Under the pieces are notes generated by a model. That model was not told the origin of the DNA. It saw only the letters and a program-made list of their open reading frames with translations, and ran no database searches. From Gammaproteobacteria bacterium (lineage in GTDB: Bacteria > Pseudomonadota > Gammaproteobacteria > Thiomicrospirales > Thiomicrospiraceae), in NCBI GenBank assembly GCA_014763665.1, contig JACXUY010000010.1, forward strand, positions 1-42,137: a stretch of 42,137 nt of DNA. The letters are read 5' to 3'. Shown one piece after another: positions 1 through 42,137 of the stretch. A program made the translations under genes and the position numbers. Every line of letters starts with the position of its first letter. The stretch's first letter is position 1.

Positions 1-883
1 CAACTGGCGTGATACCTAAGTCTTCTTCTGCTGCAAAAACAAAGCCTTTTGCGCGTTGCAAATGATCTTTTAATACTTCAAACGGTTGAAATCCTAATAA
101 TTCAATATTAGGACAGCCGTTGGCAATCCTATTTATTTTATCAAAATCAGGACCATCACCAATAACAATTAACCGCTTGTCTGGCATTTGTTTAAATGCC
201 TCTACAATGATGTCTATTTTTTTATAAGGCACCATCCGAGAAGCCGTAACGTAAAAATTTTGCTTAGCATGGTTTACAGTAAAGTCTTGAACATGAACGG
301 GCGGATAAATAACTTCACTCTCACGCCGATATACTTTCCAAATGCGTTGCGCAATGAACTTAGAATTAGCAACAAAAACATCAACACCATTAGCTGTTCT
401 GATATCCCAAATACGCAAACGATGTAATAAGTATTTAGCAATCCAACCCTTAAATCCGCTCATTAATCCACTTTCACGCAAATACTGGTGCTGTAAGTCC
501 CATGCATACCTCATCGGAGAGTGCACATAACTGATATGCCATTGATCAGGACCAGTAATAACCCCTTTCGCTACGGCATGACTACTAGAAATCACCAAAT
601 CGTAAGCAGATAAATCGAATTGTTCTACTGCTAGGGGCATGAGGGGTAAATAACTTCTATACTTCTTTCTAGCAAAAGGTAGTTTTTGTATAAAACTGGT
701 GGTAATTTTATGATCTTTCAAAAAGCCCCTATCGGTTTCTGGTAAAAAATCGACAGTTACAAAAACATCTGCCTGCGGAAATAAGCGTAAGATTTGTTCA
801 AGTACCTTTTCTGCACCCGCAGCCACCGTTAACCAGTCATGAACAACAGCCACACGGCAATGGGGTATCTGTGGAGGCAACAT
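1..883 (-). CDS. Glycosyltransferase family 4, partial (C-terminus beyond left edge)
   Basis: The translated frame (about 294 residues, starting at ATG 881-883 and still open at position 1) is a GT-B fold glycosyltransferase of the GT4 mannosyl/rhamnosyl type. Near the N-terminus is VVHDWLTVAAGAEKVLEQ, the acceptor-side start of this family, followed by YVHSPMRYAWD. The second domain begins at YVTASRMVPYKK and contains IVIGDGP. The frame reaches AEEDLGITPV, the start of the E-x7-E donor-sugar motif, so only the last part is missing. It starts 3 bases after the manC stop, so it is probably co-transcribed and may use GDP-mannose or dTDP-rhamnose to build a surface glycan. Donor and acceptor cannot be read from sequence. 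Confidence 0.85.
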   Translation of the reverse strand, partial: MLPPQIPHCRVAVVHDWLTVAAGAEKVLEQILRLFPQADVFVTVDFLPETDRGFLKDHKITTSFIQKLPFARKKYRSYLPLMPLAVEQFDLSAYDLVISSSHAVAKGVITGPDQWHISYVHSPMRYAWDLQHQYLRESGLMSGFKGWIAKYLLHRLRIWDIRTANGVDVFVANSKFIAQRIWKVYRRESEVIYPPVHVQDFTVNHAKQNFYVTASRMVPYKKIDIIVEAFKQMPDKRLIVIGDGPDFDKINRIANGCPNIELLGFQPFEVLKDHLQRAKGFVFAAEEDLGITPV

Positions 884-886
884 GAT

Positions 887-2278
887 TTAAATTCGCCCAT
901 AGCTGTCTTCTAAACGAACAATATCATCCTCTCCCGTATACTCACCTACTTGCACTTCGATCATAACCAGATCAATCTTGCCTTTATTCTCTAAACGATG
1001 AACCTCACCCATCGGAATATAAGTCGATTCGTTAGGACGAACCGTCAACACCTTATCTCCATTAGTCACCTCGGCTGTGCCACTGACCACAACCCAATGC
1101 TCACTGCGGTGAAAATGCTTTTGTAATGAAAGTTTTTTACCTGGTTTAACAATAATACGCTTAATCTTGTACTTGTCCGTATCAAGTAATACTTCATAGC
1201 TTCCCCAAGGACGATAGGCCAAACGATGCACATCACATAAGTCTGGTTTGATACGTTTAAGTTGCGCAACGACTTCCTTAACTTTTTGACTGCTGCCTTT
1301 TTTCGTAATGAGAACAGAGTCTGTGGTATCAACAACAATTAAATCATCAACATCGATGGCTGCGATAGCATGATTACGTGTAACAATCATATTGTTATGG
1401 GCATTAATCGTTAAGACAGGGACATCTGCTTCACCTCGTTTTAGTATGGTGTTGCCCTGCTCGTTGAGTGGTAATTCATCCGATAAAGCATCAAAACTAC
1501 CTACATCTGACCAGCCCATGTCGGCAGCAACGACCTTAATCTTTTGGCTTTTTTCCATCACAGCGTAGTCGATACTATCTTCTGGAATCGCATTCATTAG
1601 CTCAAAAGGGATACGGACTGCATTACCTTCACTAATATGTTTTGCGTAGGCCACTTTACACGCTTGTAACAAGTCGGGACGATACTGAGCCAACTCTTCT
1701 AAAAACACCCCTGCTTTAAAGCAAAACATACCACTATTCCAATAATAGTTGCCTGCTTCAATATAGCTTTGTGCTGTCTGTGAATCTGGCTTTTCCTTAA
1801 AGGCTAATACGTCATTGCCATTGGCTTGAATATAACCAAATCCTGTCTCAGGATAGGAAGGAATAATGCCAAAGGTCACCAAAAAACCTTGTCCTGCTAA
1901 ACCCTTTGCTTGAGCTACGGCTTGATAATAGGCTTTTTCATTTTTAATCAGGTGGTCTGCGGGTGTCACCAGCACCACATCATCTTCGTCTAATCCCAAG
2001 CAGGCTAAGGCAATCGCTGGTGCTGTATTTTTTGCAACACTTTCTAACAGGTAGTACTCATCATTATGCTTAATTTCAATCAGTTGATCTTTAGCAAGAA
2101 AATATTGCTCTGTGTTAGATACGACCAGCAATCGACTGGCAACAGCCTGATTGCGCTCAACTGTTTTTTGAAAAAGAGATTTATTGTCGAACAGTGTCAC
2201 AAATTGTTTGGGTAACAATTTACGACTTAATGGCCACAAACGGGTGCCTGAACCACCACATAACACTAGGTTAATCAC
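887..2278 (-). CDS. manC: Bifunctional mannose-1-phosphate guanylyltransferase / mannose-6-phosphate isomerase
   Basis: 463 residues, the usual length for this two-domain enzyme. The N-terminal nucleotidyltransferase opens with LCGGSGTRLWPLSR and LPKQF. The C-terminal type II isomerase cupin (from about residue 350) has RPWGSYEVL, KIKRIIVKPGKKLSLQKHFHRSEHW and a final GEYTGEDDIVRLEDSYGR. It converts fructose-6-P to mannose-6-P and mannose-1-P to GDP-mannose in the cytoplasm; the phosphomannomutase step is not encoded here. The start is GTG at 2276-2278 with AAGGA about 8 bases upstream. It lies 86 bases after rmlD and directly before the glycosyltransferase. Confidence 0.95.
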   Translation of the reverse strand: MINLVLCGGSGTRLWPLSRKLLPKQFVTLFDNKSLFQKTVERNQAVASRLLVVSNTEQYFLAKDQLIEIKHNDEYYLLESVAKNTAPAIALACLGLDEDDVVLVTPADHLIKNEKAYYQAVAQAKGLAGQGFLVTFGIIPSYPETGFGYIQANGNDVLAFKEKPDSQTAQSYIEAGNYYWNSGMFCFKAGVFLEELAQYRPDLLQACKVAYAKHISEGNAVRIPFELMNAIPEDSIDYAVMEKSQKIKVVAADMGWSDVGSFDALSDELPLNEQGNTILKRGEADVPVLTINAHNNMIVTRNHAIAAIDVDDLIVVDTTDSVLITKKGSSQKVKEVVAQLKRIKPDLCDVHRLAYRPWGSYEVLLDTDKYKIKRIIVKPGKKLSLQKHFHRSEHWVVVSGTAEVTNGDKVLTVRPNESTYIPMGEVHRLENKGKIDLVMIEVQVGEYTGEDDIVRLEDSYGRI

Positions 2279-2323
2279 GATAAATCCTTTTTAAACCGAT
2301 CGCTGTACAATAGGTTCTATTCT

Positions 2324-2338
2324 AGCAGAACATCTGCT
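2324..2338 (-). other. Short hairpin between rmlD and manC
   Basis: AGCAGA and TCTGCT pair around a 3-base loop in the 86-base gap between the rmlD stop and the manC start. There is no following U-run, so it is not a convincing intrinsic terminator. Beside it (2290-2316) is AACCTATTG...CGGTTTAAA, which weakly resembles the ends of the dispersed repeat described elsewhere and may be a decayed copy. Confidence 0.3.
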
Positions 2339-2364
2339 CAAAGACTAGCAAGACAATTAAGGGG

Positions 2365-3171
2365 CTAACTTGGCATAACAGATAGCATCACACTCCACAT
2401 AGGGCGTTTTGCTGTTGTGGGGTAGCTGCTGGTAGGAATGGGATTTATTTGCCTACAGACTTTCTCGGGCATAGCGTCAATGATCGTTTTGGCAAAATCG
2501 TACCAAGTGGTTTGCGCTTCTAACCCTGCTGTCAGGTGGTAAATACCCGATGTTGACTTGAGAGCTGCCAATGGCTGTTGTAAGAGCTTAACCGTATCAG
2601 CTGCTAAATCACGTGCATCGTTGGGAATACCGTGCTGATCGGCAACAATATTCAGCACTTCGCGCTCTTTGGCAAGGCGCTGCATGGTGCGGTAGAAGTT
2701 ATTACCATAATCTGGATGATACACCCAGCTGGTACGAAAAATAAGGTAATCACTGCCACTGTACTTGATGCCCTCTTCACCCATCAATTTGCTGTAACCA
2801 TAATAGTTAATGGGGTTGGGCGTGTCGGACGGTTCGTAGGGCGAGGTTTTGCTGCCATCAAACACATAGTCGGTCGAATAATGAATGAGTAAGGCACCGA
2901 TTTTTTTGGCTTCACTGGCCAAAATACTGGGGGCTGCGGCATTAATCAGGTAACAATTGACCTGATCGGTTTCGGCGTTATCGACCGCTGTGTAAGCAGC
3001 TGCATTGATGATGACATCGGGTTGATGCGCTTGAACCGCTTGAGCCACGGCATGAAGGTCGGTTAAGTCTAGTTCTTCTCGTCCTAGGGCAACCAGTTGT
3101 GCAATAGCGGGCAGTTGCTTCGCCAGTTCATAACCGAGTTGTCCATTTTTGCCAAGGAGAAGAATTTTCAT
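2365..3171 (-). CDS. rmlD: dTDP-4-dehydrorhamnose reductase, C-terminus apparently truncated
   Basis: 268 residues; the family is usually about 285-300. It is an SDR-fold enzyme that makes dTDP-L-rhamnose, the last step of the pathway. Visible are the nucleotide-binding start LLLGKNGQLGYEL, HYSTDYVFDG, the catalytic YGYSKLMGE (YxxxK) and FRTSWVY. The end is odd: after AKRPMWSVM the protein stops at LSVMPS, while another frame of the same DNA reads CDAICYAKLAP, closer to the family's usual 'NSVLDCxAI' continuation. A small indel near 2395 may have removed the last 20-30 residues. It overlaps rmlC by 4 bases (ATGA). The catalytic part is intact, so activity is still possible. Confidence 0.9.
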   Translation of the reverse strand: MKILLLGKNGQLGYELAKQLPAIAQLVALGREELDLTDLHAVAQAVQAHQPDVIINAAAYTAVDNAETDQVNCYLINAAAPSILASEAKKIGALLIHYSTDYVFDGSKTSPYEPSDTPNPINYYGYSKLMGEEGIKYSGSDYLIFRTSWVYHPDYGNNFYRTMQRLAKEREVLNIVADQHGIPNDARDLAADTVKLLQQPLAALKSTSGIYHLTAGLEAQTTWYDFAKTIIDAMPEKVCRQINPIPTSSYPTTAKRPMWSVMLSVMPS

Positions 3172-3716
3172 GCAAACATTTCCGCTGCGTTGAGTAACGG
3201 TTGCTTACTGTCTTTATCGGACAACTGCACTTGCGCTAAATCGATTTGCCAGTCGATGCCTAAGGCTGGGTCGTTAAAGGCAATACCGCGATCGCACTCT
3301 TTGTTGTAATAATTGTCGACCTTGTAAGCAAAAACAGCGGTTTCCGACAAGACGACAAAGCCATGCGCAAAACCACGTGGAATAAACAGTTGGCGTTTGT
3401 TATCATTACTCAGTTCTACTGCCACGTGTTGGCCAAAGGTGGGGCTAGATTGGCGAATATCGACAGCGACATCTAACACCTTGCCGTGAATCACCCGTAC
3501 TAACTTGCTCTGAGCGTGCGGCGCAAGTTGATAGTGCAATCCGCGCAGTGTGCCATAGCTAGAGTATGATTCGTTATCCTGCACCCAGTCAATAGCGCCT
3601 ATGTGTTGTTGAAACAAATCGTGGCGGTAGCTTTCAAAAAAATATCCACGCGCGTCTGCCCAGACCTTGGGTTCGATGATCACCACATCGGGAATGGAGG
3701 TTGGTATGAATTGCAT
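3168..3716 (-). CDS. rmlC: dTDP-4-dehydrorhamnose 3,5-epimerase
   Basis: 182 residues, full length for this cupin-fold epimerase. It carries the family signature around the catalytic histidine (YGTLRGLHYQ, about residues 53-62), KLVRVIHGKVLDVAVDIR, FIPRGFAHGF and YKVDNYYNKECDRGI. It epimerises C3 and C5 of dTDP-4-keto-6-deoxyglucose, the third step of dTDP-rhamnose synthesis. It lies between rmlA (7-base gap) and rmlD (4-base overlap), so the four enzymes form one transcript in the order B-A-C-D. Confidence 0.97.
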   Translation of the reverse strand: MQFIPTSIPDVVIIEPKVWADARGYFFESYRHDLFQQHIGAIDWVQDNESYSSYGTLRGLHYQLAPHAQSKLVRVIHGKVLDVAVDIRQSSPTFGQHVAVELSNDNKRQLFIPRGFAHGFVVLSETAVFAYKVDNYYNKECDRGIAFNDPALGIDWQIDLAQVQLSDKDSKQPLLNAAEMFA

Positions 3717-3723
3717 GAATTGG

Positions 3724-4602
3724 TTACTCTTTAATCAAACGCAACAAATACTGACCGTAGGCATTTTTGCTCATCGGTTGCGCCAGCTTTTCGACCTGTT
3801 CGGCTGTTAAATAGCCCATGCGATAAGCAATTTCTTCTAAGCAAGCGACTTTGAGGCTTTGTAGTTTTTCGATGGTTTGAATGAAGTTACTGGCTTCGAG
3901 CAGGCTTTCGTGCGTACCCGTGTCTAGCCAAGCATAGCCGCGCCCCATGGTTTCGACACGCAATTGTCCCATATTCAGGTAGGTTTCGTTAACGGTGGTG
4001 ATTTCTAGCTCGCCACGTGCTGAAGGTTTGATGTTTTTGGCAATATCAACCACTTGGTTGTCGTAGAAGTACAGTCCGGTGACGGCAAAATTGCTTTTGG
4101 GCACTTTGGGTTTTTCTTCGATGCTGATGGCTTTGCCCGCTTTGTCGAACTCAACGACACCGAAACGCTCGGGATCGGTAACATGGTAAGCGAATACAGT
4201 GGCACCCGCGTCTTGAGCGTTGGCGTTTTGCAGTAGCTTACTCATGCCACTGCCGTGGTAGATGTTATCGCCTAAAATCAGGCAAGAGTCGTCGTTACCA
4301 ACAAAATCAGCACCCAGAATAAAGGCTTGCGCGAGACCATCTGGGCTGGGTTGGACACAGTAGCTCAAATTTAAGCCCCATTGGCTGCCATCGCCCAATA
4401 ACTGCTCGAAACGTGGCGTGTCTTGTGGCGTGCTGATAATGAGAATATCGCGCATACCTGCTAGCATGAGGGTTGATAGCGGATAGTAAATCATCGGTTT
4501 GTCGTAAATGGGCAATAACTGCTTTGAAACGGCTAATGTCGCTGGGTAAAGACGAGTGCCCGAACCACCGGCGAGAATGATGCCTTTGCGTTGTTTAATC
4601 AT
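3724..4602 (-). CDS. rmlA: Glucose-1-phosphate thymidylyltransferase
   Basis: 292 residues, the typical length. The nucleotidyltransferase signature [38 protein letters not shown] is intact (described here in two parts: GGSGTRLYP for dTTP binding and [15 protein letters not shown] for the active site), followed by [30 protein letters not shown] and [10 protein letters not shown]. It makes dTDP-glucose, the first committed step to rhamnose. Its ATG overlaps the rmlB stop by one base (TAATG), indicating translational coupling. Confidence 0.97.
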
Positions 4603-5738
4603 TATGCGCGTTCCTTATAATTTTTATTGATCCATTGTTGATAGTCTCCGGATTGCACCTGTTGCACCCAGTCTTGGTTGTCGAGATACCACTGCACGGT
4701 TTTGCGGATGCCCGACTCAAAGGTTTCTTGTGGTTTCCAGCCCAGCTCTCGCTCGATTTTACTGGCATCAATAGCGTAACGCATATCATGACCAGGACGA
4801 TCTTGCACATACTTGATTAGGGCTAAGTAACTGTCGGCATTACCAGGTTGACAAGAGTAGCTATCGATATTCGGGTTAGCTTCACTGGGTGAGAGTTCTT
4901 CTAAAATAGCACAAATGGTTTTCACTACCTCTATGTTTTGCTTTTCGTTATGACCGCCAATATTGTAGGTTTCGCCAACCTGACCTTGGGTAGCAACCAA
5001 CACCAAAGCGCGCGCATGGTCTTCGACATAGAGCCAATCGCGAATTTGATTACCCTTGCCGTAAACAGGTAAGGCTTTGCCGGCTAAGGCATTGAGAATC
5101 ACTAAGGGAATGAGTTTTTCTGGGAAGTGATAAGGACCATAGTTATTGGAGCAGTTAGTGACTAAGGTCGGTAGCTTATAAGTCCGTTGCCATGCGCGCA
5201 CTAAATGATCAGAGGCGGCCTTACTGGCAGAGTAAGGCGAGCTGGGCGCATAAGCGGTGGTTTCGGTGAATAGGGGAAGCGTATTCCCCTCACCGATCAT
5301 TTCATCAGGATGAGGTAAATCACCATAAACTTCATCGGTTGAGATATGATGAAAACGGAAACTTTCGCGACGTTCAAACGGCAACTGCTCGTAGTAAGCA
5401 CGCGCTTGTTCTAACAAGGTGTAAGTGCCGACAATATTGGTTTGAATAAACTCGCCAGGGCCGTCAATAGAACGATCAACATGGGACTCAGCGGCTAGAT
5501 GCATAATAATATCTGGCTGATGGGCATTAAACACGCGTTTTAATGCAGCGGCATCGCAAATATCCACCTGCTCGAAGGCATAACGAGGGTGGTCACTCAC
5601 GGATGCGAGCGACATCAGATTGCCTGCATAAGTTAGCTTATCGACATTAACTACTGCATGTGGCGTGTCTTGAATGAGATGACGAATAACGGCACTGCCA
5701 ATAAAACCAGCACCGCCGGTAACGAGGATTTTTTTCAT
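4602..5738 (-). CDS. rmlB: dTDP-glucose 4,6-dehydratase
   Basis: 378 residues; an extended SDR enzyme. The NAD-binding motif [12 protein letters not shown] starts at residue 6, with [12 protein letters not shown], the catalytic STDEVYGDL (Asp-Glu acid/base pair) and [15 protein letters not shown] (YxxxK), then [18 protein letters not shown]. It removes water from dTDP-glucose to give the 4-keto-6-deoxy sugar. It is the first gene of the rml operon, with a 154-base upstream gap containing a G9 tract and a possible promoter. The protein is about 20 residues longer than the commonest form because of an insertion near the C-terminal substrate-binding region. Confidence 0.97.
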
Positions 5739-5844
5739 AGACTTATCATTTGAACGAGAGTTAAATACGCTACCGCCCTATCGTGCTAAGCCGATAAGAC
5801 GTATGTTCGATGGGTAAGCTTTTTACTGCTACCGAATTATGAAA

Positions 5845-5876
5845 ATTTTAGCACATTATTTGCTGGGGGGGGGCAA
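5845..5876 (-). promoter_or_regulatory. Possible rml promoter with a C9 tract in its spacer
   Basis: On the minus strand TTGCCC (5876-5871) could be a -35 box and TAAAAT (5850-5845) a -10 box. They are separated by 20 bases, and nine consecutive C (G on the plus strand, 5865-5873) run from the -35 into the spacer. The gap is the 154 bases between the UDP-glucose dehydrogenase homologue and rmlB. With six C the spacing would be the ideal 17. The boxes are only moderate matches, so this is a proposal. Confidence 0.3.
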
Positions 5877-5892
5877 TACTTATACAAAAATA

Positions 5893-7179
5893 TTACAAAC
5901 TGCTTCGCCCCACCCCTTGGTAAATAAAGCCTTGATGACACATAACTTCGGGATCGTAAATATTGCGTCCATCGAACACTAAAGGGGTTTTCAATGCGGC
6001 TTTCAGTCGATCAAAATCAGGATTCCAATAGATTTTCCATTCGGTCATCAGCAGCAACGCATCGCTTTCTTGACAGGCAAGGTACTGGTCTTGGTAACAG
6101 CTTACCAAAGGATGGTGCGCATAACGTTGGGCAATGGCGGCAAGTGCTTTAGGATCGTGTACACGCACACTCACGCCTTGCGCTAATAAGGCATCAATCA
6201 GCCGCAAACTAGAAGCCTGCTCAATGGTGGCAGTATCTGGCTTGTATGAAGCACCCCATAAGGTGACCTGTTTGCCCACTAACTGACCATGGTAGTGCTG
6301 CCACAATTTGCTGAATAAAATTTCCTGCTGATCTTGATTGACCGCCAGTGCCGCTGGCAATAATCTCGGTGGTTGACCAAAAGCCTGAAAGGTCTTTTCC
6401 ATCGCTTGCAAGTCGGCCATAAAGTTAGGACCACCAAAACCAGCACCAGGATACAAATAATTGAAACCAATACGAGGGTCGGTGCCGATGCCTTGACGCA
6501 CCTGTTCTATATCGACACCCATTTTTTCGGCCAAATTAGCAAATTCATTCATCGCTGAAACGCGCAATGCTAATAGACTGTTAATGGCGTACTTGGCTAA
6601 TTCGGCGGCCGCTGGCTGCATCATCAGCATCATATCGCGCACACGATTGTAGGGCCGCAACAAATCACGCATGATTTCAATCGCCCATGAATGCGTGGCA
6701 CCAATAATAATCCGATCTGGACGCGAGAACTGGGCTATGGCACTGCCTTCGGACATAAACTCTGGCCACACCACCACAGCGGCTTCAACCTGTTGCGCTT
6801 GGACACGCGATTGATAGTAGGCAGCTCGCCCTACTCCCTGTAAGGTTTGAATGACCAACAGGCTTTTTGGTGCTAACCGGGGAATCAGTTGAGCCACCAG
6901 CTGTTCGGCCAATGCCAATTGCGCACTTTGCACGCTGAGAATATGAATGTGCGCTTTATCGATACAGGGGCATTCTAAACTGACTAAAAAGTGCAGGTTT
7001 CCCGCTTCGAGTTGTTGTTGCACCAGCGATTGCAAACCGCTTTGTTTGCTGGCTGTCTCTTGCCACTGCCAGGCATCGGGCGCATCAATGGGGTAAAGAT
7101 CAACACGATTACCATGGCTGGCTAAACTCGCCGCAGTGACTAAAGCAGGATAGTCGTGACCGTAAACAATTAGATTCAT
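5893..7179 (-). CDS. UDP-glucose 6-dehydrogenase homologue lacking the catalytic cysteine (probable pseudoenzyme)
   Basis: 428 residues, aligning by eye along the whole UDP-glucose dehydrogenase family: WPEFMSEGSAI, KYAINSLLALRVSAMNEFANL, VRQGIGTDPRIGFNYLYPG, LWGASYKPDT, LLMTEWK and VFDGRNIYDP. Key positions are changed. The active-site GGSCFPKD is GGPNFMAD here, putting Asn252 where the catalytic Cys should be and Ala255 where Lys should be. The NAD-binding GxGYxG near the N-terminus is GHDYPA, so its second and third glycines are Asp and Ala. NPEFLREG is WPEFMSEG. The active-site Lys196 and Asn200 remain. The oxidation to UDP-glucuronate seems impossible; another redox reaction or a regulatory role is conceivable. 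It follows the small membrane protein with a one-base overlap (TAATG). Confidence 0.85.
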   Translation of the reverse strand: MNLIVYGHDYPALVTAASLASHGNRVDLYPIDAPDAWQWQETASKQSGLQSLVQQQLEAGNLHFLVSLECPCIDKAHIHILSVQSAQLALAEQLVAQLIPRLAPKSLLVIQTLQGVGRAAYYQSRVQAQQVEAAVVVWPEFMSEGSAIAQFSRPDRIIIGATHSWAIEIMRDLLRPYNRVRDMMLMMQPAAAELAKYAINSLLALRVSAMNEFANLAEKMGVDIEQVRQGIGTDPRIGFNYLYPGAGFGGPNFMADLQAMEKTFQAFGQPPRLLPAALAVNQDQQEILFSKLWQHYHGQLVGKQVTLWGASYKPDTATIEQASSLRLIDALLAQGVSVRVHDPKALAAIAQRYAHHPLVSCYQDQYLACQESDALLLMTEWKIYWNPDFDRLKAALKTPLVFDGRNIYDPEVMCHQGFIYQGVGRSSL

Positions 7180-7379
7180 TAACCAAATAACTTCAACAAA
7201 ATGACAACAGATAAACCAATATTAAAGCCAACCATCCATTTCAGTAAGGTTAGCTCTGACTCAACCTTATTGAAACGACTCTCATAATTGGCTAAAGATT
7301 CAACAGCTTTCTTGGCTTTTACTTCCGTTGCACCAGCATCTTTTAGGGCATCATAAACTTCAAAAATCATTGTGCTCAT
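7179..7379 (-). CDS. Small coiled-coil protein with C-terminal membrane segment (DUF1640/CCDC90-like)
   Basis: 66 residues. The N-terminal helix reads IFEVYDALKDAGATEVKAKKA, the style of bacterial DUF1640-like proteins; a heptad-rich middle (ESLANYESRFNKVESELTLLK) is followed by a single hydrophobic segment (about residues 47-65: WMVGFNIGLSVVILLKLF). It is probably an inner-membrane protein that oligomerises through the coiled coil. The function of the family in bacteria is not established. It overlaps pgi upstream (ATGA) and the dehydrogenase homologue downstream (TAATG), so it is translationally coupled to both. Confidence 0.75.
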   Translation of the reverse strand: MSTMIFEVYDALKDAGATEVKAKKAVESLANYESRFNKVESELTLLKWMVGFNIGLSVVILLKLFG

Positions 7380-9007
7380 GGCTGGTTCTCTCCTGATTGT
7401 TTGAGTAATGATAACACCGCTCGCGTGGCTGAATCAAAATCTTGCACAGTACCGGTTCGCATGGCTTGCAAGGTATGTACTGCAATCTGTTTACCCAATT
7501 CTACGCCCCATTGATCGAAGGGATTGATATTCCATAACATGGCTTCAACAAAAGTTTGATGCTCGTATAAGGCAATGAGCGCACCGAGCGAGCTGGCGTC
7601 GAGCTGGTCCAGCAAAATCGTATTGCTGGGCTGATTTCCGGCATAATGTTTGTGAGCATCACTAGGTGGCGTGGCTAAGGCCGCATCTCCTAACATCAAC
7701 ACAGTTGATTGCGCCAACAAATTCGCCAAGGCAAGCTGATGCTGGTAAGCCAGTGCTTCTCGCGTCGCCGGGTCGGAGGCTTGCACGATATCGGGACGTG
7801 TTAAGGGGGCAATAAAGTCGCACATCACCGCTTCGGTTCCTTGGTGCAACAACTGATAAAAGGCGTGTTGCGCATTGGGACCTACCTCTCCCCAGACAAT
7901 CGGGCAGGTGGCATAATTCAAGGGTTGCCCCGCTCTATCCACACTCTTACCATTAGATTCCATAATTAACTGCGTTAAATAAGCAGGCAACAGGGCTAAA
8001 CGCGCATCGTAAGGCAAAATGGCTTTGCCATGAATACCCAAAAAGTTACGATTCCACACAGTGGCTAAGGCCAGTCGTACTGGCATATTATCTGCCCATG
8101 CACTATAGCGAAAATGCTGATCCATTTGATTAGCACCCGCTAACAGTTGTCTAAAACCCTGCATACCAATGGCAATGGCAAGGGTAATACCAATGGTTGA
8201 CCAGAGTGAATAGCGCCCACCAACCCAGTCCCAAAATTGCAATTGATGATCCAGATGAATGCCAAATTCGCTCATTTTAGCGACATTAGCCGATACGCCA
8301 ATAAAATGCTGTTGATAAGCTAATTGTTTAGAAGCGCCGTGTGCAATTAACCACTCTAATGCTGTTTGCGCATTAGCAAGGGTATCGACGGTGGTAAAGG
8401 TTTTACTGGCAAAGACAAACAGGGTTGTATGCGGATTGAGTTGTTTCAATAACGAGGCCGTTTTGGCACCGTCCATACTGGATAGGTAATGAATACCAAT
8501 GTGAGTATCTTTGAGATGTTGCAACGCACTGACTGCCAAATTCGGCCCTAGATCCGAACCACCCACCCCTAAATTAACGACGTCGGTAATGGCGCGCCCA
8601 CTAAAACCCCGCCACTGACCAGCTCGGATTTTATCGACCAAGCCTTGCATACGCGTGAGTTGCGCTTGAATATCCGTCCATTGGCTGGCATCGCTTAGTT
8701 CATCTGCCGTTTGCGCTCTTAAAGCGGTATGTAAAGCAGCCCTACCCTCGGTATGATTAATGGTCACACCCCTGAACAATTGCTCGATAGAGACTGCCAA
8801 CTGTTGCTGATCGGCTAGGGCATAAAGATAGTTCCAGGTATCTGGCAGTATGCGTTGTCTGGCTAAATTGAGCGTGATACCTGCTGCGCTAAGCTGGTCT
8901 CGCTCTCCCCGCTCAGGATCTTGGGCAAAGATACGACTTAAATGCAGTGAACGCACAAGCGTAGCATGTTCGGCTAAATCGACCCATGCGGGGGTTTGGG
9001 TAAGCAT
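7376..9007 (-). CDS. pgi: Glucose-6-phosphate isomerase
   Basis: 543 residues, normal for bacterial Pgi. Visible are VNLGVGGSDLGP (phosphate binding), FVFASKTFTTVDTLANA, FWDWVGGRYSLWSTIG, the signature MESNGKSVDRAG, and WGVELGKQIA near the end. It interconverts glucose-6-P and fructose-6-P, linking glycolysis to the sugar-nucleotide genes around it: glucose-1-P for GalU and RmlA, fructose-6-P for ManC. It starts 4 bases after the remnant of the frameshifted DUF1640-like gene and overlaps the next small gene by 4 bases. Confidence 0.98.
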   Translation of the reverse strand: MLTQTPAWVDLAEHATLVRSLHLSRIFAQDPERGERDQLSAAGITLNLARQRILPDTWNYLYALADQQQLAVSIEQLFRGVTINHTEGRAALHTALRAQTADELSDASQWTDIQAQLTRMQGLVDKIRAGQWRGFSGRAITDVVNLGVGGSDLGPNLAVSALQHLKDTHIGIHYLSSMDGAKTASLLKQLNPHTTLFVFASKTFTTVDTLANAQTALEWLIAHGASKQLAYQQHFIGVSANVAKMSEFGIHLDHQLQFWDWVGGRYSLWSTIGITLAIAIGMQGFRQLLAGANQMDQHFRYSAWADNMPVRLALATVWNRNFLGIHGKAILPYDARLALLPAYLTQLIMESNGKSVDRAGQPLNYATCPIVWGEVGPNAQHAFYQLLHQGTEAVMCDFIAPLTRPDIVQASDPATREALAYQHQLALANLLAQSTVLMLGDAALATPPSDAHKHYAGNQPSNTILLDQLDASSLGALIALYEHQTFVEAMLWNINPFDQWGVELGKQIAVHTLQAMRTGTVQDFDSATRAVLSLLKQSGENQP

Positions 9008-9011
9008 AAAA

Positions 9012-9237
9012 TTACTTCAGCTGCATAACCGCAATAATCAAGCCTGTCGCACCAGCCAACATTCCACCAATCGCCAATAGCAACTCATCTTTTAACGACT
9101 TTAAATCTTGCTTTGTGGTTAACTGCTCATTAATCATTTTTTTGCGACTCAGCCAAAACTTCCGCTTGTTCCAGCGGCATACCGACCGCGGTCATGTTCT
9201 TCACAAATTCATGTGTATCGAAGGTTATCGTTGCCAT
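9012..9237 (-). pseudogene. DUF1640/CCDC90-like small gene split by a frameshift in an A7 run
   Basis: From ATG 9235-9237, behind a strong AAGGAG site, the frame reads MATITFDTHEFVKNMTAVGM and on to AEVLAESQKND, then stops (TAA 9130-9132). This is the classic start of bacterial DUF1640-like proteins. The rest lies in the next frame: ATG 9135-9137 to stop 9012-9014 gives 41 residues with a TKQDLKSLKDEL helix and a hydrophobic tail (LLAIGGMLAGATGLIIAVMQ). Removing one A from the seven-A run (plus-strand T 9137-9143) joins the halves into one protein of about 74 residues. It is either a pseudogene, a sequencing error, or a gene expressed by slippage. It lies between galU and pgi. Confidence 0.75.
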
Positions 9238-9265
9238 AAGTTCACTCCTTACTCTTCCTTTTATA

Positions 9266-10129
9266 TTAATACTTATTCATTGAGGAAATCAATTGTGAAA
9301 ACGCCTCGCCCAGTTCGGGATGGCGCTTGGCAAAGGTAAGGGTTGCCGCTAAATAACCTAATTTATCGCCACAATCATGCACTTCACCATCGAAGACAAC
9401 ACCGCGCATTGTCTCTTTGTTCAATAACGCGTGCATGGCATCAGTGAGCTGAATTTCGCCACCCACTCCGCGCTGAGTTTGGGCTAATTCAGCAAAAATG
9501 CTGGGCGTAAATAAGTAACGTCCCAAAACAGCCAGATTCGATGGCGCTTGTTCAATGTTTGGCTTTTCAATGAGTTGCGTTATTTCGCTGTTATGATTTA
9601 AGCCAGCGATACCATACTTAGTTACCGCACTTGGTTCAACAGCTTGCAATGCAATACTGCTGACCTGATGGTGAGCAAAATCCGCTACCAACTGGGCCGT
9701 CGCATTGCGTTGTCTGTGGTAACAAATGACATCGGGCAACAATACGGCAAAGGAATTATCTTGCACAACAGGTGCAGCACAAGCCACGGCATGACCCAAG
9801 CCAAGGGCTTTACCTTGACGCACAGACACTAACTTCATGCCCTGTGGCAAGGTATTGCGCGCCAGCCCTAATAACGTCAGCTTGTTTTTCAACTCTAACT
9901 CAGTTTCGAGTTCAAATTGTCGATCGAAATGGTTTTCTAAACTCGGCTTGGCTGCATGAGTGACCAACACAACCGTATCAATTCCCGCTTCGTAGGCTTC
10001 TTCCACCACATATTGAATGAGTGGTTTATCGACTAAGGTCAGCATTTCTTTGGGCATGGCTTTGGTTGCCGGTAAAAAACGCGTTCCTAAGCCCGCAGCA
10101 GGTATAACAGCAAAGTTAACTGACATCAT
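9266..10129 (-). CDS. galU: UTP-glucose-1-phosphate uridylyltransferase
   Basis: 287 residues from the ATG at 10127-10129 (or the next ATG 3 bases on), which overlaps the galE stop as TAATG. A start 18 codons further upstream is possible but would lie wholly inside galE. Signature: FAVIPAAGLGTRFLPATKAM, then PKEML, LPDVICY, IEKPNIEQAPSNLAVLGRY and GGEIQLTDAM. It makes UDP-glucose from glucose-1-P and UTP. Together with GalE it provides UDP-glucose and UDP-galactose for surface glycans and would feed any UDP-glucose dehydrogenase. Confidence 0.96.
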   Translation of the reverse strand: MMSVNFAVIPAAGLGTRFLPATKAMPKEMLTLVDKPLIQYVVEEAYEAGIDTVVLVTHAAKPSLENHFDRQFELETELELKNKLTLLGLARNTLPQGMKLVSVRQGKALGLGHAVACAAPVVQDNSFAVLLPDVICYHRQRNATAQLVADFAHHQVSSIALQAVEPSAVTKYGIAGLNHNSEITQLIEKPNIEQAPSNLAVLGRYLFTPSIFAELAQTQRGVGGEIQLTDAMHALLNKETMRGVVFDGEVHDCGDKLGYLAATLTFAKRHPELGEAFSQLISSMNKY

Positions 10130-11151
10130 TATATTTCTAGTCCATTGGGATTCATGGATTGCCAACGCCAACTGTCTGCGCACATTTGTGCTAAATCACG
10201 CTCTGCTTGCCAGCCCAATAGCTGCTGAGCACGCTGTGCATTAGCGTAAACACAAGCGACATCACCAGCACGACGATTAACAATCTGGTAGGGCACCGTT
10301 TTACCACTCGCTTGCTCAAATGCTTGCACTACTTGCAGTACCGAATAGCCTTGTCCTGTACCTAGGTTAATCGGCGTGACTTGATCGTCACAATCGGTTT
10401 GCATCAGCTTTCTTAACGAAGCCAGATGTCCTTGAGCCAAATCAACCACATGAATATAGTCACGCACACCAGTACCATCGATGGTATCGTAATCACCACC
10501 AAAAACAGACAGCTTTTCACGACGACCGACAGCAACTTGGCTAACAAAAGGCATCAAGTTATTCGGTATGCCATTGGGGTCTTCACCAATCAACCCGCTT
10601 TCATGTGCACCAACGGGATTGAAGTAACGCAGTAAATGTACCTTCCACCCTGCTTCACTTTGCCCTAGGTCGCGTAGGATGTCTTCTATCATCAACTTAC
10701 TTCGTCCGTAGGGATTGGTTGCCGACAGCGGAAAATCTTCTGACACAGGAACACTGGCAGGATCACCATAAACCGTCGCTGATGAACTGAACACCAAAAT
10801 TTTAACGCTGGCATCACGCATGGCGTTTAATAATACCAGCGTACCATTAACGTTATTGTCATAATACTTAAGCGGCTGGGCGACTGACTCACCGACTGCC
10901 TTAAGTCCAGCAAAGTGAATCACCGCATCGATACTGTGTTGACTGAAAATACGCGCCATGGCATCAGCATTACGAATATCGGCCAAGACAAACTCCGGTT
11001 CAATGCCGGTGATTTGCTCAATACGACTGAGCACCCCTGCTTTGGCGTTGCACAGATTATCGGCAATCACCACATGATAGCCTGCTTGTTGCAAAGCGAT
11101 CACGGTGTGCGAACCAATATAACCCGCCCCGCCGGTAACGAGAATGCTCAT
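10129..11151 (-). CDS. galE: UDP-glucose 4-epimerase
   Basis: 340 residues, standard GalE length. Extended-SDR features: [15 protein letters not shown] at the N-terminus, VIHFAGLKAVGESV, FSSSATVYGDP, YGRSKLMIEDIL (YxxxK) and YFNPVGAHESGLIGEDPNGIPNNL, whose NPVGAH and IGEDP parts bind the substrate. It interconverts UDP-glucose and UDP-galactose with bound NAD. It lies 14 bases after grxD and runs into galU. Confidence 0.97.
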   Translation of the reverse strand: MSILVTGGAGYIGSHTVIALQQAGYHVVIADNLCNAKAGVLSRIEQITGIEPEFVLADIRNADAMARIFSQHSIDAVIHFAGLKAVGESVAQPLKYYDNNVNGTLVLLNAMRDASVKILVFSSSATVYGDPASVPVSEDFPLSATNPYGRSKLMIEDILRDLGQSEAGWKVHLLRYFNPVGAHESGLIGEDPNGIPNNLMPFVSQVAVGRREKLSVFGGDYDTIDGTGVRDYIHVVDLAQGHLASLRKLMQTDCDDQVTPINLGTGQGYSVLQVVQAFEQASGKTVPYQIVNRRAGDVACVYANAQRAQQLLGWQAERDLAQMCADSWRWQSMNPNGLEI

Positions 11152-11165
11152 GTGATCTAACCTAC

Positions 11166-11516
11166 TTATTCCGTTGCTGAAGCAGCTGCATGCTTTTCGT
11201 TGGCCGCTTTCATCATGCGTAACAACTCGCCACTGGCAGCTAATTCTAGGGTGATGTCACAACCGCCTGCCAGTTCGCCATCGATATAAATTTGCGGGAA
11301 AGTCGGCCAATCTTGATAAAAAGGGAGGTACTGAAAAATATCGGGATCAGCCAATACGTTAACAAAGGCAAACTTTTCACCCGTATCAATCATCGCTTGC
11401 GATGCGCGCGATGAATAACCACATTGTGGCATAGTAGGTGTGCCTTTCATGTAAATCACACAGGGATTGTTTTTAACTTGACCGTCAATTTTTGCCAAGG
11501 TTTCTTCTTTAGTCAT
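11166..11516 (-). CDS. grxD: Monothiol glutaredoxin (Grx4 type), CGYS active site
   Basis: 116 residues. The single-cysteine active site sits in MKGTPTMPQCGYSSRASQAM; the usual motif is CGFS, here CGYS. WPTFPQIYIDGELAGGCDI contains the TFP cis-proline and the glutathione-binding GGCD. Proteins of this type bind a [2Fe-2S] cluster with glutathione and pass it to other proteins, often with BolA partners, in the cytoplasm. Start ATG has GGAG 7 bases upstream. It sits between a broken DUF1640-like gene and galE; the link to sugar metabolism looks positional only. Confidence 0.93.
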   Translation of the reverse strand: MTKEETLAKIDGQVKNNPCVIYMKGTPTMPQCGYSSRASQAMIDTGEKFAFVNVLADPDIFQYLPFYQDWPTFPQIYIDGELAGGCDITLELAASGELLRMMKAANEKHAAASATE

Positions 11517-11536
11517 ACTGTAGCTCCGTCGATAAT

Positions 11537-11800
11537 TTATTGTAATAAGGGTTTAAGTAGCGGTAAAACAGTGGCAGCAATAACAATACCCAGCATCCGC
11601 TGCAATAATGTAATGCGTCCGTTAATGGTCACTAATTCTTTATCAATTTTATGAACATCACTTTATAACGCGGCAATATCTTTTTTAGAAAGTTGTTTGT
11701 GATCTTCAAAATAGCCAATGAGTCTTTGCGCTTTTTCATCCGACACACCCACTTCTCGGAGTGCTTGATAAAATTCAATCGTCATTGTTGCAGCCATCAT
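11537..11800 (-). pseudogene. DUF1640-like small gene interrupted by an in-frame TAA
   Basis: From the tandem ATGATG at 11795-11800, with GGGAG upstream, the frame reads 45 residues including MTIEFYQALREVGVSDEKAQ and ending SKKDIAAL, then TAA at 11663-11665. The same frame continues for 41 residues (SDVHKIDKELVTINGRITLL, then the hydrophobic LGIVIAATVLPLLKPLL) to a TAA at 11537-11539. The continuation has the expected coiled coil and C-terminal membrane anchor, so one base change probably split an 87-residue protein. A 45-residue soluble fragment could still be made. It lies between the amidotransferase gene and grxD. Confidence 0.7.
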
Positions 11801-11826
11801 TAGAACTCCCTAATTTTTCAGTCTGA

Positions 11827-13599
11827 TTATACCCCATCCACATGGATTTGTAGCCAAAGTTCGAGCAAGGCCGCATGCCAAAGCTTAGAACCCAAAATGG
11901 CGGTATAGTGTTTATCTGGTTCTTTTAATAACAATTCAAGATAGTTACGATTGAACAATCCACGCTCTCGTGCAGCACGACTGTTGAGAATATCGGCCAT
12001 AAAGTCGTAAAACGCACCGCGCACAAACTTGAGTGCGGGCATGGGGAAATAGCCTTTTTTGCGATCAATAACGGCATCAGGAAGTCGTCCACGCGATAGT
12101 GCCTTGAGCGGATACTTTCCTTCATCTCTTAGCTTAAATTCGGGCGGCAAGGTCATCGCATACTCAATTAAATGATGATCCATAAAGGGCGTACGCGCTT
12201 CCAACCCCCATGCCATGGTCATGTTGTCTACACGTTTCACGGGGTCATCAACAATCAACGTGGTCGTATCGAAACGCAATACCTGATCGAGATAGGTATC
12301 CGCGCCCGCTTGCGACAGCATATCGCGCACGTAATCCCCTGTGACATCATCAACGTGATAACGCGGATTAACGGCACGCAACCATTCCTCATGTGTGCGA
12401 TCAAAATATCGACTGGCAAAGCGCGTCAGCGTGTCTTCGCCTTCAGCGGCATGCATTTGAGGATACCAAAAATAACCGCCAAAGACTTCATCTGCACCCT
12501 GCCCGCTTTGCACAACTTTAATGCTTTTGCTTACCTGCTCAGACAATAAATAAAACGCCACTGCATCTTGCGCTACCATGGGTTCGGACATTTGCGCTAC
12601 CGCTTCAGGCAAGCGTGGCAATACCTGTACATTGGCTACCAGAATTTTATGATGGTCAGTAGCGTAACGCGCCACCACTTGATCGGAATATTCAAACTCA
12701 CTGCCCATCTCTTCGGGTGTGTCTTCAAAACCAATCGAATAGGTTGGAATATGGCTGGCACCCAACTCGGCTAGTAAGGCAACAATCAAACTGGAATCGA
12801 GTCCACCCGAAAGTAACACTCCAACTGGCACATCGGCATTCATGCGTTTTTGAATGGCATTTTTGAGGTGATACAGTGTAGCTTCTAGCATTTCAGCTTC
12901 AGAAACCGCTTTACTGGGACGTTGTGCTGTCAGCGACCAATAGCGACGTTTTTCGACCCTTCCATTGGCAGGTACGATCATCCAGTGTGAGGGTTCGAGC
13001 TTGCGAATGGATTGAATCAACGTGCGAGGCGCAGGCACCACTGCGTGTAGCGTCATCAGGTGATGCAAGGCAATGGGGTCGAGGCTTTTATCGACAGCAC
13101 CACTGGCAAGCAATGCTTGCGTTGAAGAGGCAAAACGCAACCCTTCGTCGTCTAAAATATAGTAAAACGGCTTAATACCAAAGCGATCACGACAGGCAAA
13201 AAGGGTTTGCTGATTGGCATCCCAAATGGCAAAAGCAAACATACCTTCAAAATGCTGAACACAGTCTAATCCCCACTGACGATAGCCTTTGAGGATAATT
13301 TCCGTGTCGGAATGAGATTGAAAGCGATGCCCATAGCCTTCGAGCTGTTGGCGCAATTCGGGATAATTATAAATACAGCCATTAAACACCAAACTCAATT
13401 CACCATCGAGCATGGGTTGATGACCTGCGCTACTCAAATCAATGATCGATAAACGACGCTGACCCAATGCCACACTACCCAGTACCCAAATCCCTTCATC
13501 ATCAGGGCCACGACGGGCCAACTTATCCAGCATCGGACGCATGGTTTGCACTGTGGCAGGAACACCGTTAAATCGTAAATCGCCACAAATTCCGCACAT
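11827..13599 (-). CDS. Glutamine-dependent amidotransferase, asparagine synthetase family (NAGGN-type)
   Basis: 590 residues. The mature N-terminal cysteine (MCGICGDLRFNG) begins the class II glutaminase domain with LARRGPDDEG, RLSIIDLS and VFNGCIYNYPELR; the synthetase domain has the PP-loop VGVLLSGGLDSSL, QSGQGADEVFGGY and EARTPFMDHHLIEYA. Length, the MCGICG(D/E)LRF start and the GSKLWHAALLELWLQ end resemble the amidotransferase that makes the osmolyte N-acetylglutaminylglutamine amide, rather than housekeeping AsnB. The partner synthetase (ngg) is not in this window, so plain asparagine synthetase or cell-surface sugar amidation remain possible. It is first in the run leading to grxD, galE and galU. 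Confidence 0.85.
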   Translation of the reverse strand: MCGICGDLRFNGVPATVQTMRPMLDKLARRGPDDEGIWVLGSVALGQRRLSIIDLSSAGHQPMLDGELSLVFNGCIYNYPELRQQLEGYGHRFQSHSDTEIILKGYRQWGLDCVQHFEGMFAFAIWDANQQTLFACRDRFGIKPFYYILDDEGLRFASSTQALLASGAVDKSLDPIALHHLMTLHAVVPAPRTLIQSIRKLEPSHWMIVPANGRVEKRRYWSLTAQRPSKAVSEAEMLEATLYHLKNAIQKRMNADVPVGVLLSGGLDSSLIVALLAELGASHIPTYSIGFEDTPEEMGSEFEYSDQVVARYATDHHKILVANVQVLPRLPEAVAQMSEPMVAQDAVAFYLLSEQVSKSIKVVQSGQGADEVFGGYFWYPQMHAAEGEDTLTRFASRYFDRTHEEWLRAVNPRYHVDDVTGDYVRDMLSQAGADTYLDQVLRFDTTTLIVDDPVKRVDNMTMAWGLEARTPFMDHHLIEYAMTLPPEFKLRDEGKYPLKALSRGRLPDAVIDRKKGYFPMPALKFVRGAFYDFMADILNSRAARERGLFNRNYLELLLKEPDKHYTAILGSKLWHAALLELWLQIHVDGV

Positions 13600-13670
13600 A
13601 AACTCTCTCTTTTTTAACCCAAGGCAATAGCACTATTATCGTTGTATTCCAAAGCGCAAACCAGTTCACC

Positions 13671-13716
13671 TAAAACTGTCGTGAGCTGGCAAAATGGCGA
13701 GGCGCAACAGGTTTTA
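13671..13716 (-). repeat. Short copy of a dispersed TAAACC-ended repeat; supplies the helicase stop codon
   Basis: On the minus strand this begins TAAAACCTGTTGCGCC and ends near GACAGTTTTAG. The two ends form an imperfect inverted repeat (TAAAACcTGT / ACAGTTTTA), so the transcript can fold into a hairpin. The middle (CATTTTGCCAGCT) matches the far end of the copy at 28546-28671 (CATTTTGTCAGCT), so this looks like an internally deleted version with both ends kept. Its first three bases are the stop codon of the helicase gene. Confidence 0.6.
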
Positions 13717-15897
13717 ACACCAAGTTAAGGAAGGATGATCTAACTTCAACCAGCGCACTCCGTCTGTAAACATCACCTCTATTTTATCACCGTTACGCGA
13801 CATCAACAGACCCGCACCAAACTTATCGTGTTGAACCTGAGTGCCTATCTGTAGCAGCGGCTTAGCGCTCAAACGTTCTGAACGTAGCTGTGCTTGCAAG
13901 TAAGCATTGGCAATGCGTACTTCTGTCGCTTGTGGCAACAGGCTTTGCTCACCATGCAAATAACGACCTAATTGTTGACAGACAAGCAAATTACTTTCAG
14001 CCAAAAAACGACAATTCTGTCCCGCACTCTTGGCTGTCTCTCCTTTTTGCCATAACGCATCCAACACACTGGCATCGGGCAGACACAAGCTTAACTGTCG
14101 TTTAGCGCGCGTGATGGCGACATAAAACAAACGACGCTCTTCGTAAAGTAACTCCAACACCTCGCTCGCTTTCTGGCTAGGAAAAGCACCCTCCTGCAAG
14201 CCAGCCACGACAACCGCATCCCATTCCCGACCCTTAACGCGGTGAATGGTGGTTAAACTGACCGCACTAACTTGAGCTTCGCCGATGTGTGCTGCTTGCC
14301 TTAGAGATTGCCAATAAGCCAAAGCTTCTGCCGCACTCATGCGCTGCGGAATCGCATCGCGCAACGCACGAATAACCCCCCACTGCAATTCCCCTTGCGC
14401 CACGGAGCTGGACAATTTCTCCAGCCGATTGGCAGCATCTGTCTCTTGCAAAAAACGTTCAATGAGTACTTGGGCGGATAAATCACGCCACGCACCAGAA
14501 ATCAGCTGTTGCCACAGCGAAGCTCTGGCCTGCCAATGTTTTTTCAGCCATGCGCGATCTTCTGGCAAGGCTTCTATTGCCTCCACCACAGCTTCGGGCT
14601 GAGCAACAGAAAGTTGCACCAAACGCTCTCGCTGCACCTTAGCCATACCTAAGGGTGGCAGTTGCCAAAAAGCATTTAACCACTGCCAACGCGTTTCAGT
14701 GGTTTCTTGCCACACTTCCCCAGTTGCCAGCATTAATAAGGCCATAAGTCCTTGTGTCGTTGGCACATCCCACACGCTACGTTCACCCAATAGCCGGTAG
14801 GGTATTTTCGCTTGCAACAAGGCCAATTCAATGGGCGCTGCTTGCACCCACAAACGCACCAACACCGCCGCACTCGACCAGTCATGACCATTGGCTTGCC
14901 ACTTCACTAAAGCCCGCACCACTTCAGTCGCTTCATGCCCCAGCAGACACTGAAGCTCGGTAGGCTGGGATGTTTCGGTTGCTAATACCGCCTGTCTATC
15001 CAGCCAAGGGTTGGCATCAATGACATGATTCGCCAATAACGCCAAACTGTGACCAAAGCGAAAACTATGCGGTAAATGATAGGTGGTCGCACTGCTAAAG
15101 TCCTGTACAAAACGCTGTGCTAAAAAATCAGGATTAGCGCCACGCCAGGTATAAATGCACTGATCCACATCGCCCACCACCATCACTTGGGCACGCTCAC
15201 CCGCGAGCCAATGCAAGAGCACATGCTGCACTTCATTCACATCTTGGTATTCATCAACCAACACATAATCGAGATGATTCGCGAACTCCTCGCGTAGGGT
15301 CGGGTACTGTGATAACAATCGCCAAGGCGCGTAAAGCATATCGGTGAAAAACCATACTCTAGCTTGCGCTTGCAATTGTTCAAGCTGACGAATCGCCGGC
15401 GCTAGACTGCGCATCCCTTCAGGCAAAATGGCCAAGGACAAGTCTAATGGACTGGCCAAGCCTTTCACCCACTCCAATGCCTGGCCCAAATTTTCTAGCT
15501 GTTCTTGATCTATCTGACACAGACGCAAGGCTTCTCGCTTGAGTGCAGTCTCTTGTCCTGCCGATGCCAAACGCCACGCCGGTGCTTTGCCTTGTGCCAT
15601 TAAGCGTTGCAATAATTTCCAACCCAAGGCATGAAAGGTTTGCACCGTCACAGCACTAGCACCAATTGCCGACTGCAGGCGATGACGAAAATCATCAGCC
15701 GCTTCGCGGTTATAAGTCAGTACCCGGATGCGTTTCGCCGCAGCCCCTTGATCTAACAACCAAGCTATACGCGCGATGAGCATACGCGTTTTGCCCGCCC
15801 CAGCCACCGCCAACACGCGTGCATGTCCTTGCGCATGACACGCAGCTGCTTGCTGTTCTGGGGTTAATAGTGATTGGTGAACGGCAAAAAGTGACAC
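13714..15897 (-). CDS. Superfamily 1A ATP-dependent DNA helicase (UvrD/PcrA/Rep family)
   Basis: 727 residues. Motifs in order: LTPEQQAAA (Q motif), VAGAGKTRMLIARI (Walker A, residues 32-37), VLTYNREAADDF, DYVLVDEYQDVNEVQ (Walker B), GDVDQCIYTWRGANPDFL, TTIHRVKGREWDAVVVAGL and EERRLFYVAITRAKRQL (motif VI). The C-terminus (VQHDKFGAGLLMSRNGDKIEVMF, in part) resembles the small RNA-polymerase-binding fold at the end of PcrA/UvrD. It probably translocates 3'-5' on single-stranded DNA in repair or replication. The start is GTG at 15895-15897 without a clear ribosome site. It is shorter and more divergent than housekeeping UvrD, so I give no gene symbol. The stop lies in a dispersed repeat. Confidence 0.9.
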   Translation of the reverse strand: MSLFAVHQSLLTPEQQAAACHAQGHARVLAVAGAGKTRMLIARIAWLLDQGAAAKRIRVLTYNREAADDFRHRLQSAIGASAVTVQTFHALGWKLLQRLMAQGKAPAWRLASAGQETALKREALRLCQIDQEQLENLGQALEWVKGLASPLDLSLAILPEGMRSLAPAIRQLEQLQAQARVWFFTDMLYAPWRLLSQYPTLREEFANHLDYVLVDEYQDVNEVQHVLLHWLAGERAQVMVVGDVDQCIYTWRGANPDFLAQRFVQDFSSATTYHLPHSFRFGHSLALLANHVIDANPWLDRQAVLATETSQPTELQCLLGHEATEVVRALVKWQANGHDWSSAAVLVRLWVQAAPIELALLQAKIPYRLLGERSVWDVPTTQGLMALLMLATGEVWQETTETRWQWLNAFWQLPPLGMAKVQRERLVQLSVAQPEAVVEAIEALPEDRAWLKKHWQARASLWQQLISGAWRDLSAQVLIERFLQETDAANRLEKLSSSVAQGELQWGVIRALRDAIPQRMSAAEALAYWQSLRQAAHIGEAQVSAVSLTTIHRVKGREWDAVVVAGLQEGAFPSQKASEVLELLYEERRLFYVAITRAKRQLSLCLPDASVLDALWQKGETAKSAGQNCRFLAESNLLVCQQLGRYLHGEQSLLPQATEVRIANAYLQAQLRSERLSAKPLLQIGTQVQHDKFGAGLLMSRNGDKIEVMFTDGVRWLKLDHPSLTWC

Positions 15898-16050
15898 AAG
15901 GAACCATGATCAGAATGAATTGAATGTCGTCATTATCGCAGAAAGCCACGTTAAGTCATAACTTAGATTGACGTCTAAGGGAATGGGGGCTGGGGGAAGG
16001 AATGCAGGAAAACACATATTACCCTTTACCTTAACTGCTACCACCAGAGG

Positions 16051-16171
16051 TAAAATGAGTTCGGGAAGGCTAAAAAACGAGTGAAATGAGGTTTTTAGCG
16101 CTTACCGTCACTTGATTTTTAAGGGCATTTTCGGTAACATTAGAAAAGCAGTCATTTAAGACTGCTTTTTT
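16051..16171 (+). ncRNA. Candidate structured leader or small RNA ending in an intrinsic terminator upstream of argD
   Basis: The 300-base gap between the helicase and argD holds three consecutive hairpins on the plus strand: GCTAAAAAAC/GTTTTTAGC (16069-16099), TTACCG/CGGTAA (16102-16137), and a terminator hairpin (16144-16171). TAAAAT at 16051-16056 could be a -10 box with a transcript start near 16063; no convincing -35 is seen. The terminator ends 26 bases before the argD start codon, so the transcript is either a roughly 110-nt small RNA or an attenuator for argD-argF. I recognise no known riboswitch or ArgR box. The remaining part (15898-16050) contains only an inverted repeat CTTAGA/TCTAAG at 15961-15978 and a G-rich stretch. 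Confidence 0.4.
16144..16171 (+). terminator. Intrinsic terminator upstream of argD
   Basis: AAAAGCAGTC and GACTGCTTTT form a perfect 10-bp stem around ATTTAA, followed by further T. This is a strong Rho-independent terminator on the plus strand, but no gene ends there. It must belong to a leader or small RNA transcribed from within the gap. Confidence 0.85.
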
Positions 16172-16197
16172 GTTTCGAGCACACGGACGGGATCATC

Positions 16198-17382
16198 TTG
16201 AGCCATTTAATGCCTACCTACAGTCGCCTACCAGTGACCTTCACACAGGGTGAAGGGGTTTGGTTATGGGATGATCAGAACAACCGCTACCTAGACGCTA
16301 TCAGTGGCATCGCCGTGTGCAACCTCGGACATTGCCACCCTGCTGTCACGCAAGCCATTTGCCAACAAGCCAGCCAACTGGTTCACACTTCTAATCTATA
16401 CCAAATTCAGCGTCAAGAAGAGCTGGGCGACGCCTTGGTTGAAGCTTCGGGCATGGACAAGGTTTTTTTCTGTAATTCTGGAACAGAAGCCAACGAAGCG
16501 GCTATTAAGCTGGCTCGCCTCTATGGTCACAAAAAAGGCATTGCCCTACCCACCATTGTGGTGATGGAAAATAGTTTCCACGGTCGCACCATGGCAGCAT
16601 TGACGGCAACCGGTAATGAAAAAATTAAAGAAGGCTTTGGGCCGATGCTCGAAGGTTTCTTACGCGTTCCTTACAACGACATTAACGCTGCTGAACAGGC
16701 ATTTGCCAACAACCCAAATATCGTGGCGGTACTGGTTGAACCAGTACAAGGTGAAGGGGGTGTTTTGCCTGCCGATCCCGCTTGGTGTCAGCGTCTGCGC
16801 GATTTGTGTCAAACGCAAGACGCCTTAATGATGATAGACGAAGTACAAACCGGCATGGGGCGTACAGGCAAACTTTTCGCTTTCCAGCATCACCAATTTT
16901 TGCCCGATGTGGTTACCCTTGCTAAAGGCTTGGGCAATGGCATGCCCATTGGCGCGATGATGACGCGCGGCAAAGCGGCTGAGGTATTCGCGCCTGGCAA
17001 CCACGGTACTACCTTCGGCGGTAATCCGCTCGCTTGTGCTGCTGGCTTAGCCGTGCTCAACACCTTGAGGCAGCATCCTGAACACATCACGAATGCCACT
17101 GAACTTGGCAATTTTATGCGTGCTGAATTCATCCGTCGTTTAGCTAATTTAAATGGCATTAAGGTCATTCGTGGCTTGGGTTTGATGATTGGTATTCAAC
17201 TTGATCGCCCTTGTGCCGAACTGGTTAAGCGGGCGTTAGAGAAGCACCACTTGTTAATTAACGTCACACGCGGCGATACGGTTCGCCTGTTACCGCCCTT
17301 GGTTATGACTCAGGATGATGCTGAACTCATTGTCAGCGGCGTTTGTGATGTTATCCGTGAATTTTTAAACACCAATGCGTAA
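16198..17382 (+). CDS. argD: Acetylornithine aminotransferase
   Basis: 394 residues; class III PLP aminotransferase. Motifs: LDAISGIAVCNLGHCHPAV, FFCNSGTEANEAAIKLAR (phosphate binding), FHGRTMAALTATGN, VLVEPVQGEGG, MMIDEVQTGMGRTGKLFA (PLP aspartate), TLAKGLGNGMPIGAM (Schiff-base lysine) and GTTFGGNPLACAA. It converts N-acetylglutamate semialdehyde to N-acetylornithine in arginine synthesis. A TTG start at 16198 gives MSHLMPTYSRLPV, which matches relatives better than the ATG at 16210. It is followed 32 bases later by argF. Confidence 0.95.
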   Translation: MSHLMPTYSRLPVTFTQGEGVWLWDDQNNRYLDAISGIAVCNLGHCHPAVTQAICQQASQLVHTSNLYQIQRQEELGDALVEASGMDKVFFCNSGTEANEAAIKLARLYGHKKGIALPTIVVMENSFHGRTMAALTATGNEKIKEGFGPMLEGFLRVPYNDINAAEQAFANNPNIVAVLVEPVQGEGGVLPADPAWCQRLRDLCQTQDALMMIDEVQTGMGRTGKLFAFQHHQFLPDVVTLAKGLGNGMPIGAMMTRGKAAEVFAPGNHGTTFGGNPLACAAGLAVLNTLRQHPEHITNATELGNFMRAEFIRRLANLNGIKVIRGLGLMIGIQLDRPCAELVKRALEKHHLLINVTRGDTVRLLPPLVMTQDDAELIVSGVCDVIREFLNTNA

Positions 17383-17414
17383 CTGCATTTAACAACCAAA
17401 TACGATGTAACTTT

Positions 17415-18335
17415 ATGACTTTACCGATTAGACATTTTCGCACCCTGCTCGATTGCACTACAGATGAACTCAACTATCTGGTGCAACGTGGCATCACCCT
17501 AAAAATGTGGCGCAACCAAGGCAAGGTACACGAACCCCTCGTCGGCAAGGTCATGACCATGATTTTCGAAAAATCATCAACACGTACGCGCATTTCTTTT
17601 GAAGCTGGCATGGCTCAGTTAGGTGGTCATGCCATTTTCATTTCCCCTCGTGATAGTCAACTCAGTCGTGGTGAACCCTTAGAAGATACAGCTAAAGTCG
17701 TTTCACGCATGACCGATATCGTTATGATCCGCACCTTCGGACAAGATATCATCGAGCGTTTTGCCCAACACTCTAAAGTGCCCGTAATCAATGGCCTGAC
17801 CGACTTACATCACCCTTGCCAAGTGCTAGCCGATGTCATGACTTTCATCGAACAACGCGGCAGCATTAGCGGAAAAACGGTTTTGTGGATTGGTGATGGT
17901 TACAACATGTGCCATTCTTTCATGCACGCGGCCAAACAGTTTGGTTTTCACATCCGTGTTTGCACCCCTGAAGGCTATGAGCCTAACGCGCAGGTTCAAG
18001 CCGAATGTGAAGGTAGCTTCAGTTTGCATCGCGATCCTCTAACAGCGGCACAAGGCGTTGATTTGGTGGTCACCGACGTGTGGACGAGTATGGGCTGTGA
18101 AGCCGAAACCGAAGAGCGTCATGCTAAGTTTTTCCCTTACCAAGTCACCACAGAGATCATGGCAGCGGCAGGGAAACAGGCTTTATTCATGCATTGCCTA
18201 CCCGCACATCGTGGTGAAGAAGTTGCTGGTGATGTGATTGATGGTGAGCAAAGTGTGGTGTGGGATGAGGCGGAAAATCGCTTGCATGCACAAAAAGCCC
18301 TGATGGAGTTTTTACTCTTAGGACAGCAGAATTAA
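17415..18335 (+). CDS. argF: Ornithine carbamoyltransferase
   Basis: 306 residues, normal length. Carbamoyl-phosphate-binding motif FEKSSTRTRISFE, HPCQ at the second substrate site, WIGDGYNMCHSFM, TDVWTSMG, and MHCLPAHRGEEV with the catalytic Cys. It makes citrulline from ornithine and carbamoyl phosphate. It directly follows argD, forming an argDF unit that ends at a strong bidirectional terminator. Confidence 0.97.
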   Translation: MTLPIRHFRTLLDCTTDELNYLVQRGITLKMWRNQGKVHEPLVGKVMTMIFEKSSTRTRISFEAGMAQLGGHAIFISPRDSQLSRGEPLEDTAKVVSRMTDIVMIRTFGQDIIERFAQHSKVPVINGLTDLHHPCQVLADVMTFIEQRGSISGKTVLWIGDGYNMCHSFMHAAKQFGFHIRVCTPEGYEPNAQVQAECEGSFSLHRDPLTAAQGVDLVVTDVWTSMGCEAETEERHAKFFPYQVTTEIMAAAGKQALFMHCLPAHRGEEVAGDVIDGEQSVVWDEAENRLHAQKALMEFLLLGQQN

Positions 18336-18364
18336 TTCCAACTTCAGTGTTATTTGCTGTTATG

Positions 18365-18394
18365 AAAAAGCCCTCGATTATCGAGGGCTTTTTT
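18365..18394. terminator. Bidirectional intrinsic terminator between argF and recR
   Basis: AAAAAGCCCTCGAT and its complement ATCGAGGGCTTTTT pair around a single T, with T-runs on both strands. It sits between the convergent ends of argF (plus) and recR (minus) and can stop transcription from both sides. Confidence 0.95.
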
Positions 18395-18405
18395 ATGGTT
18401 AGCCA

Positions 18406-18435
18406 TAACGCCAGATGGCAGTGCAATCGGTTTTA
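18406..18435 (-). repeat. Half copy of the TAAACC-ended dispersed repeat at the recR stop codon
   Basis: The minus strand reads TAAAACCGATTGCACTGCC, then ATCTGGCG, close to the ends at 13716, 28671 and 39819. Its first three bases are the recR stop codon. Only this end is recognisable; the argF/recR terminator follows. Confidence 0.5.
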
Positions 18436-19017
18436 ATGTCGATGTAATAACGCCTGCGCTAATGTCGCCCCATCCAACAACTCCAAACTGCCGCCGATAG
18501 GCACACCCTGAGCCAATCGGCTTGTTTTGACTTGAGCGGCATCGGTGAGTTGTTGAATATAATAAGCAGTCGCTTCACCTTCCATGGTGGGATTGGTAGC
18601 GATAATTACCTCCTCAATCACCCCTTCAGCTAAACGCTCGGCTAACAACGGCAAGCCCAGCTCTTGCGGACCCAATCCATCTAATGGCGATAACTGGCCA
18701 TGCAGCACAAAGTAAAGCCCTTTGTAGCTTCCCGTTTGCTCAAAAGCCAAGACATCTAATGGTGACTCAACGATACATAATAAACGGGCATCCCGCTGCT
18801 CATTCGCACAAACCGAACAGAGCCTAGCTTCACTTAAGTCTCGACAACGGCTACATTGACCTACACCAGCCAAAGCATCACTAAGTGCTTGCGCCAATTC
18901 AGCCGCTTGGTGCCGCTTGTGCAATAACAATCGATACGCCATACGCTGCGCACTTTTCGGTCCAATGCCTGGTAATTGGCGCAATGCCTGTGTGAGTCGA
19001 TTCAGTAACGAAGACAT
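18433..19017 (-). CDS. recR: Recombination mediator protein RecR
   Basis: 194 residues, full length. Order: helix-hairpin-helix LRQLPGIGPKSAQRMAYRLL, C4 zinc finger (CSRCRDLSEARLCSVC, cysteines near residues 54-69), Toprim domain with LCIVESPLDVLAFEQT, and EVIIATNPTMEGEATAYYI. It works with RecF/RecO to load RecA at gaps. It follows ybaB by 32 bases in the usual dnaX-ybaB-recR unit. Its stop codon is formed by the end of a dispersed repeat. Confidence 0.97.
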   Translation of the reverse strand: MSSLLNRLTQALRQLPGIGPKSAQRMAYRLLLHKRHQAAELAQALSDALAGVGQCSRCRDLSEARLCSVCANEQRDARLLCIVESPLDVLAFEQTGSYKGLYFVLHGQLSPLDGLGPQELGLPLLAERLAEGVIEEVIIATNPTMEGEATAYYIQQLTDAAQVKTSRLAQGVPIGGSLELLDGATLAQALLHRH

Positions 19018-19030
19018 AGGGATAAATTTA

Positions 19031-19052
19031 GGTGACAGCGCAACTCGCTTTA
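19031..19052 (-). repeat. Diverged partial copy of the dispersed repeat at the ybaB stop codon
   Basis: The minus strand reads TAAAGCGAGTTGCGCTGTC, which resembles TAAAACCTGTTGCGC at the other copies, and again starts with the gene's stop codon (ybaB). Only about 22 bases match, so homology is less certain than for the other copies. Confidence 0.35.
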
Positions 19053-19373
19053 ACCGAAGATATTACCCAAACCTGCTGGCAAACCAGCCGTTAAACTACC
19101 CATTTTTTCCGCTGTCACCTGCTCGACTTTACGATTAGCGCTATTGATTGCAGCAGTAATTAAGTCTTCTAACATTTCACGATCATCCATCAGGCTTTCA
19201 TCAATACTGACTTTGATAGCCTCATGCTTACCGGTTAAAGTCACTTTAACCAACCCCCCACCTGCTTCACCTTCTGCAGTCATGGCTGCCACTTCAGCCT
19301 GTAACTTTTGTGCTTTTTCTTGCATTGCTTGGGCTTGCTTCATTAATTGACCCATTCCCGCTTTTCCGAACAT
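19050..19373 (-). CDS. ybaB: YbaB/EbfC family nucleoid-associated protein
   Basis: 107 residues, family-typical. [21 protein letters not shown] forms the N-terminal helix (given here in part), [20 protein letters not shown] the sheet, and [20 protein letters not shown] the long helix. These proteins bind DNA as dimers. It lies between dnaX and recR, the conserved gammaproteobacterial arrangement. Confidence 0.96.
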
Positions 19374-19418
19374 GATTGGTTTCCTTGTGATTAAGTGTAA
19401 TATAATATCAAGTGTGAT

Positions 19419-21278
19419 TTAAAACGCTATCGCTTCTAACTTAGCCCACTGGGGCGTTAACCCCAGCGACTGATGTAATTTTTGTAATCGTGGCTCTTGC
19501 TCAATGTTTGCTTTAATGGCATCCAGTTCAGCTTGTTTGAGTTGTTTTACCTGACCTTCAGGACTCACCCAATCGGCTAGCCATTCATTTCTCCAGTCAA
19601 GGCTTGCTTGAGGCGCTACCAAACGAATGGCTGTGAGCAATTTATCGCCCCAATAAGTGACATTAGCCGATGCACTGCTCGGATAAGCCAACACAATCTG
19701 GTTTGCGTCCTCATGTGCTAAGCGAAGGCATTGATTCGCTAATTCTAACTCAGGACCTTTCAGTCGCCATTGGTGCAAACAGGCTTTCCAATCTTCTAGC
19801 GGCCAAGGTATGCTTGATGATTGGGGCGGTGTCGAAGGCTTTGCCAAAACCTCTAAAATCGGCGCTTTAACTGGCAGAGGTTCACTCGTTGCTGGTGCAA
19901 GAGTAGCCGACTCAACCTGATCGGGCAAGTTTGGAGCCGCTGTCACAGCAGCCTGTGGCAAGGGCTCAACATTCAGTGTTTTTTTTTCAGCCGTATCGCT
20001 ATTTTTTCGAATCCCCAAGGCAGCTAAAGCCGCTAAGTGGGGAGATTCATGGCCATCACCACTGGCTACAGATGCGGTTGGCGCTTCTGTTTGAACTGGA
20101 CTAGGCGTTTGTTGCGATCTGCTGGGTTGTGTTACAACCACTGGTGCAGTGCGAGAGACAGGCATTGGCTTGGTTGACACTGCTTGAGCTGATGGGGTCG
20201 AATAGCCAACAAAATGCAGCAAACGCATCAACATCACTTCAAAACCCATTTGCGCTGTTGGTGCAAGGCGCATATCGTCTTGCGCCAACAACATCACCTG
20301 CAACCACAACTGCACTTGCTCGCTCGAAACCTGATCGGCAAGCGAACGCAACTGGCTATCTGCTTCGTTGGCAGCAAGGGCGGGGAAACTTTGCAACATC
20401 GCCAGTTGATGACATTTTTCTAACAGTTGCTGCTGTAAGCGATCGAAATCGGCCCCCCAACGAATCCAATCGTGCAACAAAGCCAATACCTGAGTTTGAT
20501 CCTGTTGCGCTAGTGCCAACAACAAGTCATTCACTTGTTCATCGGAAGCCAATCCCAGCATGTCACGCGTCGAATCATAATTCACCGCACCAGAGCCTAA
20601 CATAATGGCCTGATCAAGCAAGCTGAGCGCATCACGCACACTCCCGCCCGACATGCGCACCACCAAATCCAAGGCGCTGGATTCAAAAACAATGCCCTCC
20701 GCCGTTAACACCTTGGCTAAATGCGCATGCAATACCCGAGGTGTCATGGGGCGTAAATGGAATTGCAGACAACGCGATAAAATCGTTACGGGAAGTTTAT
20801 GCGGATCGGTGGTTGCTAATAGGAATTTAACGTGCTCCGGTGGCTCTTCCAAGGTTTTTAACAACGCATTAAAACTGTGCGTTGATAACATGTGTACTTC
20901 ATCGATGATATAAATTTTGAAGCGACCGACACTGGGCGCATACTGCACATTATCCAGTAGCTCACGTGTGTCTTCGACTTTGGTACGACTAGCGGCGTCA
21001 ATTTCAATCAAATCAACAAAATTACCAGCATCAATGGCTTGTGCAATATCATCTTGGCAAGGTTCGGCACTCATACCCGCGCGACAATTGAGCGCCTTAG
21101 CGAAAATACGTGCCAAGGTAGTTTTACCCACGCCGCGCGTACCCGTAAACAGATAGGCATGATGCAGACGACCCGATGTTAAGGCTTGCGATAAGGCACG
21201 CACCACAGGCTCTTGACCGACGACTTCTGAGAATTGTTGTGGACGCCACTTACGTGCGAGAACCGTGCTAGCTGACAT
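19419..21278 (-). CDS. dnaX: DNA polymerase III subunits tau/gamma
   Basis: 619 residues from the ATG at 21276-21278 (MSASTVLARKWRPQQFSEVV, with GAGG 5 bases upstream). A frame 18 codons longer exists, but its extra residues lack family resemblance. AAA+ clamp-loader motifs: FTGTRGVGKTTLARIFAKAL (Walker A), zinc-type cysteines at NCR and PCQ, IYIIDEVHMLSTHSFNALLK (Walker B) and MSGGSVRDALSLLDQA (sensor 2). The C-terminal half is the tau-specific region that contacts polymerase and helicase. An A9 tract lies at codons 431-434, and both shifted frames stop within five codons, so a gamma form of about 434-437 residues can be expected. It is downstream of the 4.5S RNA gene. Confidence 0.96.
   Translation of the reverse strand: MSASTVLARKWRPQQFSEVVGQEPVVRALSQALTSGRLHHAYLFTGTRGVGKTTLARIFAKALNCRAGMSAEPCQDDIAQAIDAGNFVDLIEIDAASRTKVEDTRELLDNVQYAPSVGRFKIYIIDEVHMLSTHSFNALLKTLEEPPEHVKFLLATTDPHKLPVTILSRCLQFHLRPMTPRVLHAHLAKVLTAEGIVFESSALDLVVRMSGGSVRDALSLLDQAIMLGSGAVNYDSTRDMLGLASDEQVNDLLLALAQQDQTQVLALLHDWIRWGADFDRLQQQLLEKCHQLAMLQSFPALAANEADSQLRSLADQVSSEQVQLWLQVMLLAQDDMRLAPTAQMGFEVMLMRLLHFVGYSTPSAQAVSTKPMPVSRTAPVVVTQPSRSQQTPSPVQTEAPTASVASGDGHESPHLAALAALGIRKNSDTAEKKTLNVEPLPQAAVTAAPNLPDQVESATLAPATSEPLPVKAPILEVLAKPSTPPQSSSIPWPLEDWKACLHQWRLKGPELELANQCLRLAHEDANQIVLAYPSSASANVTYWGDKLLTAIRLVAPQASLDWRNEWLADWVSPEGQVKQLKQAELDAIKANIEQEPRLQKLHQSLGLTPQWAKLEAIAF
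19979..19987 (-). promoter_or_regulatory. A9 slippery tract in dnaX, likely gamma-subunit recoding site
   Basis: The mRNA reads GCU GAA AAA AAA ACA CUG; it contains an A AAA AAA heptamer in the right phase. A -1 shift gives Asn-Thr-Glu-Cys-stop, and a +1 shift gives His-stop. The position (codon 431) matches the length of the E. coli gamma form (431 residues). A small hairpin (CACAG/CTGTG) lies about 20 bases downstream. Confidence 0.6.
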
Positions 21279-21360
21279 GAGACCTCGAGTTTCGGAAACG
21301 GAGACTTTCGTTAGGGTCACGACTCGAAACAAACCCTGAGCCTAACAAAATAAAGACGAC

Positions 21361-21460
21361 TTGAGCCAGCTGAACCTCGGCGCCCACATCACAAATACCG
21401 TTGCTTCATTCCTGACCTGGCGGGGTTTTCTGCTTAGTGCCGCGAGGGACCAACCCAAAT
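21361..21460 (-). ncRNA. ffs: Signal recognition particle 4.5S RNA
   Basis: The minus strand contains textbook SRP domain IV at 21402-21419: CAGG, UCA, the GGAA tetraloop, UGA and AGCA, so the Ffh-binding internal loop and capping tetraloop are both present. The flanks TTTGGGTTGG and CCAGCTGG...CTCAA pair at the base with several G-U pairs, giving one long hairpin of about 100 nt. TAGAAT at 21475-21470 fits a -10 box for a start near 21461. It lies upstream of dnaX, as in many gammaproteobacteria. The RNA carries nascent membrane proteins to the Sec machinery with Ffh. Confidence 0.95.
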
Positions 21461-21522
21461 CGCATCGCTATTCTACCATAAGGCGGCAACACAAAACAGT
21501 CAGACGCAAGCACTCGTTAGAT

Positions 21523-21864
21523 TTAAGGAGCAACATAACCACCGCTCGGCCATGACAAAGCTGCACCTGTTGATGACTTTCCCCTAGATCGATCTTGATC
21601 CAGAGCTGATGAGGAAAAGACAATAATGTCTTTATTGCGTTCAATCAACTTAGGACCAAACCCCTTGATCTTACCTAAGTCATCCAAACTCCTAAATGGA
21701 CCGTTTTCTTTACGCCAAGCAATAATCAGCTGTGCTTTCTTTTCACCCACACCCGACAAAGCAGAAGCCAATTGTGCCGCATCCGCCGTGTTTACGTTCA
21801 CCTTTTGTGCTGCAAAAACAGGCTGTAGTAACAAGAAACATAACCAAATTCGGATTAAAAACAC
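21523..21864 (-). CDS. ComEA-family helix-hairpin-helix protein (secreted DNA-binding)
   Basis: 113 residues. A signal peptide (MFLIRIWLCFLLLQPVFA, residues 1-18) is followed by the ComEA double HhH: VNVNTADAAQLASALSGVGE, KKAQLIIAWRKENGPF and LGKIKGFGPKLIERN. The Ser-rich tail of about 35 residues is unrelated. Such proteins hold incoming DNA in the periplasm during transformation, drawn in by type IV pili. It is divergent from pilT 71 bases away, which suits a competence role. Start is GTG with a G-rich site upstream. Confidence 0.9.
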   Translation of the reverse strand: MFLIRIWLCFLLLQPVFAAQKVNVNTADAAQLASALSGVGEKKAQLIIAWRKENGPFRSLDDLGKIKGFGPKLIERNKDIIVFSSSALDQDRSRGKSSTGAALSWPSGGYVAP

Positions 21865-21935
21865 ACTACCCCCCTTTTTAGTCTAAGCGCTATACGCTAA
21901 TATAGCAAAGAATGGTATATTTAGGCTGACACTCA

Positions 21936-22976
21936 ATGGACATTACCCAACTACTCACCTTTTCGGTACAACAAAAAGCCTCAGATTTGCACATTTCTGC
22001 GGGATTACCTCCCATGTTGCGTATTGATGGCGATATCAGAAAAATCAACGCTCCCGAATTAGATGCCAGTCAGGCACAAGCATTACTTTATGACGTGATG
22101 AACGACTTTCAACGTAAACAATTCGAAGAAAAAAATGAATCCGACTTCTCATTTAATCTACCGGGAATTGCCCGATTTCGAGCCAATATTTTTAGACAAG
22201 ATAGAGGGCTTGCTGGTGTTTTTCGCACCATCCCATCCGAGGTGTTATCACTAGAGGCATTAAACGCACCAAGTATTTTTAAAGAAATAGCAAACACACC
22301 TCGCGGGATTGTACTGGTTACAGGCCCTACGGGCTCTGGAAAATCCACAACGCTAGCCGCCATAATTGACTACATTAATGAGCATCATTTTTCGCATATT
22401 TTGACCGTTGAAGACCCAATTGAATTTGTACATAACAGCAAAAAATCACTGATTAATCAGCGCGAAGTCCATCGAGATACCTATAGTTTTGCCAATGCCT
22501 TGCGCTCAGCGCTGCGTGAAGATCCCGATGTCATACTTGTCGGAGAAATGAGAGATCTAGAAACCATCCAACTTGCACTTTCTGCAGCAGAAACCGGACA
22601 TTTGGTGTTTGGCACACTGCACACCTCTAGTGCAGCCAAAACCATTGACCGTATTATTGACGTATTTCCTGGTAATGAAAAAACCTTAGTTCGTTCTATG
22701 CTGTCAGAGTCGTTACGCGCCGTCATTTCTCAAACACTGCTCAAGAAAAAAGGAGGTGGACGTGTTGCCGCCCATGAGATCATGATAGGTACACACGCTA
22801 TTCGCAACCTCATTCGGGAAGACAAGGTACCGCAGATGTACTCGATTATCCAAACTGGCTCGCAAGAAGGCATGCAAACACTGGATCAATGCCTACAAAA
22901 ATTAGTCTCTCAAGGAATAGTCGATGCAAATGAGGCTGCTTTTAAAGCAGTCAATAAAGCGTTATTTCAGGAATAA
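21936..22976 (+). CDS. pilT: Type IV pilus retraction ATPase PilT
   Basis: 346 residues, typical. The N-terminal domain (KASDLHISAGLPPMLRIDGD) precedes the RecA-like ATPase: Walker A GPTGSGKSTTLAA, Asp box [10 protein letters not shown], Walker B DVILVGEMRDLETIQLALSA, His box ETGHLVFGTLHTSSA, and the retraction-specific AIRNLIREDKVPQMYS. It drives pilus depolymerisation at the inner membrane for twitching and DNA uptake. pilU follows after 6 bases. Confidence 0.97.
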   Translation: MDITQLLTFSVQQKASDLHISAGLPPMLRIDGDIRKINAPELDASQAQALLYDVMNDFQRKQFEEKNESDFSFNLPGIARFRANIFRQDRGLAGVFRTIPSEVLSLEALNAPSIFKEIANTPRGIVLVTGPTGSGKSTTLAAIIDYINEHHFSHILTVEDPIEFVHNSKKSLINQREVHRDTYSFANALRSALREDPDVILVGEMRDLETIQLALSAAETGHLVFGTLHTSSAAKTIDRIIDVFPGNEKTLVRSMLSESLRAVISQTLLKKKGGGRVAAHEIMIGTHAIRNLIREDKVPQMYSIIQTGSQEGMQTLDQCLQKLVSQGIVDANEAAFKAVNKALFQE

Positions 22977-22982
22977 TATTGA

Positions 22983-24143
22983 ATGAACAAGCAACAGGCT
23001 CTAGAACAATTAAATCAACTCCTTGAGGCCATGCTAAGTGCAAAAGCATCGGATATGTTTATTACCGAAGGAGCACCCGTTAGCCTAAAAATTGATGGAA
23101 AAATGACGCCCATCACACAACAGCCTGTATCTGCAACCCACACACGCTTACTTGCAGAAAGCTTGATGAGCGAAGCACAACTCAACGATTTCTCACGTAC
23201 TAATGAATGTAATTTAGCCTACGCAATGGGAAGCTCTGCACGTTTTCGAATCAATGTTTTCGTACAGCGAAATAGTGTTGGTATGGTTATTCGCGTTATC
23301 AATACTCTCATCCCCCAAATAGAAGCGCTCGGCATACCGAGCATTTTGAAAGACTTGATCATGGAAAAGAGAGGGCTCATTTTATTTGTTGGTGGTACTG
23401 GATCCGGGAAGTCGACCTCTTTAGCCGCGCTGATTGGTTATCGTAACCAAAATAGTCATGGTCATATCATTACGATTGAGGACCCCATCGAATTCGTTCA
23501 TCCACATAATGGTTGTCTAATCACACAACGTGAGGTCGGAACCGATACAGAAAGCTTCGAAGCTGCGCTCAAAAACACCCTACGCCAAGCACCAGACGTT
23601 ATCTTAATCGGCGAAATTCGTGAGCGCCATACCATGGAGCACGCCATCACTTTTGCAGAGACTGGACATTTATGTCTGTCCACCCTGCATGCTAATAACG
23701 CCAATCAAGCACTTGACCGCATTATCAACTTTTTTCCTGAAGAACGCAAAGCTCAACTATTAATGGACTTATCACTGAATTTGAAGGCCATTATCAGCCA
23801 ACGACTTATTCCAAAACAAACGGGAAAAGGAAGAGTTGCTGCTATTGAAATTCTCATTAACACCCCCCGCATGTCGGATTTGATTTTCGAGGGTAAGGTG
23901 CATGAAATGAAACCTTTAATGGCCAATAGTACGGAACTCGGCATGCAAACCTTCGATCAATCCCTATTTGATTTGTATGAAAGCAACCAAATCAGCTACA
24001 CCGATGCCTTACGTTTTGCCGATGCCGTTAATGATCTACGCTTACGTATTAAACTCTCCTCACAACGTTTCGCGCAAGAACAACCCGATGCCAGCATTCA
24101 AGACGGCACCAATCGTTTTGAATTAAAACCCACGCAATCCTAG
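22983..24143 (+). CDS. pilU: PilT-dependent retraction ATPase PilU
   Basis: 386 residues. Same layout as PilT: Walker [35 protein letters not shown], Walker [38 protein letters not shown] and [17 protein letters not shown]. The longer C-terminus and GEIRERHTM are typical of PilU, which assists PilT during retraction. Its TAG stop interleaves with the uvrB TAG on the other strand in a shared CTAG. Confidence 0.96.
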
Positions 24144-26182
24144 CTAACCAACAATTGACGCAAGCGTTTAATTTGATCGCGCAATTGGGCAGCGGCTTCA
24201 AAGTTTAATGCTTTCGCTTCATTGTGCATGGCTTTTTCCAGCTGACCGATTTGCTTAGCTAAACTGTGCGGGTCATGTGCGTAAGCCGCCACTTCTTCTG
24301 CTGCCACCAGCAAGTTATCATCGTTACTAGCGCGCTTTTTACGGCTATTCACTTGGTTCTTGCCCATCATGGCCGACACATCGATCATATCTTCGACGCG
24401 CTTATTCAGCGATTGTGGCTGCACACCTAGCTTTTCATTATAAGCAATTTGTTTCGCACGACGACGTTCGGTTTCTTCCATCGCTTTACGCATGGATTCA
24501 GTAATTTTATCGGCATACAAAATAACACGACCATTCACATTACGAGCGGCGCGACCGATGGTTTGAATCAGGCTACGCTCTGAACGCAAGAAGCCTTCTT
24601 TGTCGGCATCGAAAATAGCGACAAGCGATACTTCAGGAATATCCAGCCCTTCGCGCAATAGGTTAATACCAATCAGCACATCGAACACCCCCAAACGCAG
24701 GTCACGAATCAGCTCGACCCGCTCAACCGTTTCAATATCCGAATGCAAATAACGCACCTTCACGCCCTGCTCGTTCAGGTAATCAGCCAAATCTTCCGAC
24801 ATACGCTTGGTGAGGGTGGTAATCAGTACCCGCTCTCCCCGCTCGGCCACAGCACGAATTTCACCATACACATCATCGACCTGATTGAGTGCAGAGCGAA
24901 CCTCAATAACCGGATCTAACAATCCTGTTGGACGAACTACCTGCTCCGCTGGCGGACCTGAATGTTCCAACTCATACTTACCCGGCGTCGCTGAAACAAA
25001 AATACTTTGTGGCATACGCGCTTCAAATTCTTCAAACTTCATCGGACGATTGTCGAGTGCTGAAGGCAAGCGAAACCCATAATCAACCAGGTTTTCTTTG
25101 CGCGATCTGTCGCCTTTGTACATGGCACCAATTTGTGAAATACCAATATGTGACTCATCAATGACCAGCAAGCCATCTTTCGGCAAATAGTCGAATAAGG
25201 TGGGTGGCGATTCACCAGGCGCTCTGCCCGACAAATAGCGCGAATAGTTTTCGATACCATTGCAATAGCCCAGCTCTAGCATCATTTCCAAATCAAGTCG
25301 CGTGCGCTCTTCTAAGCGTTGTGCTTCAACCAACTTATCTCGCTCTCTGAACCAGGCAAGCCGTTCGATGAGTTCGGCTTTTACCGAATCAATCATAGAA
25401 ATCAGCTGTTCATGCGGCGTAACATAGTGACTTTTAGGATAGACAGTGACACGGTTGGTTTTTTCGATCACTTCACCCGTTAGGGGATCAAACCAGCTTA
25501 TACTCTCTAGCTCATCATCAAAAAAGTCGAGCCTTACCGCAGCAAATTCCGATTCGGCTGGGTAAATTTCAATAATGTCGCCACGCACCCTAAAGCAACC
25601 CCGTTCTAACACCAACTCATTGCGTGTGTATTGCATAGCGGTTAATTGTTTGAGTAGCTTGCGTTGGTCGATTCTATCACCCAAACGGGCTTGAAAAATC
25701 ATTTTCAGGTAGGTTTGCGGATCGCCCAGTCCATAAATGGCGGAAACGGTGGCGACCACCAACACATCTCGTCGCTCCATTAAGGATTTAGTGGCCGAGA
25801 GCCTCAATTGGTCGATTTGAGCGTTAATCGCTGCATCTTTGGCAATATAGGTGTCGGTACTGGGAACATAGGCTTCGGGTTGGTAATAATCATAGTAAGA
25901 AACGAAATACTCCACCGCATTATTGGGAAAAAAACCCTTAAACTCACTGTACAACTGCGCGGCAAGCGTTTTATTCGGCGCCATGACCATGGTGGGACGT
26001 TGAAGCTGAGCAACGACATTGGCAATGGTAAAGGTTTTTCCCGTACCCGTCGCACCCAATAAGGTTTGAAAGGCTTCGCCATCACGCACACCCTGCACCA
26101 GCTGCGCTATGGCTTCGGGCTGATCGCCCGAAGGTTGGTAAAGTGACACTAATTGAAAGGGTTTACCCTGCACCGCTGACAT
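24140..26182 (-). CDS. uvrB: UvrABC excision nuclease subunit B
   Basis: 680 residues from the ATG at 26180-26182 ([20 protein letters not shown]); a frame 13 codons longer exists without family similarity. Walker [17 protein letters not shown], the damage-probing beta-hairpin [51 protein letters not shown] and [10 protein letters not shown] follow in order, and the C-terminal UVR motif ([20 protein letters not shown]) binds UvrC. It verifies damage in nucleotide-excision repair. It converges on pilU with a 4-base overlap. Confidence 0.98.
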
Positions 26183-26243
26183 AGATTCAGGCCCGCTCAA
26201 CAACGGAACATAACAACACAAAGTAGGCGGTGAGAAACAATGT

Positions 26244-26357
26244 GAAAACCTGATGAGAATGGCTTAGACAAGGCAAAAACCCACGCAACAAGGCAAGTTT
26301 ACGTGCAGTTAAATGCGTTTTGAGTCGGTTTTTAACGCAGTATAAGCCATAGGGAAT
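26244..26357. repeat. Diverged copy of an intergenic repeat between uvrB and trpE
   Basis: In the 191-base gap between uvrB and trpE, GACAAGGC, CGCAACAAGGCA and TTACGTGCAGTTAAATGCG line up in order with parts of the copy at 28546-28671 (GACAAGGC, CGCAACAAAAGGCA, GTATAC). AAACC lies near the left edge. The match is patchy, so membership in the same family is tentative. A 70-codon frame across it has no family resemblance and looks accidental. Confidence 0.35.
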
Positions 26358-26373
26358 CTTTTTCATGCCGTTT

Positions 26374-27828
26374 CTAGGCTGCACCATATAAGCCTTCACT
26401 CACCAACTGCGCCGCCTTGAAAATGGCACGAGACTTACTCAGCGTTTCTTGCCATTCAGACTGAGGCACTGAGTCGGCAACGACACCAGCTCCCGCTTGC
26501 ATATACAAGGTTTGATCTTTAACCACAGCAGTACGAATGGCAATCGCCACATCCATCTCACCCGACCAGCTCCAATAACCTACCGCACCACCATAAACTC
26601 CACGCTTCACTGGTTCTAGCTCATCGATGATTTCCATGGCACGAATTTTCGGCGCTCCCGATAGGGTTCCAGCCGGAAAAGCGGCTTTCAACGCCTCCAT
26701 CGCCGTCACTTCTGGACGCAATTTCCCCGTGACATTAGAAACGATGTGCATGACGTGCGAGTATTTTTCAATAATCATCTTTTCTGTCAACTGCACACTA
26801 CCCGCTTCACTGATGCGACCGACATCATTGCGCCCCAAGTCAATCAACATCAGATGTTCGGCAATTTCTTTCGGATCGGCCAGCAAGTCTTGTTCATTAG
26901 CCAGGTCTTGTGCGGGCGTTACGCCGCGTTTACGCGTACCGGCAATCGGACGAACAGTCACCTCACCATCGGCAACACGTACCAAAATTTCTGGTGATGA
27001 ACCCACCACTTGGAAACTACCAAAATCCACATAAAACAGATAAGGAGAGGGATTGAGATGACGCAAGGCACGATAGAGTGACAAGGATGAGTGCTGATAA
27101 GGCACACTCATGCGCTGAGAAATCACCACTTGCATCACATCGCCCGCTAAAATGTATTCTTGGATGCGACGCACAGCATCCTCAAAAGCTTGCTCGCCAA
27201 AGGAGGAAACAAACTGATTTTCATCAATCGGCGCAAGCGAAGTTGAATGTGTCTTTGGCATGGGCTGCGTCAATGCTTGAGCAATGCTGTTCAGGCGTCG
27301 TTCACCAGCCGCCAGACTGTCAGCGTCATCATTCACATGCAGGATAATTTGCGTCAGTCCCGATAAGTTATCAACCACCAGCACTTCATCGGCAACAAAC
27401 AAATAAATGTCCGGCACGGCCAAGCTATCTGGCGGCGCTTTACCCTGCAAGCGCGGCTCCATCCAACGCACCGCATCGTAACCCCAATAGCCAACTAGCC
27501 CACCGGCGAAGCGCGGCAAACCAGCCAACTCAGTTGCTTGCGCATAGGCCTGATGGACTTGCGTTAACCAAGTCAGCGGATCGGCACAGCTAAAGGATTC
27601 GACGACCTCGCCTGTTTCAACAAAAACCTGCTCCCTTTCAACGCGGATACGACGCTGCGCAGGCAAACCAATAATCGAATAACGACCCCACTTCTCGCCC
27701 CCTTGTACCGACTCAAACAAAAAAGAACCAGCACCCAAATCCAGACGTTGATACAAGCCTAAGGCAGTATCACCATCGGTTAGCAAAGTTCGTGTCAAGG
27801 CACGGCGAGGAGCAACATCGAGTTTCAT
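26374..27828 (-). CDS. trpE: Anthranilate synthase component I
   Basis: 484 residues. The tryptophan-binding region has SFLFESVQGGEKWGRYSIIG (the 'LLES' site). The chorismate domain has VVGSSPEILVR, RPIAGTRKRG, LMLIDLGRNDVGRI, FPAGTLSGAPKIRAMEIIDE and YMQAGAGVVADS. It makes anthranilate from chorismate with TrpG's glutamine-derived ammonia. It follows gph by 12 bases; rpe-gph-trpE is the pseudomonad-like arrangement. PabB is a less likely alternative because of the LLES-type site. Confidence 0.95.
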   Translation of the reverse strand: MKLDVAPRRALTRTLLTDGDTALGLYQRLDLGAGSFLFESVQGGEKWGRYSIIGLPAQRRIRVEREQVFVETGEVVESFSCADPLTWLTQVHQAYAQATELAGLPRFAGGLVGYWGYDAVRWMEPRLQGKAPPDSLAVPDIYLFVADEVLVVDNLSGLTQIILHVNDDADSLAAGERRLNSIAQALTQPMPKTHSTSLAPIDENQFVSSFGEQAFEDAVRRIQEYILAGDVMQVVISQRMSVPYQHSSLSLYRALRHLNPSPYLFYVDFGSFQVVGSSPEILVRVADGEVTVRPIAGTRKRGVTPAQDLANEQDLLADPKEIAEHLMLIDLGRNDVGRISEAGSVQLTEKMIIEKYSHVMHIVSNVTGKLRPEVTAMEALKAAFPAGTLSGAPKIRAMEIIDELEPVKRGVYGGAVGYWSWSGEMDVAIAIRTAVVKDQTLYMQAGAGVVADSVPQSEWQETLSKSRAIFKAAQLVSEGLYGAA

Positions 27829-27840
27829 CGGCTAATTCCG

Positions 27841-28527
27841 TTACTTCAAGCGTTCAATATGGTTTGAAAGTTCGATCATGCTATCAATCACCACATCCGG
27901 ATTAGCCTGGCGAATGTCTTTACCGTGATTGTAACCATAACTCATACAAATAATGTGAAAGTTCGCTGCACGCGCCGCCTTAACGTCAGAAATGGAATCA
28001 CCAATCATCAAGGCATTCTCAGGCGATACACCCATTTTCTCCGCCGCATAAAGCAAGGGCATGGGACTAGGTTTTTTCTCAGCGCAGGTATCACCACTGA
28101 CCACAAACTCAAAATAATCCAGCAGCCTCTTGTCACGCAATAATGGCATGGTAAAAGCTTCGGCTTTATTGGTGACACAAGCCAAACGATAGCCCTGATC
28201 TAACAACCAGGTTAAACCTTCAGTGACGCCTTCATAAACGCAAGAACGTTGCGCATTATTGTGCAGATACAATTCTTTGAAAATCGGCAAAGCTTTCGCT
28301 AACAAGGCCGCATCGGCATGACCATCAACCGAGTTGATGAGTGTGCGCTCACAAAAACGCTCGACACCATTACCCACCCAATGACGAGAAGCTTCCTGAC
28401 CACGAGGGGGCAAGCCCAAGGCTTTCATCATCTCATCGCCACAGTAGGCTAAGTCAGGCACGCTATCAATGAGCGTACCGTCAAGGTCACATAAAATAAA
28501 ACCCGGCTTAAATTTCGACATTAACAA
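27841..28527 (-). CDS. gph: Phosphoglycolate phosphatase (HAD family)
   Basis: 228 residues. HAD motif I CDLDGTLIDSVPDLA (nucleophile Asp), motif II in CVTNKAEA, and motif III/IV EKKPSPMPLLYAAEKMG...MIGDSISDVKAARAAN. It dephosphorylates 2-phosphoglycolate produced when damaged DNA ends are repaired. Position between rpe and trpE supports Gph over other HAD phosphatases. Confidence 0.92.
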   Translation of the reverse strand: MLMSKFKPGFILCDLDGTLIDSVPDLAYCGDEMMKALGLPPRGQEASRHWVGNGVERFCERTLINSVDGHADAALLAKALPIFKELYLHNNAQRSCVYEGVTEGLTWLLDQGYRLACVTNKAEAFTMPLLRDKRLLDYFEFVVSGDTCAEKKPSPMPLLYAAEKMGVSPENALMIGDSISDVKAARAANFHIICMSYGYNHGKDIRQANPDVVIDSMIELSNHIERLK

Positions 28528-28545
28528 ACCTTTTATTTATGAACT

Positions 28546-28671
28546 GTAAAACCGTCTTTTAGCTGACAAAATGACAAGGCGGCAAGTAACGCAACAAAAG
28601 GCACGTATACAAAGTATATGACTTTTTAAGTAACCTACTAATGCCGTCAGTTGGCAGTGCAACAGGTTTAA
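28546..28671 (-). repeat. Full-length copy of the dispersed TAAACC-ended repeat between gph and rpe
   Basis: About 126 bases. The minus strand starts TAAACCTGTTGCACTGCC and ends GACGGTTTTA, so the ends are imperfect inverted repeats (TAAACC...GGTTTTA). The centre, read on the plus strand, GTATACAAAGTATATGACT, corresponds to GTACATAAAGTACATGACT in the copy at 39698-39819. Here the element lies 64 bases from the rpe stop; the intervening bases contain further TTGCGCA-type pieces (28682-28725). No coding capacity is seen. Confidence 0.65.
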
Positions 28672-28734
28672 ACCAACTAGATGACGCTGTTCCAGCAGTG
28701 CGCAACAACGCCATAAAGTTGCGCAGTAAATTTT

Positions 28735-29436
28735 TTAGGCTTTAGCGAGTTCGTCGCGCATTTGGCGGATAATGCTATTGTAACGGTTAGGATCAGCAGC
28801 ATTTGCTTTACCAAACAAGCCAGAACCAGAAACAAAAGTATCACAACCCGCTTCAGCGATTTCACGAATGTTTTCCGCTTTAACGCCACCGTCAATTTCT
28901 AAACGGATATCGTAGCCAGATTCATCAATCATTTTACGTACTGCACGCAATTTATTCAGTGCTTGCGGAATGAAGCTTTGACCACCAAAACCAGGGTTAA
29001 CCGACATAATCAAAATCATGTCAATTTTATCCATCACATATTCTAAGTGACTTAGCGAAGTCGATGGATTAAATACCAAACCCGCTTTGCAACCACATTC
29101 TTTAATCAGCCCCAAGCTACGATCAATATGCTCTGACGCTTCTGGATGGAAGGTAATGTAATTCGCACCTGCTTTAGCAAAGTCAGGAATGATACGATCA
29201 ACTGGCTTAACCATCAAATGCACATCAATCGGCTGTTCTAAACCATTTTGGGTCATGTAGTTTTTCAGGCTATCACACACCAAGGGACCAATGGTTAGGT
29301 TAGGCACATAATGGTTGTCCATGACGTCAAAGTGTACAATATCAGCACCAGACAACAAAACATCCTTGACATCGTCACCTAAACGGGCAAAATCTGCAGA
29401 TAGAATTGAGGGAGCGATCCAATTTGGATGTTTCAT
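28735..29436 (-). CDS. rpe: Ribulose-phosphate 3-epimerase
   Basis: 233 residues. TIM-barrel signatures: [33 protein letters not shown] (metal-binding His and Asp), [17 protein letters not shown], and [12 protein letters not shown]. It interconverts ribulose-5-P and xylulose-5-P in the pentose phosphate pathway. It is first of rpe-gph-trpE and divergent from psiE. Confidence 0.97.
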
Positions 29437-29471
29437 AAGGTTAGTCTCCTAAAAAAATTAAATTAAGTTTC

Positions 29472-29494
29472 TGGCATTTTACCAAAAAATGCCA
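29472..29494. other. Perfect 9-bp hairpin between rpe and psiE
   Basis: TGGCATTTT and AAAATGCCA flank ACCAA in the 135-base gap between the divergent genes rpe and psiE. No U-run follows on either strand, so it is not a terminator. It could be a regulator-binding site for one of the two promoters. Confidence 0.35.
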
Positions 29495-29571
29495 CATGAT
29501 GGGGTCTGTTAACCCAAGCCTTTTCATGTTTTAACCAGCGATGGGCTATCAAGAGCCTAAAAAGGAAGTTT

Positions 29572-30075
29572 ATGGATCCGCGCGAAACCAGTGAAATGCC
29601 CAATCACGCCCCGCAGCAAAGCCCTGAAATGCGTTTTTTACACCCCATTTTTCATGTTGTTGAAATCATTGGTTTGGTCATTATTGCCATTATCACCATC
29701 ATTGCCGGTATTCAAGAAGTTCAAGTGATGATTGAACGCGGATCGGTTACCCTGTCCGACCTGTTAATGATGTTCATTTACCTTGAAATTTTGGCCATGG
29801 TCATTATTTATCTGGAATCAGGGCGACTTCCCATTCGTATCCCGCTTTATATTGCCATCGTTGCCTTGGCACGCTACATGATTTTAGACATGAAAGGCAT
29901 GAGTGAATGGAAAATTCTAGGCATCTCGCTGGCCATTGTTGTGCTTGCTGCAGCCGTACTCATTCTCCGCTATGGCCACACCAAATATCCTTATGCTTAC
30001 GGCGATGGTCGCCGTGGCAAGCGTTCATTTGACACGCGCCAATCACCAGATCAACACGTAATAAAGGAATCTTAA
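29572..30075 (+). CDS. psiE: PsiE-family phosphate-starvation-inducible membrane protein
   Basis: 167 residues. After a polar N-terminus, four hydrophobic segments are seen (about 27-48, 62-83, 89-108, 114-137), with the family's FHVVEIIGLVIIAIITI, LMMFIYLEILAMVIIYLESG and RIPLYIAIVALARYMIL. The tail is basic and soluble. It is an inner-membrane protein whose molecular role is not established. AAGGAAG precedes the start; the stop overlaps purC by one base (TAATG). Confidence 0.9.
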   Translation: MDPRETSEMPNHAPQQSPEMRFLHPIFHVVEIIGLVIIAIITIIAGIQEVQVMIERGSVTLSDLLMMFIYLEILAMVIIYLESGRLPIRIPLYIAIVALARYMILDMKGMSEWKILGISLAIVVLAAAVLILRYGHTKYPYAYGDGRRGKRSFDTRQSPDQHVIKES

Positions 30076-30953
30076 TGAAAGCCCTGCATGAAAGTCAGCT
30101 CAGTCGTTTCAACCTCATTCATCAGGGCAAGGTGCGTGATATTTACGATTTAGATGCGCAACATCTGCTGATTGTCACGACCGATCGTATCTCCGCTTTT
30201 GATGTTGTTATGCCCACACCCGTGCCAGGCAAAGGCGAGTTGCTCTCGCGCATGACCCGCTTTTGGATGCGCAAAACCGAACACATTATTCCCAATCAGC
30301 TCACCGCCATTCAACCTGCCGATGTGTTAACAGCGGATGAGTTGGCGGCTGTTGGTGATAGGGTCATGGTGGTTCGTAAATTCAAACCCCTTCCCGTTGA
30401 AGCCATCGTACGAGGTTATTTAGTCGGTTCTGGTTGGAAAGACTATCAACAGAATGGCAGCGTTTGTGGTCATGCTTTGCCTGCAGGGTTAGCGCAAGCA
30501 GCCAAATTGCCACAACCTATTTTCACGCCTTCAACCAAAGCCGCTGTGGGCGATCATGATGAAAACATTTCTCGTGAGCAGTTGGTGGCTATTATGGGCG
30601 AAGACAAAACCGCTCAAGTCGAAGCCCTCGCCTTAGCGATTTACCAATTTGCAGCAGACTATGCTTTACCACGTGGCATCATTATCGCCGACACCAAATT
30701 TGAATTTGGTGAAGATGAAAACGGCGTTATTCACCTCATTGATGAAGTGCTAACACCGGATTCTTCTCGCTTCTGGCCAGCAGATCAATACCAAGTGGGC
30801 AGCAATCCTCCCAGCTTCGACAAGCAGTATATTCGTGATTACTTAGAAAGCTTAGACTGGGAGAAAAAAGCACCAGGACCTGTGTTGCCTGAAGATGTGG
30901 TGGCCAATACCCTAGCGAAATATCAAGAAGCGGAACGTTTGTTAACCGCGTAA
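30075..30953 (+). CDS. purC: Phosphoribosylaminoimidazole-succinocarboxamide synthase
   Basis: 292 residues, the longer SAICAR-synthase type. HQGKVRDIYDLD, TTDRISAFDVVMPTPVPGKG, PVEAIVRGYLVGSGW, ISREQL, IIADTKFEFG, LIDEVLTPDSSRFWP and FDKQYIRDYLE are present. It joins aspartate to CAIR in purine synthesis. It is translationally coupled to psiE and followed 4 bases later by bioD. Confidence 0.97.
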   Translation: MKALHESQLSRFNLIHQGKVRDIYDLDAQHLLIVTTDRISAFDVVMPTPVPGKGELLSRMTRFWMRKTEHIIPNQLTAIQPADVLTADELAAVGDRVMVVRKFKPLPVEAIVRGYLVGSGWKDYQQNGSVCGHALPAGLAQAAKLPQPIFTPSTKAAVGDHDENISREQLVAIMGEDKTAQVEALALAIYQFAADYALPRGIIIADTKFEFGEDENGVIHLIDEVLTPDSSRFWPADQYQVGSNPPSFDKQYIRDYLESLDWEKKAPGPVLPEDVVANTLAKYQEAERLLTA

Positions 30954-30957
30954 TGTC

Positions 30958-31587
30958 ATGAAAGGCCTATTCATTACCGGCACCGATACTGATGTCGGTA
31001 AAACCTATGTCACCAGCTTACTGGCGCGTCAACTGAAAGCAGCAGGTTATGGTGTGTCAGCACGCAAACCCGTTGCCAGTGGCTGTTCGCATGGCTGTGT
31101 TGATGCTGAACACTTAGCAAAAGCGACAGACGAAGACCCGTTCATCGTCTGCCCTTATCGCTTCGCTCCCGCTATTTCGCCCGAAAGAGCCATACGTTTA
31201 GCAGGAAAAACCATTTCATTGATTGATTGTGTTGATGTGTGCCGCAACAGTCAGACTTTTACCTTGGTAGAAGGTACGGGCGGCTGGCTCAGTCCACTCT
31301 GTTCAGATGCTGACAATGCCGACCTAGCCCATGCCTTAGCGCAACCCGTGTTACTGGTTGCCAGTAATCGCTTAGGCTGTATTAACCAAACGCGCCTCAC
31401 CCTGCAAGCGATTGAGCAACGCGGCCTAACCTGCCTTGCTATCATTCTGAACGAAGTGAGCCCAGACAGCGACGCTGACAATCTGTTCGATTTACAAAGA
31501 CTGATTCCAGTGCCGATTTTCAGTTTGGCTTATCAAGCCAAGCAGTTACCTGAAGCGTTGGTTGCACGAGTTTCATCTCGCATCTGA
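30958..31587 (+). CDS. bioD: Dethiobiotin synthetase
   Basis: 209 residues, slightly short for BioD. P-loop GTDTDVGKTYVTSLLA, substrate-binding ARKPVASGC, SPERAIRLAGK, LVEGTGGWLSPL, and RLGCINQTRLTLQAI. It closes the ureido ring of biotin from DAPA and CO2 using ATP. No other biotin gene is nearby, so it stands as a lone member behind purC. Confidence 0.93.
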   Translation: MKGLFITGTDTDVGKTYVTSLLARQLKAAGYGVSARKPVASGCSHGCVDAEHLAKATDEDPFIVCPYRFAPAISPERAIRLAGKTISLIDCVDVCRNSQTFTLVEGTGGWLSPLCSDADNADLAHALAQPVLLVASNRLGCINQTRLTLQAIEQRGLTCLAIILNEVSPDSDADNLFDLQRLIPVPIFSLAYQAKQLPEALVARVSSRI

Positions 31588-31676
31588 ATAGAAATTCCTA
31601 AATTCATTCAATACAGCGTTGTTTAGTCCCCTATTCTCCCATCAGAAAGCGCTAAAAGACGCATGCAGGAGAGGAT

Positions 31677-32072
31677 TTAGGCTGGCACAAAGCGCATAAT
31701 GGCATAAAAGAGTGCCATGATAGCTGTTAGGTAGCTGACCGTTCTCATGGTCTGTTTGCCCATTTCTTTGGTCAGTTTTAATTCTACGTCTTTAATTTCT
31801 AAACGTGTTTTCTCGATTTCGCCCATTAGGCGCAGTTCGTTTTCTTTAATTTCACCGCGTGTCATCTCGATCTTGTCAATCAGGCGCAATTCGGTTTCCG
31901 ATAAATCTCGTTTGGTGGCGGTATAGGCCAAGTCTGGGTAGTTTTGCTGTACGGTTTCTAGGGCTTCGGCAATGATTTTGGCACGCTCACGTTCATCCAT
32001 GTTTGGACGAGACAAAAGATCATAGACTTGAATGCCTAGGTGTTTGGGGTCTAAATAGTGTTGTGTTTGCAT
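31677..32072 (-). CDS. Coiled-coil protein with C-terminal membrane anchor (DUF1640/CCDC90-like)
   Basis: 131 residues. A helical N-terminus is followed by TKRDLSETELRLIDKIEMTR and two more related units (EIKENELRLMGEIEKTRLEI, then DVELKLTKEMG), a long coiled coil with near-repeats of about 14-18 residues (KI/EIEKTRxEIK-ELxL). A single hydrophobic segment closes it (about 112-128: VSYLTAIMALFYAIM). This is the architecture of DUF1640-like proteins. Function is unknown. It is the longest and best preserved of four such genes in this window and converges on bioD. Confidence 0.8.
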   Translation of the reverse strand: MQTQHYLDPKHLGIQVYDLLSRPNMDERERAKIIAEALETVQQNYPDLAYTATKRDLSETELRLIDKIEMTRGEIKENELRLMGEIEKTRLEIKDVELKLTKEMGKQTMRTVSYLTAIMALFYAIMRFVPA

Positions 32073-32113
32073 GGTGCTAACTCTAAGCCTTGTTCTATGT
32101 GCTTATTTTAGCA

Positions 32114-32139
32114 TAAAAAACCTACCGATAGGCTAGGTA
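32114..32139 (-). terminator. Probable intrinsic terminator downstream of glnE
   Basis: On the minus strand ACCTAGCC and GGTAGGT pair around TATC (one unpaired base), followed by six T. It lies about 200 bases after the glnE stop and before the coiled-coil gene. The 265-base gap (32073-32337) shows also an imperfect hairpin at 32147-32176 (TGCCATTA/TAATGCC) and no gene. Confidence 0.6.
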
Positions 32140-32337
32140 AAAGTGGATGCCATTAGGTAATGCCTATCACCCCCATTCTTATCTAGCTGTTGAATCTCTA
32201 CTAATTAGATGGTTATCACTATCCAACATCCCTGTAGCTCATTGATGGATGAAAGCAGAGATGATAGGCTTCCTGCAATCAAGTCCAGAGGCAATTGTAG
32301 CATGAGCATACAGCACACCAAAGCAGCTAACACTTAA

Positions 32338-35115
32338 TCACAACTCACCAAACACCTGCTGCCATAGCGCCATCACTTGCGTTCGATAAGTACTGACCTG
32401 CTCAATGGGAACGGCTTCAAGCTTTTTCTCAGCCAAGGCATATTGATGCCCTAAATGACGGTAGAAACGATAAGCACTCATCAGTGCTTCGCTGGTTTCC
32501 GCGTCGAGCACCCCAGCAGCAACCAGCCTCTCAACCTGACGAATATTGTCGCTATAGCGCACCACATCGGGTGACTGATGCGCGTGCAGCAACACCCAAT
32601 ATTGCACCAAAAACTCAATATCAATCATGCCACCCTCGCCTTGTTTAATATCCATAAACTCAGCGCTAGACTTATCCAAATGAGCGCGCATTTTTAAGCG
32701 CATCGATAATATAGCTTCTTTCAGCGTCGCCTCATCGCGCGCTTGCGTCAAAAAATCAAGGCGTTCTTGTTCAAACTGAGCGATTAGCACAGGATCGCCC
32801 GCAATGGCACGTGTGCGAATCAGCGCCTGATGCTCCCATATCCACGCCTGCTCACGCTCGTAACGGAAGAAACTCGCCAGCGTTGGCACCAAGGCACCTG
32901 AAGCACCATGAGGTCGCAACTGCATATCCACCTCGTAAGCGATACCCGACATGACATTGGTCGATAACAGACTAGACAGCTTTTGCCCCAAACGTGCCAT
33001 GAGCACTGTATTATCCAAAGGACGAACCCCATTCGTCATAGCTTGAGGGTCTAAATCAGGATCAGACATATAAACCATATCCAGATCCGATCCATAACCC
33101 AACTCCAAACCGCCTAACTTACCAAAACCAACCACAATCATTGGAATGTTATTTGAACGCATACCCGCTGGCTGTCCATGCTTAGTCACCAATACCCGCC
33201 AAGCCCATTGCAAGGCTTTTTCAACGATGGTTTCCGCAATCCAAGTTAAATAATCACTCACTTTCATTAAGGGCAGCTTGCCCATTAAATCAGAAGCTGC
33301 CACACGGAAAACTTGCGCATGCTTAAAGCGACGCAAGACTTCCATAAAACGCTCTTCATCCTCCACATCCACACACTGATGCGCTAACTCTTCTTGTAAT
33401 GCCGATTTAGACAGGGGTGCATAGAGTTGTCTCTCATCGAGCAACTGATCCAACAAGGCGGGTTGTTCCACCAAATAACGGGTTAACCAAGGACTAGCCG
33501 CACACAATTGCACCAGCTGAGCACGCGCCGTCTGACTCTCGCGCAACAACACCAAATAAGCACTGCGATTCAGTACCGCTTGAATCACCGAAAGCACCCG
33601 CTTCAAGGCTTCACTTTCGGGAGCATGCACCGCCAACTCTGCCAGAATAAGCGGCATCACCGCTTTGAGTCGATCACGTGCATCATTACTCAACACCGCC
33701 ACTTTACGACTTTGCGTCACATCCGTTAACAGGGTGCGCCATTCCGCTTCGGCAGCAATGGGTTGCGGAAAAGGCGCCACTTCGGGTGCTTGCCATACCG
33801 ACAACCATTCCGTCTGCTCATCAACAACTTCAACCCCCAACACCGCCTTAAATTGTTGTGATACATTGAAACGATGTTGATTTAATTGCGTCATAAAGGC
33901 ATCCACCGTCTCGAACTGCATGGATTCAGCCAAAAGCTGCAAACGCTCCGAGTCAGTAGGCAACAAATGCGTTTGTTGATCGGCCCACATTTGCAATCGA
34001 TTTTCTACAGCACGCAGAAAGAGGTAAGCCGTTTTCAATCGCTCCATCTCCTCAACCGCCAAATACTGACGATCCGCCAAGGTTTGCAACATGGGTAATA
34101 ATGAGCGACCTCGTAACCGTGCATCTTGTCCACCATGCACCAACTGAAAGGCTTGCACAATAAACTCAACTTCTCGAATGCCACCATTGCCCAGTTTAAC
34201 GTCTCTATCTGCCCCTTTTTTCAGCACATCCAAGGCAATCATCCGTTTCAAATCGCGTAAAGAAGCCAGCATGGTGAAATCAACATAACGACGATAAATA
34301 AAGGGGCGCATCATACTTTCTAGCTCGGCAATATCAGCAGGCTTGCCTGTCATCGCACGCGCTTTAATCATGGCGTAGCGCTCCCAGGGGCGACCATGTA
34401 ACTGATAATATTGTTCAAAGGCATCGAAGCTATGCACCAGCTGACCCGAGCTGCCAAAAGGCCTGAGCATCATATCGACGCGGAAAACAAAACCATCCGC
34501 AGTCGTGTTATTCAACAACTGATTGACTTGCTGACCGACCTTAGTAAAAAACTCGTCGTTGGTGATGGATTTCGTTTCACTGTTGGTAAAGCCTTTTTCA
34601 GGAAAGACAAAAATCAAATCAATATCCGATGAGTAATTCAGCTCTTGGCCACCCAACTTACCCATACCCAAAATAATCAAAGTCTGTGCTGTCGATGAAT
34701 GCTCACCAATTGGCTCACCCCATTTCGCCGCCTGCTGACGATAAGCCCAATCGTAGGCTAAACCAACCAACACATCCCCCATGGCCGAAGCATCGGCCAG
34801 GGTCTCTTCCACACTGGCTAAGCCTGCTAAATCGCGCACCGCCATACGCACCATTTGTTTTCGACGATACTGGCGCAAGGCTTGCATCATCTGTTCATCC
34901 GTTTGCGCCCAAGCCAACGATGCCCGCGCTTGCTCACGCATTTGGTCTAAGGTTAAAGACGCGCTATCCGCTTCACAAAGCAAATCGGGATAGCGTTCCA
35001 ATTGTTGACGTACAAATAACGAAAAACGGCTGGCAATGTCGATAGCAAATTGAAGCATCATAGAGGGGGTTGTCCACGTTGATTGAATCCCCTCATTGTG
35101 CATTGAGTCGGTCAT
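32338..35115 (-). CDS. glnE: Bifunctional glutamine synthetase adenylyltransferase/deadenylyltransferase
   Basis: 925 residues, close to the family's 945. Two nucleotidyltransferase domains are visible: GMGKLGGQELNYSSDIDLIFVF (N-terminal deadenylylase, near residue 155) and VGFGKLGGLELGYGSDLDMVY (C-terminal adenylylase, near residue 690), each with the GxxxGxxLxxxSDxDL pattern, plus GGIREVEFIVQ and GGMIDIEFLVQY. It adds or removes AMP on glutamine synthetase in response to PII. Divergent from ispA, with 65 bases between starts. Confidence 0.97.
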   Translation of the reverse strand: MTDSMHNEGIQSTWTTPSMMLQFAIDIASRFSLFVRQQLERYPDLLCEADSASLTLDQMREQARASLAWAQTDEQMMQALRQYRRKQMVRMAVRDLAGLASVEETLADASAMGDVLVGLAYDWAYRQQAAKWGEPIGEHSSTAQTLIILGMGKLGGQELNYSSDIDLIFVFPEKGFTNSETKSITNDEFFTKVGQQVNQLLNNTTADGFVFRVDMMLRPFGSSGQLVHSFDAFEQYYQLHGRPWERYAMIKARAMTGKPADIAELESMMRPFIYRRYVDFTMLASLRDLKRMIALDVLKKGADRDVKLGNGGIREVEFIVQAFQLVHGGQDARLRGRSLLPMLQTLADRQYLAVEEMERLKTAYLFLRAVENRLQMWADQQTHLLPTDSERLQLLAESMQFETVDAFMTQLNQHRFNVSQQFKAVLGVEVVDEQTEWLSVWQAPEVAPFPQPIAAEAEWRTLLTDVTQSRKVAVLSNDARDRLKAVMPLILAELAVHAPESEALKRVLSVIQAVLNRSAYLVLLRESQTARAQLVQLCAASPWLTRYLVEQPALLDQLLDERQLYAPLSKSALQEELAHQCVDVEDEERFMEVLRRFKHAQVFRVAASDLMGKLPLMKVSDYLTWIAETIVEKALQWAWRVLVTKHGQPAGMRSNNIPMIVVGFGKLGGLELGYGSDLDMVYMSDPDLDPQAMTNGVRPLDNTVLMARLGQKLSSLLSTNVMSGIAYEVDMQLRPHGASGALVPTLASFFRYEREQAWIWEHQALIRTRAIAGDPVLIAQFEQERLDFLTQARDEATLKEAILSMRLKMRAHLDKSSAEFMDIKQGEGGMIDIEFLVQYWVLLHAHQSPDVVRYSDNIRQVERLVAAGVLDAETSEALMSAYRFYRHLGHQYALAEKKLEAVPIEQVSTYRTQVMALWQQVFGEL

Positions 35116-35180
35116 TTAGGCAAGTTAGTAGGCAATTAGCTATAATGAAACTAACCATGATGTTTTCTGAGGTAAGGATT

Positions 35181-36062
35181 ATGCTCGAACGGTTACACAG
35201 CTTTCAACAACGCATCAATCAGGTATTAGAAACCACGATTGCCGAACGACGCAATACTATGCCTGAACGGCTGTTTGACGCCATCAACTATAGTGTACTC
35301 GATGCGGGAAAACGCTTGCGCCCTGCCCTCACCTATGCCGTTGGCGAGGCTTTAGGTACGCCGCTCAGTCTAGTCGATGCACCAGCAGCTGCCATTGAAC
35401 TCATCCATTGTTATTCATTAGTACACGATGACTTGCCTGCCATGGATGATGATGATTTGCGTCGTGGCAAGCCTACCACTCACATTGCCTTTGATGAAGC
35501 TACGGCTATTTTGGTCGGTGATGCGCTACAAGCCATGGCATTCGATCTGCTCTCGCAAGCAACCGAACTCACCTGTATGCAACGCCTAGAGATGATTCGT
35601 GTGTTATCCAGAGCCGCTGGTGCCAATGGTATGGTTGCTGGTCAAATGCGCGACATGATGGCAGAACACACGCCTTTGACCATTGACGAATTACGCCGAC
35701 TACACCAACAAAAAACAGGCGCCCTAATTGAAGCGGCTGTCAGCTTTGGCGGTCTGGCTTCGACTCAAGCGAATGAGGCTATTTTACATGGTCTAGAGCG
35801 TTACGGTGCGCATTTAGGCTTAGCCTTTCAGATTCAAGATGATATTTTAGATGTTACCGAAACTAGCGCTCAGCTGGGCAAGCCGCAAGGATCGGACGAA
35901 CGTAATGACAAAACCACCTTCGTCAGCTTATTAGGTCTGGCAGAAGCCAAAAATGAAGCGCTCAAACATGTCAGCCTCGCTAAAAGCGTATTGCAAGAAT
36001 GTCACCTGCATTCCGATTTACTCACCGACTTATGTGACTATATCGTCGAACGCACGCATTAG
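35181..36062 (+). CDS. ispA: (2E,6E)-Farnesyl diphosphate synthase
   Basis: 293 residues from the ATG at 35181, behind GAGGTAAGGA; an in-frame start 37 codons upstream would overlap glnE and lacks similarity. First aspartate-rich motif HDDLPAMDDDDLRRGKPT, preceded by GKRLRPALTYAVGEAL; second motif FQIQDDILDV and the closing GKPQGSDERNDK. It condenses isopentenyl and dimethylallyl/geranyl diphosphates to the C15 precursor of quinones and undecaprenyl carriers. The usual xseB and dxs neighbours are absent. Confidence 0.95.
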   Translation: MLERLHSFQQRINQVLETTIAERRNTMPERLFDAINYSVLDAGKRLRPALTYAVGEALGTPLSLVDAPAAAIELIHCYSLVHDDLPAMDDDDLRRGKPTTHIAFDEATAILVGDALQAMAFDLLSQATELTCMQRLEMIRVLSRAAGANGMVAGQMRDMMAEHTPLTIDELRRLHQQKTGALIEAAVSFGGLASTQANEAILHGLERYGAHLGLAFQIQDDILDVTETSAQLGKPQGSDERNDKTTFVSLLGLAEAKNEALKHVSLAKSVLQECHLHSDLLTDLCDYIVERTH

Positions 36063-36139
36063 GGGGTTCTTCTCATTAGGGTTTTTAGAGATCACCATTA
36101 ATGTTAGAATAACAGCATTGATTTATTGGAAAATTGGCT

Positions 36140-36517
36140 ATGGCTTTCACCCTGACAACTCAGCTCGAATTTGCTGCTGCCCATCGCTTGCGTGGCTATG
36201 ATGGCAATTGCGCGCGCCTGCACGGTCACAACTGGAAAGTCGAAATCAGTCTGAAGGGTTCGCAATTGAATGACGTGGGTATGCTCATTGATTTCAAGGA
36301 AATTAAACGCACTGGTAAACAGATATTAACTCAGCTGGATCATTACTACTTAAATGACATCCCCCCTTTCGATGCCGAGCTTAACCCGACTGCGGAAAAT
36401 ATCGCCTTTTATCTGTTTCAACAGTTAAGCGAAGCCTTGAACGATGAACGCATCAGCGTCTCTGCCGTAACGGTATGGGAAAACGAACGCAATAGCGCCA
36501 CCTTTAGCCTTGATTAA
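36140..36517 (+). CDS. queD: 6-carboxytetrahydropterin synthase QueD (PTPS family)
   Basis: 125 residues from ATG 36140; a TTG two codons upstream is the alternative. Zinc ligands are seen as AAAHRLRGYDG and CARLHGHNWKVE, with the active-site Cys in GNCARLHGH. GMLIDFKEIK, LDHYYLNDI, NPTAENIAFYL and VWENERNSATF complete the family pattern. It turns dihydroneopterin triphosphate into 6-carboxytetrahydropterin for queuosine synthesis. It overlaps the next gene by 8 bases. Confidence 0.9.
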   Translation: MAFTLTTQLEFAAAHRLRGYDGNCARLHGHNWKVEISLKGSQLNDVGMLIDFKEIKRTGKQILTQLDHYYLNDIPPFDAELNPTAENIAFYLFQQLSEALNDERISVSAVTVWENERNSATFSLD

Positions 36518-37328
36518 TATTACCACTTGGCCCATTGAGGTCACCATTGCTGGGTATGGCATGCTGGGACTCATTCTCGGCAGCTTTTTATCTATGCTCA
36601 GCTACCGACTCATTCAACATCTAGACAGTGACACACCCACACTCATGAGAGCATTAGTATTAGATCGTTCTCGCTGCGCTCACTGTCAAACTCCACTCAC
36701 CGCCAAACAGCTCATACCCTTATTCAGTTGGTGGCGTTATCATCGTGCAACTCCCTGCTGCGGGCAGTCCATTTCATGGCGTTATCCCCTCATAGAAATC
36801 GCTACTGCCCTCATCACCGCGCTCACGGCTGCTCAACACTTAACGGGGGATGCGGGTGGACTATTGGGACTGAACGGTCACGGTTGGGCATTGCTGGTTT
36901 TCAGCTGGACACTCATCACCATCACCATCACAGATATGGAGCATCAGCTCATCCCAGACAGGCTCAGCCTGCCCTTACTCTGGTTGGGATTGCTGCTAAA
37001 CAGCACGGATAGTGGACTGGTTTCGCTTAACGAAGCCGTATGGGGGGCAGCGCTGGGTTATGGCAGTCTGTGGCTGTTATTTCAAGTTCATCGTGCGATA
37101 ACCGGCAAGGAAGGCATGGGCTATGGTGATTTCAAGTTGACGGCCGCTTTAGGGGCTTGGCTAGGCGCTTATGCCCTAGTCCCCATTTTCATTATGGCAG
37201 GACTCTTAGCGATAGGGGTAATGGGTAGCTTGCTGCTGTGGAAAGGGAAAGAACATCAGGCGTTTGCCTTTGGACCTTGGTTAGCCATCGCTGGTTGGCT
37301 GGTGATGATGGGATGGAGCCCGATTTAA
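36510..37328 (+). CDS. pilD: Type IV prepilin peptidase / N-methyltransferase
   Basis: 272 residues from a TTG at 36510 inside the queD end. N-terminal GSFLSMLSYRL (usually GSFLNVVIxRLP), a cysteine cluster CAHC...CCGQ, SWRYPLIE, the two aspartate motifs ITDMEHQLIPD and GMGYGDFKL, and about seven hydrophobic segments. It cleaves and methylates type IV prepilins and related pseudopilins in the inner membrane. The usual pilB, pilC and coaE neighbours are missing; pilT/pilU lie 14 kb away. The second cysteine pair is CC rather than CxxC, a departure from the common form. Confidence 0.9.
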   Translation: MINITTWPIEVTIAGYGMLGLILGSFLSMLSYRLIQHLDSDTPTLMRALVLDRSRCAHCQTPLTAKQLIPLFSWWRYHRATPCCGQSISWRYPLIEIATALITALTAAQHLTGDAGGLLGLNGHGWALLVFSWTLITITITDMEHQLIPDRLSLPLLWLGLLLNSTDSGLVSLNEAVWGAALGYGSLWLLFQVHRAITGKEGMGYGDFKLTAALGAWLGAYALVPIFIMAGLLAIGVMGSLLLWKGKEHQAFAFGPWLAIAGWLVMMGWSPI

Positions 37329-37334
37329 CACTCT

Positions 37335-37368
37335 GCAACGCACATTAAGCGACGCGTTGCGCTTCCTT
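37335..37368 (+). terminator. Weak terminator-like hairpin after pilD
   Basis: GCAACGC (37335-37341) and GCGTTGC (37354-37360) form a 7-bp stem with a 12-base loop followed by GCTTCCTTTTT. It overlaps the 3' end of the convergent DUF3579 gene. The loop is long, so strength is uncertain. Confidence 0.4.
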
Positions 37369-37686
37369 TTTATCGGCATTGGGGGCAGCGACATACTGGC
37401 CATCCATCAAACAGACTTCAACCATACGCAACTCATTCATGCGACGAAATCCCATCACATAATCAAACAAACCGGGATTGCTTTCTTGTAAGGCCGAATC
37501 GATGATTAAACTACGCTCACCTTCAAACACTTCGGGATGCAAGTAATCCGAATAGACCAAACGATGTTGCAACCCATACTCTGCATCTAGGGATGCAATG
37601 CGGTCGATCCAGTCAGAAGGGCGAAACTTCTGACCCGATTCAGTAATGCCTTGTATGACATATTTACAGTGTTTATTGCGTTGCAT
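37345..37686 (-). CDS. DUF3579-family protein
   Basis: 113 residues. KYVIQGITESGQKFRPSDWI (the family's defining 'G...G..FRPSDW' start), DRIASLDAEYGLQHRLVYSD, then LHPEVFEGERSLIID and GFRRMNELRMVEVCLMD. It is a cytoplasmic protein of unknown function found in beta- and gammaproteobacteria. It lies 25 bases downstream of thiL's stop, so it may be co-transcribed with the rib/nusB/thiL cluster. Confidence 0.85.
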   Translation of the reverse strand: MQRNKHCKYVIQGITESGQKFRPSDWIDRIASLDAEYGLQHRLVYSDYLHPEVFEGERSLIIDSALQESNPGLFDYVMGFRRMNELRMVEVCLMDGQYVAAPNADKKEAQRVA

Positions 37687-37711
37687 TGCCTGTTAAGCCA
37701 ACAAAAAAGGG

Positions 37712-38710
37712 TTAAAACGATTTCATTATATCAGTTGGGGCAAAGTGGTCAAAGCCCCGCTGTGTCGGAATCGCTAACAATTTATCGGCATGCCACAAAC
37801 CAATACCGCCTTGTGTATTGGTCACTACACCTACTTTCGTCAAACGCACATTCAACTCAACCGATAGCTTTTGGATGGCATCGGTTTGCTCTGGAGCAGC
37901 AGTGAAAATGAGTTCATAGTCATCGCCACTGATTAGCGGCAAACAGGGATTAGCGCTATCCTGTATCCATTCTAAAACTGGTTCTGAAAAAGGAAACTGA
38001 TGTAAATAACAACCCGCGCCCAAACGTCCACTCGCTTTTAACAGATGCTCTAAATCGGCCAAAAAACCATCAGATACATCCACCGCGGCTGTTGCCAGTC
38101 CGCGTAACGCCTGACCCAAAGCCACGCGGGGTTGCGGACGATGCAGTCGCTCAGCAACCTGAACTAAAGGCTGTTCACCGCGATACAACTGGGCTAAGGC
38201 CAGCCCTGCATCACCAACTGAACCCGATAACCAAATCTCATCACCCACACGCGCACCTGCACGCTGAATGGCTTGTCCAATCGGCACAACACCCATCAGC
38301 GTAACACTTACCGTTAAGCGATCACTACGCGTAGTATCACCCCCAATCAAGGCCACACCAAATTGAGATGCTAATGCTCGCCATCCCCGCATAAAACGCG
38401 CCAACCAATCACTGGTCGCCATCGCTTCTGGCAAGGACAAAGCCAACAACGCCCAACGTGGCTCAGCACCCATAGCGGCCAAGTCCGACAAGTTCACAGC
38501 CAAAGACTTCCAAGCGATGTCTTCGGGCGCACAGCCAGCAAAGAAATGATGATTCTCGACCAAGGTGTCTAACGCAACAACAAGCGACTGACCTTCTGGC
38601 GCTTGCACAACCGCCGCATCATCACCAATACCGAGACAAACATCGTCTCGCTGACCAGCCAAGGGCGCAATCTGCTCATAAATCAGCGCAAATTCTGTAG
38701 CAACCGACAT
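37712..38710 (-). CDS. thiL: Thiamine-monophosphate kinase
   Basis: 332 residues. CLGIGDDAAVVQAPEG (nucleotide/metal binding), VVALDTLVENHHF, KSLAVNLSDLAAMGAEP, LIGGDTTRSDRLTVSVTLMG, ATAAVDVSDGFLADL, and PLISGDDYELIFTA are visible. It phosphorylates thiamine phosphate to thiamine diphosphate. It follows nusB by 7 bases, the common nusB-thiL pair. Confidence 0.96.
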   Translation of the reverse strand: MSVATEFALIYEQIAPLAGQRDDVCLGIGDDAAVVQAPEGQSLVVALDTLVENHHFFAGCAPEDIAWKSLAVNLSDLAAMGAEPRWALLALSLPEAMATSDWLARFMRGWRALASQFGVALIGGDTTRSDRLTVSVTLMGVVPIGQAIQRAGARVGDEIWLSGSVGDAGLALAQLYRGEQPLVQVAERLHRPQPRVALGQALRGLATAAVDVSDGFLADLEHLLKASGRLGAGCYLHQFPFSEPVLEWIQDSANPCLPLISGDDYELIFTAAPEQTDAIQKLSVELNVRLTKVGVVTNTQGGIGLWHADKLLAIPTQRGFDHFAPTDIMKSF

Positions 38711-38717
38711 GGAACCC

Positions 38718-39203
38718 CTAGGACTTAGCTTCTTCTGGGCGCAAGGTTTGTGCTAGCTTATCGAGTACACCATTAACGTAGGCATGCCCACCTTCCGCAC
38801 CAAAAGCCTTCGCTAGTTCTACCGCTTCGTTAATGACAACACGATAAGGCGTTTCTGGCATCAAGCTCAATTCACACACTCCCAAGCGCAAAGCCGACAA
38901 CTCAACCGGATTTAACTGTGCGATAGGTCTGTCCAAAGCTGTCTCGATCGTCTGGTCAATTGTCTCTAAATTCGACAATACACCCTGCAACAATCCCGAG
39001 AAGAAAGCTTTGCTACCCACCTGAATCGCCGCGTCAGTTAAAAACTGTTGCTCAATTTCGACCAAACTACTGGGGTTTATTTGCCACTGGTAGAGCGCTT
39101 GCAGCACCGCACGACGCGCTTGTGTGCGCACAGGCAGTCCTTTACGCGCTTCAGTCGTTTTTGGCTTAGTGTCACCACCCACGGTTGGGTTCATCTCGCT
39201 CAT
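38718..39203 (-). CDS. nusB: Transcription antitermination factor NusB
   Basis: 161 residues; a 25-residue N-terminal extension precedes the family start [49 protein letters not shown] (in two parts: [14 protein letters not shown] and [10 protein letters not shown]) is the C-terminal signature. It binds boxA RNA with NusE in rRNA antitermination. Its ATG overlaps the ribH stop (ATGA). Confidence 0.96.
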
Positions 39204-39673
39204 GCATTCGCCTCAATCGCTTTCATTAACTGAGCCATTTCAATCGCCGTTACTGCCGCTTCAAAACCCTTGTTACCCGCTTTAGTGCCAGCACGCTCAA
39301 TGGCTTGCTCAATGCTATCAACCGTTAGAATACCGAAAGCAACTGGTAAGCTGAAGTCCAACATCGCTTGTGCTAAGCCTTTAGTGGCTTCATTTGCAAC
39401 AAAATCGAAGTGTGGGGTATGACCACGAATGACCGCACCTAAGGCAATAATGGCATCGTACTTTCCCGTTTGTGCCATGCGCTGCACAGCTAACGGAATT
39501 TCGTAAGCACCAGGTACACGCGCCAGCACCACATTGTCTAGGCTACCACCATGACGCACAATCGCATCTTTAGCACCCGACTCTAACCCATCCACGACAA
39601 AACTGTTGAAACGCCCCACTACCATGGCAATTTTCAAACCTTGTGCCGTCAACATACCTTCTAATGTTTTCAT
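39200..39673 (-). CDS. ribH: 6,7-dimethyl-8-ribityllumazine synthase
   Basis: 157 residues. [55 protein letters not shown] (catalytic His) and [20 protein letters not shown] are present. It joins the pyrimidine intermediate with dihydroxybutanone phosphate. It lies between a dispersed repeat (separating it from ribBA) and nusB. Confidence 0.97.
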
Positions 39674-39697
39674 CTCTTATTCCTTTTTTACCCAAAC

Positions 39698-39819
39698 TAA
39701 AACCGTTTATGAACAGAAGATTGCTAGGCAGCACGGAGCGCAAATGAAGAAGTGTACATAAAGTACATGACTGAATTGAGCACCGCGCAACACCGCAAGA
39801 TGACTGCGCAATAGGTTTA
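39698..39819 (-). repeat. Full-length copy of the dispersed TAAACC-ended repeat between ribBA and ribH
   Basis: About 122 bases. The minus strand starts TAAACCTATTGCGCAGTC, whose first three bases are the ribBA stop codon, and ends ACGGTTTTA. The ends are imperfect inverted repeats, and the centre has GTACATAAAGTACATGACT on the plus strand, as in the copy at 28546-28671. It interrupts the riboflavin operon without breaking a frame; whether it terminates or stabilises the transcript is unknown. Confidence 0.65.
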
Positions 39820-40926
39820 CTGTTTTTCAACGAATTCTGTTACTTCTAAACCAAACCCTGTTAAAGCAGACAACTGCCAAGGCGTGCCAATAATACGCAA
39901 TTGCTTTAAACCCAAATCCGATAAAATTTGCGCCCCTAAGCCATAGGTTTTGACATCATCATTCATGGGTTCTAAGGCTACCGTTAAATGCCGGTCTTGA
40001 TGTTGCATCGCCTGAATGCGCTCTAGCAACACACGACTGTCGGCATCTTTGCGCAGCACCACAATAACGCCCTTACCGGCTTTAGCAATCTGTGACATGG
40101 CAGCCCGCAAGGTCCAACCGCACTCAGGGCGCGTTGAGGCGAATAAATCGCAAATACTGTCCTGCATATGCACACGCACCAAGGTAGGCGATGCATCTAA
40201 CCGTCCCATACTCAAGGCAAAATGCACGCGCTGATCGAGCAAGTCTTGATAAGCAGTGAGCTTAAATTCACCAAACTCAGTCGGCAATTTACACTCCGTA
40301 ACACGTTCGATATTTTTTTCGTGTTGTGAGCGATAACGAATCAAATCAGCAATCGTACCAATTTTAATGCCATGCTCAGCAGCGAAAACCTCCAATTCAG
40401 GACGACGCGCCATGGTACCATCTTCGTTCATAATCTCGACGATAACCGATGCTGGCGTTAAGCCAGCAAGTCGCCCCAAATCACAACCGGCTTCGGTATG
40501 ACCAGCCCGTGTTAACACGCCACCACGACGCGCCATTAACGGAAACACATGTCCCGGCATGGTAATGTCACTTGGTTTAGCGTCTGCCGCTACCGCCGTG
40601 CGAATGGTATGGGCGCGATCTGCTGCTGAAATACCCGTTGTCACACCCTTTGCCGCTTCAATCGACATAGTAAACGCCGTTTCTTGATGATCAGTACTGC
40701 CGCGTACCATCAAGGGTAAATTGAGTTGTTGGCAACGCTCTTTTGTTAAGGTTAAACAAATCAGCCCACGACCATAACGTGCCATGAAGTTAATATCTTC
40801 AGGGCGTACCAAGTCAGCAGCCATGATTAAATCGCCTTCGTTTTCACGATCTTCGTCATCCATCAGAATGATCATTTTTCCAGCGCGATAATCCGCTAAA
40901 ATTTCTTCTATGCTATTGAGTGCCAC
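39817..40926 (-). CDS. ribB: 3,4-dihydroxy-2-butanone 4-phosphate synthase fused to a degenerate GTP cyclohydrolase II domain
   Basis: 369 residues. The RibB half (residues 1-205) is intact: [41 protein letters not shown] and [11 protein letters not shown] (TRAGHTEA). The RibA-like half (from about 215) lacks two of three zinc cysteines: HSECxxGDxxxSxRCDCG is [18 protein letters not shown], with Asp256 and Pro267 in place of Cys and only Cys269 kept. This matches the known RibBX type, in which only the first activity remains, so GTP cyclohydrolase II must be encoded elsewhere. The stop is part of a dispersed repeat. Confidence 0.93.
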
Positions 40927-41033
40927 AACTGGCTCCTTTTGTCGCTTTAAGCTCTGTTCGCTAATGTCGCATGAAACGCAAGGATTTGCGTCATCAAGCC
41001 GCTACCCTAACTTCAAATTAATGCAAGGATGAC

Positions 41034-41693
41034 TCACTTCCAAAATCCATGTTCCGCTAAATAAGTGGGCGTTAGCTTAGTTTCTTGTGGCTTAGCCGAC
41101 TGCCCTGTCAGCAAGCGCTCCAAATAACGGGCGATGACATCGACCTCTAAATTCACCACCGAGCCGACGCGCAGTTCACCTAAATTGGTTTCTTGCAAAG
41201 TATGCGGTACTAAATTAACGGTAAAGCTGCTATCACTCACTTCATTAACGGTTAAGGATACGCCATTAATGGTAATAGACCCCTTATGAGCAACGTAATG
41301 GGCAATAGCTTTCGGCATGGTAAAAGCATAACGCCAAGAAGCACCATCGACCATAATGGATGCTAGATTACCCACAGCATCAACGTGACCACTCACCATA
41401 TGGCCACCGAGCCGATCGGCCAAGCGTAAGGCTTTTTCTAAGTTCACAGGTGATCCAACCGATAACTGCTTGAATGCCGATACATTAAGCGTTTCGTTCG
41501 ACACATCAGCAACAAAGCTGCTCCCAGTCATCGCCACTACGGTTAGACAAACGCCGTTCACAGCAATCGAATCCCCTAAAGCCACATCAGACATATCGAG
41601 TTTACCGACGGCCAAGGTGAGCTTCCAGTCGCCACTGGCGTTAGGTGCAATGGCACTCACCTTACCAACTGATTGAATGATTCCTGTAAACAT
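41034..41693 (-). CDS. ribE: Riboflavin synthase alpha chain
   Basis: 219 residues. MFTGIIQSVGKVSAI is the canonical start. Two lumazine-binding barrels follow: GDSIAVNGVCLTVVAM, SPVNLEKALRLADRLGGHMVSGHVD (in part), and KGSITINGVSLTVNEV, NLVPHTLQETNL, VNLEVDVIARYLERLL. It dismutates two lumazine molecules into riboflavin. The gap to ribBA (107 bases) shows only a small CGCAA/TTGCG hairpin; no FMN riboswitch is visible there or between ribD and ribE. Confidence 0.97.
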   Translation of the reverse strand: MFTGIIQSVGKVSAIAPNASGDWKLTLAVGKLDMSDVALGDSIAVNGVCLTVVAMTGSSFVADVSNETLNVSAFKQLSVGSPVNLEKALRLADRLGGHMVSGHVDAVGNLASIMVDGASWRYAFTMPKAIAHYVAHKGSITINGVSLTVNEVSDSSFTVNLVPHTLQETNLGELRVGSVVNLEVDVIARYLERLLTGQSAKPQETKLTPTYLAEHGFWK

Positions 41694-41717
41694 AATCCGT
41701 TCCTTTTGTTGTGTATC

Positions 41718-42137
41718 TTAGTCATTAACCGCTGCAGGCGGCAACCAACGCATTCGCACATCTTGCCCAACCAAGCGTTGCTCTAGCAACCGCCAACGCG
41801 CAACCTGTTGCATCGAACTGAACAGCGGCATACCAGCTAATGCCGAGCGTGCCTCTCCCAGCATTGCCCCAGAAGTATACCACCAGAGCTCATCGACCAT
41901 CCCAGTCGAAAGCGCACTTGCAGTTAAACTTGCACCCGCTTCTAACAATACATCGTTAATGAAAAAGTCGGATGCCAACAGCTTCATCACCCTAGGTAAG
42001 TGAAGGCGTCCCAAGTCATTCACGGCAACAGGCAAGACGTGAACACCCAGCTGAGTGAGCGCATCGACTTTTTTTGCTTGTTGCGATAAGGCTTGCGCTG
42101 AGGTGAGAATGAGCACTGAGCCTGACAGTCGGAAGAG
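41718..42137 (-). CDS. ribD: Riboflavin biosynthesis protein RibD, reductase-domain C-terminus (partial)
   Basis: The open frame enters from the right edge (LFRLSGSVLILTSAQ) and covers the last 139 residues. The reductase domain has VMKLLASDFFINDVLLEAGA (family pattern 'L....n.vLvEaGa.L'), ALSTGMVDELWWY and the closing RMRWLP. The deaminase half lies outside the window. The reductase acts on the ribosylamino-pyrimidine intermediate with NADPH. It is first of the rib cluster seen here, 24 bases from ribE. Confidence 0.88.
   Translation of the reverse strand, partial: LFRLSGSVLILTSAQALSQQAKKVDALTQLGVHVLPVAVNDLGRLHLPRVMKLLASDFFINDVLLEAGASLTASALSTGMVDELWWYTSGAMLGEARSALAGMPLFSSMQQVARWRLLEQRLVGQDVRMRWLPPAAVND

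Follow-up and report, generated by a model that had tools for sequence, protein, structure and literature searches.

A UDP-glucose dehydrogenase homologue without catalytic cysteine or NAD site, conserved beside galU in Gammaproteobacteria

The long-type bacterial UDP-glucose 6-dehydrogenases (BceC of Burkholderia cepacia, 2y0e; the P. gingivalis enzyme, 3gg2; UgdG, 4a7p; TuaD) share their full-length fold with the protein described here, which we call pUgd. Eighteen residues are invariant among NDP-sugar dehydrogenases and their roles have been assigned (PMC4794789): in the known enzyme NAD is contacted by Gly9, Gly12, Asp29 (adenosine ribose), the loop carrying Thr83 and Arg327 (NAD pyrophosphate), and the UDP-sugar by Lys204, Gly257, Arg244 of the other subunit and Lys320, the last of which binds the diphosphate of UDP-glucose in the S. 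pyogenes enzyme. Two further systems are relevant. GlmR (YvcK) of Bacillus subtilis binds UDP-GlcNAc and stimulates GlmS, an action blocked by UDP-GlcNAc (PMC7525490), and bacteria thus do use the logic of UDP-sugar-binding regulators. Its likeness to pUgd extends to the proposed logic only, that of a UDP-sugar binder tuning an early enzyme of its own sugar's synthesis; GlmR is a separate protein likened by description, and for pUgd we infer both ligand and target. GalF of enterobacteria, a nearly inactive GalU paralogue (PMC4643126), resembles pUgd in being related to an enzyme of the UDP-glucose pathway and retained despite weakened catalysis, but derives from GalU and not from UDP-glucose dehydrogenase. 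A partial search of the literature returned no relevant account of a Cys-less or pseudo UDP-glucose dehydrogenase.

The window, a 42,137-nucleotide stretch of gammaproteobacterial DNA, encodes pUgd on the minus strand (5893..7179), with the ATG start codon at 7179 and an open frame of 428 aa. The N-terminal, central and C-terminal Pfam UDPG_MGDP_dh domains were matched at 50, 99 and 83 bits, respectively, each above cut-off, and TIGR03026 (‘nucleotide sugar dehydrogenase’) at 231.6 bits (cut-off 189.8), so routine annotation would name the protein a dehydrogenase. The AlphaFold2 model (pLDDT 94, pTM 0.89) aligned with UDP-glucose dehydrogenases across its full length; the closest structure was 3gg2 (Z 48.5, 413 residues, 1.6 A), 2y0e scored Z 47.8, and the long-type structures as a group gave Z values of 46–48.5 over 413–425 residues at 31–36% identity. 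Three Pfam domains above cut-off and a common fold, including an intact C-terminal domain, place pUgd within the NDP-sugar dehydrogenase superfamily. The UDP-sugar contacts are common to pUgd and the long-type enzymes, from which pUgd differs in having no catalytic Cys, NAD motif or NAD loop, an altered NPEF motif and another operon.

Site-by-site comparison was performed between 96 distinct sequences of the pUgd clade and 76 canonical sequences, divided by the Cys residue; a tree built without the motif columns gave the same division. S. pyogenes numbering was carried onto pUgd by motif, and this mapping is our own. The changes listed by an initial sequence-only reading (Asn252, GHDYPA and WPEFMSEG in an open frame of 428 codons, with the active-site Lys and Asn and the C-terminal domain kept) are all present. 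The catalytic position (S. pyogenes Cys260) is occupied by Asn252 (6424..6426, minus strand) within GGPNFMAD (residues 249–256). Cys was found there in 76/76 canonical sequences and 0/96 clade members, so that the motif loss is more than chance; N, S, A, H, Y, T and others, never C, occur instead, also in the lineages found later. The Rossmann motif GxGYxG is replaced by GHDYPA (residues 7–12; 7144..7161, minus strand): Gly9 has given way to Glu, Asp, Thr and others in 99% of the clade (Asp9 in the window's copy) and Gly12 to Ala in 67% (Ala12). Asp29 has become mostly Pro (Pro30 in the window), and WPEFMSEG (residues 138–145; 6745..6768, minus strand) stands in place of NPEFLKEG. Two losses go beyond those first listed, namely deletion of the NAD/nicotinamide-ribose loop carrying Thr83 (GTPP.EDGS) in at least 93% of the clade, including the window's copy, and replacement of the NAD-pyrophosphate Arg327, mostly by Asp or Glu (Glu320 in the window).

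The UDP-sugar contacts present the opposite picture. Lys196 (Lys204; 6592..6594, minus strand), Arg236 (Arg244, other subunit), Gly249 (Gly257), Gly250 (Gly258) and Lys313 (Lys320; 6241..6243, minus strand) are kept in 100% of the clade, the roles of the two lysines being those given in PMC4794789, as are the loop-holding Asn219 and Asn287 (S. pyogenes numbering). With NAD contacts gone and UDP-sugar contacts fully retained over the clade, the NAD side of the protein was thus dismantled and the UDP-sugar side preserved. Of the features of a UDP-glucose 6-dehydrogenase, pUgd therefore lacks the catalytic Cys and the NAD site and has the UDP-sugar contacts. Judged from these residues, pUgd has almost certainly ceased to function as a dehydrogenase, and the earlier proposal that the protein would be unable to make UDP-glucuronate is strongly supported by the absence of both Cys and NAD site across an ancient clade. 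By analogy to known structures, pUgd would not bind NAD and likely does bind a UDP-sugar. That pUgd might still catalyze the first oxidation only (UDP-glucose to the 6-aldehyde), or use another cofactor, would fit the retention of the whole fold and, in the window's copy, of Asp256, Lys196 and Asn200; we nevertheless consider it very improbable, as the whole clade has lost the nicotinamide-ribose loop and the positions that contact NAD, which a missing Cys would not by itself require.

Residues peculiar to the clade have also appeared. Asn178, Phe289 and Trp293 are near-invariant in pUgd and variable in canonical enzymes, with the FxKxW pattern (Phe289/Trp293) holding in the lineages found later, and these new near-invariants argue for a gained function. 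Such a gain could be taken as a new non-oxidative activity on UDP-sugars (e.g. hydrolysis or transfer) that employs Lys196 and Asp256, kept in 100% and 91% of the clade, and dispenses with NAD and Cys. We regard this as unlikely: the site once held by Cys accepts many residues (N/S/A/H/Y/T), some lineages lack Glu140, some Asn200 and some Asp256, and no new catalytic-looking set of polar invariants was seen in the clade. Because Asp256, Glu144 and Asn200 are lost in a few sequences, the ligand may differ among lineages.

With the motif columns removed, all Cys-less sequences fell on one side of a single branch (100/100 support, all bootstrap trees), the stem of which measures 0.66 changes per site. 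Relatives were found in 58 of the 63 Thiomicrospiraceae genomes, and dN/dS between close pairs was 0.009–0.08, with the strongest constraint on the central domain. pUgd is thus a single ancient clade under purifying selection. The computable outcome that the sequence-only reading named as refuting, a variant found only in this genome and under relaxed selection, did not occur, given the relatives in many other genomes and the low dN/dS. Named carriers include Thiomicrospira, Thiomicrorhabdus, Salinicola, Halomonas, Marinobacterium, and Alcanivoracaceae and Methylococcaceae MAGs. The gene is present in most genomes of the Halomonadaceae (the family of genome G378, including Salinicola) and in further families of the same order, where Halomonadaceae presence was counted by identity to a Salinicola query, with the motif inspected in about 50 loci, and family names of numbered genomes were taken from named relatives. 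A class-wide census with the pattern GFGGPxFxxD recovered only part of the clade, since the motif varies within it. Real gene loss in the remaining five Thiomicrospiraceae genomes is not supported: one contig (G001) stops inside pgi just past galU, and the other four yielded no true galU either. Genome G003 has two copies on different contigs (L037 and L038; 61% and 76% to the query), which may reflect duplication or contamination (reported at 4%). The absence of textbook catalytic residues might also suggest gene decay or a faulty assembly; this explanation, to which we give practically no credence, is refuted by reading frames that stay intact in those relatives that were examined, by dN/dS values far lower than 1 and by the support for a single ancient clade.

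Three further family members are encoded in the window's genome. L001 and L002 resemble UDP-ManNAc-type dehydrogenases, and L003 is a short Ugd whose GYGGYCLPKD motif is intact; UDP-glucuronate can thus probably be made in this genome by a protein other than pUgd. An active-looking paralogue here and in most Halomonadaceae genomes, together with the dimeric nature of the family, would allow pUgd to be a catalytically inactive subunit, pairing with a canonical UDP-glucose dehydrogenase from another locus and regulating it. However, pUgd is the sole UDPG_MGDP_dh family member in four genomes, each of no more than two contigs (G005, G028, G064 and G067), where its role cannot be just that of partner to an active paralogue. 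The second Ugd of most other Thiomicrospiraceae examined is of a distant type, approximately 25–30% identical over part of the length, and pUgd is coupled to galU rather than to the paralogue, so we consider pairing of this kind decidedly improbable. Accordingly, of three roles suggested by the sequence-only reading, that of partner subunit to an active dehydrogenase is disfavoured by these four genomes and by the location of the canonical Halomonadaceae enzyme away from pUgd, whereas a UDP-sugar sensor or a non-oxidising partner of GalU/Pgi is the best-fitting candidate role.

In the window the gene order is galE-galU-pgi-(66-aa ORF)-pUgd, followed by rfbBACD and manC, with galE through pUgd on the minus strand. 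galE (UDP-glucose 4-epimerase; 10129..11151) is upstream of and overlaps galU (UTP-glucose-1-phosphate uridylyltransferase; 9266..10183), the true start of which is probably an internal ATG near 10129. Downstream are pgi (glucose-6-phosphate isomerase; 7376..9007) and the 66-aa ORF (7179..7379), which overlaps the stop of pgi and whose own stop overlaps the pUgd start (TAATG). These overlaps bear out the previously suggested coupling of pUgd to its neighbours. The 66-aa ORF has a charged, helical N-terminal part and a hydrophobic C-terminal stretch; it matched no Pfam family, and no counterpart was found at this position in the relatives compared, with a weak relative (33%) at L039:12474-12692. 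In the related genome G003, the space separating pgi from pUgd (L038:1368-2775) contains one HipA-like gene and one HTH gene. Farther along the cluster, rfbD (2365-3171, minus strand) is seemingly shortened or frameshifted at its C-terminus, ending RPMWSVMLSVMPS.

In nearly all loci across the clade, galU or a galU-pgi pair immediately precedes pUgd. The order is galU-pgi-pUgd in Thiomicrospiraceae, mostly galU-pUgd without pgi, often few or no bases apart, in Halomonadaceae, and galU-pUgd-pgi in the Alcanivoracaceae MAG. Only two of the listed pUgd loci, among which a few genomes appear twice, have neither galU nor pgi immediately upstream on the same strand. For canonical ugd, galU was nearby in only 2 of 76 loci, one on the opposite strand and the other also containing pUgd. 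One MAG, G070, carries an in-frame pgi-pUgd fusion (L203:3756-6587), a single case that differs by one base in an A-run from its relative G079, where the genes overlap out of frame. A canonical, Cys-bearing Ugd immediately follows pgi in G042 (L243) and also in L232, an order that may be ancestral and have given rise to pUgd. Adjacency to galU and pgi could therefore be a relic of an ancestral galU-pgi-ugd cluster rather than a sign of physical partnership.

We hypothesize, on the strength of the gene coupling and the one fusion, that pUgd regulates GalU and Pgi. pUgd keeps the fold of UDP-glucose 6-dehydrogenase and presumably its dimeric pocket for the UDP-sugar and, with NAD site and Cys gone, would bind UDP-glucose or a close UDP-sugar and not oxidise it. 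Its occupancy would then determine its action on the co-encoded enzymes, GalU first and Pgi where present, so that pUgd would be a regulatory or scaffolding subunit that senses the product and sets carbon flow from fructose/glucose 6-phosphate to UDP-glucose. That pUgd is a non-oxidising, UDP-sugar-binding pseudoenzyme acting on GalU/Pgi to tune UDP-glucose synthesis is a proposal we hold in even balance between belief and doubt. The fuller idea of an ancient, widespread and undescribed pseudo-dehydrogenase family acting as UDP-glucose sensor for GalU (and Pgi), with feedback coming from a dead downstream enzyme, is put forward tentatively, as possible but short of probable.

Many marine and sulfur-oxidising bacteria retain pUgd under strong selection beside the genes that make UDP-glucose, which suggests that its role is probably that of a sensor or partner and not of the annotated enzyme. 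Across many genomes of Gammaproteobacteria, automated models label it a nucleotide sugar dehydrogenase; predictions of UDP-glucuronate synthesis based on pUgd in Halomonadaceae and Thiomicrospiraceae would be wrong, and the four genomes with pUgd alone would be credited with a UDP-glucose dehydrogenase. pUgd also offers a clean example of an enzyme whose cofactor site was lost with its substrate site still under selection. If it does sense UDP-glucose, it would reveal what controls the entry of sugar phosphates into that compound in these bacteria.

Lastly, comparison of GalU proteins linked and unlinked to pUgd gave no convincing sequence signature, only weak positions confounded by phylogeny. 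In the order of G378, two GalU types were distinguished by their match to the Salinicola query, one extending to about residue 290 (mostly 55–60% identical) and the other to about residue 270 (∼45%), and most of the pUgd-bearing genomes among those listed for the order have the longer-matching type.
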